A stretch of 64,000 nt of DNA from Bacteroidales bacterium (GCA_009777095.1 WRMN01000003.1:62001-126000), one strand, 5' to 3'; counted from the stretch's first letter, positions 1-64,000 are shown. Numbers and translations: made by a program. The notes: generated from the sequence alone by a model not told the origin.

Positions 1-1
1 T

Positions 2-553
2 GCAGGACAGCGCTTATTTGGAGAGAATCGGCCGCAGGAATTAGCGCAAAAAGTCGGCCAACTTCCGAACGATATTGAATGGCATTTTATAGGCCACCTG
101 CAAACCAATAAGGTGAATATGGTCGCAGGAAAGGCTCAACTTATCCATGCGGTGGATAGTGAACGCTTATTGAGAGCCATTGAGAAAGAAGCTGCGAAGC
201 AGCATATCGCCGTCCGTTGCCTGCTGCAAGTCCACATTGCACAGGAAGAGGCCAAATTCGGTTTTTCACCTGATGAACTGGCGGACTTTCTACATTCGGG
301 CGTTCTTTCCGCCATTTCTCATGTCAGGGTTGTCGGTCTAATGGGCATGGCTACTTTTACGGAAGACCTTGAGCAGGTGCGCAGGGAGTTTCGTTTTCTC
401 AAACAACTATTCGACCAAGTAAAAAGCGACTATTTCCCTTTCGACAATAATTTTCGGGAATTGTCGATGGGCATGTCGGGCGATTACCCTATAGCCATTG
501 AAGAAGGCGCAACCTTAGTGCGCCTCGGAACTACCATTTTCGGCTTCCGATAA
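2..553 (+). CDS. yggS: YggS/PROSC family PLP-binding protein (5' end outside window)
   Basis: Open frame runs from base 2 (AGQRLFGENRPQELAQKVGQLPNDIEWHFIGHLQTNKV...), with the typical YggS 'FGENR.QE...WHFIGHLQ.NK' and 'GMSGDYPIAIEEGATLVRLGTTIFG' motifs. Confidence 0.93.
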   Translation, partial: AGQRLFGENRPQELAQKVGQLPNDIEWHFIGHLQTNKVNMVAGKAQLIHAVDSERLLRAIEKEAAKQHIAVRCLLQVHIAQEEAKFGFSPDELADFLHSGVLSAISHVRVVGLMGMATFTEDLEQVRREFRFLKQLFDQVKSDYFPFDNNFRELSMGMSGDYPIAIEEGATLVRLGTTIFGFR

Positions 554-794
554 TTTCAATGGATTTGGTAAATTCCGATAGATCTCGTATGTGTGCAGAA
601 AAAAAATATGAAATGTTCCCAAAGGTCAATCAACTGTTCGAGTAATTCGAGCTTTTTAGGGTTGGGGTATTTTTATTATATTTGTACTCATATATCAGTG
701 TATCTGTGAATTAGAAAATTCTCAATTGCGGGTAATCATTTTGAAAATCATAAAAAACTTAAAAATTATTTATTATTCATTGTTCATTATTCAT

Positions 795-812
795 TTTTTT
801 GTACCTTTGCCG
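795..812 (+). promoter_or_regulatory. Bacteroidetes-type promoter upstream of rpsU
   Basis: TACCTTTGC (-7 consensus TAnnTTTG) after a T-rich stretch. Confidence 0.5.
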
Positions 813-838
813 CCCAAATAAAAGGAGGTGGTTGCATT

Positions 839-1036
839 ATGATTATAGTACCTATCAAAGAAGGCGAAAACATCGAACGGGCTTTAAAGAAATTTAAACG
901 TAAATTCGAGAAAACCGGCGCTGTACGCGAAATGCGTGCACGTAAGACATTTGTCAAAAAATCGGTAAAACGCCGCGACGAACGTAAAAGGGCTATTTAC
1001 CGCCAAGAAATGCAACGAATGGAAGAATCTTTATAA
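839..1036 (+). CDS. rpsU: 30S ribosomal protein S21
   Basis: 65 aa, MIIVPIKEGENIERALKKFKRKFEKTGAVREMRARKTFVKKSVKRR; Shine-Dalgarno-like aaaggagg upstream. Confidence 0.97.
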   Translation: MIIVPIKEGENIERALKKFKRKFEKTGAVREMRARKTFVKKSVKRRDERKRAIYRQEMQRMEESL

Positions 1037-1057
1037 CTCTAAAGATAAGTCGCCTTT

Positions 1058-1933
1058 TTGTTAACAGCATACACTAATTACCTACAGTTCGAAAAACATT
1101 ATTCGGCCCGCACAGTGGAGTCGTATCTTGCTTGCATACAGCAGTTTTTCGACCATGTCGGGTTCAAAGAGCCCGACACTGACAGTGCATCGGTGCGGTC
1201 GGCCGATATTCGCAGTTGGATTGCCGATATGCTGAAAGACGGCCAGTCTGCCCGCACGGCTAACCTGAAACTCAGTGCACTCAACAGCTATTTTAAGTTT
1301 TTGCTGCGCGAAAAGCACATCAGTGCCAATCCCGCCCAAAATGTTGCTCGGCCCAAGACGAGCAAACGATTGCCTGAATTTTTCGAATCCACAGCCCTTA
1401 ACCGCGCTTTAGACCACACTATTGATAGCGATGAATTTGGAATTTTGCGCAATCGACTCATTACAGAAGTATTATACACTACAGGTATTCGCCGCGCCGA
1501 ATTAATTTCCCTGAAAATAGCGAATGTGTTTTTAGATGAAAAGGTTCTACGAGTTACCGGCAAGGGCGATAAGGAGCGGGAAATTCCTATTCCTATAGAA
1601 CTGATACAAAAGCTACAAGCCTACACTGTTCTCTTGAAAGAGCAATTTCCTGCCGCAAAATTTTTGTTTTTATCAAAAAAAGGCGTACCTTTATACCCTG
1701 CAGCGGTGAATAGGATTGTAACGAGCGTGTTGACGGAAGAAGGCATCAGCGGAAAAAGGAGTCCGCACACCCTACGTCATTCATTGGCTACACACCTGCT
1801 CAACAACGGCGCAGATTTGAACAGTATAAAAGAAGTATTAGGACATGCAAACTTAGCCGCAACACAAATATATACCCACAACTCATTCGAGCAATTGAAA
1901 AAAGTGTATAAAAAAGCTCATCCGAGAAAGTAA
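1058..1933 (+). CDS. Tyrosine recombinase XerC/XerD family
   Basis: SAM-like N-domain plus catalytic motifs 'YTTGIRRAELISL', 'SPHTLRHSLATHLLNNGADLNSIKEVLGHANLAATQIYTH'; TTG start. Confidence 0.93.
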   Translation: MLTAYTNYLQFEKHYSARTVESYLACIQQFFDHVGFKEPDTDSASVRSADIRSWIADMLKDGQSARTANLKLSALNSYFKFLLREKHISANPAQNVARPKTSKRLPEFFESTALNRALDHTIDSDEFGILRNRLITEVLYTTGIRRAELISLKIANVFLDEKVLRVTGKGDKEREIPIPIELIQKLQAYTVLLKEQFPAAKFLFLSKKGVPLYPAAVNRIVTSVLTEEGISGKRSPHTLRHSLATHLLNNGADLNSIKEVLGHANLAATQIYTHNSFEQLKKVYKKAHPRK

Positions 1934-1965
1934 ATATAATTCAGTAACCTTTAAATGAATTTATC

Positions 1966-2262
1966 ATGGAAATCAGGATTCAATCGGTGAAATTCGATGC
2001 CGATGTAAAACTAACTAACTACATTAACAGAAAAGTAGAAAAACTGAGCCGCTATTTGGAAGGCAGGATTATTGCCGCTAATGTAACCTTAAGTCTTACT
2101 CCCGACCATGCCAATAAACAGGTAAGCATACAATTGGATACGCCGGGGCACGATTTGCGGGCCGAACGCCACGCCAAGACTTTCGAGTCGGCAGTGGTAC
2201 AATGCGTCGAGGTGTTAAAAATTCAAATCAAAAAATTAAAAGGAAAGTGGGCAGAGCAATAG
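1966..2262 (+). CDS. hpf: Ribosome hibernation-promoting factor / RaiA family
   Basis: 98 aa, MEIRIQSVKFDADVKLTNYINRKVEKLSRYLEG..., HPF short form. Confidence 0.92.
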   Translation: MEIRIQSVKFDADVKLTNYINRKVEKLSRYLEGRIIAANVTLSLTPDHANKQVSIQLDTPGHDLRAERHAKTFESAVVQCVEVLKIQIKKLKGKWAEQ

Positions 2263-2265
2263 AAA

Positions 2266-3423
2266 CTATTGTCCGAACATTTTACGCATACGTTCAAAGA
2301 AGTTCTTATCCTCTTTAGAAGGCTTCGGTTTGAAGTTTTCGCCGCCGCCTAATTTTTCTAATGTTTTTTGTTCTTCTTTGTCCAACTTTGTAGGTATCCA
2401 AACGTTGATGTGAACGAGCAAGTCGCCGGAATGACGGCTGTTCGGTTCAGGTATTCCTTTGCCGCGCAAGCGCAGCACACGCCCCGGCTGGGTGCCTGCT
2501 TCGATTTTAATTTTCACCTTGCCGTCAACAGTAGGTATTTCGGCCATCGTGCCGAGAGCGGCTTGACTGATACTGATAAACAGCGTGTAGATAAGGTCGG
2601 TACCGTCGCGTTGCAGTTCTTCATGCGGTTCCTCTTCTATCAAGACCAGCAAATCGCCGTTAATGCCGCCTTGCTTGGGCGCATTGCCCTTGCCCGATAT
2701 GGAAAGTTGCATGCCGTGCACCATTCCGGGAGGAATCCTGAAAGACACTTCTTCCTGTTTGCTCACTGCACCATCGCCATGACAAGCAGGACAAGGCGTC
2801 GTAATGGTTTTACCGGTTCCTCGACAAGCATTGCAGGGACTTGTGCTTTGCATGCGGCCCAACATAGTATTGATGACCTGCGTAACCATACCCGAACCCT
2901 TACAAGTGTTGCAAGCCTGTATAGCAGTGCCGTCCTTAGCGCCTGTTCCCTTACAGGCCGTACAGCCTACCTGTTTACTTATTTTGAATTTCTTATCTGC
3001 GCCTGAGGCTATTTCTTTCAGGTTTAATTTCACCCTGATGCGGATATCGGAGCCGCGCGCTACATGACGAGAGCGGCCGCTGCGGCTGCCAAAACTTGAG
3101 AATCCGCTGAAGCCCATGCCTTCGAAGATATCGCCGAAATTGCTGAAGATGTCGTCCATGCTCCATTCTCCAGCGTGTCCGCCAAAGCCACCTGCGTGCA
3201 TACCCGCATGGCCAAATTGGTCGTAGCGGGTCTTTTTTTCGGAATTGCTCAGCACGTCATAGGCTTCGGCTGCTTCCTTAAAGTGTTCTTCCGCCTGCTT
3301 ATCGCCGGGGTTTTTATCGGGGTGGTATTCAATGGCTTTCTTACGGTAAGCCTTTTTGATTTCCTCTGCCGTAGCGTTTTTGCTTACACCCAGAATATCA
3401 TAATAATCGCGTTTGCTGCTCAT
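2266..3423 (-). CDS. dnaJ: Chaperone protein DnaJ
   Basis: J-domain with HPD ([10 protein letters not shown]), G/F region, four CxxCxGxG-type zinc motifs. Confidence 0.98.
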
Positions 3424-3441
3424 TGTAGTCTTTTCATTAAA

Positions 3442-4008
3442 TTATTCACCCACTACTACTTTGGCATAGCGAATGACCTTGCCGTTAAGGGTATAACCAT
3501 GCTGAATCACGTCCACGACCTTACCCTTTTGCTCGTCCGAGGGCGCCGGAATTTTGGTAACTGCTTCATGCTCATCGGTATTCAGTTCCTTCCCGGTGGC
3601 GTCAAACATCTTTAGACCTCTGTTTTCAAGATATTTAATTAATTTATCCTGAATAAGGAGTACTCCTTCCCGCATGGCAGCAATATCGTCGGTACGCTGC
3701 ATGGCCTGCGCTGCGCGCTCCATATCGTCGAGCACAGGCAGAATGCCTGCCAACAGCTCCTCGTTAGCCAAGGCCAGAAATTCAATGCGTTCACGTACAG
3801 TGCGTTTGCGATAATTATCAAATTCGGCCACCAAGCGCAGATATTTATCTTCAAGCGCTGTCATTTTTTCCTCCATACTCGGCTCCGATGTCACAGTTTC
3901 ATTGTCCGAAACAGTTGCAGCAGTATCAAGGCTTTCGTCAACGCTTTGATTTTCATCGTTAATACGCTGATTATCTTTCTTTTTCTCTTCTTTATGTTTT
4001 TCCTTCAT
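3442..4008 (-). CDS. grpE: Nucleotide exchange factor GrpE
   Basis: LVAEFDNYRKRTVRERIEF...EAVTKIPAPSDEQKGKVVDVIQHGYTLNGKVIRYAKVVVGE; operon with dnaJ. Confidence 0.97.
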   Translation of the reverse strand: MKEKHKEEKKKDNQRINDENQSVDESLDTAATVSDNETVTSEPSMEEKMTALEDKYLRLVAEFDNYRKRTVRERIEFLALANEELLAGILPVLDDMERAAQAMQRTDDIAAMREGVLLIQDKLIKYLENRGLKMFDATGKELNTDEHEAVTKIPAPSDEQKGKVVDVIQHGYTLNGKVIRYAKVVVGE

Positions 4009-4047
4009 GGCTTAAGAAATTTATCGTCTTGTTAAGCAACAAAAAGC

Positions 4048-4079
4048 CTGCCACTTTTGTTGGAGCGACAAAATGGCAG
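4048..4079. promoter_or_regulatory. Strong inverted repeat upstream of grpE-dnaJ
   Basis: ctgcca(c)ttttgt-tggagcg-acaaaatggcag: 12 complementary positions with one bulge, 40 nt upstream of the grpE ATG. Confidence 0.5.
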
Positions 4080-4280
4080 TCGCGTTTTGGGTGAAGGGTG
4101 AGGAAACTGTATAGAAGGTTGTTGAAGAAAATAAGTGAAGATGAAAAAAGTTAAAAAAGCGAACCATAAAACATATTCATAATCAATTATTTATAAGATT
4201 TTGCCAAACAATCTTCATTTTCATTTTGTAAATGATAAACAAAATGTTATCTTTGTATTGTAATTTTAACTGAATATTTA

Positions 4281-4460
4281 ATGAAATATTCTGAATTTCA
4301 CAGGTTTATTCTTCACAATGGGTGGGTATTTTTGTATGCAAAAGGTAGTCATTATCATTACCGAAAGGGCGAAATAACATATCCGGTACCCTTTCACGGT
4401 TCAAAAGAAATTCCGGAAGGATTAAGGCGAAAAATCATTAAGGAAATGGAGCTACGATAA
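4281..4460 (+). CDS. hicA: HicA-family toxin (59 aa, below the ORF-track length cutoff)
   Basis: Read from sequence: MKYSEFHRFILHNGWVFLYAKGSHYHYRKGEITYPVPFHGSKEIPEGLRRKIIKEMELR*; HicA GSH..Y and 'P.HG.KEIP.G..R.I.K' motifs; followed by hicB. Confidence 0.88.
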   Translation: MKYSEFHRFILHNGWVFLYAKGSHYHYRKGEITYPVPFHGSKEIPEGLRRKIIKEMELR

Positions 4461-4494
4461 TTATTTTCAATTAAGAATATTTAGATATACAAGT

Positions 4495-4896
4495 ATGGAA
4501 AAGATCGTTGTAATAATTGAGAAAAGCAAGAATCATTACGGTGGATATGCTGAAAATGTGGAAGGTTTATATGCTGCAGGAAGTACTCCAGATGAAGTTA
4601 AAAAAGACTTTCTGAGAGCTATTGAGCTTTTTAAAGAGGCTAATGATAAAAAATATTGGCCGGCAATCCTTAAAGGGAAGTATGAGATAGCGTATAAAAT
4701 GGATATCCCGGCTTTTATTGCCAGCTATTCAGGTATATTTACCAAATCGGCCATTGAACGGCTCACAGGTATTAATCGCGTACAATTAGCTCATTATGCT
4801 TCAGGGTTTCGTAATCCACGACCGGATAAACGCAGAAAAATTGAACAGGCTATTTATACTTTAGCTGACGATTTAAAACAAGTACAACTTGTTTAG
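4495..4896 (+). CDS. hicB: HicB-family antitoxin (partial RNase-H-like fold plus DNA-binding helix region)
   Basis: VVIIEKSKNHYGGYAENVEGLYAAGSTPDEVKKDFLRAIEL...RLTGINRVQLAHYASGFRNPRPDKRRKIEQAI. Confidence 0.87.
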   Translation: MEKIVVIIEKSKNHYGGYAENVEGLYAAGSTPDEVKKDFLRAIELFKEANDKKYWPAILKGKYEIAYKMDIPAFIASYSGIFTKSAIERLTGINRVQLAHYASGFRNPRPDKRRKIEQAIYTLADDLKQVQLV

Positions 4897-4935
4897 ATAA
4901 TTTCGCCCAACAGATTAATTCTTGTCATTTACTAA

Positions 4936-6129
4936 TCAGTGGTTCAGTATTTTATTGGCCATGACTACAGCCAGCGCATCATAAGCGGCGGCTTTTTCGG
5001 CTGTTAATTTTCCCTGTGCTTCGGCCGAAGGCGCTACTAACGGCAATCTTACCGCATCGGCAAAGGCTTGCAGGCCTTTTACGCCGCCGCCATTCCAGCT
5101 AAAGGAACCGAAAATTCCCAGTTCTTTATGCTTTATGCTTACATGCAACAATTCTGAGCATAATTGATCCATCATCGGGTGCATGCCGCCGTTGTAAGCG
5201 CAACTGCCTAAGATAAGTCCCTTGTATTTCCAAATTTCGTTAATCAAAAACGAGACATGGGTCTTCGACACGTCAAATACCCGAATTTCCCGCAGTCCTT
5301 GCTCAGCCAAGCGCCGTGCTATGTAGTCGGCCATTTGCTCGGTGTGTCCGTACATGGAGGCAAAAGCCACAACCACGCCGGGTTCCGCTTCGTAACGGCT
5401 CCATTTGTCGTACAGGCTAATCACCTTAGAAGGCTCGCTGCGCCATACAGGCCCGTGGGTTGCGCAGATAATGCGCACAGGCGTTCCCTTGAGTTTAGCC
5501 AAGGCTTTTTGCACCATGTTGGAATACTTGCCTACAATATTGGAGTAATAGCGCCGCATTTCGCTTTCATAAAAGTCGAAATTAATTTCATCGTCGAAAA
5601 TACCGCCGTCGAGCGTACCGAAAGAGCCGAAAGCGTCGGCTGAGAAGAGGATTTGTTCGGTAAGATCGTAAGTCATCATGGTTTCCGGCCAGTGTACCCA
5701 GGGGGTCAGCACAAATTGCAATTTATGGTATCCGAGGTCTAAGGCGCCGCCGTCGGCTACTTCCACCAAATTATCGGTAATACCGAAAAAACCTTCCAAT
5801 ATTTTGAAAGTTTTACGGTTACCCACAATTTTTAATCCCGGATAATAAGCTGTCAAGGCGCCGAGCATACCTGCGTGGTCGGGCTCCATGTGGTTAACCA
5901 CTAAGTAATCAAGTTTTCGCCCGTTCAGGAGGGCAACTATGCGTTCTCTGTAATCGGCTGCTGCCGTAAATTCCACAGTATCTATCAGCGCTGTTTTTTC
6001 ATCAATAATCAGGTACGAATTGTACGCTACACCCTGCGGCAGCGGCCACATATTTTCAAACAAATGTTTACGGCGGTCGTTAACGCCGAGATAATAGACC
6101 TTATCGGTTACTTTAATCGGAGCAGTCAT
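4936..6129 (-). CDS. FprA family A-type flavoprotein (flavodiiron protein)
   Basis: Metallo-beta-lactamase di-iron site (NHMEPDHAG), flavodoxin domain (ASMYGHTEQMADYIA). Confidence 0.95.
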   Translation of the reverse strand: MTAPIKVTDKVYYLGVNDRRKHLFENMWPLPQGVAYNSYLIIDEKTALIDTVEFTAAADYRERIVALLNGRKLDYLVVNHMEPDHAGMLGALTAYYPGLKIVGNRKTFKILEGFFGITDNLVEVADGGALDLGYHKLQFVLTPWVHWPETMMTYDLTEQILFSADAFGSFGTLDGGIFDDEINFDFYESEMRRYYSNIVGKYSNMVQKALAKLKGTPVRIICATHGPVWRSEPSKVISLYDKWSRYEAEPGVVVAFASMYGHTEQMADYIARRLAEQGLREIRVFDVSKTHVSFLINEIWKYKGLILGSCAYNGGMHPMMDQLCSELLHVSIKHKELGIFGSFSWNGGGVKGLQAFADAVRLPLVAPSAEAQGKLTAEKAAAYDALAVVMANKILNH

Positions 6130-6275
6130 AATTTATTTTTTAATTCTAAACTACGAAGATACGAATTTTTCGAGAAATTTGTGCGAAAGAGTTGAAAATA
6201 TTGTTAACTTTGTCGTAGCATTTAAGCTATTCCTAACAATTTTAATAGAGTACAAATCAATAAAATAACTGATAT

Positions 6276-6833
6276 ATGAAGAAAACTTGTAACAAATGTG
6301 GAGAAGATAACACTATTAACTCCAAATATTGTAGAAATTGTGGTTACGAATTACCTTACAACGCAATTGAAGAAACGTCTGAGAATATCCCTGCTAAGCC
6401 TAAACGGAAGATAACAAGGGCTAATTTGATAGGTATAATTGTAGGAGCAGTTGTGATGATTAGCATTTCAACGATTTTTCAAAAATGGATTTTTTCGGCA
6501 CCTACTATTGACAAAGTATTAATAAAAGCAGCCGACGAACTCAATAAAATGTGCCCCATAATGGCGGATTCGGAAACTCGTTGCGATAACGCAATCGCGC
6601 TCCCAAATAAAAGATTTTTATATAATTATACCTTAATTAATTTTGAAAAAGGTATGATTGACACCCTTGAAGCTAAAAAACTTCTTGCACCTAATATGAT
6701 CAATTCTATTAGAACCCTTCCCGATATGAAACTTTTTAGGGATAAGAAAATAACGATAACATATTCCTACAAAGATAAAAACGGCAATTATATGTTTTCC
6801 ATTGTAGTAACGCCGGAGCAATACACTCAGTAA
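6276..6833 (+). CDS. Zinc-ribbon domain membrane protein, function unknown
   Basis: N-terminal CNKCGEDNTINSKYCRNCG zinc ribbon, single TM helix, variable C-terminal domain. Confidence 0.7.
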   Translation: MKKTCNKCGEDNTINSKYCRNCGYELPYNAIEETSENIPAKPKRKITRANLIGIIVGAVVMISISTIFQKWIFSAPTIDKVLIKAADELNKMCPIMADSETRCDNAIALPNKRFLYNYTLINFEKGMIDTLEAKKLLAPNMINSIRTLPDMKLFRDKKITITYSYKDKNGNYMFSIVVTPEQYTQ

Positions 6834-6955
6834 AACCTGCTTGTCCCTTGCGTACAAGCGAAGTGATAATATTTCTTTTGGAACAATAGCTACGATTGTA
6901 GCTATTGCTTCTTTTTAGCCATCTATATCACACCCCCGGAACATTAATCATTGAA

Positions 6956-7675
6956 TTACTGTGCCATCAACAAAAAAACACAGGGCTTCTTGCGTAAATC
7001 AACAGGAGTGGTTTTCCATTCGGCTATGGTTTGGGTTTTGATGAAGGCGTCGGGCTCGGTGAGGTTGGCAGCTACGCACAGCAAGGTGTTGGGGCGGCAG
7101 ACTTTGAGTATGTCGGCTAATAAAGCCTCGTTGCGGTAAGGCGTTTCAATGAATAGCTGGGTCTGCTGCTCAGCTGCCGAGCGCTTTTCCAAGAGCCGAA
7201 GGCGCTGTTGCCGCTCATGCGGTTTTACAGGCAGGTAGCCGACAAAGGCAAAGCTTTGTCCGTTCAGCCCTGAGGCCATAAGCGCCAATAGGAGAGAGGA
7301 GGGGCCGGTGAGGGGAACTACCTCAATGTTTTTTTGATGCGCTAAACGTACCAAGCGTGCGCCCGGATCGGCTACGGCGGGCGCTCCTGCCTCGCTTAGC
7401 AAGGCTATGTTGTGCCCTTCGAAGGCTGCCTGCAGGTAGTCCGAAATATCCTGCTCAGGCGACGTGTGCTCGTTTAATTCAAAAAAATGCAGACTGTCAA
7501 TGGGTACGCCAATGCCGACCTTGCTCAAATAACGGCGGGCGGTGCGCAATTCTTCCACCACAAAATAACGGATACTGCGTAATATTTCCAGCGTCCCTGT
7601 CGGAATTACCGCCTCAACAGGAGCGCTCTCGCCCAGGGGGGCGGGTATCAGGTATAATTTACCCGCCGAAGTCAT
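6956..7675 (-). CDS. SAM-dependent methyltransferase, RsmI-related (tetrapyrrole-methylase fold)
   Basis: GKLYLIPAPLGE...LLSEAGAPAVADPGARLVRLAHQKNIEVVPLTGPSSLLLALMASGLNGQSFAFVGYLP; overlaps the nqrF 3' end by 17 bp. Confidence 0.9.
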   Translation of the reverse strand: MTSAGKLYLIPAPLGESAPVEAVIPTGTLEILRSIRYFVVEELRTARRYLSKVGIGVPIDSLHFFELNEHTSPEQDISDYLQAAFEGHNIALLSEAGAPAVADPGARLVRLAHQKNIEVVPLTGPSSLLLALMASGLNGQSFAFVGYLPVKPHERQQRLRLLEKRSAAEQQTQLFIETPYRNEALLADILKVCRPNTLLCVAANLTEPDAFIKTQTIAEWKTTPVDLRKKPCVFLLMAQ

Positions 7676-8903
7676 CGAACATAATCATTTCTTTGGGCAC
7701 CCCAAGGTTATCTAACATATTTTCTGCCGCCGCATTCATCAATGGAGGACCGCACATGTAGTACTCAATATCTTCGGGCGCCTCGTGGTTTTTCAGGTAA
7801 TTGTCGTGAATTATCTGATGAATAAAGCCTGTGGGGCCGCTCCAATTGTCTTCGGGCTTAGGCTCCGAAAGGGCTATAACAAAGTTGAAGTTCGGAAATT
7901 CTTTCTCTATAGCGCGGAAATCCTCCTCATAAAAAACTTCGCGCTTAGAGCGGGCGCCATACCAAAAAGTTACCTTGCGATTGGTTTTCAGGGTATGAAA
8001 AAGATGGAAAAGATGCGAGCGCATGGGCGCCATGCCGGCTCCGCCGCCTATAAACATCATCTCGCTGTTCGTGTCGCGCAGGAAAAATTCGCCGTAAGGG
8101 CCGGAAATAACCACCTTATCTCCAGGCTTGCGACTGAAGATATAGGAAGAACAAACGCCCGAATTTACGGGCATAAAACTGCATTTAACGCGGTCCCAGG
8201 GCGGAGTGGCAATACGGATATTCAGCATGATAATATTGCCCTCGGCAGGGTGGTTAGCCATGGAGTAGGCGCGGAAAGCAGGTTCCGCATTTTTCATCTT
8301 CAAGTTCCATATCTTGAGGGCGTCCCACTCTTCGTGAAATTCGGGTTCTACAAAAATATCCTTACCGAAATCCACTTCACATTTGGGAACATCAATTTGA
8401 ATATAGCCGCCCGATTTGAAATTCAGGCTTTCTCCTTCGGGAAGTTTAACTGTAAACTCTTTGATAAACGTGGCTACATTACGGTTGCTGAGCACCTCGC
8501 ATTCCCATTTTTTTATGCCTAACACTTCTTCGGGCACCTCTACTTTTAGGTCGTCTCTTACTTTCACTTGACAGCCCAGACGCCAGTTCGTCTGTTGTTG
8601 TTTGCGGGTAAAGAAGCCTGTTTCGGTAGGAAGAATTTCGCCGCAGCCGCTCACTATGCGGCACTTGCATAAACCGCAGGTTCCGCCGCCGCCACATGCC
8701 GAGGGGAGGAAAATTTTATTCTCGCTAAGGGCGCTTAGCAAAGAACTGCCGGGGCTTACTTCCAATTCGCGCTCGCCGTTAATGTCAATTTTTATTTTGC
8801 CCTGAGGCGTAAGTTTGGCTTTGGCATAGAGCAACAAGCCCACCAGAATAAGGGTTGTTGTCAAAAATATAACTATGCCGGATATGATTACAAAAAAATC
8901 CAT
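7659..8903 (-). CDS. nqrF: Na+-translocating NADH:quinone reductase subunit F
   Basis: 2Fe-2S motif (SACGGGGTCGLCKC) plus FAD/NAD(P)H domain (GGGAGMAPMRSHLF). Confidence 0.97.
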   Translation of the reverse strand: MDFFVIISGIVIFLTTTLILVGLLLYAKAKLTPQGKIKIDINGERELEVSPGSSLLSALSENKIFLPSACGGGGTCGLCKCRIVSGCGEILPTETGFFTRKQQQTNWRLGCQVKVRDDLKVEVPEEVLGIKKWECEVLSNRNVATFIKEFTVKLPEGESLNFKSGGYIQIDVPKCEVDFGKDIFVEPEFHEEWDALKIWNLKMKNAEPAFRAYSMANHPAEGNIIMLNIRIATPPWDRVKCSFMPVNSGVCSSYIFSRKPGDKVVISGPYGEFFLRDTNSEMMFIGGGAGMAPMRSHLFHLFHTLKTNRKVTFWYGARSKREVFYEEDFRAIEKEFPNFNFVIALSEPKPEDNWSGPTGFIHQIIHDNYLKNHEAPEDIEYYMCGPPLMNAAAENMLDNLGVPKEMIMFDDFGG

Positions 8904-8911
8904 GTCGAAAA

Positions 8912-9529
8912 TTATAATTTAATACCCATAAAACTCATAAATGCTATACCCATCAATCCTGTAATAATGAAGGTGATGCCAATGCCGCGCAGAGGAGCAG
9001 GAACATTGGAATACTTCAATTTTTCGCGGATAGCCGCAATGCCTACGATAGCCAAACACCAACCTACTCCGGACCCTAAGGCAAAAGAAGTAGCTTCGCC
9101 GAGATTGGCGTAACCGCGTTCCTGCATAAACAGCGAACCGCCGAGAATGGCGCAGTTTACGGCTATAAGCGGCAGGAAGATGCCTAAGGAAGAATAAAGC
9201 GCAGGGGCGAATTTTTCTACAATCATCTCTACCAACTGCGTGATAGAGGCAATTACGGCAATAAAAATGATAAAACTGAGAAAACTCAGGTCAACCTCTG
9301 CCAAACCGGGGCTAATCCACGTGAGGCAACCGGAGGTGAGCAGGTATTTGTTCAGCAAATAATTGACAGGCAGGGTTACGCCCAGTACAAAAATTACTGC
9401 AATACCAAGGCCAAGCGCTGTTTTCACCGTTTTCGACACAGCAATGTAAGAACACATGCCGAGGAAAAAGGCAAATATCATATTATCTACAAAAATAGAT
9501 CTGACGAATATGTTGGCAATATTTTCCAT
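8912..9529 (-). CDS. nqrE: Na+-NQR subunit E
   Basis: [33 protein letters not shown]...; gene order. Confidence 0.96.
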   Translation of the reverse strand: MENIANIFVRSIFVDNMIFAFFLGMCSYIAVSKTVKTALGLGIAVIFVLGVTLPVNYLLNKYLLTSGCLTWISPGLAEVDLSFLSFIIFIAVIASITQLVEMIVEKFAPALYSSLGIFLPLIAVNCAILGGSLFMQERGYANLGEATSFALGSGVGWCLAIVGIAAIREKLKYSNVPAPLRGIGITFIITGLMGIAFMSFMGIKL

Positions 9530-10179
9530 TATTTTTCGATGAGTTGTTTGTTAAAACTGCGTTGTATCCAAATGATAAGCCCTACTACGATTAAGGCCAT
9601 AGGCGGAAGGATAAACAGACCGTTATTTTCGTAAAATCCGCCGTTGCCGATATACCAGCTTTCGGGGATAACCTGTAAGCCGAAAAGCGTACCGGAACCA
9701 AATAATTCGCGAAAAAAAGCCACTACGATTAAAATTAATCCGTATCCGGCGCCATTGCCCAAACCGTCAATCAATGAGGGCCAGGGCCTGTTGCCTAAGG
9801 CAAAGGCTTCAATACGCCCCATGATAATGCAATTCGTAATAATAAGACCGACAAATACCGACAACTGCTTGCTCACATCGTAGGCAAAGGCGCGCAGTAT
9901 CTGGTCAACTAAAATTACGAGTGCGGCTACTACTACCAATTGCACAATAATACGTATGCGGTTGGGAATAGTATTGCGAATACTTGACAGAATGCAACTT
10001 GAAAAACCGGTAACAATAGTAACGGATAAGGCCATTACCATTGCAGGTTCTAATTTTACGGTTACGGCTAAGGCGGAACAAATCCCCAGCATCAATACGG
10101 TTATGGGGTTGTCCTTATTAATGGGGTTAGTAAAAAGTTTCAGTATTTTTGCTGAAAACATAGGTTCTTTTTCTTCCAT
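9529..10179 (-). CDS. nqrD: Na+-NQR subunit D (start probably [11 protein letters not shown], inside the 229-aa ORF)
   Basis: [37 protein letters not shown]...; the extra N-terminus [13 protein letters not shown] comes from an AAAGTTC-type repeat tract. Confidence 0.93.
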
Positions 10180-10221
10180 ACTATAATTTAGTTCAAAGTT
10201 TAAAGTTTTAAAGTTCAAAGT

Positions 10222-10989
10222 TCAATGTTGCGTTTTCATTTTTATAAAGAAGGCATTGTATTGGTCTAAGCAATCGCGCAGCATGTCGCTTACTCCGTTG
10301 CTGGTAATGGTTCCTCCGGAAATGGCGTCAACGGCATGCGGGTCGTTCTTCGGAGCGCCGCCTTTCATCAACTTCACGGAAACGAATGTTTGCCCCGTGA
10401 ATATTTTTTTGCCGATAAACTGCTGTGCGAAGGCTTTTTCGGCAATCTCTGCGCCCAGTCCGGGAGTTTCCCCTTTATGGTCGAATACGGCGCCGAAAAT
10501 AGTGTCGAAATCGTCATTCAGCGAGAGGTAGCCCCAAATAGGCCCCCAAAGGCCCATGCCTCGGACAGGGATAATGTATTTCAGCGCGCCGTTATCCTCT
10601 TCACACACAAATACAGGCAAGCGGAGTTCAGCGCGCAGTCTTTCTTTCTCATCTTCATTAGCTTTTATAACCGTTTTGATTTTATTATATTCTTCCGTCA
10701 TGTCAATGAGAAAAGCATCGCCGTCCTGTTTATTGCCTGCGCCGTCAACAATAAAACTATCAACAATATATTTGTCGTAGGCGCTTTCTACAAAATCATT
10801 CTTGCTTTTTGCCTCGCTTAGGCCTGTATCTTTACTCACAGAAGCAAGAATGTTGAGTTTTTTCTCAATTTCTATATTTTTTTCCTGCGGTTTTTTCAAT
10901 ACTAATGCGGCAGTAGCAAGGGCTGCGGCTACTACAATCACTAATATTGAAGCGTAAATAAAAGTATAGGTATTACTGTCTTTATTCAT
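10222..10989 (-). CDS. nqrC: Na+-NQR subunit C
   Basis: FMN-binding SGGTITSNGV motif (S(T)GAT/T-type flavinylation site), gene order. Confidence 0.95.
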   Translation of the reverse strand: MNKDSNTYTFIYASILVIVVAAALATAALVLKKPQEKNIEIEKKLNILASVSKDTGLSEAKSKNDFVESAYDKYIVDSFIVDGAGNKQDGDAFLIDMTEEYNKIKTVIKANEDEKERLRAELRLPVFVCEEDNGALKYIIPVRGMGLWGPIWGYLSLNDDFDTIFGAVFDHKGETPGLGAEIAEKAFAQQFIGKKIFTGQTFVSVKLMKGGAPKNDPHAVDAISGGTITSNGVSDMLRDCLDQYNAFFIKMKTQH

Positions 10990-10993
10990 AATC

Positions 10994-12142
10994 TTAAATT
11001 TTTACACGTTTTAAACGGCGGCGGATATTAGCTTCTACCACATAATGGTCGATGAGGGGGGCAAAGGCGTTCATAAAGAGGATAGCCAACATCATGCCTT
11101 CGGGGTAGCCCATATTGAATACCCTGATGATAACAGTAAATGCGCCAATCAGGAAGCCGTAAATCCATTTGCCGATTTCAGTCTGCGTCCCTGTTACAGG
11201 GTCGGTGGCCATAAATACGGCGCCAAAGGCAAAGCCGCCCATTATCAAGTGCATATATGGCGCTATTTCCATGTACGGATTGGCGGCGGTAAAATTAAGC
11301 AAATAACCGATGCCCAATGCGCCGAGCACGCACGACAACATTATTTTCCAGCTTCCTACACCGGTATAAATAAGAATGGCGGCGCCGATGAGAATAGCTA
11401 AGGTAGAAGTTTCGCCTATAGAGCCCGGAATAAATCCGAAAAACATATCGGCAATAGACGGCATCTGCTCGCCTGCTGCGGCCTGCGCCAATGGAGTAGC
11501 TCCCGAAAAACCGTCAATAATGCCTTCATTCGCGCTTAATCCGACTATCCATACCTTGTTGCCGGAAATATGCGAGGGATAAGAGAAGAATACAAAAGCG
11601 CGCGCCAGCAAAGCAGGGTTGAAAATGTTCATGCCCGTTCCACCAAACACTTCTTTTCCTATAATTACCGCAAAGGCAGTGGCCAAGCCTACCATCCATA
11701 AGGGGCAATCTATTGGCATAATCAGAGGAATCAACATGCCGGTAACTAAAAATCCCTCGTTCACTTCGTGCCCGCGGATTTGCGCCGAGATAAATTCAAT
11801 GCCTAAGCCAACCACATAAGACACGATAATGATAGGCAGCACTTTTAGAAAACCAAACCAGAACATGCCCCAGAAAGTCATCTCGGCTGCTGTGGATAGA
11901 TTGTGCTGATAGCCTGTATTCCACATGCCGAACAGCATTGCGGGCGTTAGCGCTATAAGCACTACGGTCATGGTATGCTTCAGGTCATTGACGTCGCGGA
12001 TATGAGCGCCGGATCTTGCTGTAGTATTAGGTACAAACAGGAAGGTCTCTATTGCATCAAAAGTAGAATGGAACATCTTGAGTTTTCCATCTTTTTCAAA
12101 GGCAGGCTTTATCCTGTCTAAAAATTTACGTAAAAAATTCAT
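10994..12142 (-). CDS. nqrB: Na+-NQR subunit B
   Basis: Membrane protein with DGFSGATPLAQA flavinylation motif. Confidence 0.96.
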   Translation of the reverse strand: MNFLRKFLDRIKPAFEKDGKLKMFHSTFDAIETFLFVPNTTARSGAHIRDVNDLKHTMTVVLIALTPAMLFGMWNTGYQHNLSTAAEMTFWGMFWFGFLKVLPIIIVSYVVGLGIEFISAQIRGHEVNEGFLVTGMLIPLIMPIDCPLWMVGLATAFAVIIGKEVFGGTGMNIFNPALLARAFVFFSYPSHISGNKVWIVGLSANEGIIDGFSGATPLAQAAAGEQMPSIADMFFGFIPGSIGETSTLAILIGAAILIYTGVGSWKIMLSCVLGALGIGYLLNFTAANPYMEIAPYMHLIMGGFAFGAVFMATDPVTGTQTEIGKWIYGFLIGAFTVIIRVFNMGYPEGMMLAILFMNAFAPLIDHYVVEANIRRRLKRVKI

Positions 12143-12153
12143 CTACATCAATA

Positions 12154-13515
12154 TTAAATATGATCGTCCATTTCTTTAATCATCAGGTTGATCCCTTGAC
12201 GTATAATGTCCTGTACATCAATTTTTGAGGTACACACAAATTCGCATAAGGCCAAGTCTTCTTCAACCACTTCATAGATGCCTAATTGTTCCATCTTGTC
12301 AATATCTTCGGCCAAAATGGCTTTTAACAGATACACAGGATAGATGTCCATAGGCAATACTTTTTCATACTCGCCGTTCATCACAAAGGCGCGTTGTCCG
12401 CCGTTGATATTAGTGTCGAGTGCATATTCTTTTTTGGGAAATATCCACGAAAAATAACTGCGTGAAACGCTGAATTTTTTCATTCGGAAAGGATTAGCCC
12501 AGCCGAGAAATTCATAATAGTCGCCTTCGGGAATAACGCTAATCATGTTGTCGTAGAAACTCAGGTGTCCGTTAGGCCCGACATTGGCGCCTGTAAGTAC
12601 ATTGCCGCTGATGTAGCGCACAGGTTTATCCTTGCAGAGATGTTCATGAATAACCGCAATATTAGCGCCGTCAATGATGCGAAAATAGCGAGGTTTTTTG
12701 ACCTCTGAACCTGCTAATGCAATTACCTTTGACACATCATAAATACCTTTCAGGAAAAGGCGTCCGAGCGAAACAATGTGCTGCGGCGTAATAGTCCACA
12801 CAACTTCCCCTTTGTTAATGGGCGAAATATGGTGTATCTGAGTTCCTACGTTTCCGGACGGGTGCGGGCCTGCGAAAGCATGTGTGGTAATGCCTTTAAT
12901 TTTGGGAATAATGCTGGTAGCCGAAGGATTTTCGGTAATCCCTACATGAATGTTGTCGCAGAGTTTACGCAAGACATCAATTCCTTTTTGAAAAGCCTCG
13001 GTTTCGCCGTTCAGCACGTATTCCAAATCGGGCGCTAAGGGTGCCGTGTCGAAACAGGAAATAAAAATGGCTTTAGGAGTATCAGTAGGGCGAGCCACTA
13101 TGCCATAGGGCCGTTGCTTAATAAAAGGCCATACGCCGCTCTCTAACAGAAAGGCGATTAATTCCTCGCGCGAGATGGAATTAAGCGCTTTAATGTTATG
13201 TTGAAGGTGTTGTTGTTCCGCTGCGGGACTTACGGTTACAGCTAATAACTTCCGCTTGTCGCCGCGGACAATCTCTTTGACTGTGCCGCTTATCGGCGAC
13301 ACAAAATTAATTTCAGGGCAATGTTTATCCACAAATAAGGCTGTGCCTGCCAGCACCGCATCGCCTTCCTTTACTACAAGTTTAGGCGTTAAATTTTGAA
13401 AATCGCTTGGCTTAACCGCATAATCCATCGATAAGGGAAACTTGCCGAGCACCTTTTCCGCACTTCCTTTGAGTGTAATATCTAACCCTTTATGTATTTT
13501 TATGACTTTTGACAT
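12154..13515 (-). CDS. nqrA: Na+-NQR subunit A
   Basis: MSKVIKIHKGLDITLKGSAEKV...; first gene of nqrABCDEF. Confidence 0.96.
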   Translation of the reverse strand: MSKVIKIHKGLDITLKGSAEKVLGKFPLSMDYAVKPSDFQNLTPKLVVKEGDAVLAGTALFVDKHCPEINFVSPISGTVKEIVRGDKRKLLAVTVSPAAEQQHLQHNIKALNSISREELIAFLLESGVWPFIKQRPYGIVARPTDTPKAIFISCFDTAPLAPDLEYVLNGETEAFQKGIDVLRKLCDNIHVGITENPSATSIIPKIKGITTHAFAGPHPSGNVGTQIHHISPINKGEVVWTITPQHIVSLGRLFLKGIYDVSKVIALAGSEVKKPRYFRIIDGANIAVIHEHLCKDKPVRYISGNVLTGANVGPNGHLSFYDNMISVIPEGDYYEFLGWANPFRMKKFSVSRSYFSWIFPKKEYALDTNINGGQRAFVMNGEYEKVLPMDIYPVYLLKAILAEDIDKMEQLGIYEVVEEDLALCEFVCTSKIDVQDIIRQGINLMIKEMDDHI

Positions 13516-13548
13516 AAAATAATGTTTAACTCAACAAATATACGTATA

Positions 13549-15207
13549 TTATACGTTTTGATACATGAAACGTTTAATGCTGCGTTTCGGCGTTTTTTCA
13601 AATTCTTCAGGAAATAGGTTTACAGCAGCAATTTGCGCATAAGCCGGAAGCTCTTCGTTTACTTTGACGCGGATTTCTTCCATAATGCGCGGTAAATCAT
13701 CAACAGCTATGTTATTGGCAGTAGCCTGTTCGTAATCGGGATAAATCAAGGCTATTAATTTTCCTTCTTTTTTAATTACTAACGATTCTCCGACGTAGGG
13801 CATATTGTTGATAACTTCTTCCAATTCTTCGGGATAGATATTTTGTCCGGAAGAACCTAAGATCATGCTCTTATTCCTGCCTCGAATATACACATATCCT
13901 TTGGCGTCCATCACGGCCAAATCTCCTGTTTTCAGCCAGCCGTCTTCCGTAAATGTTTCCTTGGTGGCTTCTTCGTTACGATAATACCCCAACATCACAT
14001 TATCGCCTTTTACTAATATTTCTCCGGGAATATTGATCGGATCGGGTGAATCAATTTTCACCTCCATATTGACAACAGCCTTACCGCAGGAATACAATGG
14101 AGAGCAACTCCAATCTTCGTAGGTGATAATAGGGCCGCATTCGGTCATGCCGTAACCTACGGTGTATCTGAAACCGATTTTTTTAAAGAAGGCTTCGGCC
14201 TCATGGTTGAAAGAGGCGCCGCCAATGATAATTTCAAGGAAATTATTACCAAATACGTTATTGAGGGAAGTAAGAATTTTCTTTTTAATTTGTTGATCAA
14301 TAACAGGTAGCTTTAGCAGCATTTTAATACTGGTCTTCTGTAGAAGAGGCTGTAGTTTTTTCTTGTATATTTTTTCAATAATCAAGGGAACGGAGACTAC
14401 AACCTTAGGCTTAATGTCGGCAAAGGCGTCCATAATGATTTTCGGCGTAGGCACACGGGTAAGGAAGTGTACGTGGCAGCCTGCCGACATCTCATAAATA
14501 AACTCAAACATCATGCCGTACATGTGCGCCATAGGCAGCATGGCTACCACCGAGCAGCCTCTGGTGAGTTCCGGGAGCACTTCACGGGCAAATTCCAAGT
14601 TCGAAGATAAACTTCGATACGGAAGCATTACCCCCTTAGAAAAACCGGTGGTTCCTGAAGTATAATTGATAATAGCAAGTTCTTCCGGCTCATCGTGGTG
14701 ATAGGATACATGCTCAGAACGGAAATTTTTCGGATATTTTTTGCCGAACAGTTCGTTCAACCGCTCACGAGCAGCATTAATAGAAGGACGGCGGGAGTGA
14801 ACAATGGAAAAATCGCCTGTAACCACTATAGCTTCGAGGTTAGGCATTTCCCGTTCATTGATAGATTCCCACACAACGCTTCCAACAAACAAAATACGCG
14901 ATTCCGAATGATTGACAATGTGGTGAATATTGTCGGGTTTAAATTCATGCAGGATAGGTACAGCAACGGCGCCATAAGTAAGCGTGGCAAAGAACACTAC
15001 GCCCCAGTTGGCTTGATTACGGCCGCAAATGGCTACCTTGTCGCCCTTTTTTAAACCACATACTTCAAATAAAATGTGTAATTTGGCAATACGGCGTGCA
15101 ACATCTTTATATTGCAGGGTTGTCCCATTGTAGTCCGACAAGGCAGGCAAGTTCCAATTATTTTTGAAACTTTGCTCAATTTGTTCCAGAAAACTGTGTT
15201 TTTCCAT
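13549..15207 (-). CDS. AMP-dependent synthetase/ligase (long-chain acyl-CoA ligase-like)
   Basis: INYTSGTTGFSKGVMLPY, GYGMTECGP, GWLKTGDLAVMDAKGYVYIRGR motifs. Confidence 0.93.
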   Translation of the reverse strand: MEKHSFLEQIEQSFKNNWNLPALSDYNGTTLQYKDVARRIAKLHILFEVCGLKKGDKVAICGRNQANWGVVFFATLTYGAVAVPILHEFKPDNIHHIVNHSESRILFVGSVVWESINEREMPNLEAIVVTGDFSIVHSRRPSINAARERLNELFGKKYPKNFRSEHVSYHHDEPEELAIINYTSGTTGFSKGVMLPYRSLSSNLEFAREVLPELTRGCSVVAMLPMAHMYGMMFEFIYEMSAGCHVHFLTRVPTPKIIMDAFADIKPKVVVSVPLIIEKIYKKKLQPLLQKTSIKMLLKLPVIDQQIKKKILTSLNNVFGNNFLEIIIGGASFNHEAEAFFKKIGFRYTVGYGMTECGPIITYEDWSCSPLYSCGKAVVNMEVKIDSPDPINIPGEILVKGDNVMLGYYRNEEATKETFTEDGWLKTGDLAVMDAKGYVYIRGRNKSMILGSSGQNIYPEELEEVINNMPYVGESLVIKKEGKLIALIYPDYEQATANNIAVDDLPRIMEEIRVKVNEELPAYAQIAAVNLFPEEFEKTPKRSIKRFMYQNV

Positions 15208-15233
15208 ATTATTAAGGTTTTTTGGGTTTTACT

Positions 15234-17063
15234 TTATTCAAATGCTTGCAGCGAACATAAACGATGATAAATGCCGTCTTGCAGAGCGATTAGTTCGGAA
15301 TGTGTGCCTGTTTCTTTTATTTCTCCTTTTTGAAGAACAATTATTTGATCGGCATGTTGTATGGTTGACAGACGGTGAGCTATCACTATTGATGTTCTGT
15401 TTTTCATTAAATTGGTAAGGGCGTCCTGCACTAACCGTTCGCTTTCGGTATCTAACGACGAGGTGGCCTCGTCGAGAATAAGAATAGGAGGGTTTTTAAG
15501 TACGGCGCGGGCTATGGAAATACGTTGCTTTTGTCCGCCAGACAATTTGCCGCCGCGGTCGCCTATATTGCTTTGATAGCCTTGTTCGAGTTCCATAATA
15601 AATTCATGGGCATTGGCAATTTTTGCAGCTTCTATAATTGCTTCTTCCGAAACATTTTCCATGCCAAAGGCTATGTTGTTGTGAATGGTATCGTTGAACA
15701 GTATCGGCTCTTGGTTGACAACCCCGATAAGGTTCATTAATTGCTTAGGCTGATATTGACGTATATCAATGCCGTCAACTAATATTGCTCCCGATGTTAC
15801 ATCATAAAAACGAGGAATTAAGTCCGCCATAGTGGTTTTTCCTGCACCGGAAGGGCCAACAACGGCATACATCTTTCCTTTATTGAAAGGAATGTTGATA
15901 TTGTGTAAAACAGGCGAAGATTGATAAGTAAAACAAACATTTTTAAATTCGATGTTATTTTTAAAACTACTAATCTCAATAGGACTTGCTGTTTTTGTAA
16001 TGACTATGGGGGTGTCTATAATTTCAAAAATGCGGTCGGCCGATGCCATACCTTTTTTGATGTCGGTGTAAGCTGTTGCAATGCTTTTTAAGGGAACCAA
16101 TATTTGATAGTAAAAAACGAGATAAACTATAAAACTGCTTACGGTAAAAGCGCTTTTAGCATTAAGAATCCACCAGCCTCCGAATAAAAGAATAACCATA
16201 GCAATGGTTATGCCCAAAAATTCGGAGAGAGGCGATGCTAATTCTTGCTTATAACAAATATTGCGATGTAAATTTGTTTGTTCGCGGTTGATAATTCTGA
16301 ATTTCTTGCGTACATATTGCTGACCGTTGAAAGCTTTGATGATTCTTGCGCCTGAAATACTTTCTTCAATCATAGCTAATAATTGTCCCAATATCGCTTG
16401 AGCCTTTGTTGCAGCTGCACGCAATTTTCTGGTTACTCTACTGATTAATAAAGCGGACAAGGGAAGGATTACCAAGGTTATAATCGTAAGTTGGTACGAC
16501 ATATAAAATAAGGCAATAAAATACCCTAAGATAAGAAAAGGCTCTCTTAAAACAACGTGAAATGATTTTATGACATTGGCCTGTACCTCGGTAATATCAT
16601 TGGACATTACGGAAATAATATCTCCTTTCTTTTTTTTATTAAAGTAAGCAATATCTAACCGTGTAATTTTATCCATTAAGGCTTCGCGGATTTTAAAAAT
16701 TACTTCCGTTCTCAGTGAGGCCATGACGCATTGTCCGCCATATTTAAGCAAATTCGACAGGAAAGAAGCGAAAATCACCGCAATGGCTACAAAAATCAAT
16801 GCGCCCATTCGTCCGTAAGCCTGCACTATTTGGGTGAAATAATAATTGAATATTTCGATGATATAATCTATGCTGAAAGTAAAGCTTGGCGCTTGTTTTA
16901 CTATGCTCATGGCATTGGGGTCAAAAACCACGTCAAGCAAGGGCTTAATGAGGGCAAAATTGACCATTCCAAAAATCATGCCGAAAAAAGTAAACACAAC
17001 ATATTGCGGACAATATTTAGAATAAGGACGGGCAAAGGATAATAAACGACTCAGCTTTCTCAT
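15234..17063 (-). CDS. ABC transporter, fused permease/ATPase (MsbA-like)
   Basis: Six-TM domain plus Walker A GPSGAGKTT, signature LSGGQKQRISIARA, Walker B ILILDEATSSLD. Confidence 0.93.
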   Translation of the reverse strand: MRKLSRLLSFARPYSKYCPQYVVFTFFGMIFGMVNFALIKPLLDVVFDPNAMSIVKQAPSFTFSIDYIIEIFNYYFTQIVQAYGRMGALIFVAIAVIFASFLSNLLKYGGQCVMASLRTEVIFKIREALMDKITRLDIAYFNKKKKGDIISVMSNDITEVQANVIKSFHVVLREPFLILGYFIALFYMSYQLTIITLVILPLSALLISRVTRKLRAAATKAQAILGQLLAMIEESISGARIIKAFNGQQYVRKKFRIINREQTNLHRNICYKQELASPLSEFLGITIAMVILLFGGWWILNAKSAFTVSSFIVYLVFYYQILVPLKSIATAYTDIKKGMASADRIFEIIDTPIVITKTASPIEISSFKNNIEFKNVCFTYQSSPVLHNINIPFNKGKMYAVVGPSGAGKTTMADLIPRFYDVTSGAILVDGIDIRQYQPKQLMNLIGVVNQEPILFNDTIHNNIAFGMENVSEEAIIEAAKIANAHEFIMELEQGYQSNIGDRGGKLSGGQKQRISIARAVLKNPPILILDEATSSLDTESERLVQDALTNLMKNRTSIVIAHRLSTIQHADQIIVLQKGEIKETGTHSELIALQDGIYHRLCSLQAFE

Positions 17064-17085
17064 AAATAGGACGTGTTAGTACTGT

Positions 17086-17319
17086 TCAAATTATTTCTTC
17101 GTATTCAACATAATCGCCTACATTCTTATCAATCTTCTTTTCGGCAGTAATTGTCCGATTGACATTGATTGTTCCTTCTTTTTGGGCTTGTTGCTGCGCC
17201 TTCCCGAATTGCTTTTTTGTCATATTTTTAACCATGTATAGTAAAAAAACAGGCATCAATCGCTTCATTAACCATTGAAGAATTATGATAACCAGAAGTA
17301 TGATGAATAATGTTCTCAT
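17086..17319 (-). CDS. Small membrane protein, DUF4834-like
   Basis: TM helix then KKIDKNVGDYVEYEEI C-terminus typical of the family. Confidence 0.65.
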   Translation of the reverse strand: MRTLFIILLVIIILQWLMKRLMPVFLLYMVKNMTKKQFGKAQQQAQKEGTINVNRTITAEKKIDKNVGDYVEYEEII

Positions 17320-17323
17320 TTTG

Positions 17324-19429
17324 CTATTTAAGTTCTACTTTGCCGTTATTCAGGTAAATAATAGTAGTTTTACCATCTTTGGAAATCTTAAGTGCACGAG
17401 GTTGCTTTTGCACGGTAATAGTGCTGCCCGACTCAAGCGTTACTGTCGATTGTAAGGTTACAGGGAAAGGTTTTACGACGCTTCCATTGCGGTCATATAA
17501 ATATAATTTTCCTCCGGCAACAAATAAACATTGCAGTTTTTTATTGTTCAGAAAGTCTATTTGTATTACGGGACCTGTAATCGGAGAAGAAAATTGTTTT
17601 TGCCATAACAGCTTTTCTGCTTTTGACCGTAAGGCAATGTTGTTGTTGCTGTATTGAATAAACCATTCTTTTTGTTTGGTATAGTGATTAATGACTTCCA
17701 CCCGCAAAAGTTCGGTTACTTTATTACTGCCGACAGTACCTCCTGTTGTTGCAGGCGAAACTGCATTTTTCGTTGTGTCGACAGGTTCAATCGCTAATGG
17801 CTCGGTAGAAAAAAAGGTGAAAAAGTTTACAAAGAATTTATCGTTTTCAGGATACAATTGCAGGGCATGTACATTGCTCTCATATTGCATAGACAACTCT
17901 CTGAAACTTTCTTGAATATGTTTGTTGAAAAAGCCTAAGAGCGCCTTCCCTGCCTGTTGTGGGGAGCGTAACAATAACATGATATTGCTATTGTTATTAA
18001 AATATGTTTTTGCATTAGTTTGCAGCAACTGTTTTTTTAATGAATTTTTAAAAGAAGTTTTGGCTAAATTTTTCAATACATTGCTGTCGTCCGAAAAATA
18101 AAAAAAGTTATCAATAAGGGTGAAATAGCTGTCGTTGCCGTTAAAAAGTACAGTGTCGATGGTTGTTCCCAGCAAACCCTTAGCAGGATTTCGGTAAATA
18201 GAAATGTTTCGGTTTTCAAATTTTTCCTGCGACTCAACGAAGATTTGCTTTTGCTCTTTTGGCAGTATTTCTTGCAGTTGTTCCAAAGCATATTTTGGAT
18301 TATTGCTTTTTATTATTGATACTTGGTAAGTTTCAATACCGTAAGTAAGATATGCAAGGGCTATTTCGGCAGGAGATAAAGCAATAAATAAATCGGCGGA
18401 TTTGCTATTGATACTGTTGTCTAATGTGTTCCTTCTACTTCTGTAACTGTCCAATTCCTTATGCTTTTCAAGATAGTCGGCATAATCGGTTAAAAAAGTT
18501 TCGGGATTACTTAAGGTGAAACTAAGCAGAAAAGTGGTATTTACAGGTAAAGCGTCCCAGACTTCAACATTGTTGCTTCCTTGGTTTAACAATACGGAAA
18601 GAAATTTGTTATTGGTAAATGAAGGAAAAGTAAATCCATTGATTTGAATGAGTTGGGGACTTATGTTGCCATCTAAAACCGTCCAATCGCTGCACTGTCT
18701 CAAGAACTGATTGGCTTTAGCCAATGGGGGTTCATTTTCTATATTAACCAGCAGCCGATTGAGTTCTTTATGGCTAATACATATACCTGCGTTATTATCT
18801 CCCAAAGCCTTGATTACGCTCGCAAAATGAGCGTTATGACGTTCTAAGGACTCACCACTGTCGCCTTGCCGTATGGCTGATTGCAGCACAGTGTTAGAAG
18901 TGCAAATAAGGGCTACTCCTTTAATGTAAGCAATATAGAGGCTTTCCTTGCCGAAAGGCAGGGCATATATTTTAGTGTTATAATAGGCGGTAATATCGGA
19001 AGTTTGCAGGTGTCGTTTGAGGAGCTCTTCCCAACTGCCAACATCTACAGACGGAGGTAATGCGATGCAACAAAGTAAGGCAATCTCATTTTTTCCGGAA
19101 GGGTGTGCTGAAATGCTGGCCTCTGACCTTAAAATCTCTGCAAGCGTTTCATCATTCGATAGAGAACAGAGATTATGCAGCCATGCTGCAAGAGGAGCAG
19201 GTTTGGTAAGAAAAGTTTTCCACACCGCAGCGCTGTCGGCGATTGCTTTGTCAATGAACGAAAGCTCCTTGAACTTGGCAATAAATATAGCATCATAAGG
19301 AATTGATGCTATGGTAGTTATGCTTGTTGTTTGTTTTGAGGACTGAGGCTTGCGCAATAGCCAAAAAGCGCCTCCGAGACAAGCTAAAATACTAATGCTT
19401 AAAATGATGATTATACGTTTTCTATTCAT
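17324..19429 (-). CDS. Conserved hypothetical membrane-anchored protein (DUF3352-like)
   Basis: Start most likely MNRKRIIIILS (19429), N-terminal TM helix, large extracytoplasmic domain. Confidence 0.7.
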   Translation of the reverse strand: MNRKRIIIILSISILACLGGAFWLLRKPQSSKQTTSITTIASIPYDAIFIAKFKELSFIDKAIADSAAVWKTFLTKPAPLAAWLHNLCSLSNDETLAEILRSEASISAHPSGKNEIALLCCIALPPSVDVGSWEELLKRHLQTSDITAYYNTKIYALPFGKESLYIAYIKGVALICTSNTVLQSAIRQGDSGESLERHNAHFASVIKALGDNNAGICISHKELNRLLVNIENEPPLAKANQFLRQCSDWTVLDGNISPQLIQINGFTFPSFTNNKFLSVLLNQGSNNVEVWDALPVNTTFLLSFTLSNPETFLTDYADYLEKHKELDSYRSRRNTLDNSINSKSADLFIALSPAEIALAYLTYGIETYQVSIIKSNNPKYALEQLQEILPKEQKQIFVESQEKFENRNISIYRNPAKGLLGTTIDTVLFNGNDSYFTLIDNFFYFSDDSNVLKNLAKTSFKNSLKKQLLQTNAKTYFNNNSNIMLLLRSPQQAGKALLGFFNKHIQESFRELSMQYESNVHALQLYPENDKFFVNFFTFFSTEPLAIEPVDTTKNAVSPATTGGTVGSNKVTELLRVEVINHYTKQKEWFIQYSNNNIALRSKAEKLLWQKQFSSPITGPVIQIDFLNNKKLQCLFVAGGKLYLYDRNGSVVKPFPVTLQSTVTLESGSTITVQKQPRALKISKDGKTTIIYLNNGKVELK

Positions 19430-19512
19430 GCTAATCGCCCTTAAGAATAATATGCTAAAAACTGACAAATATAGCAATTTTTTATAAATTTGCAGCCTGA
19501 AAGAATGAAAAA

Positions 19513-20046
19513 ATGAAATCAGCTATTACTGTAACCTTTGTTTTATTATCCTTAACCCTTTATGCTCAGCAAGATGAGTATTTTGAGGCTTTCTCTCTGG
19601 CTTACACTAAGTTACAAGAGTCAACGCAAGAATATGTAAATTTTTTGTCTGATAATAAGATAGATAGTTCTTGTGTGGCATTAGAAGAAATTACTCGTCA
19701 ATACCGTACCATGTTAAAGCTATATGATGAGATTGCTTTCAAATACCGCCACGACGCCTCTTTTGATACCCTGTCGCGGCCTATTTATACTGCTACATTT
19801 GAGGAGATTGACACCTTATTGCAACCATACGCCTTATTGGTTCAAATGAAAACAATGGTGCAGGTAATGGTTGATATAGAGCGCGAAGGTTTTCCTAAAA
19901 ATGATAGAAAAGTTGTAAGCGCCATTGAAGCATTATATTTTCAGGATTATTTTCACCCTAATTTTCTGGATAATTCATTGGAAGGAAATATCTTGCGCAA
20001 ACAACTGCAAGGCATGCGGGCCTATATTGCGAGAAAGTACAGGTAA
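19513..20046 (+). CDS. Hypothetical exported protein
   Basis: Signal peptide MKSAITVTFVLLSLTLYAQ; 177 aa. Confidence 0.7.
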   Translation: MKSAITVTFVLLSLTLYAQQDEYFEAFSLAYTKLQESTQEYVNFLSDNKIDSSCVALEEITRQYRTMLKLYDEIAFKYRHDASFDTLSRPIYTATFEEIDTLLQPYALLVQMKTMVQVMVDIEREGFPKNDRKVVSAIEALYFQDYFHPNFLDNSLEGNILRKQLQGMRAYIARKYR

Positions 20047-20165
20047 TGATGTAAGTACCCTGCAAAACAGTTGATAATGAATGTTCGCATTCAATTGCTT
20101 AATTAAATCACGGTATAGGAACCCGCTGTATGATTTAAAAAACATCAATGCTAATTTCCCTTCTG

Positions 20166-20270
20166 TTAAGCATTGGAGCTAAAAAACTTTTTACCTGCTT
20201 TGGTGTGGTCAAAAATATACAAACCCAAAGCAAAAACACAAAAAACAGCACCTACAATAATTGCTTCCAT
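20166..20270 (-). CDS. Small membrane protein (34 aa)
   Basis: Read from sequence: MEAIIVGAVFCVFALGLYIFDHTKAGKKFFSSNA*; directly downstream of another small membrane ORF on the same strand. Confidence 0.5.
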   Translation of the reverse strand: MEAIIVGAVFCVFALGLYIFDHTKAGKKFFSSNA

Positions 20271-20277
20271 ATCTTTT

Positions 20278-20454
20278 CTATTTTTTATCTTTAATAAAAT
20301 ACAATCCCAAAGAAAATCCAACAGCCACAATGATAGTTCCTACTATGTAAACAGCCCATTTATGTTCAAAACTTCCTAAGAAAGAAGATATTAAAACAGC
20401 CGTAGCTACATACTTGGCTATATCCATAAACCATTTGCCTACTTCTTTTTTCAT
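20278..20454 (-). CDS. Small membrane protein, DUF6722-like (58 aa)
   Basis: Read from sequence: MKKEVGKWFMDIAKYVATAVLISSFLGSFEHKWAVYIVGTIIVAVGFSLGLYFIKDKK*; two TM helices; below the ORF-track cutoff. Confidence 0.65.
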   Translation of the reverse strand: MKKEVGKWFMDIAKYVATAVLISSFLGSFEHKWAVYIVGTIIVAVGFSLGLYFIKDKK

Positions 20455-20528
20455 TTTCTGAATTTTTTACAAAGATAATACTTTTTTGTAACTAAAGTGC
20501 AAACATCGGCAAATATCCCTACAAATAA

Positions 20529-20562
20529 AAAGCCTCAACTTGTTGATTGTTGAGGCTTTCTC
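20529..20562. terminator. Intrinsic terminator-like hairpin
   Basis: aaagcctcaac-ttgttgatt-gttgaggcttt, 11-bp perfect stem. Confidence 0.6.
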
Positions 20563-20624
20563 TTTAGCCAAGGATACGATTTAATTTTACCCAAACGTGC
20601 CAATCGTAAATCAGCAAGCAGTGA

Positions 20625-21002
20625 TTAAAAATTCACGGTAATCTCAACTGTTATTCCAGTATACCAATGCAAGTATAATACTCGATATTGATAATAAGAT
20701 CGTTCTCTATCTAAATGGTTGGGGTAGTTGTCCCAATACTCTTTTATTTGTTGGATAAGGTCATGCTTAGCTCCTGCGCGACAATCGTAAGTGGTTGCGT
20801 TCCAAGTTCCACTTGTTCTGCGGATATATGCTAGATTACTGCAATTCCAGTGATTTTGCACTAAATCTATACAAAATTCTTTTGTTAAATCCTTTCCCTC
20901 AACATGTTTATCAAGATCAATTTTTGAACAAGAATGTGTAAATAAAGACACTAGTAGAATTGCAAAATATATAATGCAATTTTTCGCTTTAAAGGTATTC
21001 AT
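20625..21002 (-). CDS. Hypothetical lipoprotein
   Basis: Signal/lipobox LLVSLFTHSCSK; 125 aa. Confidence 0.6.
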   Translation of the reverse strand: MNTFKAKNCIIYFAILLVSLFTHSCSKIDLDKHVEGKDLTKEFCIDLVQNHWNCSNLAYIRRTSGTWNATTYDCRAGAKHDLIQQIKEYWDNYPNHLDRERSYYQYRVLYLHWYTGITVEITVNF

Positions 21003-21419
21003 ATTAAATTAATGTTTAACGTCCGCTCCTTCGCAGACAAAAGTTAATAATTATGGCCTTGCTCTTTTGTTTTTCTGATAGCTTTGCAAGAATGTTCCTA
21101 TCGTTTGTCAACGACTAAATATTTATAATTTAGCTTGTTTGCACTTTCGATGGGTTGGGTGCTCGTATGGTTTCCATATTCTTTCCTCCGTTCCCTCAGC
21201 AGCAAAGGGAATAAATAATAGAAAAGAAGGTGCACCACTGATTAGTCATTTGAAAAGTATAGGCTCTGACAAAGCCCTCCAAATATCAAATAAGCAACAG
21301 TAATTGCACCATGATACTTTGGAGTATATGATTGCAAAAACAATGCTCACTCTCTATTTGGATTAGAATTGTCAGATTCATACTTTGAGAATGAAGCTAA
21401 ACACCTTTTTAAGTGTTTT

Positions 21420-21629
21420 TCACAAAATGTCTTGTCTCGTTTTTAACGAGACAAAGACAAAGGTAGTTATTTTTTTGATAATTTCAAAAAACGCCTCATT
21501 ATTTTTAAACGGAGCAACTACAAACTGGTGGGTGTCGTTAAATTCTAGTAATAGTATATAATACTTTTTTAAATTATAAAAGTACAGAACTTCTACAATA
21601 TCAGGATTTCTTGTTCTTTTTACACACAA
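21420..21629 (-). CDS. Hypothetical small protein
   Basis: 69-aa ORF in an otherwise gene-poor stretch; no recognised family. Confidence 0.25.
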   Translation of the reverse strand: MCVKRTRNPDIVEVLYFYNLKKYYILLLEFNDTHQFVVAPFKNNEAFFEIIKKITTFVFVSLKTRQDIL

Positions 21630-21701
21630 AAATTAAGCGTATGAATAGTCAAATATATCGGCAAGAAATTACAAGCCACTTGATACCGTTTATTTCTAAA
21701 T

Positions 21702-23072
21702 TTATTTTCCAATACAAAACCTTCCAAAAATTGCGCCTAATATTTCATCGGTGGTAATTGTTCCGGTAATAGCGCCAAGGTGGTGTAATGCCTCGCGGAG
21801 GTCTTGGGCGACCAAGTCGCCGGGAAGGCCGCTGTTGACACCTTCGGAAACACGCTCAAGTGCTTCAGCGGAACGCTGCAAGGCTTCATAATGCCGTGCG
21901 TTGGTCAGCACAGTCTCGTTCCTCGAAAGAGGCGAGAGGTTGACGGCGGCGGCAAGAGCGGCAATCAATTGGTCGAGGCCTTCTTTGTGCTTGGCGGAGA
22001 TGGCAATGAAATTGACAATTGACAATTGACAACTGACAATTGGTGTGGCATCTGTTTTGTTCAGCAGAACAATTAAATGTTGATTGTTGTTTAACCTCGA
22101 TTGGATTTCTTCCACAGGGGCAAAAGTTTCGGGGCGGGTGGCGTCGAGAACAAGCAGCACGATGGCGGCTTGGCGCAGCTTGTCGTAAGTACGCGCTATG
22201 CCCAACTGCTCTATGGTTTCGGCGCTATGGCGGAGTCCTGCCGTGTCGATGAAGCGGAACTGAACGCCGTTGAGCGTGATGCTATCTTCAATGCTGTCGC
22301 GGGTAGTGCCATGAATATCGGATACAATGGCGCGCTCCTCGCCAAGCAGGGTGTTGAGCAGGGTACTTTTCCCTACGTTGGTGGCGCCTACAATAGCCAC
22401 CGAAACCCCGTTTTTAATCACATTTCCCAAACTGAAGGATTGCAATAAGCGGTTAATATGCGCCTGAAGCTGTGTCAGCAGTTCGTTGAGTTGCGAACGG
22501 TCGGCAAATTCCACCTCTTCTTCGCCGAAATCAAGTTCCAATTCCAATAAGGATACGAAATTCAGCAGTTGTTCCCGCAATTGCTGCAATTCTTCGGAAA
22601 AACCTCCGCGCATTTGCTGCATGGCTACCTGATGGGCGGCGGCGTTTTCGGCAGCGATAAGGTCGGCCACTGCCTCAGCCTGCGCTAAGTCCATACGCCC
22701 GTTGAGGAAGGCGCGTTGGGTAAACTCTCCGGCAGCGGCAGTCCGAGCCCCATGCCTGATAAGTAATTGTGTGATTTGCTGTTGAATGTATAAAGAACCA
22801 TGGCAGGCGATTTCTACCACTTCTTCGCCTGTGAATGAGTGAGGCGCTCGGAAAACACTAATTAATACCTCGTCTAATACCTTGCCGCCGTCCATAATAC
22901 GGCCAAAACTCAGGCTATGGCTTTTTTGCGAACTCAGGGACTTGCCTGCTTTTTTGGGAATAAACACTTGTTCGCTAATGGCTATTGCTCTATCGCCCGA
23001 AATACGGATAAGCGCTACCCCCGCAGCCCCTGAAGCGGTAGAAACAGCACATATAGTTGAGTTTTCAAGCAT
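21702..23072 (-). CDS. mnmE: tRNA uridine-5-carboxymethylaminomethyl(34) synthesis GTPase MnmE
   Basis: GATNVGKSTLLN, DIHGTTRDSIED, DTAGLR, NKTD and C-terminal CIGK motifs. Confidence 0.97.
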   Translation of the reverse strand: MLENSTICAVSTASGAAGVALIRISGDRAIAISEQVFIPKKAGKSLSSQKSHSLSFGRIMDGGKVLDEVLISVFRAPHSFTGEEVVEIACHGSLYIQQQITQLLIRHGARTAAAGEFTQRAFLNGRMDLAQAEAVADLIAAENAAAHQVAMQQMRGGFSEELQQLREQLLNFVSLLELELDFGEEEVEFADRSQLNELLTQLQAHINRLLQSFSLGNVIKNGVSVAIVGATNVGKSTLLNTLLGEERAIVSDIHGTTRDSIEDSITLNGVQFRFIDTAGLRHSAETIEQLGIARTYDKLRQAAIVLLVLDATRPETFAPVEEIQSRLNNNQHLIVLLNKTDATPIVSCQLSIVNFIAISAKHKEGLDQLIAALAAAVNLSPLSRNETVLTNARHYEALQRSAEALERVSEGVNSGLPGDLVAQDLREALHHLGAITGTITTDEILGAIFGRFCIGK

Positions 23073-23147
23073 TATTTTATCTTTATAGCTGCAAAGATAC
23101 GAAATTTTGTATATCTATTTCATCACCGCTTTTGACTATTAAGCCGA

Positions 23148-23262
23148 AATGTACAAAACTAATGATTCAACCAAGCTAACCGAAAAACAATGGCAAGTTA
23201 TAGAAAAAATTATTGTGAGGCACGAAGCAATCTTGTCATCGCAAGGCACGAAACAATAAACG
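23148..23262 (+). pseudogene. 5' remnant of an IS5-like transposase gene, interrupted by a repeat element
   Basis: ATGTACAAAACTAATGATTCAACC... = MYKTNDSTKLTEKQWQVIEKII, a typical IS5-group transposase N-terminus; then aggcacgaagcaatctt...caaggcacgaaacaata repeat and stop. Confidence 0.6.
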
Positions 23263-23309
23263 ATTAATCATTAAAAAATACTACCTTTGCTGCTTAAACC
23301 GTTTATTCT

Positions 23310-24593
23310 GTGGTACAATTATTTCTGAAAAAAGGACGCGAGGAGTCGCTGCTGCGCTTTCACCCCTGGGTGTTTTCGGGAGCAGTAGGCCATATCAAGG
23401 GCACGCCGCAAGAGGGCGATGTGGTATCGGTGCATACCGATAAAGGCGCTTTTGCGGCTGTCGGTCATTATCAGCAAGGCTCCATTACCGTGCGGGTCTT
23501 GTCGTTTGAACCTTGCAGCATTGATGCTTCTTTTTGGGAAAAGGCGCTGCGGAAAGCCTTATACCTGCGTGAGGCCTGTGGGTTAGCAGTAGCTGCTAAG
23601 CAGTTAGACTGCTTCGCTCCGCTCGCAATGACGGACAGTAGTCGGTCGTCAGCAAGAGAAGACCCGTTAGCTGTTACGCCTCACCCTTCACCCTTTACCT
23701 CCTGTTACCGATTGGTGCATGGCGAGGGGGATTTTCTGCCGGGTTTGATTATTGATATTTACGCCGATACGGCGGTGATGCAATGCCATTCCATAGGCAT
23801 GTTCCGTGCAAGGCAGGATATTGCCGAGGCCTTGCTAAAAATCTATGGCAACCGCTTAGTTGCTGTTTTTGATAAGAGTGCCGGAACCCTTTCCAGTAAA
23901 GAAAATGAAGGAGCTCCCGATACCTATTTGTACCGCGTAGCTGACCCTCGCGGCGAAGTGGTAGAAAACGGCTATCGTTTTGCAGTGGATTGGGAAATGG
24001 GGCAGAAAACGGGCTTCTTTCTCGACCAGCGCGATAATCGAAAATTAGTAGAGCATTATGCCCAAGGCCGTTCGGCGCTTAATTTATTTTGTTACACTGG
24101 AGGATTTTCGCTCTATGCGCTCGGCGGCGGGGCGAAATTAGTCCATTCGGTTGACAGTTCTCAAAAAGCTATCAGCTTGCTAAACCATAACATTTATCTC
24201 AATTATCCGCTTTCAACGGTCAATCACCAGTCCTATACTGCCGATGCCATGGAGTTTTTGCGTGATGCAGCACCCAACGATTACGACCTGATGATTCTTG
24301 ACCCCCCCGCCTTTGCCAAGCACAGGGGGGCTTTGCATAATGCGCTTCAGGCCTACAAGCGGCTGAATGCTGCCGCCTTTTCCCGCATAGCGCCCGGCGG
24401 CATTGTCTTCACTTTTAGCTGTTCGCAGGTGGTTAGTAAGGTGGACTTTCGTAATGCCGTATTTTCAGCTGCCGCCATTTCCCGCCGAAGAATACGCATC
24501 TTGCACCAGTTAACCCAACCGGCCGACCACCCCGTCAACATCTATCACCCCGAAGGGGAATATCTGAAAGGCTTGGCGGTGTATGTTGAGTGA
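23310..24593 (+). CDS. Class I SAM-dependent rRNA (cytosine) methyltransferase, RlmI-like, with an in-frame repeat insertion
   Basis: PUA domain (GREESLLRFHPWVFSGAV), RLVHGEGDFLPGLIIDIY, GFFLDQRDNR, LNLFCYTGGFS, LDPPAFAK motifs. Confidence 0.92.
   Translation: MVQLFLKKGREESLLRFHPWVFSGAVGHIKGTPQEGDVVSVHTDKGAFAAVGHYQQGSITVRVLSFEPCSIDASFWEKALRKALYLREACGLAVAAKQLDCFAPLAMTDSSRSSAREDPLAVTPHPSPFTSCYRLVHGEGDFLPGLIIDIYADTAVMQCHSIGMFRARQDIAEALLKIYGNRLVAVFDKSAGTLSSKENEGAPDTYLYRVADPRGEVVENGYRFAVDWEMGQKTGFFLDQRDNRKLVEHYAQGRSALNLFCYTGGFSLYALGGGAKLVHSVDSSQKAISLLNHNIYLNYPLSTVNHQSYTADAMEFLRDAAPNDYDLMILDPPAFAKHRGALHNALQAYKRLNAAAFSRIAPGGIVFTFSCSQVVSKVDFRNAVFSAAAISRRRIRILHQLTQPADHPVNIYHPEGEYLKGLAVYVE
23590..23705. 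repeat. Dispersed repeat (gactgcttcgctccgctcgcaatgacgga core) inside the methyltransferase gene
   Basis: Core matches the widespread 'cgtcattgcgag...gaagcaatct' bacterial palindromic-repeat type; adjacent heptamer tract tcacccttcaccctttacc. Confidence 0.6.
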
Positions 24594-24790
24594 TGCAATC
24601 TATAATTTGTTCGTGAACTTGTTAACCCTAAACTTCGATAATTGCATCAAGGCGCATAATATATCGGAGCGGCAGGGCATTTCCCCCTTTTTCTACATAA
24701 TAGAAAGAATCCTTTCTTCGGTTTCGCGGGTGCTTTCTCCATATAATTATCTGTTTTTATCCTGTGTTTCCTGTTTTTGGGCTTTAGTTA

Positions 24791-24860
24791 CTAACCGAAA
24801 AACAACGGCAAGTTATAGAAAATATTTCAGATTAAAAAAGAAAACATTACAATTTCTTAT
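24791..24860 (+). pseudogene. Second 5' remnant of the IS transposase
   Basis: ctaaccgaaaaacaacggcaagttatagaaaa matches 23176..23207 with a single mismatch; frame reads LTEKQRQVIENISD*. Confidence 0.55.
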
Positions 24861-25699
24861 ATTTTTTCTAAGCGGCAAAAGGCCCAGTTGTTACGCAACT
24901 TTTGCGCTACCGAACACAGTCCTTGGCGTTGGGCTTCCGCCAGAATATCAGGGACATCGGTATCAAAAATGCCGCTTAGCATCAAAGTGCCGCCGGGTTT
25001 GATGCCCATAGCATAAGTGCTCATGTCGGCAAGTAGAATATTGCGGTTGATGTTGGCTAAAATCAGGTCGTACTTGCCTTTCTGAATGAGCGATGCATCG
25101 CCAAGCATCGCTCTTACTTTCTGTGCTACGCGGTTGCGGCGAGCGTTTTCCAAAGTGCTGTTCTTTGCCCAGACATCAATATCAATGGCGTCTATAAATT
25201 TTTTAGCGCCAAGTTTGGCGGCAATTATAGCCAAGATGCCTGTTCCACAGCCCATATCAAGCACCTGCAAGCCTTTTAGCGGAAAGTGCAGCAGGGCTTC
25301 GGCCATCAGGTAAGTAGTGTCATGATGCCCCGTACCGAAAGCCATTTTAGGTTCCACCACAATATTTATCGCCGTTTTCGGAAGATTTTTGTGGAAGGGC
25401 GCGCGAATGGTGCAAGTACCGTCAATCACTAAAGGCCTAAAGTTTGATTCCCAGACTTCATTCCAGTTTTGTTCGGGAATAAATTGCGGTATATAACTAA
25501 TATCGGCAATATGTTTGTAATTATGAAATACAACCTTTACTGCACTTTCCTGATATAGACTTACCGGAACATAAGCGTTCAGTCCGTTTTCCGTATCTGC
25601 AAAACTTTCATAGCCCAACTCGCCCAGCTCGGCAGCCAACATTTCGCTCAATTCAGTCGTATAAGGCTTTAGGGTGATTTGTAGTTCGATGTAGTCCAC
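24857..25699 (-). CDS. prmA: Ribosomal protein L11 methyltransferase (GTG start at VDYIELQI preferred over the longer ORF)
   Basis: EPKMAFGTGHHDTTYLMAEALL, VLDMGCGTGILAIIAAKLGA, DLILANINRNIL; the longer ORF start lies inside tpiA. Confidence 0.93.
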   Translation of the reverse strand: MDYIELQITLKPYTTELSEMLAAELGELGYESFADTENGLNAYVPVSLYQESAVKVVFHNYKHIADISYIPQFIPEQNWNEVWESNFRPLVIDGTCTIRAPFHKNLPKTAINIVVEPKMAFGTGHHDTTYLMAEALLHFPLKGLQVLDMGCGTGILAIIAAKLGAKKFIDAIDIDVWAKNSTLENARRNRVAQKVRAMLGDASLIQKGKYDLILANINRNILLADMSTYAMGIKPGGTLMLSGIFDTDVPDILAEAQRQGLCSVAQKLRNNWAFCRLEKI

Positions 25700-25724
25700 A
25701 GGGCCATTATCTATTATTGATGAG

Positions 25725-26480
25725 TTATGAAACTGCTTTCGCAATAGCAATAAAATCGCCGCTGTTGAGCGAGGCGCCGCCGATGAGACCGCCGTCCACA
25801 TCGGCTTGGCCGAAGAGTTCGGCAGCATTCGACGGTTTGCAACTGCCGCCGTAAAGAATGGAGGTATTGTCGGCTGCAACACCAAACTTTTCACGCAGCA
25901 CTGTACGAATATAGGCGTGCATTTCCTGCGCCTGCGCGGCAGTAGCGGTTTTGCCGGTGCCGATAGCCCAAACCGGCTCGTAGGCTAAAATAATTTTCTC
26001 GAAGTCGGTAGCCGAAAGTTGGCAGACTACATTCTGCAGTTGATGCTCTACTACCTCAAAATGTTGGTTGGACTCACGCTCGTATAAACGTTCGCCTATG
26101 CAGAAAATAGGAATGATGCCGTGTTGAAAGGCTAATTTCACTTTTTCCAACAAAACAGCATCGGTTTCGCCGTAATACTCTCGGCGCTCGGAGTGCCCAA
26201 TGATGCAATATTGAACGCCTATAGAGGCCAGCATGGCCGCCGAAACTTCGCCGGTGTAAGCCCCCGACTCATGGTCGGCGCAATTCTGGGCGGCAATGCC
26301 TATACCCGCTTCGCGTAGCGGCCCGGTGAGGCAACATAGGTGGGTAAATGGCGGAGCTACAATGAGTTGAACTCCTTCCGGAACTTCTTTCAGTTGGCCA
26401 GCTATTTCTTTAGCTAAAATTTCTCCTTCGGAATAAGTAGTGTTCATTTTCCAGTTTCCTGCTACAATCTTCTTTTTCAT
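25725..26480 (-). CDS. tpiA: Triosephosphate isomerase
   Basis: [50 protein letters not shown]. Confidence 0.98.
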
Positions 26481-26560
26481 ATATTTACCTTTTTAATAAA
26501 TTAATAATTATCAAATCAAACCACGAAAGTAAATAAAAATTTTTAACTTTGCCACCCAAT

Positions 26561-27589
26561 ATGGAAAAAAGTTTCAGAAAATATAGTTATTTGTTTCTTG
26601 GTTTAAGCATTTTATTGCTATTATTTTTTGCCATGGACCTGTTGATGGGAGCAGTGCTTTTGCCCGCAGGCGATGTGTGGAAGGCCTTGACGGGCGGAGC
26701 TGAGGTGCCTGACTACGTGCAAGCTGTGGTGATGAATTTCCGCTTACCGAAAGCAATTACGGCTTTACTGGCAGGTATGGCTTTGTCGGTAAGTGGTTTA
26801 CAAATGCAGACCACCTTCCGTAACCCCTTGGCCGATCCTTATGTGCTGGGCATCAGTTCAGGCTCAGGTTTTGGCGTAGCGCTTTTTATCTTAGGTACAA
26901 GCGTATGGGGCTTTTCCTCTGTTCTTTGGCTGCACAATTTGGGCATGGCGTTGGCAGGCTGGATAGGTGCGTTTGTGATGTTGGCCATAGTTACCGCCGC
27001 TTCTCTGCGACTGCGCGACACAATGTCGATGCTGGTGATGGGGATTATGGTAGGCGGCGCTGTGTCGGCAATGGTAGGCGTGCTGCAATATTTCAGCGAG
27101 GCTACGGCCTTGAAAACTTATGTTATATGGACTATGGGCAGTTTCAGCACCATCAATCCCGAGCAGCTTTCCCTGATGGTTCCAACCATCATTCTGGGTT
27201 TATTGCTGGCTCTGATGACGATGAAATGGCTCAATGCGCTGGTGTTCGGCGATGTGTATGCGCAAAGCGTAGGCTTGCATGTGAAACGTGCGCGCACTGT
27301 AATATTGTTGATTTCTGGCTTGCTGGCCGGTACCGTAACTGCTTTTTGCGGCCCCATCGGTTTTATAGGAATTGCCGTTCCTCATGTATCCCGTATGCTT
27401 TTCGGGACGGCTAACCACCGCGTGCTGATGCCGGCTACCATGCTGTTGGGCGGGGTGGTAATGCTTATGAGCGATATTATTTCGCAACTGCCCGGTACGG
27501 ATACGGTCTTGCCTGTTAATACTATCACTGCCTTGCTGGGCATTCCGGTAATTATATATATTATCTTTCGTAATCAACGCGGTTTCTGA
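26561..27589 (+). CDS. FecCD-family iron/cobalamin ABC transporter permease
   Basis: RLPKAITALLAGMALSVSGLQMQTTFRNPLADPYVLGISSGSGFG; about 9 TM helices. Confidence 0.95.
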   Translation: MEKSFRKYSYLFLGLSILLLLFFAMDLLMGAVLLPAGDVWKALTGGAEVPDYVQAVVMNFRLPKAITALLAGMALSVSGLQMQTTFRNPLADPYVLGISSGSGFGVALFILGTSVWGFSSVLWLHNLGMALAGWIGAFVMLAIVTAASLRLRDTMSMLVMGIMVGGAVSAMVGVLQYFSEATALKTYVIWTMGSFSTINPEQLSLMVPTIILGLLLALMTMKWLNALVFGDVYAQSVGLHVKRARTVILLISGLLAGTVTAFCGPIGFIGIAVPHVSRMLFGTANHRVLMPATMLLGGVVMLMSDIISQLPGTDTVLPVNTITALLGIPVIIYIIFRNQRGF

Positions 27590-28611
27590 TGAACACTTCG
27601 ATAGAAATAAAGCAACTTGCCATAGGCTATGGAAATACCGCCGGTAGAGCCAAAGGCGCTATTCTTCCGCCTATTACCGCAACGGTAAAATCGGGGGAAT
27701 TGTTGGCTTTGGTTGGCCGCAACGGTATAGGAAAAAGTACTTTTTTACGTACCTTAGCCGGACAGCAGGCTTCTATAGACGGAATGATACTGATTCAGGA
27801 TAAACCCTTGTTTGCCTACACACGCACAGAGCTGTCGCGCTTGGTAAGTTTCGTGAGCACCGATATTGTCCGCATTCCGCACCTCAAGGTATTTGACCTT
27901 GTAGCTATGGGGCGTTTCCCTTACACAAGCTGGATAGGCAAATTGAAAGTAAACGACAAGATGTTGGTGTATGATGCCTTGGAAATGGTGGGACTGCGTC
28001 AGCTTTCGTGGCGGAATATTGACACCCTAAGCGACGGCGAGCGCCAGCGTACATTGATTGCCCGTGCTTTGGTTCAGCATACGCCCATCATGATTTTAGA
28101 TGAACCTACGGCTTATTTGGACATTATTCACAAATATGAAATCATGAATTTATTGCGCCAGATAGCGCATCGTGAAAATAAAACCGTGCTGTTTTCAACC
28201 CACGATTTGAATATTGCGTTGAATGTGGTGGATAAGATGTGGATAATGACCGATACGGAAATTTTGGAAGGAGGACCGGAAGATTTGGTAGTATCGGCTG
28301 CTTTTGAAAAAATGCTTGGACGCAACAACCTGAGTTTTGACCGTCTGTCGGGTGAATTTGAGTTGAATCATCGCTTAATTAAAGACATTGCGGTAAAAAG
28401 CAGGTTAGATATTCGTTGGCTACGCCATGCCTTAGAGCGCCTGAATTATAAAATTATTCAGAATCCCTCATCTGTACCGAAAGACACACCGGTATTAAGC
28501 TATGAAAGCAATAAGGGCGTGCTCCGTTTTCAATATACTTTCAAAAAGGAAGAACAGCAGTTTTCTACTATTTATGAGTTGTGCAACTACCTTCGGAGTA
28601 TTCCGGATTAA
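27589..28611 (+). CDS. ABC transporter ATP-binding protein (FecE/BtuD-like) with C-terminal extension
   Basis: Walker A GRNGIGKST, signature LSDGERQRTLIARAL, Walker B IMILDEPTAYLD; start overlaps the permease stop. Confidence 0.94.
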   Translation: MNTSIEIKQLAIGYGNTAGRAKGAILPPITATVKSGELLALVGRNGIGKSTFLRTLAGQQASIDGMILIQDKPLFAYTRTELSRLVSFVSTDIVRIPHLKVFDLVAMGRFPYTSWIGKLKVNDKMLVYDALEMVGLRQLSWRNIDTLSDGERQRTLIARALVQHTPIMILDEPTAYLDIIHKYEIMNLLRQIAHRENKTVLFSTHDLNIALNVVDKMWIMTDTEILEGGPEDLVVSAAFEKMLGRNNLSFDRLSGEFELNHRLIKDIAVKSRLDIRWLRHALERLNYKIIQNPSSVPKDTPVLSYESNKGVLRFQYTFKKEEQQFSTIYELCNYLRSIPD

Positions 28612-28699
28612 GTACTTGTTGGGAAATAATTTTGAACTTTAGGCCTTGAACTTTGAACCTTTTTTCGTATCTTTGTAGATTAAACGAAAGAAACGAACT

Positions 28700-30778
28700 A
28701 TGCTTACAGAACAACTGTTAAACCCCAAAAGTATTGTAATAGTCGGCGGTTCAGCCGATACAGGGAAGCCGGGCGGCAGCGTAATAAAAAATCTTATTAA
28801 CCAAGGATATAAGGGTAAAATCTATGTAGTGAATCCAAAGGCCTCGGAGGTACAGGGAATTCCATGCCATGCCAGCGTTGAAGCGTTGCCGGAAGTTGAT
28901 TTGGCGATGCTGGCTATTCCGGCAGTTGCTTGCGTAGAAGCCGTAAAAGTGTTGGCGTATCAAAAGAAAACCAAGGGATTCATCATATTTTCAGCCGGAT
29001 TTCATGAAGAAAGCGCAGTCGGCGCAGCTTTGGAAGAACAAATCGTTCAGATAGTTAACGAGACAGGAGGAAGCCTCATAGGCCCCAACTGCATAGGAGT
29101 GATGAATACCAATTATGCCGGTGTGTTTACAGGCACTATCCCTCCCTTATCTGGTTTGGGCGTTGATTTTATTACCGGCTCAGGCGCTACGGCAGTCTTC
29201 CTGATGCAGGCGGCCATGCGTTTCGGCCTGCCATTTGCCGGCGTTTACTCAGTGGGCAATAGCGCTCAAACAGGCGTGGAAGAAGTCTTGGCGCACATGG
29301 ACGAAACTTATGTGCATGGCCAAAGCGCACCGGTGAAAATGCTGTATGTAGAAAGCATCAATAACCCCGATAAACTTTTAAAGCATGCCCAATCGTTGAT
29401 TAAGAAAGGGGCGCGCATTACGGCTATTAAGGCCGGCAGCAGCGAGGCCGGCAGCAGGGCTGCCTCGTCGCATACCGGCGCCTTGGCCAGCCCCGATGCG
29501 GCGGTGAGCGCCCTGTTCAAAAAGGCGGGCATTATCCGTTGCCGCGGACGTATGGAACTGGCGCTGATGGCTGCTGTATTGCTGCAACCCCTTCCGCTCG
29601 GTAAAAATATAGCTATTATCACGCATGCAGGCGGCCCTGCCGTTATGCTGACCGATGTTTTATCGAATGGCGGTTTGCAGATTCCGCCTATCAGCGGCCC
29701 TGCAGCTAACGAGCTGTTGAGTAAGCTATACCACGGCTCATCAGTGGCCAATCCTATTGATTTCCTGGCTACCGGCACTGCCGAACAGTTAGGCTGCATT
29801 ATTGACGCCTGCGAAAACAACTTCGACCATATTGACGCCATGGCAGTGATTTTCGGCAATCCGGGATTAGCGCCTTTGGACGATGTTTATGCCTTGCTGC
29901 TTCATAAAATGAAGACCTGCAAAAAGCCCATTTACGCTATCCTAACCTCAATAGCCGATGTGCCGCAGGAATTGCCCGAATATATCAAAAACGGAAAAGT
30001 GGCCTATCAGGACGAGGTCTTGTTCGGAGAGACCCTCTCCGCAGCGATGAATAGTAAAAATGTACAGAAATCTGTACAGGAAGACGTACAAAATTCTGTA
30101 CAATATAGCATAAATAAGCAAAAAATTAGGGAAATAGTAGATGGCGCTGCCGATGGCTATTTGATGCCCGATAAGGTGCAGGCGCTCTTAGATGCTGCCG
30201 GTATTCCCCGTGCGGGAGAAGCGGTAGTTACCACTGCCGACGATGCAGTGAAAGCCGCCGGACAATTAGGCTATCCGGTGGTGATGAAAGTGGTAGGCCC
30301 CATACACAAATCAGATGTAGGAGGAGTTGTTCTTAATGTTAAGAATGACAATACAGTACGAAAAGAGTTTGAACGAATGATGCAAATAAAAGACACCACG
30401 GCCATACTGCTGCAACCCCAGTTGAGCGGTGTCCAATTGTTTGTGGGCGCTAATCGCGAGCCTAAATTCGGACATCTGATTATGTGCGGATTAGGTGGTA
30501 TTTTTATTGAAGTATTGAAAGATGTAGCTGCAGGCTTAGCGCCTCTGTCTATGGACGAGGCTTATGCGATGATTCGCAGCCTGCGAAGTTATAAAATTAT
30601 TGAAGGTGTTCGTGGGCAAGATCCTGTAAATGAAGCTGCTTTTGCTGAAATCATAGTGCGCCTTTCCATGCTTTGCGAAGCCGCCCCCGAAATCGCCGAA
30701 TTAGACCTGAACCCGCTCTTAGGCGCCAAAGACAAGGTAGTAGCCGTTGACGCAAGAATACGGATAAATAATAATTAA
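28700..30778 (+). CDS. Acyl-/acetyl-CoA synthetase (ADP-forming), fused alpha and beta domains
   Basis: CoA-binding domain (SIVIVGGSADTGKPGGSVIKNL), active-site context ASSHTGALA, C-terminal ATP-grasp (VMKVVGPIHKSDVGGVVLNV). Confidence 0.92.
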   Translation: MLTEQLLNPKSIVIVGGSADTGKPGGSVIKNLINQGYKGKIYVVNPKASEVQGIPCHASVEALPEVDLAMLAIPAVACVEAVKVLAYQKKTKGFIIFSAGFHEESAVGAALEEQIVQIVNETGGSLIGPNCIGVMNTNYAGVFTGTIPPLSGLGVDFITGSGATAVFLMQAAMRFGLPFAGVYSVGNSAQTGVEEVLAHMDETYVHGQSAPVKMLYVESINNPDKLLKHAQSLIKKGARITAIKAGSSEAGSRAASSHTGALASPDAAVSALFKKAGIIRCRGRMELALMAAVLLQPLPLGKNIAIITHAGGPAVMLTDVLSNGGLQIPPISGPAANELLSKLYHGSSVANPIDFLATGTAEQLGCIIDACENNFDHIDAMAVIFGNPGLAPLDDVYALLLHKMKTCKKPIYAILTSIADVPQELPEYIKNGKVAYQDEVLFGETLSAAMNSKNVQKSVQEDVQNSVQYSINKQKIREIVDGAADGYLMPDKVQALLDAAGIPRAGEAVVTTADDAVKAAGQLGYPVVMKVVGPIHKSDVGGVVLNVKNDNTVRKEFERMMQIKDTTAILLQPQLSGVQLFVGANREPKFGHLIMCGLGGIFIEVLKDVAAGLAPLSMDEAYAMIRSLRSYKIIEGVRGQDPVNEAAFAEIIVRLSMLCEAAPEIAELDLNPLLGAKDKVVAVDARIRINNN

Positions 30779-30789
30779 AGAACAATTTA

Positions 30790-31590
30790 ATGCTAATCTC
30801 TCTTTTACAAATAGATATAGTATGGGAAAACAAAGAAGCCAACCTTCTGCGTACCGAAGTGCTGATAGACGCTTTACCCGCGGCCGTGCGTTTGGCTATC
30901 CTGCCCGAAATGTTCAATACCGGCTTTTCCATGCACCCCGAAAGGGTGGCGGAAGATGAAACCGGTCCTACCTTAGCTTGGCTATCAACTATGGCAAAGA
31001 AATATAATATCGCCATAATAAGCAGTATTAGCTATACTTACTTAAAACAGTACTTCAATAGACTTTTCTTCGTTTTTCCCGATGGATCCTACCAAACTTA
31101 CGACAAGCGGCACCTTTTCCGTTACGGCAAGGAAAACGAACACTACACTGCCGGAACAAAGCGCCTGATTGTTGATTATGAGGGCTGGCGCATCTGTCCG
31201 CAGGTCTGCTACGATTTACGCTTTCCGGTATGGAGTCGCAATACAGGTTTAAATTCAAATAAGAACTATAAACCTTATGATTTACTGATATATATAGCCA
31301 ATTGGCCTGCCATGCGGATAGCGCCTTGGAACCTTTTATTACCGGCGCGGGCTGTTGAAAATCAAAGCTATGTGATAGGCCTGAACCGCACCGGTACCGA
31401 CCCAAATCTGATTGGTGAACGCAGTTTTTCGGGAGACTCGCAGGCTATTGATTTTAAGGGAAATATTATAACTAAAGCTACGCCTCATAAAGAAGAAGTA
31501 CTCTTAGTTAATTTAGATCTCCAAAGCCTGCACGACTACAGAGCCAACTTCCCCGCATGGCTTGATGCAGACGAATTTATGTTGAAGTAG
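30790..31590 (+). CDS. Nitrilase-family amidohydrolase (omega-amidase/YafV-like)
   Basis: LPEMFNTGFSM (E), KRHLFRYGKEN (K), ICPQVCYDLRFPVWSRN (C) catalytic triad. Confidence 0.93.
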   Translation: MLISLLQIDIVWENKEANLLRTEVLIDALPAAVRLAILPEMFNTGFSMHPERVAEDETGPTLAWLSTMAKKYNIAIISSISYTYLKQYFNRLFFVFPDGSYQTYDKRHLFRYGKENEHYTAGTKRLIVDYEGWRICPQVCYDLRFPVWSRNTGLNSNKNYKPYDLLIYIANWPAMRIAPWNLLLPARAVENQSYVIGLNRTGTDPNLIGERSFSGDSQAIDFKGNIITKATPHKEEVLLVNLDLQSLHDYRANFPAWLDADEFMLK

Positions 31591-31693
31591 TTCAATGTAG
31601 TTATAGTAGTTAATGTTGAATTAATTTTGTTTGGTTGTTTCAATTATAATACTTATATTTGTCATTATTAATATCATCATTTAATATAGAAAA

Positions 31694-33112
31694 ATGAAAC
31701 GAATATTACTTAGTTTGCAGTTTTTGTTAGTTTGCCTGACGGGGCTTTATGCCCAGGGCTATCGTATTGAACTAACCCTCGACGGGCTTAAAGATACTAC
31801 TGTTTTCTTAGCTATCCATTCCGGCGACAAAAAATATTCCGTCGATACGGCTACAGTGAATCACGAAGGAAAGGCAGTTTTCCAAAAGAACAAATCCTTA
31901 GTGGGCGGCATGTACCTTTTGGCTACTAATGATTATCAACTTTTCGACTTTTTAATTTCCGATGAAGAAAACCAGAATTTCAGTATTTACGCCAAGGCTC
32001 CGGAATATAGCGCCAGCTTAAAATATACAAATTCACCTGAAAATCAGTCGTTTATTGATTTTCAACAATACCTTAGAAGCCAGCAAAAAAGAGTGTCGGA
32101 GTTAGTGAAGCGCAGTGAACAGGATCCTCTTTTTCAAGTAGCTGATAGTCTTGAAGTAATTAATAAAGAAGTAGAAAAATATATACAGCTCAGAAGGCAG
32201 GAATATAAGGGAACATTACTGGCTACTGTTTTAAAGGCAGCTTTTCCGGCCGCAGCTCCTAAGCCGGATATACCGGACGGAACGCCCAAACGCGATTCCT
32301 TGCTTTGGCGTCATTATTACGATTACGATAAATTACACTATTTCGACGGCATTGATTTTTCGGATTCACGTATTGTTTATACCCCCCTGCTCCATTCACG
32401 GATAGAGGAATACTTTAGCAAACGGCTTATTCAGACACCGGAATCCCTTAATCCGCAAGTGGATATGGTATTAGACTTAGCAGAAGCCAATAGCGATGTT
32501 TACAGTACAGTGCTGAGTCAACTGTTCAACAAATATGTAAATGCAGAGATTATGGGAATGGAAGCCGTAGCCCTGCATATAGGCGAAAAGTATGTGCTTA
32601 CAGGAAAAGCAAGCTGGTTAGACAGCGCGGCTTTAGCAAAGGTACAAGATTTTGTGGAACATAACCGCTATTCTTTAATCGGAATGCAGGCAAAGGAACT
32701 TAAACTGCAAAGCCTCAGCGGGCCTTTTGAATCAGTATACGCTATCAACAGTCCTTATTTAGTTTTACTGTTTTATGAACCGGGGTGCGGACACTGTAAA
32801 ACAGAAATGCCTAAACTTTACGATGTTTTTCAAAGGTATCGCAATAAAGGGGTACAGGTAATGGCCGTTTGTACTATTCACAAGTATAATGAATGGGTAA
32901 AATATGTTACCGAAAACAATTACAGCGAGTGGATTAACGTGTGGGACGGCTTTAATAAAGAAGATAATATATCCATTGGTTCGCGTTTTCGGGAATATTA
33001 TAACGTATATACCACCCCGCAGGTTTATTTGCTTGATAAGGACAAGACAATCATTGGCCGACGGTTGGATAGCAAGGTACTGGAACAGATATTGGAACAT
33101 AGAACAAAATAA
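31694..33112 (+). CDS. Thioredoxin-like protein (DUF4369/DUF5106-type with TlpA-like C-terminus)
   Basis: Signal peptide, C-terminal FYEPGCGHCKTEMPKL redox motif and TTPQVYLLDKDKTIIGRRL. Confidence 0.88.
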   Translation: MKRILLSLQFLLVCLTGLYAQGYRIELTLDGLKDTTVFLAIHSGDKKYSVDTATVNHEGKAVFQKNKSLVGGMYLLATNDYQLFDFLISDEENQNFSIYAKAPEYSASLKYTNSPENQSFIDFQQYLRSQQKRVSELVKRSEQDPLFQVADSLEVINKEVEKYIQLRRQEYKGTLLATVLKAAFPAAAPKPDIPDGTPKRDSLLWRHYYDYDKLHYFDGIDFSDSRIVYTPLLHSRIEEYFSKRLIQTPESLNPQVDMVLDLAEANSDVYSTVLSQLFNKYVNAEIMGMEAVALHIGEKYVLTGKASWLDSAALAKVQDFVEHNRYSLIGMQAKELKLQSLSGPFESVYAINSPYLVLLFYEPGCGHCKTEMPKLYDVFQRYRNKGVQVMAVCTIHKYNEWVKYVTENNYSEWINVWDGFNKEDNISIGSRFREYYNVYTTPQVYLLDKDKTIIGRRLDSKVLEQILEHRTK

Positions 33113-33118
33113 TAGAGA

Positions 33119-34021
33119 TTGTTCCAGAAGCAAACCAATAATACCCTTTTGGTGCTTTTAGGGCCTACAGGCGTGGGGAAAACCGATGCCGGTATTCGTT
33201 TGGCTCAATTGTTTCATACGGAAATTGTGTCCTGCGACTCGCGGCAGCTATACCGCGAGATGCGCATTGGAACGGCTATGCCCTCCGAGGAGCAATTGTC
33301 GGCTGTAAGGCACCATTTCATTGCTTCGCGCAGCGTACACGAGCCTTATACAGCCGGAAAATATGAAACTGACGCGCTGGCCTTGCTGTCGCAACTGTTT
33401 CAAAAACAAGAAGTAGTGGTTATGATCGGAGGCTCCGGGCTCTATATAGACGCCGTATGCAACGGCATAGACGATTTTCAGGAACATATTCCGGAATTAC
33501 GGGAGAGCCTTATGCAGCGCCTCGAAAGGGAAGGGTTAGAAGCGTTGCGCCATGAGCTGAAACTGCTTGACCCTGAAAGTTACCATAAACTTGACCTGAA
33601 GAATCCGCGCCGCATCTTACGAGCACTGGAAGTGTGTTTGAGTACCGGAAAGCCTTTTTCTTCTTTCAAAAAAGAAGCAAAGAAAACACGGCCTTTCCAT
33701 ATTGTAAAAATAGGCTTGCAACGTCCGCGCGAAGAATTGTACCGACGTATTAACCTTCGCACTTTGCAAATGATGGAAGAGGGCTGGGAGGCCGAAGCGC
33801 GGAAACTTTATCCTTTCCGTCATTTACCTGCTTTAAATACTGTTGGTTATAAGGAGTTATTTGATTATTTCGATGGTAAAACCACGCTTTCGGAGGCGGT
33901 TAGCCTTATTCAACAGCATACCAGAAATTACGCCAAAAAGCAGCTTTCCTATTGGGGACGCGATAAAGAGATTCGGTGGGTGGATGCGGAAAAGCAGTTT
34001 AGCTGTTCGCTTAGTATATGA
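33119..34021 (+). CDS. miaA: tRNA dimethylallyltransferase
   Basis: GPTGVGKTDAGIRLA, SCDSRQLYREMRIGTA, GGSGLYIDAV motifs. Confidence 0.96.
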   Translation: MFQKQTNNTLLVLLGPTGVGKTDAGIRLAQLFHTEIVSCDSRQLYREMRIGTAMPSEEQLSAVRHHFIASRSVHEPYTAGKYETDALALLSQLFQKQEVVVMIGGSGLYIDAVCNGIDDFQEHIPELRESLMQRLEREGLEALRHELKLLDPESYHKLDLKNPRRILRALEVCLSTGKPFSSFKKEAKKTRPFHIVKIGLQRPREELYRRINLRTLQMMEEGWEAEARKLYPFRHLPALNTVGYKELFDYFDGKTTLSEAVSLIQQHTRNYAKKQLSYWGRDKEIRWVDAEKQFSCSLSI

Positions 34022-34099
34022 CAAAAATTTAACTTATTATTTGCTGCAACTTTTCGGCTAAAAAATCGTCATACAAGCAAATAAGTTAATTTAGAAAAC

Positions 34100-36523
34100 A
34101 TGAAAAAACGATTTTTATTACTAAGCTTACTGCTCTTCTGTCTATGTTATAATAATATAGAAGCTGCCCGCCGTAATACTGTCCGTCTGCAAGGGATCAT
34201 CATCGACAAAGCAAGTGCAACACCTTTGGAGTTCAGCACAATAAGCCTATCCGACAGTACCGACAAGGCCATAGCCGTAACTATAAGTAATGAACAAGGG
34301 AGGTTCAGTTTAGCAGCCGTAGCTGTCGGCGAATATACTTTGAAAGTATCCTATATTGGTTATACTGATATTACACAGCCGCTAAAACTAACAGAAGAAC
34401 AGGGGGAAATAGACCTTGGAGAGATAGCAATTGAAGCTGATGCCCAACAATTAGCAGCCGTAGTAGTGAGCAGTAAACGTCCAAGTATAGAACGCCAAAT
34501 TGATAAATTGGTGGTCAACATAGCCAACACCATAGGGGCCGATAACAGCACTGCCGCAGAGCTTTTAAAGAAAGCGCCGGGCGTGTCTATCGACCGCGAC
34601 GGCAATATAAGCCTGAACGGAAAAGCCGTGCAAGTATGGGTAGATAACCGCCCTACACATCTTAGCGGACAGGATTTGCTGGCGCTATTGAGCGCCACCG
34701 AAGGTTCAACCATCGACAAGATTGAGATTATCGACAATCCTTCAAGTAAATACGATGCTTCAGGTAGCGGTGGAATTATTAATATAAAAACAAAAAAGAA
34801 TTTTATGCACGGCTTTAACGGCAATGTCAGAAAAGGGTTTAGGCAATATATAGAAGATGTGTCGGGCTATTACTATGGCGCTAATGCGGCGATAAATCTC
34901 AATTACCGCAACGATTTAATCAGCACTTTCATTAACTACAGCATACGTAGGAATGAAGAATACTACAGCCTGTCGGAAAATGTTCAGTCCAACAACGGCT
35001 ACCGCCGTTACAGTGAGAGCTTAGGGAAAGATGATTACACGACTCAGAATATTAAAACAGGCATCGATTTTTTTATAAATAAAAAGAATACCATAGGTTT
35101 GATAGGGAATCTCAGTTTTCGCACAGAACAAGAAGGTGGTACAGGTACTGCGATTGTTAATGAGTCGGGCAAGCCGCAAGAAAGTTCGGAAACCATTGAT
35201 GATAATCCCAGTTCCTTTCTGAACGGTTCGCTAAACCTAAACTACACGCACCTGTTCGGCAATAATGATGACCATAACCTTACGGCCAATTTAGACTATA
35301 TTTATTATACTACCAATCCGAGGCAATACAGCCATACGGATTTTGACCATTCCGCGTCTAAAATATTTGACAACAACTCCGAGCAGAAGACCCAAGTGTT
35401 CTCGTCCAAGTTGGACTATGCTCGTCCGATTAATAAAGAAATGAAGATGGAAGCAGGAGGAAAAATCGGCTATTCTCATAACGACAGTGAGATCTTGCGC
35501 AACGACTATAAAAACGACATTTGGCAGAAAAACGATTCCCTTAGTAACGCTTTTGAATATGACGAAATGGTAAGCGCTTTGTATGTCAATTATGCTTGGC
35601 AAATCAATAAACAATGGAGCGCCAAAGCTGGGCTGCGCTGGGAAAATACCTATTCCAAAGGCAATTGGAAAACTTCCGACAGTATTACTACTCAAAATTA
35701 CAACGATTTTTTTCCAACCTTATTCGTGGGTTATACACCTCATGAAAAACATTCCTTCAGCCTCTCCTACACCCGCCGCTTGCAACGCCCTAACTACTGG
35801 CAACTCAATCCTTTCAAGCGTTATGTCGGCGTTTTTACTTATATTCAGGGAAATCCGGAATTATCGCCTTCCTACTCCGATAATATAAATTTTTCTTATA
35901 CGGCTTTTCAGGTGCTGAATGTGGGATTAAGTTTTAGCTATAATAAAGGAATGATTATACAAGTGCCTTTCTTCGACCTGCAAAGTGGGGAAAGTGGCTA
36001 TGTTCAGGGTAATTTCGGCCATAATTACTACTACGGTTTTTGGGCCTCGGTATCGGAACTGCCGCTTATCAAAGAAGTATGGAATTTAAGTTCCGGTATT
36101 AATGGAGGGTATTTAACAAATAACGACAACACTACTACTACTCACTCCATGCATGCCTTTCTATATCTCAACTCCTCCATACTATTCAGTAAAACATGGT
36201 CAATAGAAATTGAAGGGTGGGCGCAAAGTCCCGCTATTTGGGGGTATTACGATATGAAAGCCCAAGGAGCTGTTAGTATGGGCGTTAAAAAGAACTTTTG
36301 TAATAATCAAGGTTCCGTTTCTTTATACCTTGATGATATTTTTAAGACCCAGCACAGTTATGTAACCCTCTCGCGTGAGGGTACGGTCAGTTATGCCGAA
36401 AGCCGTTGGGCCAGTCGGGCGCTTCGCTTCTCTTTTTCATGGCGTTTCGGGAAGATGAGCAGTCCTGCTAAGCAACGAAATGTTGGCCAGCAGGAGGAAG
36501 CGGAACGGCTGGGAGGAAAATAA
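34100..36523 (+). CDS. Outer-membrane beta-barrel protein, TonB-receptor-like with carboxypeptidase-like N-domain
   Basis: Signal peptide, CarboxypepD_reg-like domain, plug-like region (LLKKAPGVSIDRDGNISLNGKAVQVWVDNRP), aromatic beta-barrel. Confidence 0.9.
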   Translation: MKKRFLLLSLLLFCLCYNNIEAARRNTVRLQGIIIDKASATPLEFSTISLSDSTDKAIAVTISNEQGRFSLAAVAVGEYTLKVSYIGYTDITQPLKLTEEQGEIDLGEIAIEADAQQLAAVVVSSKRPSIERQIDKLVVNIANTIGADNSTAAELLKKAPGVSIDRDGNISLNGKAVQVWVDNRPTHLSGQDLLALLSATEGSTIDKIEIIDNPSSKYDASGSGGIINIKTKKNFMHGFNGNVRKGFRQYIEDVSGYYYGANAAINLNYRNDLISTFINYSIRRNEEYYSLSENVQSNNGYRRYSESLGKDDYTTQNIKTGIDFFINKKNTIGLIGNLSFRTEQEGGTGTAIVNESGKPQESSETIDDNPSSFLNGSLNLNYTHLFGNNDDHNLTANLDYIYYTTNPRQYSHTDFDHSASKIFDNNSEQKTQVFSSKLDYARPINKEMKMEAGGKIGYSHNDSEILRNDYKNDIWQKNDSLSNAFEYDEMVSALYVNYAWQINKQWSAKAGLRWENTYSKGNWKTSDSITTQNYNDFFPTLFVGYTPHEKHSFSLSYTRRLQRPNYWQLNPFKRYVGVFTYIQGNPELSPSYSDNINFSYTAFQVLNVGLSFSYNKGMIIQVPFFDLQSGESGYVQGNFGHNYYYGFWASVSELPLIKEVWNLSSGINGGYLTNNDNTTTTHSMHAFLYLNSSILFSKTWSIEIEGWAQSPAIWGYYDMKAQGAVSMGVKKNFCNNQGSVSLYLDDIFKTQHSYVTLSREGTVSYAESRWASRALRFSFSWRFGKMSSPAKQRNVGQQEEAERLGGK

Positions 36524-36572
36524 GCGAGGGGTTTAAAGTTCAAGGTTATTCTACTTTAACTACTTTTTTTTG

Positions 36573-36600
36573 CTCTTTTCAAAAAAGATTGTATCTTTGC
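36573..36600 (+). promoter_or_regulatory. Promoter of tRNA-Gln
   Basis: TATCTTTGC (-7 type) about 30 nt upstream of the tRNA. Confidence 0.55.
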
Positions 36601-36629
36601 ACCCGCAAAATAAGAATTGCAAAATAAAT

Positions 36630-36700
36630 TGACCTATGGTGTAATGGTAGCACTACAGATTTTGGTTCTGTCTGTCTAGGTTCGAATCCTGGTAGGTCAA
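36630..36700 (+). tRNA. tRNA-Gln (anticodon TTG)
   Basis: TGACCTA...TAGGTCA acceptor stem; anticodon loop TTTTGGT within acaga/tctgt stem; T-arm GGTTCGAATCC. Confidence 0.95.
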
Positions 36701-36704
36701 CAAA
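36693..36704. repeat. Putative att-like direct repeat, tRNA 3'-end copy (taggtcaacaaa)
   Basis: Identical 12-mer recurs at 38175..38186. Confidence 0.45.
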
Positions 36705-36780
36705 AAACGCATTAAAAAAACCCGCACGACTCAGTATGCGGGGCAGTGTAATAATAAAACACAATAAATGTGCTTATCCC

Positions 36781-37041
36781 TTAAACATCTATAGCCTGTG
36801 CTGCATTGCGAACACGCTCAGAAAAATCAAAAAGCGCATTTCTCAATTGCGTTTTCTCAGCCAATGTAAAACTTCCCTCACCGCCGTTTCCATCTACTCC
36901 GCGCAGTTTATTATAAAGCCAACTGGGAGACTTGTCGGAAAAGTAGCGCTGAGATATTTTAGACCACGTAATATCTAATACGACATCTTCTATTAGATAC
37001 ATCATGCTCGTCTTTTTTAGTGTTTTTACTTGTGTTTCCAT
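36781..37041 (-). CDS. DUF5053-family protein
   Basis: DITWSKISQRYFSDKSPSWLYNKLRGVDGNGGEGSFTLAEKTQLRNALFDFSERVRNAA. Confidence 0.75.
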   Translation of the reverse strand: METQVKTLKKTSMMYLIEDVVLDITWSKISQRYFSDKSPSWLYNKLRGVDGNGGEGSFTLAEKTQLRNALFDFSERVRNAAQAIDV

Positions 37042-37096
37042 ATTTTCTTATGTTTTTGTTTAAACAAGCCCCACCAACTTTGGGCGGCTTCTGTTT

Positions 37097-37243
37097 TTAA
37101 TTTTCTTTGATTAGTAGTTGCTCGAACAGGTCTCTGACGTATAGCTCAAGGTCTAAGAAACGTCTGCCTTTTAGCAGTTGGATAATTCTGATACTCTCTA
37201 TCAGTTCTTTTTCCTTTTCCGTTAGTTTAATTCTCTTTTTCAT
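37097..37243 (-). CDS. Small hypothetical protein (48 aa), same operon as DUF5053 gene
   Basis: Read from sequence: MKKRIKLTEKEKELIESIRIIQLLKGRRFLDLELYVRDLFEQLLIKEN*; promoter TAGTACCTTTG upstream. Confidence 0.55.
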   Translation of the reverse strand: MKKRIKLTEKEKELIESIRIIQLLKGRRFLDLELYVRDLFEQLLIKEN

Positions 37244-37267
37244 TGTTATTTATTACTGCACAAAGGT

Positions 37268-37285
37268 ACTATAAATTTTTATAGT
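37268..37285. promoter_or_regulatory. Operator-like palindrome between divergent genes
   Basis: actataaatttttatagt: 8-bp arms around a 2-nt centre, next to the minus-strand -7 element (TAGTACCTTTG). Confidence 0.5.
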
Positions 37286-37341
37286 ATGCAAATACTTTCG
37301 CTAAAAGTTATCCACAATTTGAAAAATAGTTTGAATCGCCG

Positions 37342-38148
37342 ATGGCGGAATATCAACGCAATCTCTTGAAAAACAATAGGTTTTTTATTTTTAGTACGAA
37401 AAAAGGAATATGTTGTTATGCACAAACACATAGTGATTTTCAAGCCGATTTCGCGCAATTTCGATTTAAGCTGCCAAGCGGCAAAATAGTAATTATGTCA
37501 CAGGATTTTATACTGCAAAATTATACTTCCGATTACATAAGCAACAGTTATATCTACAGTGACAACGTCCAAGTATTCATAGACAAAAACGGGAAAATGT
37601 ATATTTTCACTATGTTTAAAAATGCCGATAATAATCATTTTTCTTTTGCTATTTTACGTATAGATTTGGGAGATAATCAATTACAATATACAAAAGTAGT
37701 CGAAAAAGAGGTACCGAATACGATAGTGCATAGTCCAGTTGTTGGAGAATTGTTGGTTAATCCCAAAAGAGGCGTTGTTATGTGCGGGTTTTATGACTCT
37801 TACGATAATATAGTAGGAATTCTTGAATTTGATGGAAGCAATATTCAATATATTTTTACGGAAAACGATTTTCGTTTTATCACCAATTTTACCTCTAATT
37901 ATTTGATAAATACATACAATAGCCGAGCACTGAATTTGAATAATTACCAAGAAACAAATATTCAAACCGACTCTCGATACGATGTAAGAGAATACAGTTT
38001 TTCGAGATATAGCGATTACTATAGTTGCAAGGCTCTCGAATATGAAACGGGCAGAATTGGTATTATCGAATGTTCCGTTACAGGTGGTATCTTGGGCTTC
38101 ACACCAATTGACGATGGCGAAAATATTACGTTAAGCAGGATTAATTAA
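37342..38148 (+). CDS. Hypothetical protein, 268 aa, no recognised family
   Basis: Long open frame in an island-like interval between tRNA-Gln and pbpC; beta-rich repeating character. Confidence 0.6.
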   Translation: MAEYQRNLLKNNRFFIFSTKKGICCYAQTHSDFQADFAQFRFKLPSGKIVIMSQDFILQNYTSDYISNSYIYSDNVQVFIDKNGKMYIFTMFKNADNNHFSFAILRIDLGDNQLQYTKVVEKEVPNTIVHSPVVGELLVNPKRGVVMCGFYDSYDNIVGILEFDGSNIQYIFTENDFRFITNFTSNYLINTYNSRALNLNNYQETNIQTDSRYDVREYSFSRYSDYYSCKALEYETGRIGIIECSVTGGILGFTPIDDGENITLSRIN

Positions 38149-38174
38149 AGCGGAGTATCAACCGTTTGAACCGA

Positions 38175-38186
38175 TAGGTCAACAAA
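38175..38186. repeat. Putative att-like direct repeat, distal copy (taggtcaacaaa)
   Basis: 12/12 match to the tRNA-Gln 3' end plus 5 nt, directly abutting the pbpC stop codon. Confidence 0.45.
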
Positions 38187-40592
38187 TCACTCCTCCACCG
38201 TAAAATGTCCGGTAATGCTGTTGCCCTCATCGTCAACTAAGGTAAGGACGTGGCGGCCGGGGGAAGGAATTAACGGAAGTTGATGTTGGCTGGTAGTGCT
38301 GCCGATATACGCCTTGTCTAAGTGCCAATAAATCGTTGCAGCCGCCCGCCGATGCACTGCCTGCAAAATCATTCGGCCTATCGAACCGTCTAACTGCTTG
38401 GTCAGCACAATGCGGAAACCATTCTGCGGATACAGCAATTCCATGCTCCGCTGTGCAGCCGACTGCAAGCAGTCGGGGTGTACCGACGGCAGCTGCCTGT
38501 AGGAGTGACGCTTCGTTTTATAAAAATACTCCTGCGCAGGCGGCAGCACAAACCACGACTGAACAGTCATCATGTAAGGGTCTTCGCACTCGCTGGTTAC
38601 CCTGTACTTGCCTGTACGGTCTAAATGCACCTGAATATGATAGGGGCAGGGACGGCTTTCCAAGGCGGTATTCAGAATCCACGCCGTATCCGCATCGGCG
38701 CACAGGGAAGTTGCGCGGTGTCCGCTTTGGCGGCACAGCAACACTTGGGTCATCTCGTCGTAAGGCTGTCGGAACCAGCCTGTGGGCGGCAGTAAATTAA
38801 AGAGGTCGAAAAGCACAGGCGCGGCGGCAGTTACACCTGTGAGCATGGGACGTCCCTCTCCTGAGGCATTGCCTACCCATACGCCCACCGTGTAGTTCGG
38901 CGTAGTTCCTACAGCCCAGGCATCGCGGTTGCCGTAGCTGGTGCCTGTTTTCCAAGCCACCTTGCGCGATGAGGGGAAACGCCGCCACTCCTCCTCGCCC
39001 TCCGGACGGTTGACCTCTGCTAAAGCGTTCAATACCTGCCAGCAGGCCGCAGCGCTTAGCGCTGCATCGGAGGTGGGTTTATAATCAACAGGCAGCCATG
39101 AGGAGGTATCTTTCAAATTAATAACAGGCATTTGCCAATCCGAGACGCTGTACTGCCCGCTACGTGAAGCAAAGCGGTTGACCGTGCGCGCCATAGCGGC
39201 ATAAGCATTCGTTACGTCCCAAAGCGTAACCTCCGCTCCGCCCAGTATCAACGACAAGCCATAGTGCGAAGGCTCATATATAATGGTCGAAAAGCCCATC
39301 TTCCGCAGTAAAACATGAAAACGTTCTACGGTATAGTCCTGCAACAACAACACCGCAGGAATATTCAGCGAGCGCGCCAGCGCGGCATGTGCTTCTACTG
39401 CGCCGTCGTATGTTTTGCTGTAATTCTGCGGCACAAAGCCGTTAATGTAGGTAGGGACGTCAGACAAGAGCATGGACGGCAAGAGCGTACCCTCGTCGAG
39501 CATAGCCGCATAGAGGAAAGGCTTAATAATGCTGCCGGTACTTCGGGGCGCCGCGATGACGTCAACCTTTTCGCCTTGCTCGTTATTGGCGCGGTCGGTA
39601 ACATTTCCCACGTAGGCCAAGACCCTGCCCGTTTCGTTTTCCAAGATAACAGCAGCCACATTGTTTACCTTGTTCCCGCTCTGATGCAAGGCATGGCGGT
39701 TGACAACTTCCACCGCTCTCTGTTGCAAATGGTAACGAATGGTAGTAATGATTTCTTCGCCTCTATTGGTTTGCGCCAAGCGTTCCAAGAGGTGCGGCGC
39801 ATCGGCGGGCAAAGGCAGGGGTTTGTCGGGCAGTGGTTCTTCGCAGTATAGCGGCAGGTCGTCGGCGCTGAAGTAACCTTTGGCAGATAGCTTTTGCAGC
39901 AGGGCGTTCCGTTTGTTGAGCAGCTGTTCGCGGTTGCGCCCAGGGTGAATCAGCGAGGGCGTATTCGGCAGCACCGCCAGCATGGCCGCCTCCGCCCAGG
40001 ATAAATCAGCGGCTGCACGGCCAAAATAACGCCACGCCGCGGCGTCAATGCCCACCACATTGCCCCCGAAAGGCGCATGACGGGCATACAAGGCTAAAAT
40101 TTCTTTTTTTGAATAACGAAACTCTAAACGTAGTGCCAGAACAGCCTCTATCATCTTCTCAAAAACAGTGCGCGACTTGCCTTTACGCATCAGGCGCACG
40201 GTTTGCATGGAGATAGTGCTACCGCCTTCCACTATCTTTCCCTTTTGGACATTCTTCCACAAAGCGCGGCCAACAGCTATAGGGTCAATTCCGAGGTGAT
40301 AATAAAAACGTCTATCTTCAAAAGCTACCAACGCTTTGGCATATTTATCGGGCAGCGTACCGAAAGCGGGAAAACGCCACTGTCCGTCTGCGGCGATTTT
40401 AGCGCCCAATAAATAGCCGTCGGCGCTTTCTATCACCGTTGAAGCAGGCTCCTCATCAAAGGAAGATGGCAATAGCAGGAAACCCGCAAAGAGCAGCACT
40501 CCTGCTATTATCCATCGCTTTTGCCGCTTCGACAAGCGTTTAGTAAACTTCCACCGATTGACCTGTAGTATTGGCATAGATGGTATTGTCAT
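38187..40592 (-). CDS. pbpC: Penicillin-binding protein 1C
   Basis: Glycosyltransferase-51 (FEDRRFYYHLGIDP...GGSTISMQTVRLM) plus transpeptidase (RSTGSIIKPFLY, KTGTSYGNRDAWAVG) plus PBP1C C-terminal domain. Confidence 0.95.
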   Translation of the reverse strand: MTIPSMPILQVNRWKFTKRLSKRQKRWIIAGVLLFAGFLLLPSSFDEEPASTVIESADGYLLGAKIAADGQWRFPAFGTLPDKYAKALVAFEDRRFYYHLGIDPIAVGRALWKNVQKGKIVEGGSTISMQTVRLMRKGKSRTVFEKMIEAVLALRLEFRYSKKEILALYARHAPFGGNVVGIDAAAWRYFGRAAADLSWAEAAMLAVLPNTPSLIHPGRNREQLLNKRNALLQKLSAKGYFSADDLPLYCEEPLPDKPLPLPADAPHLLERLAQTNRGEEIITTIRYHLQQRAVEVVNRHALHQSGNKVNNVAAVILENETGRVLAYVGNVTDRANNEQGEKVDVIAAPRSTGSIIKPFLYAAMLDEGTLLPSMLLSDVPTYINGFVPQNYSKTYDGAVEAHAALARSLNIPAVLLLQDYTVERFHVLLRKMGFSTIIYEPSHYGLSLILGGAEVTLWDVTNAYAAMARTVNRFASRSGQYSVSDWQMPVINLKDTSSWLPVDYKPTSDAALSAAACWQVLNALAEVNRPEGEEEWRRFPSSRKVAWKTGTSYGNRDAWAVGTTPNYTVGVWVGNASGEGRPMLTGVTAAAPVLFDLFNLLPPTGWFRQPYDEMTQVLLCRQSGHRATSLCADADTAWILNTALESRPCPYHIQVHLDRTGKYRVTSECEDPYMMTVQSWFVLPPAQEYFYKTKRHSYRQLPSVHPDCLQSAAQRSMELLYPQNGFRIVLTKQLDGSIGRMILQAVHRRAAATIYWHLDKAYIGSTTSQHQLPLIPSPGRHVLTLVDDEGNSITGHFTVEE

Positions 40593-43500
40593 ACATAGCC
40601 TCGCAAGCCACGGCAGGTAGATAAAATTTACCGATATAAGCAGCGCGTAATTTCACTTTCACGGTCAAAGAATTGCCTCTCCGCAGGTCGAAGTACGAGA
40701 ACACGCGGTCATCTCGAATATCGCGGTAAGTTACGCCGTCGTTGCGGTCTTCATCTTCGAGGCGGTTTTCGGTAATTTCCCAACCTGAGGGGAAAATCTG
40801 GGTCAGCGCTAAGTTACTGTAGTGGCCGCGTTGTCCCGGATTGGATATTCTTACTTCGGCATAAAAGTCTGTACCCTGCGGCAAGCGGCTTACATCAATA
40901 CTGCGTTCGTTATTATCCATATAGCGAACCGTCAATTTCAGGTCTTTTTCGGAAGCGACTTCTTCGCCTTGAATCGGAACGCCTTTAGCCGTCAGGCGTA
41001 CAAAGAGGGTTGCTTCGGCCTTATTGTCGAACTTCAGGTTCACCGTACCTTCCCTGCTGCCCAAATCAATATTCCACACCGATTTTTTACTGCTTACCGT
41101 CTCTGTTTTGCCATTGCCCACCGTATAGGCAAAACTTAATCCCGAAGTTTCGCTAAGAGCAAATTTCGATATGCCCATCAAACAATAGGCTGTAGTTTGC
41201 GTCCCCAGCCAGTAATCGCTGCTCAAGGCTTTGGATATGCGTTGCGCTATTATGAAGGCTTTTTCTTTCAGCCCCAATAAAGTAAGAATATCCAAGGTAA
41301 TAGCATCATCGCGGTCGGGCGAACCGTAGGTATTGGAAGATCCATTATAACTGCTTTTAGTTTCTACCGACAAGTCTTCAATAATTTTCTTTCCCGCCTC
41401 GGGCTGACCTGCTAAGGCATAAGCGCCCGCCAGCATCCACTTGGCCTGTATCGACAAATCGCTGCGTTCTTTCAGTCGGTTCATGGCGCCTAATTCCTGT
41501 TTTTTGGCTAAAGCCAACACATACAAACGGTAGGCCTGCACTAAGTCATTCTGGTTATATCCGTAGCGGTTATCATCGGTAGAGGCGCTCCAGTTGCGGG
41601 CGGCTTTCTGCTGATAGCTAATCCAGTTGTCTTTCATATTGCCTGGAATCTTGTAGCCCTTGCGTTCGGCTTCCATCAGGAAATGCCCTGCATAGTTGTT
41701 GGTCCACTCGCAGCCGTAGCCTGTGCCGCCCGGCCAGTAGCTGAAGCTGCCGTCTGATTTAACGAAGTAGGTAAGGCGTTTCAGCGCCGCTTCAACATTC
41801 TTCTTCATCAGTTCCTTCATACTGTTGGGCATGTCCACCACATCGCCCAAATACAACTGCGGGAACACCGACGAGGTGGTTTGTTCCAAGCAGCCGTGCG
41901 GGTAAGCTATCAAGTATTGTAAGCGGGTGCCTAAGTTTATCGGCGGAATGCTCGATACTTCCAACTGCATGGTATTAGTGCCTTCCATGCCCGGCGTTTT
42001 CAGCGCAAAGGAGGTCGATTGATTAGCGGATACAATCTTTTCATCGGAAACAATTACAGGCGGATTGGCAGCCCGCACATCTATTTCTATAGTATTTTCA
42101 GCGCGTTCGCTGCCCGATGTAGCTATTATTTTCACACGTGCAATACCTAATTTATTTTTCACCTTGAGTTTGAACCTCACCATTTCGTCTCCTGTTTCTT
42201 TAAAAGTAAGATTACGGTTAGTGCCGTCTAAAGGCTCGAACATATCATCGAGTTTCAGTTCTATTTTTACGTCTTTCACCTGTTTTTCCATAGCAAAAAT
42301 GGTCGCAGGGAGGGTTACTTCTTCTCCCGGACCCAACACGCGCGGCAAGGTAGCCTGCACCATCAGGGGACTGCGCACCGGAACGGTCTTTTCGCTATTT
42401 CCGTAAGCCTGTCCGTTACCGCCTACCAACATCACGCGAACAGAGCCTACATAGTTGTTGATAGTGAAATTATGACTGTTGGTTTTACCGCCTTTCAGGG
42501 TAAAGGGGCCTGCAAATTTCACCACAGGTTTAAAGCGGTTGGCCTTTTCGCCGCCTTTCTTTCCGTCCATTTCATCGCCGCCGCCTATGGCAAATAACTG
42601 TTCGATTTTTCCACCGTAAGCGCCCAGTACATAATTGTATAAATCCCAAGTACGCACGCCCAGCGCCTCGCGTTGGAAGAAATGTTCCCACAGGTCGGGC
42701 GTTTTGAAGCGGGTAAGGTCAAGAAGGCCTTCGTCCACAATAGCTAAGGTGTAGGTCATATCCTTGCCTTTGCTTTCTTTCACTTTCACGGTGAATGACT
42801 GCTCGGGACGAAATACGTCTGGGGCGTTAATTTCCGGCGCTAAACGGGTAGCAGGGTCTTCCACCATCAAAGGAATCACGCCGTATAAACGCATCGGAAG
42901 GTCGTTTTTGGTTTGTCGGTGAGGTTGTATTAAGGCGATATAGATATAAGCGTTAGGCGTCATTTCGGCAGTAGCGGTCAATTCCACCTTGGTTTCATCG
43001 CCCTTGCAATCCATGCGGGTAGATGAAAGTACGCGGGAACCGTTTTCCACTGTTACCAACAGTTTGGCTCCGGCGGTTGACGGCACTGTAACCGTTACCT
43101 TTTCGCCTACGTTATATTTGTCTTTATCGGTACGGAAGGAAAGTACGGAAACGCCTGCGCTGCTGTTATCGTCGCCGCGGCCGTAGCCCCACCAGTCGAT
43201 ATACATCTTTTGCACGGTACTGTGTCCGCTCTGCGGGTCGGTTACTTTCACCAAGAAAAGTCCCCAATCGGGATAGGTCAATTTGTAACTCACCGAGCCT
43301 ATGCCGTTGGCATTGGTAGTTATCTTAGTGGAATATACTTCGTTATCATAAATCCTGTAAGCATAATCGGCCAGACTGCCGTCGGACGAAAACCACCACC
43401 ACGACCATTCGGAGCGGTAAATCGAAACATCTAAGGCACGTTTCAGCGGCTTGCCGTCAGCGTCTAAGGTTACCACTTCAAACAACTGGTCTTTACCAGT

Positions 43501-46050
43501 TTCCAATCGGTTGTAATAACCAATTCCCTTAGGCATTTTTAGCCCCACAAAGGAACTGTAAGGATAAACATCTACCGAAAAATTATCGGTACTGAACTCG
43601 CCGCCTTCCTCAAACACGCGCACAGCAATAGAAGCCCGCAGTTTACCGGAATATTCGTCGCTCTCATTTATCGGAATATTGAAATTCATATTGCCGTTTT
43701 CGTTCAACCGTCCCGAACGTTCCATTTCCTCGCTGCCGCCAAAACGTTTGGTAACGTCATCGAATATATAATCCTGATAGCCTTTGAAGGTCGTACGTAC
43801 AGGATTTAAGCGCACGGTTATATCTGCCTCATTGCCGTTTGTAGGCGCGCCGTGCAGCCATTTGGCGTTGATAGTACCGCTGACGGCCTGCCCTGCCTGC
43901 ACAGGGTCATGGTCGAGTTTAGTATCTATCTTTAAGCGGTTAGGTTTCACGGTAGCTACACGCAAAGATTTGCTGAAGGTTACTCCGCCCACTTTCGCGT
44001 AGGCATTCCAGTTACCCGTAGGCGCATCATCGTCGGTAGGGCAGGCAAAGCTGTAGAAGCCGTTTTGGCCTTCGGTGCGCACCTGTTTATACACCAACTG
44101 ATTTTGCACATTATACAACTCAAAAGTTACAGGGTGATTTTCGGGCAGGCGGTTGGCGCGGTCTTCCATCACAAAGGTCAGGAATAAAGTGTCGCCTGGG
44201 CGCCACACGCCGCGTTCTCCGTAGATAAAGCCTTTCAAACCGTTTTCTACCGAAGTTCCCGACACGTCGAAAGTACTTAGCGAAAGCGACTGTTCATCGG
44301 TAATCCGCAGGTAGCTTTTTTGCGCCCCGTCCTGCCCCATAAGCACGTGCGGACTTTCTTTCAGTTCCAACTGCACCACGCCGTTACTTCCTGTAGAGCC
44401 TTCACCTATTTTTTGCTGCTGGTAGTTGTAAAACACTATTTTCACACCGCTCATAGGCTCGGCAGTAACTAAGTTAGTGGCAAATACCAAGTAATTACGG
44501 TCATTCCCCCGCTTAACAACCAATCCTATGTCGGAAGCTAAGATATTTTGCGAAACAAAACGCTTGCCGCGGTAATAATAATCGGAGCAGGGGTCATCTG
44601 ATGTATAATAGTAATCGTAGTCATCGTCATAATAATAATACGTATTGTGGTAATCATCTTTGGGCAATTCATCGTCTATATTCTCCGTCATATAGTTTTC
44701 ATCTATATCCTGTTCAGCGCTGGCGCAAGTCGAGTATAAAGAATAATTTTTGTTGAATTTAATTTTCACTGTATAGATAGCTCCCGGCTCAGGCGCAATA
44801 ATTGATGAGAGGTCAATAGAGAAAGTATTCCACTGGCGTAAATCGAGCGACTTATTTGTCTTAAGACTGATAGTTTTCTTCGCTATTGGGCGGGCTACCC
44901 TGCGCAGTTCCCTTTCGCCGTCAAGGTTATTTACTTGCAGGAATTGCAGTACATTATTCTCATAAGTACGGTATATCAACACATCTACAGCCCTCAGATT
45001 TACTGATTTGAAAGGAAGTTGAAGCCCCGAAGAGTTGGGCATGATTACTCCCTTGCTCAGCAACTGAACCTCAGGTTTCATTTCTTCAAAATACAAACGC
45101 TCCGTATAGTTCTCGGCTAAAGCATTGCCGTCCTTGCTTTTCAGGCCTTCGCGTATAAGCAGGGTTTCGGCTTTATTAGGCTTGTAAGGCAAAAAAATCG
45201 TCAGTTTGTTGCCTGTGGTGGTGAAACGCAGTCGGTCAATATCGCCCACTTCAATGTAGGAAGCATATTTTTGCTTGGCATCAAGGGGATAGGAGAAGAA
45301 ACAATCCACACTGTTATTATCTTGATTTACGTGTATGCTCAACACCTGAAATGTTCCTTTTATCGGCACTTCAATGGTATCGGTTTTCTTATAATCGTAA
45401 CCTATGGACTTGCCGTTCCATTTCAGCAGCAGGTTGTAGGCCTTGTCGGCGGGCTTCAGATGGTCGATGGTAAAGGTGTGGTAATAATTTGCATGCTCCC
45501 AGCGCACGGCAACTTTCTTACCGTCCGCCTCGGCTTCGAGCAATGCTTCTATTTTGGCGTCTTCCACAAAATCGGCAGGCCGCACCTCTCCCTGAAGGTA
45601 AAACTCAATGGCGTCAGTATCCTCATGCAGGCGCAATCCATCAACTGTATAGTTAAAAGAAGGCGCTATGGTAGAAAAATAAAAGGTAAACTTCCTATCA
45701 TTGCCCTTAGCCTCAGGATATAAAGTCGATACATCGAATACCACCTTATATTCCGTGCCGCTTTTTAACTGCTTGGTCGGTTTAAAGCCAATAGTAGCCG
45801 CATCTTCCCAAAAGACATTCCCTTCGACTGAAGGTGAAATTTTGAAGATATTCTTAATTAAATCATTAGCATTTTCATTAGGGAGAAAACTTGCTGCCAA
45901 ACGCACTTTGACAGTTGCATTAATAGACACTACGCCGCCTGTACAGGCTTCGATGTAAGGGTTTGATTCCTGTTTGCTTTTAGTTTCGCCGCAGGCGCCC
46001 AATTGCAGCAGTAAGGCCGCCGCTATGGTCAGGTACAGAACATTTTTCAT
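40540..46050 (-). CDS. Alpha-2-macroglobulin family lipoprotein with intact thioester motif
   Basis: 1836 aa, lipobox LLQLGACGE, MG domains, thioester PHGCLEQTTSS, C-terminal bacterial A2M domains; 53-bp overlap with pbpC. Confidence 0.95.
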   Translation of the reverse strand: MKNVLYLTIAAALLLQLGACGETKSKQESNPYIEACTGGVVSINATVKVRLAASFLPNENANDLIKNIFKISPSVEGNVFWEDAATIGFKPTKQLKSGTEYKVVFDVSTLYPEAKGNDRKFTFYFSTIAPSFNYTVDGLRLHEDTDAIEFYLQGEVRPADFVEDAKIEALLEAEADGKKVAVRWEHANYYHTFTIDHLKPADKAYNLLLKWNGKSIGYDYKKTDTIEVPIKGTFQVLSIHVNQDNNSVDCFFSYPLDAKQKYASYIEVGDIDRLRFTTTGNKLTIFLPYKPNKAETLLIREGLKSKDGNALAENYTERLYFEEMKPEVQLLSKGVIMPNSSGLQLPFKSVNLRAVDVLIYRTYENNVLQFLQVNNLDGERELRRVARPIAKKTISLKTNKSLDLRQWNTFSIDLSSIIAPEPGAIYTVKIKFNKNYSLYSTCASAEQDIDENYMTENIDDELPKDDYHNTYYYYDDDYDYYYTSDDPCSDYYYRGKRFVSQNILASDIGLVVKRGNDRNYLVFATNLVTAEPMSGVKIVFYNYQQQKIGEGSTGSNGVVQLELKESPHVLMGQDGAQKSYLRITDEQSLSLSTFDVSGTSVENGLKGFIYGERGVWRPGDTLFLTFVMEDRANRLPENHPVTFELYNVQNQLVYKQVRTEGQNGFYSFACPTDDDAPTGNWNAYAKVGGVTFSKSLRVATVKPNRLKIDTKLDHDPVQAGQAVSGTINAKWLHGAPTNGNEADITVRLNPVRTTFKGYQDYIFDDVTKRFGGSEEMERSGRLNENGNMNFNIPINESDEYSGKLRASIAVRVFEEGGEFSTDNFSVDVYPYSSFVGLKMPKGIGYYNRLETGKDQLFEVVTLDADGKPLKRALDVSIYRSEWSWWWFSSDGSLADYAYRIYDNEVYSTKITTNANGIGSVSYKLTYPDWGLFLVKVTDPQSGHSTVQKMYIDWWGYGRGDDNSSAGVSVLSFRTDKDKYNVGEKVTVTVPSTAGAKLLVTVENGSRVLSSTRMDCKGDETKVELTATAEMTPNAYIYIALIQPHRQTKNDLPMRLYGVIPLMVEDPATRLAPEINAPDVFRPEQSFTVKVKESKGKDMTYTLAIVDEGLLDLTRFKTPDLWEHFFQREALGVRTWDLYNYVLGAYGGKIEQLFAIGGGDEMDGKKGGEKANRFKPVVKFAGPFTLKGGKTNSHNFTINNYVGSVRVMLVGGNGQAYGNSEKTVPVRSPLMVQATLPRVLGPGEEVTLPATIFAMEKQVKDVKIELKLDDMFEPLDGTNRNLTFKETGDEMVRFKLKVKNKLGIARVKIIATSGSERAENTIEIDVRAANPPVIVSDEKIVSANQSTSFALKTPGMEGTNTMQLEVSSIPPINLGTRLQYLIAYPHGCLEQTTSSVFPQLYLGDVVDMPNSMKELMKKNVEAALKRLTYFVKSDGSFSYWPGGTGYGCEWTNNYAGHFLMEAERKGYKIPGNMKDNWISYQQKAARNWSASTDDNRYGYNQNDLVQAYRLYVLALAKKQELGAMNRLKERSDLSIQAKWMLAGAYALAGQPEAGKKIIEDLSVETKSSYNGSSNTYGSPDRDDAITLDILTLLGLKEKAFIIAQRISKALSSDYWLGTQTTAYCLMGISKFALSETSGLSFAYTVGNGKTETVSSKKSVWNIDLGSREGTVNLKFDNKAEATLFVRLTAKGVPIQGEEVASEKDLKLTVRYMDNNERSIDVSRLPQGTDFYAEVRISNPGQRGHYSNLALTQIFPSGWEITENRLEDEDRNDGVTYRDIRDDRVFSYFDLRRGNSLTVKVKLRAAYIGKFYLPAVACEAMYDNTIYANTTGQSVEVY

Positions 46051-46204
46051 AAATTTATGATTAAATAATTATTATTTGTAATTTTGTATGTATAAGAGTC
46101 ATGTTTTTGTAAAATTCCATAAAACATACAAAAATAAGTTTATTAATTGATTTTTTCAAACGGGTAGAAAAAAATTATTAACAGGGTATTAACTATATTA
46201 TTTC

Positions 46205-47509
46205 TCAACCGTTTTCAATACAAAATACGGCATATAATGGCACAGATTTTATATTATTTTCAAAGCCAAAATTCTTTTGTGAAATGCGGATTGCGTAAGG
46301 CGAATTATATTTCTTTGTAAATAACGCCATACTGCCACTTCGGGTTCGCAAACCTTTTTTTACCTCCACAGGAATGACGTCAACATTGTCTTGAAAAACA
46401 AAATCTATTTCGGCGGTTTCTTCGCTTTTCCAATAATGCAAAGGTATAGAATTTGCTATAAATGCCTGCGCTACATAATTTTCTGCAATCGCACCCATAA
46501 AAATATTATTGGTTTCGATAGAATTTAAAATCATTTGCGGCGGAAAGCCCGAAAGCATTGTAAGCATTCCCACGTCGCTCATATAAAGTTTGAAATCAGG
46601 AAAATATTGATACGCTTTTATCGGAATAAAACCTTGTTCTATCTTTTGGCACTTCAATATTATGCCTGCCTGTTGCAACCAATCTATCGCCACTCCGAAA
46701 ATAGTTGCTGTACCGCCCTTTTGCACAATTTTGTACTGAAATTTGCGGTTTTCTTTTGCCAATTGTGCAGGGATTGAATCGTAACACGCTTTGATTTTCA
46801 CGCTTGTGGCAGGGTCGGCATATTTTGCCATATCGGCAATATATTCATTTACAATTTTTGCTTGTGGATTTTTTATTGTCAAAAAACTATTGCTTTGCAA
46901 AAAATCAGTAATCACTTCGGGCATTCCGCCAACAATGCAATAATGATTGTAGAGTTCCAAAGCCAATTTATGAATTGTTTCGGGCAACGGTTCCAATCTT
47001 GCGTAATGCTCTCTAATCATTTCTACCAACTTTTCTCGTCCCAACGCCCAAAGAAATTCTTCGAAATCAAAAGGATACATATTAGCTTCCTCAACTTTTC
47101 CGACAGGGAATGAATATTTTTCGCGATTTACTGCCACACCAAGCAAAGAACCTGCTGCTACAATGTGATATTGCGGCGCTTGCTCGCAAAAATACTTCAA
47201 CGAGGTTAAAGCCCTTTCACTTGCCTGAATTTCGTCAAGAAAAAGTAATGTTTCGCCTGCAATAATACGTTGTTCGGTATGCGATTCCAAACGCTGAATT
47301 AAATACGAAGGCTCAATATTGCCTTCAAAAACTTCCCGAATTACAGGGTTAGTTTCGAGGTTGATATAAACAAGATTTGAAAAATACGTATTACCAAATT
47401 CGTTGATAATGTATGTTTTACCAATTTGTCTTGCACCATTTACAATCAATGGTTTGCGGTTTCTACTGTCTTTCCACCCAACAAGAGCGCCAGTGATTTT
47501 TCGTTTCAT
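46205..47509 (-). CDS. ATP-binding protein, AAA_14/DUF4143 family
   Basis: GARQIGKTYIINEFG Walker A, LLFLDEIQASERAL Walker B, C-terminal DUF4143 nuclease-like (HYWKSEETAEIDFVFQDNVDVIPVEVKKG). Confidence 0.92.
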   Translation of the reverse strand: MKRKITGALVGWKDSRNRKPLIVNGARQIGKTYIINEFGNTYFSNLVYINLETNPVIREVFEGNIEPSYLIQRLESHTEQRIIAGETLLFLDEIQASERALTSLKYFCEQAPQYHIVAAGSLLGVAVNREKYSFPVGKVEEANMYPFDFEEFLWALGREKLVEMIREHYARLEPLPETIHKLALELYNHYCIVGGMPEVITDFLQSNSFLTIKNPQAKIVNEYIADMAKYADPATSVKIKACYDSIPAQLAKENRKFQYKIVQKGGTATIFGVAIDWLQQAGIILKCQKIEQGFIPIKAYQYFPDFKLYMSDVGMLTMLSGFPPQMILNSIETNNIFMGAIAENYVAQAFIANSIPLHYWKSEETAEIDFVFQDNVDVIPVEVKKGLRTRSGSMALFTKKYNSPYAIRISQKNFGFENNIKSVPLYAVFCIENG

Positions 47510-47533
47510 ACGAGTAAAATTTCTTGCAAAGGT

Positions 47534-47585
47534 ACTAAAAAGTACGGAAAAGTCAAAATATTTTGACTTTTCCGTACTTTTTAGT
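47534..47585. repeat. 52-bp perfect palindrome
   Basis: actaaaaagtacggaaaagtcaaaat|attttgacttttccgtactttttagt. Confidence 0.9.
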
Positions 47586-47629
47586 TGTTAGTTATTCATT
47601 GCTGATGTGCGAGTATGCGATGTGCGACA

Positions 47630-47860
47630 TGCGATTACAAGCTCCGTAAGGAGCGAAACGTGGATAACCCCATGCAAGCGAAGCGAAGCTCGGGGCTAAT
47701 GACAAGCCGCCTCGTCTCGCGCGGAGCAACTACGCTTTTTCAAGGCAAAGGCTCTACTCCGCGCGAAAGGCAGGGGCGGTTCGTATAGCCGCAGGTTACG
47801 CTTCGCTTACCTGCGGTTATCCATATAAAAGTCCTGTCGGACTTTGCTCGGGGTTGGTTA
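47630..47860. repeat. Multi-hairpin non-coding repeat block
   Basis: ctccgtaaggag; ccccatg...cgggg; tcgcgcggag...ctccgcgcga; atagccgcaggt...acctgcggttat; aaagtcc-tgtc-ggacttt. Confidence 0.6.
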
Positions 47861-48430
47861 AAAAGCCCGCGCCGCGCGAACCCTAAAAGAGCTATCCTTA
47901 AAGTAGAGGTTTTGGCTGCCACCGTCGAAACTCTGGCCCCATGCGGCGTTGGTAGCATTCTCAGAAGAACTCCAGTATTTCGCCTTATCAAATCCGCCTA
48001 TCAAGTCCCTGTTTTTATACAATTCATTTAGTTCATCTCTGCTCGGTAAAAACCAATCGTCATAACCATTAAGCACTAAATCATCGCACAGTTTTGCCGC
48101 ATAAGCTCCTTCTCCTTGCGCCGCTACTATCCTTGCCGCATTGCTTTTTCCGGTTCCTATCCTTGTGCTCGTAGCTCCAATTTCAATATACGAACCGTTA
48201 TCCCATTGAATACCGTCTAAAGCCATGTCTCCGGGCGCTGCTATTAAACCATGCTTGCCTGTAGCATCAATATAGGCTATAATTCCGCCCTGATAAAACT
48301 GTCCTATCTTCAATTCTCCATCTTGAACAGCGCCTCTGCTGCTGTCGCCATTATCATTAGTGAAGCCGAAGGCAAAAAACAAACTTAAAAATACAAAAAT
48401 TTGCATCAAAAACAAATAATTTTTTCTCAT
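47858..48430 (-). CDS. Exported protein with C-terminal DUF1566/FISUMP-like (C-type-lectin-like) domain
   Basis: Start likely MRKNYLFLMQIFVFLSLFFAFG; LNGYDDWFLPSRDELNELYKNRDLIGGFDKAKYWSSSENATNAAWGQSF...SFRVRAARAF. Confidence 0.75.
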   Translation of the reverse strand: MRKNYLFLMQIFVFLSLFFAFGFTNDNGDSSRGAVQDGELKIGQFYQGGIIAYIDATGKHGLIAAPGDMALDGIQWDNGSYIEIGATSTRIGTGKSNAARIVAAQGEGAYAAKLCDDLVLNGYDDWFLPSRDELNELYKNRDLIGGFDKAKYWSSSENATNAAWGQSFDGGSQNLYFKDSSFRVRAARAF

Positions 48431-48499
48431 AACAATACAATTTAATTTGTGATTATTTTTTTGTAAAGATACGAAAAATTTCATTCTAAGAAAAATAGT

Positions 48500-49078
48500 T
48501 TAATTTTTCAGAAATAGATTTGTATTATAAACATTCATTGCTCGGTCAATACCCTGTAAGCCGAAGGCTTTGGCGGCATCGGCCACGCGCTCCAGCAAGG
48601 CAGGCAGCGCCTTCTTTTCTTCAGCGCCCCATTCTCCCAAAACATAGTCCACCTGCTCGCCTTCCGAAAATTCGTTGCCTATGCCTACCCGCAGGCGCGC
48701 ATAGTTTTGATGTCCTAAGGTCTCGTTAATGTGTCGAAGGCCGTTGTGCCCACCGTCGCTCCCCTGCCCGCGCATACGCATAACGCCAAAGGGCAGCGCA
48801 AGGTCGTCAACAATCACTAATAATTGCTCTATGGGAATTTTCTCGGCCTGTAACCAATAATTCACCGCCTTGCCGCTTAAATTCATGTAAGTTGACGGCT
48901 TTATAAGGATAAAAGTCTTTCCCTTGACGCGCAAATCGGCACGGGCGCCGTAGCGGACATTAGTAAAAACAGTATTAGATGCCTTAACCCAAGCCTCCAA
49001 CACGCTAAATCCTATGTTATGGCGAGTATCGGCATATTCAGCGCCGATATTCCCCAAGCCGACAATTAGAAACGACAT
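48500..49078 (-). CDS. pth: Aminoacyl(peptidyl)-tRNA hydrolase
   Basis: FLIVGLGNIGAEYADTRHNIGF, KPSTYMNLSG, DDLALPFG, GSDGGHNGLR. Confidence 0.97.
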   Translation of the reverse strand: MSFLIVGLGNIGAEYADTRHNIGFSVLEAWVKASNTVFTNVRYGARADLRVKGKTFILIKPSTYMNLSGKAVNYWLQAEKIPIEQLLVIVDDLALPFGVMRMRGQGSDGGHNGLRHINETLGHQNYARLRVGIGNEFSEGEQVDYVLGEWGAEEKKALPALLERVADAAKAFGLQGIDRAMNVYNTNLFLKN

Positions 49079-49671
49079 TATTTCTTCTTAGCTTCAGCTT
49101 CGGCAGCTGCAGCGGTTTGTTGAGCCGCACGGGTCATCTTAACTGCGCAAACAATGGTTGTTTTCGGCATAAGAATATTGAGGTTGGGATAACTTAAGTT
49201 GCCTATTACAATGGTCTTACCTAATTGAAGGCCTGTAATGTCAACGGTAAGCGTATCGGGCAAATCTTTAGGCAGAGCCGAAACTTTCAGGCGGCGGGTA
49301 AGCATCTGTAATTTACCGCCTGCGCGAACGCCTTCGGAATTACCCTCTATTACCACCGGAATATCAATAGTTATCGGACGGTCTTCGCGTACCGGATAAA
49401 AATCAATATGCAAAATACGTTCCGTTACCGGGTGAAATTGAATTTCACGCATAACAGCCGTATGCGGATTACCGTCAACGACTAATTTCACCAAATAAAC
49501 ATGTGGGGTGTACACCAAATCTTTCAATTCGCGCTCTACCACCGCAAAATGAACATTTTCACCTTTTTCGCCATACAGTACGCAGGGTACTTCAGCGTTG
49601 TTGCGCAATTGTTTTACCGCAGCTTTGGTCAAGGACGTGCGGACAGTTCCTTTTAATTCAATTGTCTTCAT
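49078..49671 (-). CDS. rplY: 50S ribosomal protein L25 (CTC-type)
   Basis: LKGTVRTSLTKAAVKQLRNNAEVPCVLYG...RILHIDFYPVREDRPITIDIPVVIEGNSEGVRAGG; paired with pth. Confidence 0.95.
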   Translation of the reverse strand: MKTIELKGTVRTSLTKAAVKQLRNNAEVPCVLYGEKGENVHFAVVERELKDLVYTPHVYLVKLVVDGNPHTAVMREIQFHPVTERILHIDFYPVREDRPITIDIPVVIEGNSEGVRAGGKLQMLTRRLKVSALPKDLPDTLTVDITGLQLGKTIVIGNLSYPNLNILMPKTTIVCAVKMTRAAQQTAAAAEAEAKKK

Positions 49672-49866
49672 TAATCAATAAGTTAATAAGTGTTACTCAA
49701 TCAAGCACTTTCGCTTAATCCCATCGCACCCTTAGCTATGCTTTCAGGAATCCTTTTGGGGCTGCAAAGGTAAGTATTTTTTTTATAAATGAAAATTTTT
49801 TTTACTCTTCTTGCAAAATAACGAAATAATATCTATCTTCGCATTTAAGTTTAAAATTAAAAGTAT

Positions 49867-50883
49867 ATGAGTAATATTGATTGGAAATCGTTACCTTTTG
49901 GGTATCTGAAAACAGATTATAACCTGCGTTGCTACTTCAAAAACGGCCAGTGGGGCGATTTGGAAGTAAGCGCCGACGAAAACCTGAATATTCACATGGC
50001 ATCTACCTGCCTGCACTACGGACAGGAGGCTTTTGAAGGTATGAAAGCCTTCCGCGGCATAGACGGCAAGGTGCGGCTGTTCCGTCCGGAGGAAAACGGC
50101 AAGCGCCTCGAACTGTCCGCTAATGGCGTGATGATGCAGCCTGTGCCTGTGGAATTATTTGTGGAAGCCTGCAAAAAAGTCGTCAAACTCAATGAACGCT
50201 TTGTTCCTCCTTACGGCGAGGGCGCTTCTTTATACCTCCGCCCGATGCTGATTGGCGTTGGCCCGCAAGTAGGCGTGAAAGCCTCGGCCGAGTACATGTT
50301 TGCGGTATTCGTTACCCCTGTAGGCCCTTACTTTAAAGAAGGATTTAACCCCATAAAGGTACAAATCGTGCGCGACTATGACCGCGCCGCTCCCCTTGGC
50401 ACAGGTACTTTCAAAGTGGGCGGCAACTATGCAGCTTCGTTGGCGGCCATCGACCGCGGGCATAAGGAAGGCTACAGTTCCGTGCTTTTCCTTGATGCCA
50501 AAGAAAAGAAATATATCGACGAAGCAGGCCCCGCTAATTTCTTCGGTATTAAAAACAACACTTACGTAACCCCCGACTCGCACACTATCCTGCGCTCCAT
50601 TACCAATATGAGCCTGCGCGAATTAGCTGCCGATATGGGATTAAAGGTAGAATTACGTTCAATACCCATCGAAGAATTGGATACCTTTGAGGAAGTCGGC
50701 GCCTGCGGCACTGCGGCTGTTATTTCACCCATAGGCAGCATCACCGACCGCGAAACAGGAAAGGTTTACGAGTATTGCAAAGACGGTAAGGCAGGAAAAA
50801 TCAGCACGCAGCTCTACGAGCGCCTCCGCGCCATACAGGAAGGGGAAATGGAAGATAAGTTTGGTTGGAATGTGATAGTTTAA
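49867..50883 (+). CDS. ilvE: Branched-chain amino acid aminotransferase
   Basis: LHYGQEAFEGMKAFRG, FKVGGNYAASLAA, EVGACGTAAVISPIGSI. Confidence 0.96.
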   Translation: MSNIDWKSLPFGYLKTDYNLRCYFKNGQWGDLEVSADENLNIHMASTCLHYGQEAFEGMKAFRGIDGKVRLFRPEENGKRLELSANGVMMQPVPVELFVEACKKVVKLNERFVPPYGEGASLYLRPMLIGVGPQVGVKASAEYMFAVFVTPVGPYFKEGFNPIKVQIVRDYDRAAPLGTGTFKVGGNYAASLAAIDRGHKEGYSSVLFLDAKEKKYIDEAGPANFFGIKNNTYVTPDSHTILRSITNMSLRELAADMGLKVELRSIPIEELDTFEEVGACGTAAVISPIGSITDRETGKVYEYCKDGKAGKISTQLYERLRAIQEGEMEDKFGWNVIV

Positions 50884-50930
50884 AGTTTAAAGTTTAATGC
50901 GAGATAACAATCATAACTCATAAATAATAC

Positions 50931-51938
50931 ATGAAACTAATACCACTCTTATTAGTACTCTTGCTTCCTTGTCTGCTGCAGGGGCAGGAGGCGAAGGTTA
51001 TGTTTTATAATGTCGAAAATTTCTTCGACCCCTTTGACGACCCTAAAACACAGGACGAGGAGTTTACCCCCACAGGTAAAAAGCGCTGGACTTGGCAACG
51101 CTTAGCCCAAAAACGCAGCGGTATTGCCAAAACCATTATCGCGGCGGGAGAAGGCGATGCGCCTGTACTGGTAGGTTTTGCCGAGGTAGAAAATTTTTTA
51201 GTACTGAAACAACTTGTTGAACAAACACCCTTAGCCAGAATAGGCTACGGTATCGTACATCACGATTCGCCCGACCCGCGCGGCATTGAGGTGGCTTTAC
51301 TTTACCGCAACGACCGCTTTAAGCTGCTGCATCGGCATTTCTATAAGCTGCGTTTACCTTCAGGAAGCAGTCGGACCCGCGAAATTCTTTACGCCAAAGG
51401 CGTTCTCGACAGCCGCGACACCCTGCACGTTCTGGTGAACCACTGGCCCTCGAAATTAGGCAATGCGCAACAATCCTTAGCCAAGCGCATGACCGCCGCC
51501 CGCAAGGCCAAAGCTATATGCGATTCCATTTTCGGCGTTAACCCTTCGGCCAATATCCTTGTGATGGGCGATTTTAACGACAGCCCCGAAAGCCTGCCAA
51601 TAGTTAAGGGTTTGGCAGCACTTCCGCCCGACACGCTAATTATCAACAACCGCCTCTATAACCTGATGCTGCCATTGGCCAAGCGAGGCGAAGGTTCTTA
51701 TAAATATAAGTCGGAATGGGAAATGATTGACCTTTTTTTTGTTTCTGGAAATATGCTGCTGCAAAGCAATGGGATAAAGTACAAAAACGCTTATATATTC
51801 AAAGCTGATTTTCTATTGGAAGAGGATAAAAAACACCATGGAAAACGCCCTTTCCGCACCTATGAGGGCATGAAATACCTCGGCGGTGTCAGCGACCACT
51901 TGCCCGTGGTGATGATAATGAAACCGTTTATTGATTAA
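50931..51938 (+). CDS. Endonuclease/exonuclease/phosphatase family protein
   Basis: MFYNVENFFDPFDD, GFAEVEN, LVNHWPSKLG, VMGDFNDSPES, VSDHLPVVM. Confidence 0.92.
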   Translation: MKLIPLLLVLLLPCLLQGQEAKVMFYNVENFFDPFDDPKTQDEEFTPTGKKRWTWQRLAQKRSGIAKTIIAAGEGDAPVLVGFAEVENFLVLKQLVEQTPLARIGYGIVHHDSPDPRGIEVALLYRNDRFKLLHRHFYKLRLPSGSSRTREILYAKGVLDSRDTLHVLVNHWPSKLGNAQQSLAKRMTAARKAKAICDSIFGVNPSANILVMGDFNDSPESLPIVKGLAALPPDTLIINNRLYNLMLPLAKRGEGSYKYKSEWEMIDLFFVSGNMLLQSNGIKYKNAYIFKADFLLEEDKKHHGKRPFRTYEGMKYLGGVSDHLPVVMIMKPFID

Positions 51939-52044
51939 TTATTAGGGTATCAAGTATCAGGATTCAATATTCATCGATTTTTTTTTTAAAGTAGGTATTT
52001 AAAGAAAGTTTTCATATCTTTGCTATATGAAAACTAATCTTTAT

Positions 52045-54825
52045 ATGAACACCATTACAAAAAGTTTGATAGGCTTGATTGCATTTACTGCCTTGGCGGT
52101 CTCGTGCGCAAAAATTGACGACCTGAGCAATTATAACGCAATCAAAGGCTTGGAAATTATTTCGCATACGCCTGCAGCAATGGAATTGAGCGGCGCTCAA
52201 ATCGAAGCTGATATTATTTACATTGATATTGATTTCGGGGAATACCTTTTTCCGCTACGGTTTCATGCAACCCCCATTTTTGACGACAATATTGACCGAA
52301 TTATCGGAATTGATTTTTCGCAAGAATTGACGTTTGAAACACTTGATTCCGAACTGCTTTTCTTTGTAATGGCGCCAAGCGGCCTTACGCGCCGCTATAC
52401 CCTTAAACCAAGGGTTAGCCCCTTAGACAAAAATGTTGCCCTCAGCCGTTTCTTTATTATCAAAGAACAGGAGCCAAGCGATATGCTTATATCGGAAGAA
52501 GGCGTAACGATTAGCCTTACAGAAAACGGCGAAAGGAGAGATACACTGAAGATTTTTACTGTGAACGGCAGTTATCCGCTAACGATAAGGCCTGAATTTA
52601 ATATTGCGGAAACCTCGCGATTTGGCGATATTTTATCGCCCGACGGCGCTGTGCAACCGTTCAATAACGGCAATACGCCCCTGCTTTTCGAAAGCGCCGA
52701 TGCGGCGTTTAAATTACAGGTAATCTCCGAAAGCGGATTAGAGAATAGCTGGAATATTGTAGTGCGTCATGCTCTTTCTGTGAGCGGAAGCGACGATGCG
52801 AGTACGCCCGAAGAGCGCGAAGGAAGCGATATAAATCCGCGCACAATCACCGCTGTCCCAAAGGGTAACGCTACATTCGTCATAGATGAAATTTTTGTTA
52901 ATAACATTACGGAAAATATTTTATTAATCCTGAAAAAGTCAGGCGCTGAAATCACTTTTCCCTTAGAGGTGCAGGTGCAGTTCCCTACGCTTAACGGCGT
53001 GCAGCTAATAGGATTGGTTCAGTCTGAAATTATTACCTTCGACAATTGGGACGATGAAAAAACATTCTACCTGCTTGATACCGAGTCCTGTGTATCGCGT
53101 CTATGGAAAATAAAACTGAAAGAGTGGAAGGCGTCGGATAAAGAGGTGCTGTCGTTCAATTATACCTATACGGCAGCTCAGGTACTGGTAGGACTGCAAA
53201 TGCGTCCCTGCATTACATTAGACCTTACACAAACGACCATCAATCCTTTTACAGGGGATATTTATCTCTGTATGACCGCTGTGAATAATGGATTGATTTC
53301 CTCAAGTTGGAAATTGACTTTGAATAACCTGCAAATAGCGGTATCGGACGGCGCTACGCTCGAACCATTACCCGCATTCGAATGGAATGGCAACAACAGT
53401 TGGCAGATGCCTATTTCCTTCAAAGTTATTGCTCAGGACGGTACGGAAAAGATATGGCGCGTCAACGTTCGCGACATGCGTAACTATACGCCTTCCGACG
53501 GTTGTGAATTGACGGGATTGACGATAGTGCGTCATACGCCCAATTTTGCTGTTTTCGATATTTATGAGCCGATAACAATTGATGCGGCAGAACGCATTGT
53601 TACACTGAAACTCTATGATGACGATGGAGTATATCCGCTGAGCGTATGGGTACAGTGTGACATTTCGCCCTTTGCCCGCATAACTTCACAAGACGGCGGA
53701 ACTGCACCGTTGATTTTTGATGACGAAAATTCGGAGCAAATCATCACAATTATTGCCGAAGATGAAACAACAAGTTCCGACTGGACTATCAGGTTGCAGC
53801 CTCCTCCGCGCGAGGCGCAGGCAAAAGTGGAAACATTCCGTGTAACATCTGTTTCACAAGGCGTACAGTTGGATCAGGTAACAATAAATGACGAGAAAGG
53901 CTCAATACGACTGATTGTATATAACGCGGTAGATTTCCCGCTTGAAGTAACCTACGTGATGACCATTTCCAAGAAGGCAACCGCATCTATCCCGCTGCGG
54001 GGAACTTTTATGGTCAATTCTTATACGGATATTCAATCATTTGTCGTAACGGCTGAAGATGGCTCAACGCGCAACTGGAATGTGCGGTTGGTTTATGAGC
54101 CTCAACTTACGAATTGGATTCTTGATGTATGGAGCAATCTTTCGGGGTATCGGGAACCTGTCGGGTGGGCTACAGCCAACAATTCTTTTGTTACCGGCAC
54201 AACCGAGGTTGCGGGAAGTCCTGCATCAGGATCGGCAGCACAAATGAGAACCAGCAGCCCTCCAATAATCAACAGCATTGCATCAGGTTCGCTCTTCCTC
54301 GGCAGTTTCGACAGAACAAACGTCTTGGCAGGCATGTCCGATCCAAACAGATTAACATTCTTTGGGATACCTTTTGCAACTTCAGGTAAGATACTCGGCA
54401 TGGAGTTTGACGCTATCTACTTGCCAGGAAGTCTGTATATCAACGGCACAGACCGCGAATTAGCTTCCTCAACGATAGAATTAGTGAAACCCAAGCAGGG
54501 ACAGGAAAACGCCACATTTTGCTATCATGGCCTCAAATCGGACGGAACGCCGCATCCTGACAATACTGCCGAAGCTGTTGCGCGCGCGAAGGTGGAGTTG
54601 GGAAATTCGCCCGGCACAGCATGGAATGGCGCCGACATCACGGTCATATCGAATACAAATTGGACAAAGGTTCAGGTGCTTTTCAACTACCCCAGCGGAC
54701 AGATGCCCTCCTTTACGCACCTCCATATTGTCTTTTCATCAAGCGCGCAGGGCGACTCATTCAGAGGGGTAGTCGGATCGACCCTTAGAGTTGATAATAT
54801 CAAAATATTATATGAAGAAGATTAA
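52045..54825 (+). CDS. PCMD-domain lipoprotein with repeated immunoglobulin-like/DUF5018-like domains
   Basis: Lipobox FTALAVSCAK; repeated TSSDWTIRL/TRNWNVRL/EKIWRVNVR ends of repeated domains; C-terminal PCMD-type (GMEFDAIYLPG...LRVDNIKILYEED). Confidence 0.8.
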   Translation: MNTITKSLIGLIAFTALAVSCAKIDDLSNYNAIKGLEIISHTPAAMELSGAQIEADIIYIDIDFGEYLFPLRFHATPIFDDNIDRIIGIDFSQELTFETLDSELLFFVMAPSGLTRRYTLKPRVSPLDKNVALSRFFIIKEQEPSDMLISEEGVTISLTENGERRDTLKIFTVNGSYPLTIRPEFNIAETSRFGDILSPDGAVQPFNNGNTPLLFESADAAFKLQVISESGLENSWNIVVRHALSVSGSDDASTPEEREGSDINPRTITAVPKGNATFVIDEIFVNNITENILLILKKSGAEITFPLEVQVQFPTLNGVQLIGLVQSEIITFDNWDDEKTFYLLDTESCVSRLWKIKLKEWKASDKEVLSFNYTYTAAQVLVGLQMRPCITLDLTQTTINPFTGDIYLCMTAVNNGLISSSWKLTLNNLQIAVSDGATLEPLPAFEWNGNNSWQMPISFKVIAQDGTEKIWRVNVRDMRNYTPSDGCELTGLTIVRHTPNFAVFDIYEPITIDAAERIVTLKLYDDDGVYPLSVWVQCDISPFARITSQDGGTAPLIFDDENSEQIITIIAEDETTSSDWTIRLQPPPREAQAKVETFRVTSVSQGVQLDQVTINDEKGSIRLIVYNAVDFPLEVTYVMTISKKATASIPLRGTFMVNSYTDIQSFVVTAEDGSTRNWNVRLVYEPQLTNWILDVWSNLSGYREPVGWATANNSFVTGTTEVAGSPASGSAAQMRTSSPPIINSIASGSLFLGSFDRTNVLAGMSDPNRLTFFGIPFATSGKILGMEFDAIYLPGSLYINGTDRELASSTIELVKPKQGQENATFCYHGLKSDGTPHPDNTAEAVARAKVELGNSPGTAWNGADITVISNTNWTKVQVLFNYPSGQMPSFTHLHIVFSSSAQGDSFRGVVGSTLRVDNIKILYEED

Positions 54826-55633
54826 AATGAAAAAAGTGAATATAGTAGCTGCTGCCTTCCTTTTTTTGGTTGTTTCCGCTTCAGCGACCGAACAACCGAC
54901 AGATAAGAAAGAAGCAAAATTCCCCATAACATTTGCCTTAGGCGTTCATACAGGAACAGACATAGGAGGCGCTGTACCCATGCCCTTGGGAAAGGCTATC
55001 GGCGGAGAAGACAAAATAAACGCCTCGTTCGGTCTGAGGCCGCAATTAGGAATTTCGGCTACGGCAGCTTTTCATGAGCGCTGGTCATTGACCCTTGAAG
55101 CCACTTATAAAATGCTGGCCTTGTCGGCCAAGGCTTGGGTCGAAAATCAAATTTTCACCGATAGGAGCGGCGAGACATGGGTTGAAGCCAGTTTTCGGGG
55201 AACAGCCTTAATGAAGATGTCCTTCCCTATGTTTGAATTTCCTCTTTATATGCGCTACACCTTCGGAGGCGGCAATAACCGAATTTTGCTGGGGGGATAT
55301 TATGCACGGGTATTCAATGCAAAATTTGAATCCACACCTTACAAAGGAATGTTGTTCAATCTGGTTGACGGAAAACCCGATTATGACAACCCAAGCAGCA
55401 TTGTTTCGCCCGATGACCCTTATACCCATAATTTTACTGACGCCATGAGTAAATGGGACGCAGGGATTATATTGGGTTACGAGCGGAAAATTTTCATTCC
55501 CCGACTATTGATTGGTTGCCGTTTCCTTATGGGTTTTAACGACATCTTTCAACCTGATAAAAAGTATCTTGACTACAAAATGACGCACATGCGCGGGACA
55601 CTAACGGTTAGCTATATTTTCAGTAAATTTTAA
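54791..55633 (+). CDS. Outer-membrane beta-barrel (porin-family) protein
   Basis: Signal peptide MKKVNIVAAAFLFLVVSASA; alternating aromatic strands ending TVSYIFSKF. Confidence 0.75.
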   Translation: MIISKYYMKKIKMKKVNIVAAAFLFLVVSASATEQPTDKKEAKFPITFALGVHTGTDIGGAVPMPLGKAIGGEDKINASFGLRPQLGISATAAFHERWSLTLEATYKMLALSAKAWVENQIFTDRSGETWVEASFRGTALMKMSFPMFEFPLYMRYTFGGGNNRILLGGYYARVFNAKFESTPYKGMLFNLVDGKPDYDNPSSIVSPDDPYTHNFTDAMSKWDAGIILGYERKIFIPRLLIGCRFLMGFNDIFQPDKKYLDYKMTHMRGTLTVSYIFSKF

Positions 55634-55644
55634 CGGATTATATT

Positions 55645-56748
55645 TTAAATTTTTTCCGTCAATTTCTGCACTAAGCGGTATTGGTTAAAAAATTCCTTAG
55701 CCAGCACACGTACTACCATATAAGTAGGAATAGCCAAAATCATGCCGAAAATGCCTGCTATGCTGCCTGCTGTAAGAATGACCAAAAATATTTCGAGCGG
55801 GTGCGCTTTAATGCTGTTCGAATAAATGTAAGGTTGGAACACCATAGCATCAATAATATTAATGGTAATGTAAACACAAGCCATTTTCAGCAGAGGAATG
55901 TATAAGGGAATATCCCATGCGTTAAATGCTGTGGCCGTACCCATTGTTAATCCGAACAACAAACTGATGAGAGGCCCGATATAGGGAATCATATTGAGAA
56001 TGCCGCCTAAAAAACCAAGCACTATAGCGGTAGAGAAAGGCAGGCCGACAACAAGGGTGAGGCCTGTGGTGAGTAAGGTCATTACACAAAGCATATCGGC
56101 AAATATACCGATAAAATAGCGCCTCAACAGCTGTGCTATAGTGTTTAAAGCGTGGCGTGCGTTGCTTTCATATTTAGTCGGAAAAAGCGCGAGCATGCCC
56201 TCATAAAACAGGTTGTCTTCCTTTAAAAAGAAGAAAGTAATAAAGGTAATGGCAAACAGAGCTACGGCAAGGCTTACCAGCATGTTGGCAACCGAGCCGA
56301 AAACGCCGACAACAGCCGAGGTGTTGACAATTCCCCTCAATTTTTCTTCTAATAATTCCTGAAGATTAAAGGTATCATCTACGCCGAATATGTGTTCTTT
56401 TATCCACAATTCTACCTGAATAAGATTATCGCTGAGATTAGCAATTAATTGATTGGAGTTAATAGTAGATAACTGGTTGAAGAAATTAGTAATCAGCGGC
56501 GACAATAGCAATAAGAAGAGCAGGAAAATAGCCCATAAGGCGATTACAGTAATCATCGCCGATAAAAAATGAGGGAATTTACGTTTTCCTATGCGTAAGC
56601 GATTGAGTACATTAACCAAGGGGCGCCCGATGAGCGAGAGTACGCCTGCAATCAGCAGGTAAGCCAATATATTACTGAAATACCATGCTAAGAAAGCAAC
56701 TAATGCTACCCCTACAGTAATGATGATATATCGCGCCAACTTATTCAT
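55645..56748 (-). CDS. AI-2E family transporter (PerM/YdiK-like)
   Basis: 7-8 TM helices; LVVGLPFSTAIVLGFLGGILNMIPYIGPLIS, KAHPLEIFLVILTAGSIAGIFGMILAIP. Confidence 0.94.
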   Translation of the reverse strand: MNKLARYIIITVGVALVAFLAWYFSNILAYLLIAGVLSLIGRPLVNVLNRLRIGKRKFPHFLSAMITVIALWAIFLLFLLLLSPLITNFFNQLSTINSNQLIANLSDNLIQVELWIKEHIFGVDDTFNLQELLEEKLRGIVNTSAVVGVFGSVANMLVSLAVALFAITFITFFFLKEDNLFYEGMLALFPTKYESNARHALNTIAQLLRRYFIGIFADMLCVMTLLTTGLTLVVGLPFSTAIVLGFLGGILNMIPYIGPLISLLFGLTMGTATAFNAWDIPLYIPLLKMACVYITINIIDAMVFQPYIYSNSIKAHPLEIFLVILTAGSIAGIFGMILAIPTYMVVRVLAKEFFNQYRLVQKLTEKI

Positions 56749-56760
56749 TGAACCTTGAAC

Positions 56761-57414
56761 TTATAATATTGCTATAACCGTTTGCCTTCCTTTAACCTTA
56801 TCGCCTTCTTTCACATTTATTGTTGTTCCTAAAGGCAGAAAAATATCCACGCGCGAACCGAATTTGATAAAACCAAATTCCGTTCCCTGCTGTGCAGATT
56901 GGCCTTCTTTGGCATAGCATACGATACGGCGGGCGATAAGTCCTGCAATTTGGCGGAAAAGAACACGGACGCCATTATGGTTAACTACAATAGTGGTACG
57001 CTCGTTGTCTTCCGAAGATTTTTCGCGGTAAGCTACTAAATACTTGCCCTGATGATGACGAAAATATTCGACTATGCCGTCTATGGGAAACCAATTGATA
57101 TGTACGTTGAACACCGACATAAAAATAGACACCTGCAGGCGTTTATCTTTGAAAAATTCATTTTCTTCCGTTTCTTTAACGATAACGATAGTACCGTCGG
57201 CAGGTGCGATAACAGCATTGTCGTCCAACACGGGAATACGTTTTGGAACACGGAAAAAACACAATACAAAGAGATAAAGTATCAGCAGCCCTATCATAAC
57301 TGACCACAGGGGCCAGCCAACGCCGCAAAACCAGCGCACAGCCGCAGCTATAATCAAAAATAAGACGGCGGTGAAATTAAGAATATATTGTCCTTCGCGG
57401 TGAATTTTTATCAT
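56761..57414 (-). CDS. psd: Phosphatidylserine decarboxylase family protein
   Basis: IAPADGTIV, FMSVFNVHINWFPIDG, FGFIKFGSRVDIFLP (GS cleavage site). Confidence 0.94.
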   Translation of the reverse strand: MIKIHREGQYILNFTAVLFLIIAAAVRWFCGVGWPLWSVMIGLLILYLFVLCFFRVPKRIPVLDDNAVIAPADGTIVIVKETEENEFFKDKRLQVSIFMSVFNVHINWFPIDGIVEYFRHHQGKYLVAYREKSSEDNERTTIVVNHNGVRVLFRQIAGLIARRIVCYAKEGQSAQQGTEFGFIKFGSRVDIFLPLGTTINVKEGDKVKGRQTVIAIL

Positions 57415-57418
57415 AATT

Positions 57419-58267
57419 TTATAAAATATTTACAAGTTTTAAATAGAATAAAGCCATGGGAATAGCTAATAGAGCCGCATCGAAACGGTCTATCAGGCCG
57501 CCGTGCCCGGGCATAATTTTTCCTGAATCTTTTACGCCTATGCTGCGCTTAAACTGCGATTCTACAAGGTCGCCCAAAACGCCGAATATGCAGATAATAA
57601 CCGAAAGAATTATGACGTCTTCAAGGGAAATAGCGTGATAGGGGTTCAGGGGAAATATATAGAGATACATCAGATAGCCGGCCAAAGCAGCGCTGAAAAT
57701 ACCGCCGATAAAACCTTCCCATGATTTTTTCGGCGAAAGACTGGGGAACAGTTTGTGCCTTCCGTGGCGGCCGAAAAGAATACCGAAAATGTAGGCGCCC
57801 ACATCGCAACTCCAAAGAATGATAAAGCAGCCGAGCAACAGATGTCCGTCAAAAACAACCTCCGCACCGACTATAGCAGCATTTGTCGGGTAAACAAAAT
57901 AATTCCACAAGGCAACAGGCAGGGCAATATAAATTATGGCAAGCAGGTTTTGCCCGACTACCACAAACGGTTGTTCATCTTTTTGGTATATTTGCGCCAC
58001 AAATATCAATAAGGGAAGAGGTATGATAATGTATGCGTTAATTGCTCCCGCGGTGAACAATATCAATCCAAGGCCTGTGGCTATAGCCAACATCTGTTGG
58101 GTTAAATGGTTATTAGCGCCCCAAGTCAAACGGAAAAACTCCATCATCATAGTAAACACTATCAACAGTTGCAAACAAAGAAAAGCTATCGGGTGTAACA
58201 GTATTCCCGCTGTCATGATGAGCAGGAATAAAATTCCACTGAGGGTTCTTATGAATAAGTTTTTCAT
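57419..58267 (-). CDS. cdsA: Phosphatidate cytidylyltransferase
   Basis: SCDVGAYIFGILFGRH...SPKKSWEGFIGG...GVKDSGKIMPGHGGLIDRFDA. Confidence 0.96.
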   Translation of the reverse strand: MKNLFIRTLSGILFLLIMTAGILLHPIAFLCLQLLIVFTMMMEFFRLTWGANNHLTQQMLAIATGLGLILFTAGAINAYIIIPLPLLIFVAQIYQKDEQPFVVVGQNLLAIIYIALPVALWNYFVYPTNAAIVGAEVVFDGHLLLGCFIILWSCDVGAYIFGILFGRHGRHKLFPSLSPKKSWEGFIGGIFSAALAGYLMYLYIFPLNPYHAISLEDVIILSVIICIFGVLGDLVESQFKRSIGVKDSGKIMPGHGGLIDRFDAALLAIPMALFYLKLVNIL

Positions 58268-60237
58268 GCTTCTCTCAATAATTCTTCCTGCCGACTTGGT
58301 TTACGGCGAGGGCCGAAAATCTGTTCAACATCATCGGCAAATATTACCTCGCGTTCCAATAATAATTCCGCTAATTTAGTAAACCCTTCCATATAGGTAG
58401 TCAGGATTTGTTTAGCAGTATCATAGGCCTTATCTATCAGGTTTTTCACTTCATCGTCGAGAAGTTCGGCAGTTTTTTCGCTGTAGGGGCGGCTAAAGCC
58501 GAATTCATACTGACCGCTGGAATCATAGTAGCTTCTGTTGCCCACTTTTTCGCTCATGCCGAAATAGGATACCATAGCATAAGCCTGCTTAGTTACTCTT
58601 TCAAGATCGTTGACGGCGCCTGTGGACAGTCGGCCTAAAACCAATTCTTCCGCTGCACGGCCGCCAAGGGTAGCCGCCATTTCTTCGCAGAGCTGCTCGG
58701 TGGTAGTAATTTGCCGTTCTTCGGGAAGATACCAGGCTGCACCCAAGGCACGTCCGCGGGGAATAATGGTTACTTTCACCAGCGGGGTGGCATGGTCAAG
58801 CATCCAGCTAACCGTAGCGTGGCCGGCCTCATGGAAGGCAATAGCTCTTTTTTCTTCCTGTGTAATAATCTTACTCTTGCGCTCTAAACCGCCTATAATA
58901 CGGTCAATAGCATCAAGGAAATCTTGCTTTTCAATCGTTTTTTTATTCTTACGCGCAGCAATCAATGCCGCTTCGTTACATACGTTGGCAATATCGGCGC
59001 CTGAAAAACCTGGCGTTTGTTTGGCCAAGAAATCAAGTTCAAAACCATCAACCAATTTCAGTCCGCGCAAGTGTACCTTAAAAATATCCAAGCGCTCTCT
59101 AAATTCGGGCAGGTCAACGTGAATCTGGCGGTCGAAGCGTCCGGCGCGCAACAAGGCTTTATCGAGAATATCGGCGCGGTTGGTAGCGGCGAGGATAATC
59201 ACGCCGGTATTAGAGCCGAAGCCGTCCATTTCGGTGAGCAATTGGTTGAGCGTGTTTTCACGTTCGTCGTTGGAAGTGAAACCTGCGTTTTTGCTGCGGG
59301 CGCGGCCTACGGCGTCAATTTCATCAATAAATACAATGCAGGGCGCCTTTTCTTTAGCCTGACGGAAAAGGTCGCGCACACGCGAAGCGCCCACGCCTAC
59401 AAACATTTCCACAAAGTCGGAACCCGAAAGTGAAAAGAAAGGCACATCGGCCTCGCCTGCCACCGCTTTGGCCAGCATTGTTTTTCCTGTTCCCGGAGGG
59501 CCTATCAGCAAGGCGCCTTTGGGAATTTTGCCGCCCAATTCGGTATATTTTTTTGGATTTTTCAAAAAGTCAACAATTTCCATCACTTCCACCTTAGCTT
59601 CTTCCAATCCGGCTACATCTTTAAAGGTAATTTTGTTCTTATGGTCTTTGTCGAACAGCTGCGCTTTGGAACGGCCAACGCTGAAGATACCGCCGCCTCC
59701 GGGCCCTCCGCCAAAACCGGCCGACATACGGCGAAACATAAAGAACCACAAGAGAAGCAACAATATGGGAAAGGTCAGCCACTCAAAAAGCCGACCTAAA
59801 TAATCGTTACGTTCTTCGGTATCTATCTTAAATTGTTCTTCAAGGGGTAAAGAGTTATTAACCTCTTCTATTTTAGCGTAGGCATCGGTATATTGTTGAA
59901 CCACAAAATAAAATTGCGGTCCACTCTTCGGAGCGTCGGAAGTAAATCCGAGTTTTTTATTGTACTTGCTTATGCTGTCTTTTTTTATGTACACCTCAAC
60001 GCGGTTGATATTGGTAATCAATGATAGTTTAGCCACATCTCCAGAGGTAATTATCTGTTCTTTAACCTCTTGCCATTGAACTTGTACAGGACTTTTGCCA
60101 TTGTTGAATACCCACATATACATAATAAATCCACCTATCAACAAGTAAAACCACATTATTACACGCGGCCTTTTGCCATTAGCGTTAGGCCTTTGAGGAG
60201 GCGGAGGAGGGCCTTTTGGAGGTATGCTTCCGTTCAT
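58264..60237 (-). CDS. ftsH: ATP-dependent zinc metalloprotease FtsH
   Basis: [21 protein letters not shown] region [19 protein letters not shown] zinc motif. Confidence 0.98.
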
Positions 60238-60319
60238 TCTTTTTTCTTATATTTTTTTACTAAATTTGCTGAACCAATTTGCAAAGATAATAAAATAAAC
60301 AATACCTTAATGTAAAAAT

Positions 60320-61051
60320 ATGAAAACAATTGAACCTCATTCTGTCACATGGCTCAATACGGTTGATTCCACAAACAGCGAAGCAGCCCGCCATTCCGCA
60401 ACAGCCGCTGATTTAGAGGTATGGGCTGCCGTTTTTCAGCAAGTCGGCCGCGGTCAGCAAGAAAATCGCTGGGAAAGCGAGGCAGGCAAGAATCTCTTGT
60501 TTTCCATATTTTTACGTCCCAAGCTCCTATTGGCCGAAAAACAATTTTTACTCTCGCAATTGGTCTCTATCGCGCTTTGCGACTGTCTGCAAAAAGAAGG
60601 AGTGAAAGCTGTAATTAAGTGGCCGAATGATATTTATGTAAATAAAAAAAAGATTGCAGGTATCCTGATTGAACATCATATTTCAGGCGCATATATCTCA
60701 TCAAGCATTGCAGGAATAGGCCTGAATGTTAACCAACAGGTTTTTCACACTGCCCCTAATCCTACCTCCATGTTTTTGGAGACTAAGCGTTTGTTCGACC
60801 TGCCTTTATTGTTGCAAAAAATAATAAATAATATAAAAACATACTATCTATCCATAGATGCTGAAAAACTACAAGAGAGATACCTTTCTTATTTGCTAAA
60901 CTACAAAAAATGGGCTACTTACATAAATTCTGACGGAAAGATTTTCAAGGCTAAAATTATAGATGTATGTTCTACGGGAGAATTAAGTTTAATCAATAAG
61001 ATGGGTGATATTCTGCATTTTGCTTTTAAAGAAATAAGTCTGTGTCAATAA
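60320..61051 (+). CDS. birA: Biotin--[acetyl-CoA-carboxylase] ligase
   Basis: LNTVDSTNSEAARH, VGRGQQENRWESEAGKNLLFS, IKWPNDIYVNKKKIAGILIE. Confidence 0.94.
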   Translation: MKTIEPHSVTWLNTVDSTNSEAARHSATAADLEVWAAVFQQVGRGQQENRWESEAGKNLLFSIFLRPKLLLAEKQFLLSQLVSIALCDCLQKEGVKAVIKWPNDIYVNKKKIAGILIEHHISGAYISSSIAGIGLNVNQQVFHTAPNPTSMFLETKRLFDLPLLLQKIINNIKTYYLSIDAEKLQERYLSYLLNYKKWATYINSDGKIFKAKIIDVCSTGELSLINKMGDILHFAFKEISLCQ

Positions 61052-61100
61052 ATAAAAAGAAAGCCTATTGTTTTTACCGAAAAGAATATCTACCTTTGCA

Positions 61101-61293
61101 GTGCCATTGAAGGAATAAGGTGGCAATCTCTTGGACGGATTATTATAGGTGTGTTACTTCGGGTTTAATTTCTACATACTAATGATGTTAGATTAAATCC
61201 CAAAACCCGTCGAGCTTGAAGAAACTTCGGTTTTTTCGGTGAGATGCCGCCTTTTTTTGAGAGCTTGTTCAATTTTTTGAACAAGCTTTTTTT
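61101..61293 (+). ncRNA. 6S-like structured small RNA (candidate ssrS)
   Basis: Promoter TACCTTTGC (61091-61099); closing stem aaggtggcaatctc/gagatgccgcctt, large internal bubble, apical imperfect hairpin gggtttaat.../attaaatccc, then intrinsic terminator. Confidence 0.55.
61262..61293 (+). terminator. Intrinsic terminator
   Basis: agcttgttcaa-tttt-ttgaacaagct followed by a T tract; 11-bp perfect stem. Confidence 0.85.
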
Positions 61294-61443
61294 ATGGGCG
61301 TTTTTAATAATTAAATTGCTGGTAGGTAAATAGATAGATGAAATTTTGTAAATAAATTATTTTTTCAATCATTTATTTTTGTAATTTTGCAGAAAGATTA
61401 TTAAAAAGTCCGAGCAGGGAACGGACGTAAAACTAACAATAAG

Positions 61444-62223
61444 ATGAGGAAAATAATTTTATCTTTGGCACTATGTGTAAATTTCGCTATTGGCTATGCA
61501 CAAAGCGAAAACGGTATTATTCCATTGGTTATGCACAATGCACAGAATGGAAAAACCTATTTGGGTGAATGGATTTATGTTGATGCGCATAACAATTTTG
61601 TTGGCGCCTCTTTTGCCCCATTAGGAGAAGTTGATAGTATCAGCCTAAAAACTGATATTCCCACTATTGGGTGGACAAACAAAATTGCCGCCGCTCCACA
61701 AACAGGAATAGCGGCTTATTTTAAGGGAAGGTACTACATTATTTACGTAGATAACTATGTAGTAAGTATCAGAAATGCAATTATGGGCGTGAGAATAAGA
61801 TACAGGCATTTGACTGAAAATATAGCAAACAGTATAATTGCAGATAGTAAACAGCCTACGATTTTTATAGCTGATGATGAGAATACTTTCGGTAAAAGCA
61901 GCAGCATTATTGCGGATAAAGTAAAAACAGAACTTGCCAAAAACGGTTATTCATTAACGCAAAATGCTGTGCAAAGCCATTATCAACTCTATATTAAGGC
62001 AAGCACACGGCAAATTAACAGCGACAATAATTTTAACTATTGCTATGCTGATATAACCGTAGAGTTGTTTAATACATTGACAGGCAATAGCGAATATTTT
62101 GAAGATTTCTCACAAAAGGGAGTTTCCACTTCGCGCGACCGTGCTGCGCGCGAAGCGCTTACAGACGCGTCAACTGTTATAAATGAAAAAATCTTATCAT
62201 TCATACTTAAAAACAAAGAATAA
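61444..62223 (+). CDS. Hypothetical exported protein
   Basis: Signal peptide MRKIILSLALCVNFAIGYAQ; TAATG overlap with next gene. Confidence 0.7.
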   Translation: MRKIILSLALCVNFAIGYAQSENGIIPLVMHNAQNGKTYLGEWIYVDAHNNFVGASFAPLGEVDSISLKTDIPTIGWTNKIAAAPQTGIAAYFKGRYYIIYVDNYVVSIRNAIMGVRIRYRHLTENIANSIIADSKQPTIFIADDENTFGKSSSIIADKVKTELAKNGYSLTQNAVQSHYQLYIKASTRQINSDNNFNYCYADITVELFNTLTGNSEYFEDFSQKGVSTSRDRAAREALTDASTVINEKILSFILKNKE

Positions 62224-63575
62224 TGAAGAAAATAATTATCACATTGTTTGCGATAATGTGCCTTACAGCCGTATTTGGACAGGAGAAAACCAAACTTGCA
62301 GTATATGTACATGGTGATGCCAGAGAAGCAGAGAAAAAAGTAGTGGGTGCCAGAATAATTTCAACCATAGTGAAAAGTGATAAATATGCAGCAGTAGAAC
62401 GCACTGCTGATTTTCTTGCCGAACTTAGCCGAGAACAAGGTTATCAATACTCAGGAAGTGTGGACGACGGGCAAATAATAAAACTTGGTAAGCAATTCGG
62501 AGTTAAAATGGTATGCGTAGCAGATGTTGGAGGCTCTGATTTATTTGCACGTATGATAGATATAGAAACGGGTTTGGTTGCTTCAGTCAGTGGGAGGCAT
62601 GGAGTTAGTTTATCTAACTTGGACAATTTAATAAGCAATGCAAACGCTTTGATTGAAAATCTATTACAGAATGTAACAACTACTGTTGATAAGCAAAAGA
62701 TAGCCATTTATGTAACTAAAAGCAGCGACAGTTATAAAGCCAAACGTGTGAATTATCAACTAATAGAAAATATTACGAACACAGGAGTATTTATAACAGT
62801 AGATAGAACTTCTGATTTTCTTGCTGAACTCAAGTATCAAGGCTCCGGTAATGTAGATGATAGGCAATTAAGCCGTTTAGGAAAACAATTTGGAGTAAAC
62901 TTAGTTTGCGTAATTGATATTACAAGCATAGGGAATGATACCTACACAACGGTACGCATTATAAATGTCGAAACAGGAATGATTATTGCTACGTCTGAGA
63001 AAAAAGGATGGAATAGCTACAGGGTATCTTCAGATCATAGAAATGAACAATATGTAACATGGAGCGGAGAATATAGTTATTATAGCGAGACATGGGAGAA
63101 TTATTATTACCTAAATGTATTTAACAAAAATCTTGATGAGATAACAGCAGAACTTATGCAACAACTTGGAGTTTATGTTTGTATTAAAAAAGACCAAAGA
63201 AAAAGTCAATTTGAATGCTGTACTGGTTTAACAGAATACGATGGTTTTTGCAGAGACTTTAGCGGTGGCATGGCTGCTTATTGGGTAAAACACGATTTGG
63301 GAGTAGAAGTGATGTATAAAGATATTACAGTTACAGGGAAAGATGTAAAAAATAAGAAAAATGCCCTTTGCCCCGTAGGCTGGCGCCTTCCTACTTCTGC
63401 AGAATTTAAAAAAATGGATAAAGTAAAAGGATTTAATATTAATCAAAACAGATACATAACTTTCGATTCAAGGGCTAAAGGTAGATATATACAGAGAAGT
63501 TCTTCCGGCAGCTATTACTACTACTACAAGGTACAGGTGGGGGAAGATTATCGTGTTAGATGTGTAAAAGATTGA
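62223..63575 (+). CDS. Exported protein with two tandem CsgG-like domains and C-terminal FISUMP-like domain
   Basis: Internal duplication: AAVERTADFLAELSREQGYQYSGSVDDGQIIKLGKQFGVKMVCVADV vs ITVDRTSDFLAELKYQGSGNVDDRQLSRLGKQFGVNLVCVIDI; C-term CPVGWRLPTSAEFKKM...YRVRCVKD. Confidence 0.75.
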   Translation: MKKIIITLFAIMCLTAVFGQEKTKLAVYVHGDAREAEKKVVGARIISTIVKSDKYAAVERTADFLAELSREQGYQYSGSVDDGQIIKLGKQFGVKMVCVADVGGSDLFARMIDIETGLVASVSGRHGVSLSNLDNLISNANALIENLLQNVTTTVDKQKIAIYVTKSSDSYKAKRVNYQLIENITNTGVFITVDRTSDFLAELKYQGSGNVDDRQLSRLGKQFGVNLVCVIDITSIGNDTYTTVRIINVETGMIIATSEKKGWNSYRVSSDHRNEQYVTWSGEYSYYSETWENYYYLNVFNKNLDEITAELMQQLGVYVCIKKDQRKSQFECCTGLTEYDGFCRDFSGGMAAYWVKHDLGVEVMYKDITVTGKDVKNKKNALCPVGWRLPTSAEFKKMDKVKGFNINQNRYITFDSRAKGRYIQRSSSGSYYYYYKVQVGEDYRVRCVKD

Positions 63576-63591
63576 TAATTTGTGGCTTCAA

Positions 63592-63652
63592 TGCCTTTTT
63601 TAAAAGGCAAGGCTGAAAGCCTTATATATCCCATCCTAAAAACGCCTTGGGC
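63592..63652. repeat. Small hairpin repeat block
   Basis: gcctttttaaaaggc and aaggctgaaagcctt adjacent palindromes. Confidence 0.5.
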
Positions 63653-63856
63653 TAATGATGTGCACAAACGTAAATTGCAAGTATGGACACAAAATATTAG
63701 AAATCAGAACATCACGAGAAATACTAAGTTAAATTATTTTTTTAAATCATTTATTTTTGTAATTTGTAATGTTCAATCTGCAACACTTTTTAGGACTCGT
63801 CATTAAATTTAAAGGCTCAAATCTTGCATTTATTTCGTAATTTAAAAAAGAATTGC

Positions 63857-63865
63857 TATATTTGC
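63857..63865 (+). promoter_or_regulatory. Promoter -7 element upstream of the mannose-1-P guanylyltransferase gene
   Basis: TATATTTGC 16 nt before the ATG. Confidence 0.45.
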
Positions 63866-63880
63866 AGAAAACCTTGTGTT

Positions 63881-64000
63881 ATGAATACGAATTTTTATTG
63901 TGTAATCATGGCAGGCGGTATAGGCAGCCGCTTTTGGCCTATCAGCCGTAATCTTCGCCCCAAGCAATTCTTAGATATATTAGGCACCGGAAGAACTTTT
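63881..64000 (+). CDS. Mannose-1-phosphate guanylyltransferase (3' end outside window)
   Basis: [40 protein letters not shown]: nucleotidyltransferase signature GGxGxRxWP.S....PKQF. Confidence 0.92.

Follow-up and report, generated by a model that had tools for sequence, protein, structure and literature searches.

Positions 36693-38186 of the window, the 64,000-nucleotide stretch of Bacteroidales DNA analysed here, are probably a non-autonomous integrative element of 1.48 kb, or the stranded remnant of one, lodged in the 3′ end of a tRNA-Gln gene and similar in kind to the elements known as CIMEs. The genome (G000) is that of a gut Bacteroidales, 2.05 Mb in 46 contigs. Related islands with the same gene pair, orf48 and a DUF5053 gene, also lie in other tRNA genes of other species, so that the locus is better read as a small mobile element, dependent or stranded, than as a random intergenic gap. 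The initial annotation had proposed a tRNA-integrated satellite or a remnant mobilised in trans; integration into the tRNA gene is the part of that proposal that is supported, while neither the satellite nor mobilisation in trans was borne out. The features of the locus are the following.

36630-36701, plus strand: tRNA-Gln(ttg), the target gene, intact (ARAGORN)
36693-36704, plus strand: left, attL-like copy of the 12-mer TAGGTCAACAAA, covering the 3′ strand of the acceptor stem and downstream bases (sequence, genome search)
36721-36742, minus strand: terminator-like stem-loop after DUF5053, CCCGCA..TGCGGG and then a T run (read from the sequence)
36781-37041, minus strand: DUF5053 gene encoding 86 aa; the predicted fold is all helices and includes a helix-turn-helix-like pair (PF16476, E 4.6e-23; model pLDDT 87)
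37097-37243, minus strand: orf48, a 48-aa ORF conserved upstream of DUF5053 (ORF call; recurrence before DUF5053 genes)
37261-37268, minus strand: −7 element TACCTTTG of the promoter that precedes orf48-DUF5053 (pattern common to the operons)
37267-37286, no strand assigned: operator-like dyad TACTATAAATTTTTATAGTA between −33 and −7 (operon comparison)
37289-37292, minus strand: −33 promoter element TTTG (pattern common to the operons)
37342-38148, plus strand: orf268, an orphan cargo ORF of 268 aa with an alternative start near 37495 (ORF call, length test)
38175-38186, plus strand: right, attR-like copy of TAGGTCAACAAA, abutting pbpC (sequence, genome search, repeat test)

The exact duplication of the tRNA-Gln 3′ end, first noted in the initial annotation, was confirmed at both places, the right copy touching the pbpC stop codon, which starts at 38187. 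The 12-mer is not common at random sites: the whole 2.05-Mb genome holds exactly two copies, both at the island ends, and none of the reversed control, with a chance expectation of 0.34 copies per genome (order-2 Markov estimate). Under an order-2 Markov model, the expected chance recurrence of any tRNA-tail 12-mer within 2 kb downstream is about 0.005, and the best tRNA-end match in the 2 kb beyond the window's DUF5053 gene reaches a score of 12, where the null never exceeds 10.5 (0/60). When tRNA 3′ ends were scanned across the genus, in the fetched regions and with tandem tRNA genes set aside, three tRNAs stood out, namely the tRNA-Arg of the sibling species G002 (score 17), the tRNA-Gln of the window (12) and, marginally, the tRNA-Arg of G000 (11.5); since the best control also reached 11.5, the window repeat alone is good rather than overwhelming evidence. 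The degraded T-arm suggested at the right copy (GTTTGAACCGA versus GTTCGAATCCTGG) is a faint likeness that appears only when gaps are allowed. An intact tRNA at one end and a displaced 12-bp copy of its 3′ end at the other are the arrangement by which tRNA islands are recognised, and the flanking att-like sites are kept, as in CIMEs, both here and in the homologous islands described below.

Between the two 12-mers lies the accessory content originally described: the DUF5053 gene, the 48-aa ORF and the 268-aa ORF. The reported absence of an integrase also proved correct, as ORF and Pfam searches of the island found none and the PF00589 (tyrosine recombinase) matches of the genome lie elsewhere; nor were transfer, packaging or replication genes found in the island. 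It is AT-richer than its surroundings, with a GC content of 0.348 against 0.434 for the window and 0.539 for pbpC. The codon use of orf268 is coding-like at a GC of 0.33, well under its neighbours, and its 268-aa frame far exceeds those of shuffled island DNA (longest 133 in 300 shuffles). Pfam, NCBIfam, PADLOC and PDB gave no match of note for it, and the genome, viral-contig and phage sets searched yielded no convincing relative; a candidate in G639 (an order-level match, E 2.4e-6) carries five stops in frame and was set aside, and a fold predicted without an alignment (pLDDT 49) was unusable.

Comparison at the site itself drew on a genus sample of three draft genomes (G000, G001 and G002), all fragmented. 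The G002 contig ends inside pbpC, while G001 has no close pbpC homologue and its tRNA-Gln(ttg), with an N gap, abuts a different gene; with a contig end in one and changed neighbours in the other, an empty site could not be read in either. A fixed presence of the same three genes here in all close relatives, which would speak against an integrative element, was not seen, orf268 having no convincing relative. No viral contig with the window's tRNA-Gln end was found in IMG/VR.

Islands at other tRNA genes support tRNA integration. In the sibling species G002 (Prevotellaceae MAG Cus372_bin5), a DUF5053 gene lies 0.56 kb from tRNA-Arg(acg), whose 3′ end, AATCCTGTCGGAGTCAC, recurs 994 bp downstream as a 17-bp repeat; the 0.99-kb island so bounded holds an orf48 homologue and DUF5053, followed by a stem very similar to that at 36721-36742, and no integrase was found between the repeat copies. 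In Phocaeicola oris, a 16-bp repeat of the tRNA-Met end, TCTTGCCTCCGCAACA, bounds a 2161-bp island in which DUF5053 and an orf48 homologue are accompanied by hicA (PF07927) and a gene weakly resembling hicB, likewise with no integrase. Taken with G000, these cases give three different tRNA genes, from two genera, at which orf48-DUF5053 occupies an island with repeats at both ends and no integrase. An empty site for the P. oris island was sought among the 30 closest purA loci of the order sample, none of which has tRNA-Met in its flanks. A second copy of the tRNA end was also sought in 2 kb at further DUF5053 loci next to a tRNA (L142, L148, L162, L190, L197, L212, L186, L165, L211, L188, L140 and L151), and none was significant.

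A fourth two-ended, integrase-less island, within the common range of 1-2.2 kb, lies elsewhere in G000, after rplS, where a copy of the tRNA-Arg(acg) end, GGAGTCACTAAAAA, occurs at about +0.98 kb with one mismatch in 14. This island of about 1 kb has no DUF5053; its cargo consists of an ORF resembling DUF5678, which falls slightly short of the curated cut-off, and one of aspartyl-protease/SEC-C type. Its right end shares with that of the G002 tRNA-Arg island the string TAATATGTTT.ATATA, which lies past the tRNA-derived core, within the island; the two ends align with a score of 45, while shuffled sequence reaches at most 36. Different cargo between the same repeats, put forward at the outset as a sign of an integrative element, is thus present at tRNA-Arg (G000 versus G002, about 1 kb each) and was not obtained at tRNA-Gln. 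Against our preferred reading, the tRNA-Gln island differs at its right end from the tRNA-Arg islands. In G001, tRNA-Arg has no duplicate of its end, and this is no clean empty site because the downstream genes differ; a stretch of about 65 bp after tRNA-Arg is similar in all three species, the duplicate-free G001 included, so that the exact left boundary there is unsure.

DUF5053, whose function is unknown, is not named by any paper in the literature searched, and the window gene matches PF16476 at 81.1 bits, above the curated cut-off of 26.6. Loci were taken from genomes (the best 80 of 198 matches) and from viral contigs (the best 80 of 93); among them, DUF5053 genes up to 4 kb from a tRNA face its 3′ end in 41 cases and its 5′ end in 2, a count not fully independent because some loci closely duplicate another or contain more than one DUF5053 gene; at 4-10 kb the ratio is 11:9. 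In this same set of best matches, an orf48-like ORF precedes 143 of 220 DUF5053 genes. Integrases at these loci were sought with iterated custom profiles, and with a Pfam check for chosen proteins only; several relatives (L117, L127, L177, L208, L221 and others) have one placed between the tRNA and DUF5053. In L177, a stretch of 2.2 kb at tRNA-Gln(ttg) contains DUF5053, an orf48 homologue and an integrase, the tRNA end being repeated imperfectly; this may be the end of a larger element, because the contig starts close by. In prophages of P. gingivalis, DUF5053 belongs to the accessory genes that separate endolysin from integrase, and one prophage has HicAB- and MazF-like genes there as well; no match was found in the plasmids searched. 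The orf48-DUF5053 pair belongs to mobile DNA.

The pair is preceded by a promoter that we take to be of the Bacteroidota type (TTTG ... TAnnTTTG). The operons follow the pattern TTTG, N19-20, TAnnTTTG with the dyad TAnTACGAAnnTTCGTAnTA, and across 71 non-redundant operons this dyad, with a consensus close to TAGTACGAAAATTCGTACTA, keeps one fixed position between −33 and −7, a conservation new in this analysis. On average, 5.99 of its 9 positions are complementary, compared with 2.65 at control TAnnTTTG sites drawn from the same loci; the −33 TTG is present in 82% of the operons versus 34% of the controls. Such conservation indicates that orf48-DUF5053 is a maintained and probably autoregulated module; the window dyad, TACTATAAATTTTTATAGTA, departs from the consensus, and this counts against our preferred reading. 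DUF5053, confidently modelled as almost all-helical with its helix-turn-helix-like pair (pLDDT 87) and with no significant PDB or viral match to the predicted fold, may bind the dyad and repress its own operon. Two P. gingivalis phage records contain the operator once each, at the orf48-DUF5053-type operon only, which points to self-regulation rather than control of the whole phage; a role as master immunity repressor was considered and rejected, as a single operator per record lends no support to control of other promoters.

These observations fit a scheme in which a tyrosine integrase, either that of a helper or one that the element itself has since lost, would have recombined a core containing TAGGTCAACAAA with the tRNA gene, rebuilding tRNA-Gln at the left end and leaving the second 12-mer against pbpC. 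The repeats are thus presumably the work of an integrase, and the element would descend from an integrase-bearing, phage-type one. What persists today is a two-gene operon, orf48-DUF5053, with its operator dyad and one orphan cargo gene, and any present movement would depend on an integrase from elsewhere.

Two sub-cases of this explanation differ in present mobility. The first, to which we give about an even chance, is a dead scar: deletions would have removed the integrase and body of an integrated prophage or island and spared its ends, DUF5053 and its neighbours surviving by chance or through benefit to the host. L140, where what looks from its fragments like a broken integrase stands beside tRNA-Pro and DUF5053 genes, speaks for it, and the DUF5053 tree, rough because it has few columns, scatters integrase-less tRNA-linked copies over several places, with at least five changes forced by well-supported branches; this scatter indicates that the integrase-less state arose repeatedly. 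The position of DUF5053 near the integrase end in prophages and the absence of an identified helper agree with such a history. At least three lineages, however, would each have had to delete DNA on either side of this gene pair and yet keep both ends, and the operon and its operator are intact rather than decaying.

The second sub-case, a true mini-element mobilised in trans, would keep its att ends and orf48-DUF5053 while integrases of resident phages or other elements excise it, re-integrate it and swap its cargo. The four two-ended islands, the tRNA-Arg site occupied in two species with other cargo and similar right ends, and the intact ORFs and conserved operator would all follow from it. 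No helper integrase was identified, however, no near-identical island was found at two sites, and integrase-less copies stand in several places of the DUF5053 tree; their repeated origin and the apparently broken integrase of L140 weigh against the mobilisation in trans first suggested, and we consider this sub-case unlikely. Its bolder form, a Bacteroidota family of 1-2 kb integrase-less elements with att ends, an autoregulated orf48-DUF5053 and exchangeable cargo, moved between tRNA genes by foreign integrases as MITE-like parasites, is equally doubtful. Least of all do we favour coincidence, a chance match beside ordinary intergenic genes: 12 bp is short and the best scan control came within half a point, but a chance of about 0.005, a 12-mer confined to these two places in the genome, and a gene pair known from islands with longer repeats at other tRNAs make it very improbable.

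Small integrase-less tRNA islands are invisible to island finders keyed on integrases. The gene pair, its recognisable operator and its link to tRNA 3′ ends offer a handle with which to search for them across Bacteroidota, and such a search makes the choice between scar and integrase parasite testable. DUF5053 itself gains a genomic setting and a hypothesis, that of an autoregulated accessory module of tRNA-integrated elements.

Among known systems, the hitcher elements MITEs and CALINs (PMC11389934) resemble the window island in that it would need a recombinase in trans, but it has tRNA-directed direct repeats and protein-coding content in place of inverted-repeat ends or attC arrays. The phage satellites PICIs and PICMIs (PMC10803314, PMC11389934) are likewise small, chromosomal, cargo-bearing and, as the island possibly is, helper-dependent, whereas no integrase, replication or packaging gene was found in the island and no helper is known for it. 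Genomic islands in tRNA genes, of the Islander type (PMC4383910), share the intact tRNA at one end and the displaced 3′-end fragment at the other; unlike them, the window island has no integrase gene inside, measures 1.5 kb and has a displaced fragment of only 12 bp. The P. gingivalis prophages BK068104 and BK068106 also have DUF5053 behind such an operator, close to the integrase in an accessory region that in one of the two includes HicAB- and MazF-like genes; they are, however, complete phages of 44 kb, equipped with integrase, capsid and tail genes. The layout of the island agrees with that of the CIMEs of Streptococcus salivarius, which kept their att sites, lost their recombination genes and span 1.2-13 kb (PMC7563491). 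CIMEs derive from ICEs or IMEs, whereas relatives of the window's module lie in prophages, and the window island has no tandem partner element and holds a gene pair that recurs with its own operator; yet, as in CIMEs, att-like repeats are kept, recombination and transfer genes are lost, cargo is retained and the size is within range, and some CIMEs, too, sit at tRNA 3′ ends (PMC7563491).

Exact direct repeats of 27-59 bp lie on both sides of DUF5053 cassettes or islands at the non-tRNA loci L155, L195 and L137, where DUF5053 genes occur either as lone cassettes or in small islands:

L155, 7721/8534: direct repeats flanking a non-tRNA DUF5053 cassette or island
L195, 9488/10298: direct repeats, likewise
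L137, 8000/10307: direct repeats, likewise

The two-gene orf48-DUF5053 cassette also forms tandem arrays, with a period of ~670 bp in L181 (9989-11592) and similarly in L180, L141, L151 and L210; long repeats separate the cassettes of these arrays, and each cassette has a promoter of its own.

Outside the window, its genome (G000) carries a second integrase-less island of ~1 kb, at tRNA-Arg(acg), whose right end is similar to that of the tRNA-Arg(acg) island of the sibling species G002:

G000 contig C7, 12023-13090 (L341): island holding one ORF that is DUF5678-like and another of aspartyl-protease/SEC-C type

On contig C5 of the same genome, a tyrosine recombinase gene pair is present in two copies ~8.4 kb apart (60812-62229 and 69179-70596), with identical search scores and, for the translations retrieved, the same proteins. 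In the third species, G001 (L075, ~1037-1112), the 3′ end of tRNA-Gln(ttg) is overlapped by the last codons and stop of a neighbouring gene on the opposite strand, presumably a thiL-like gene.

The window island contains a single TTACGG/TACGGA-type hexamer, whereas the tRNA-Arg island of G002 (contig C226, L116, 2579-3570) has several copies close to both ends; these copies resemble arm-type integrase sites.
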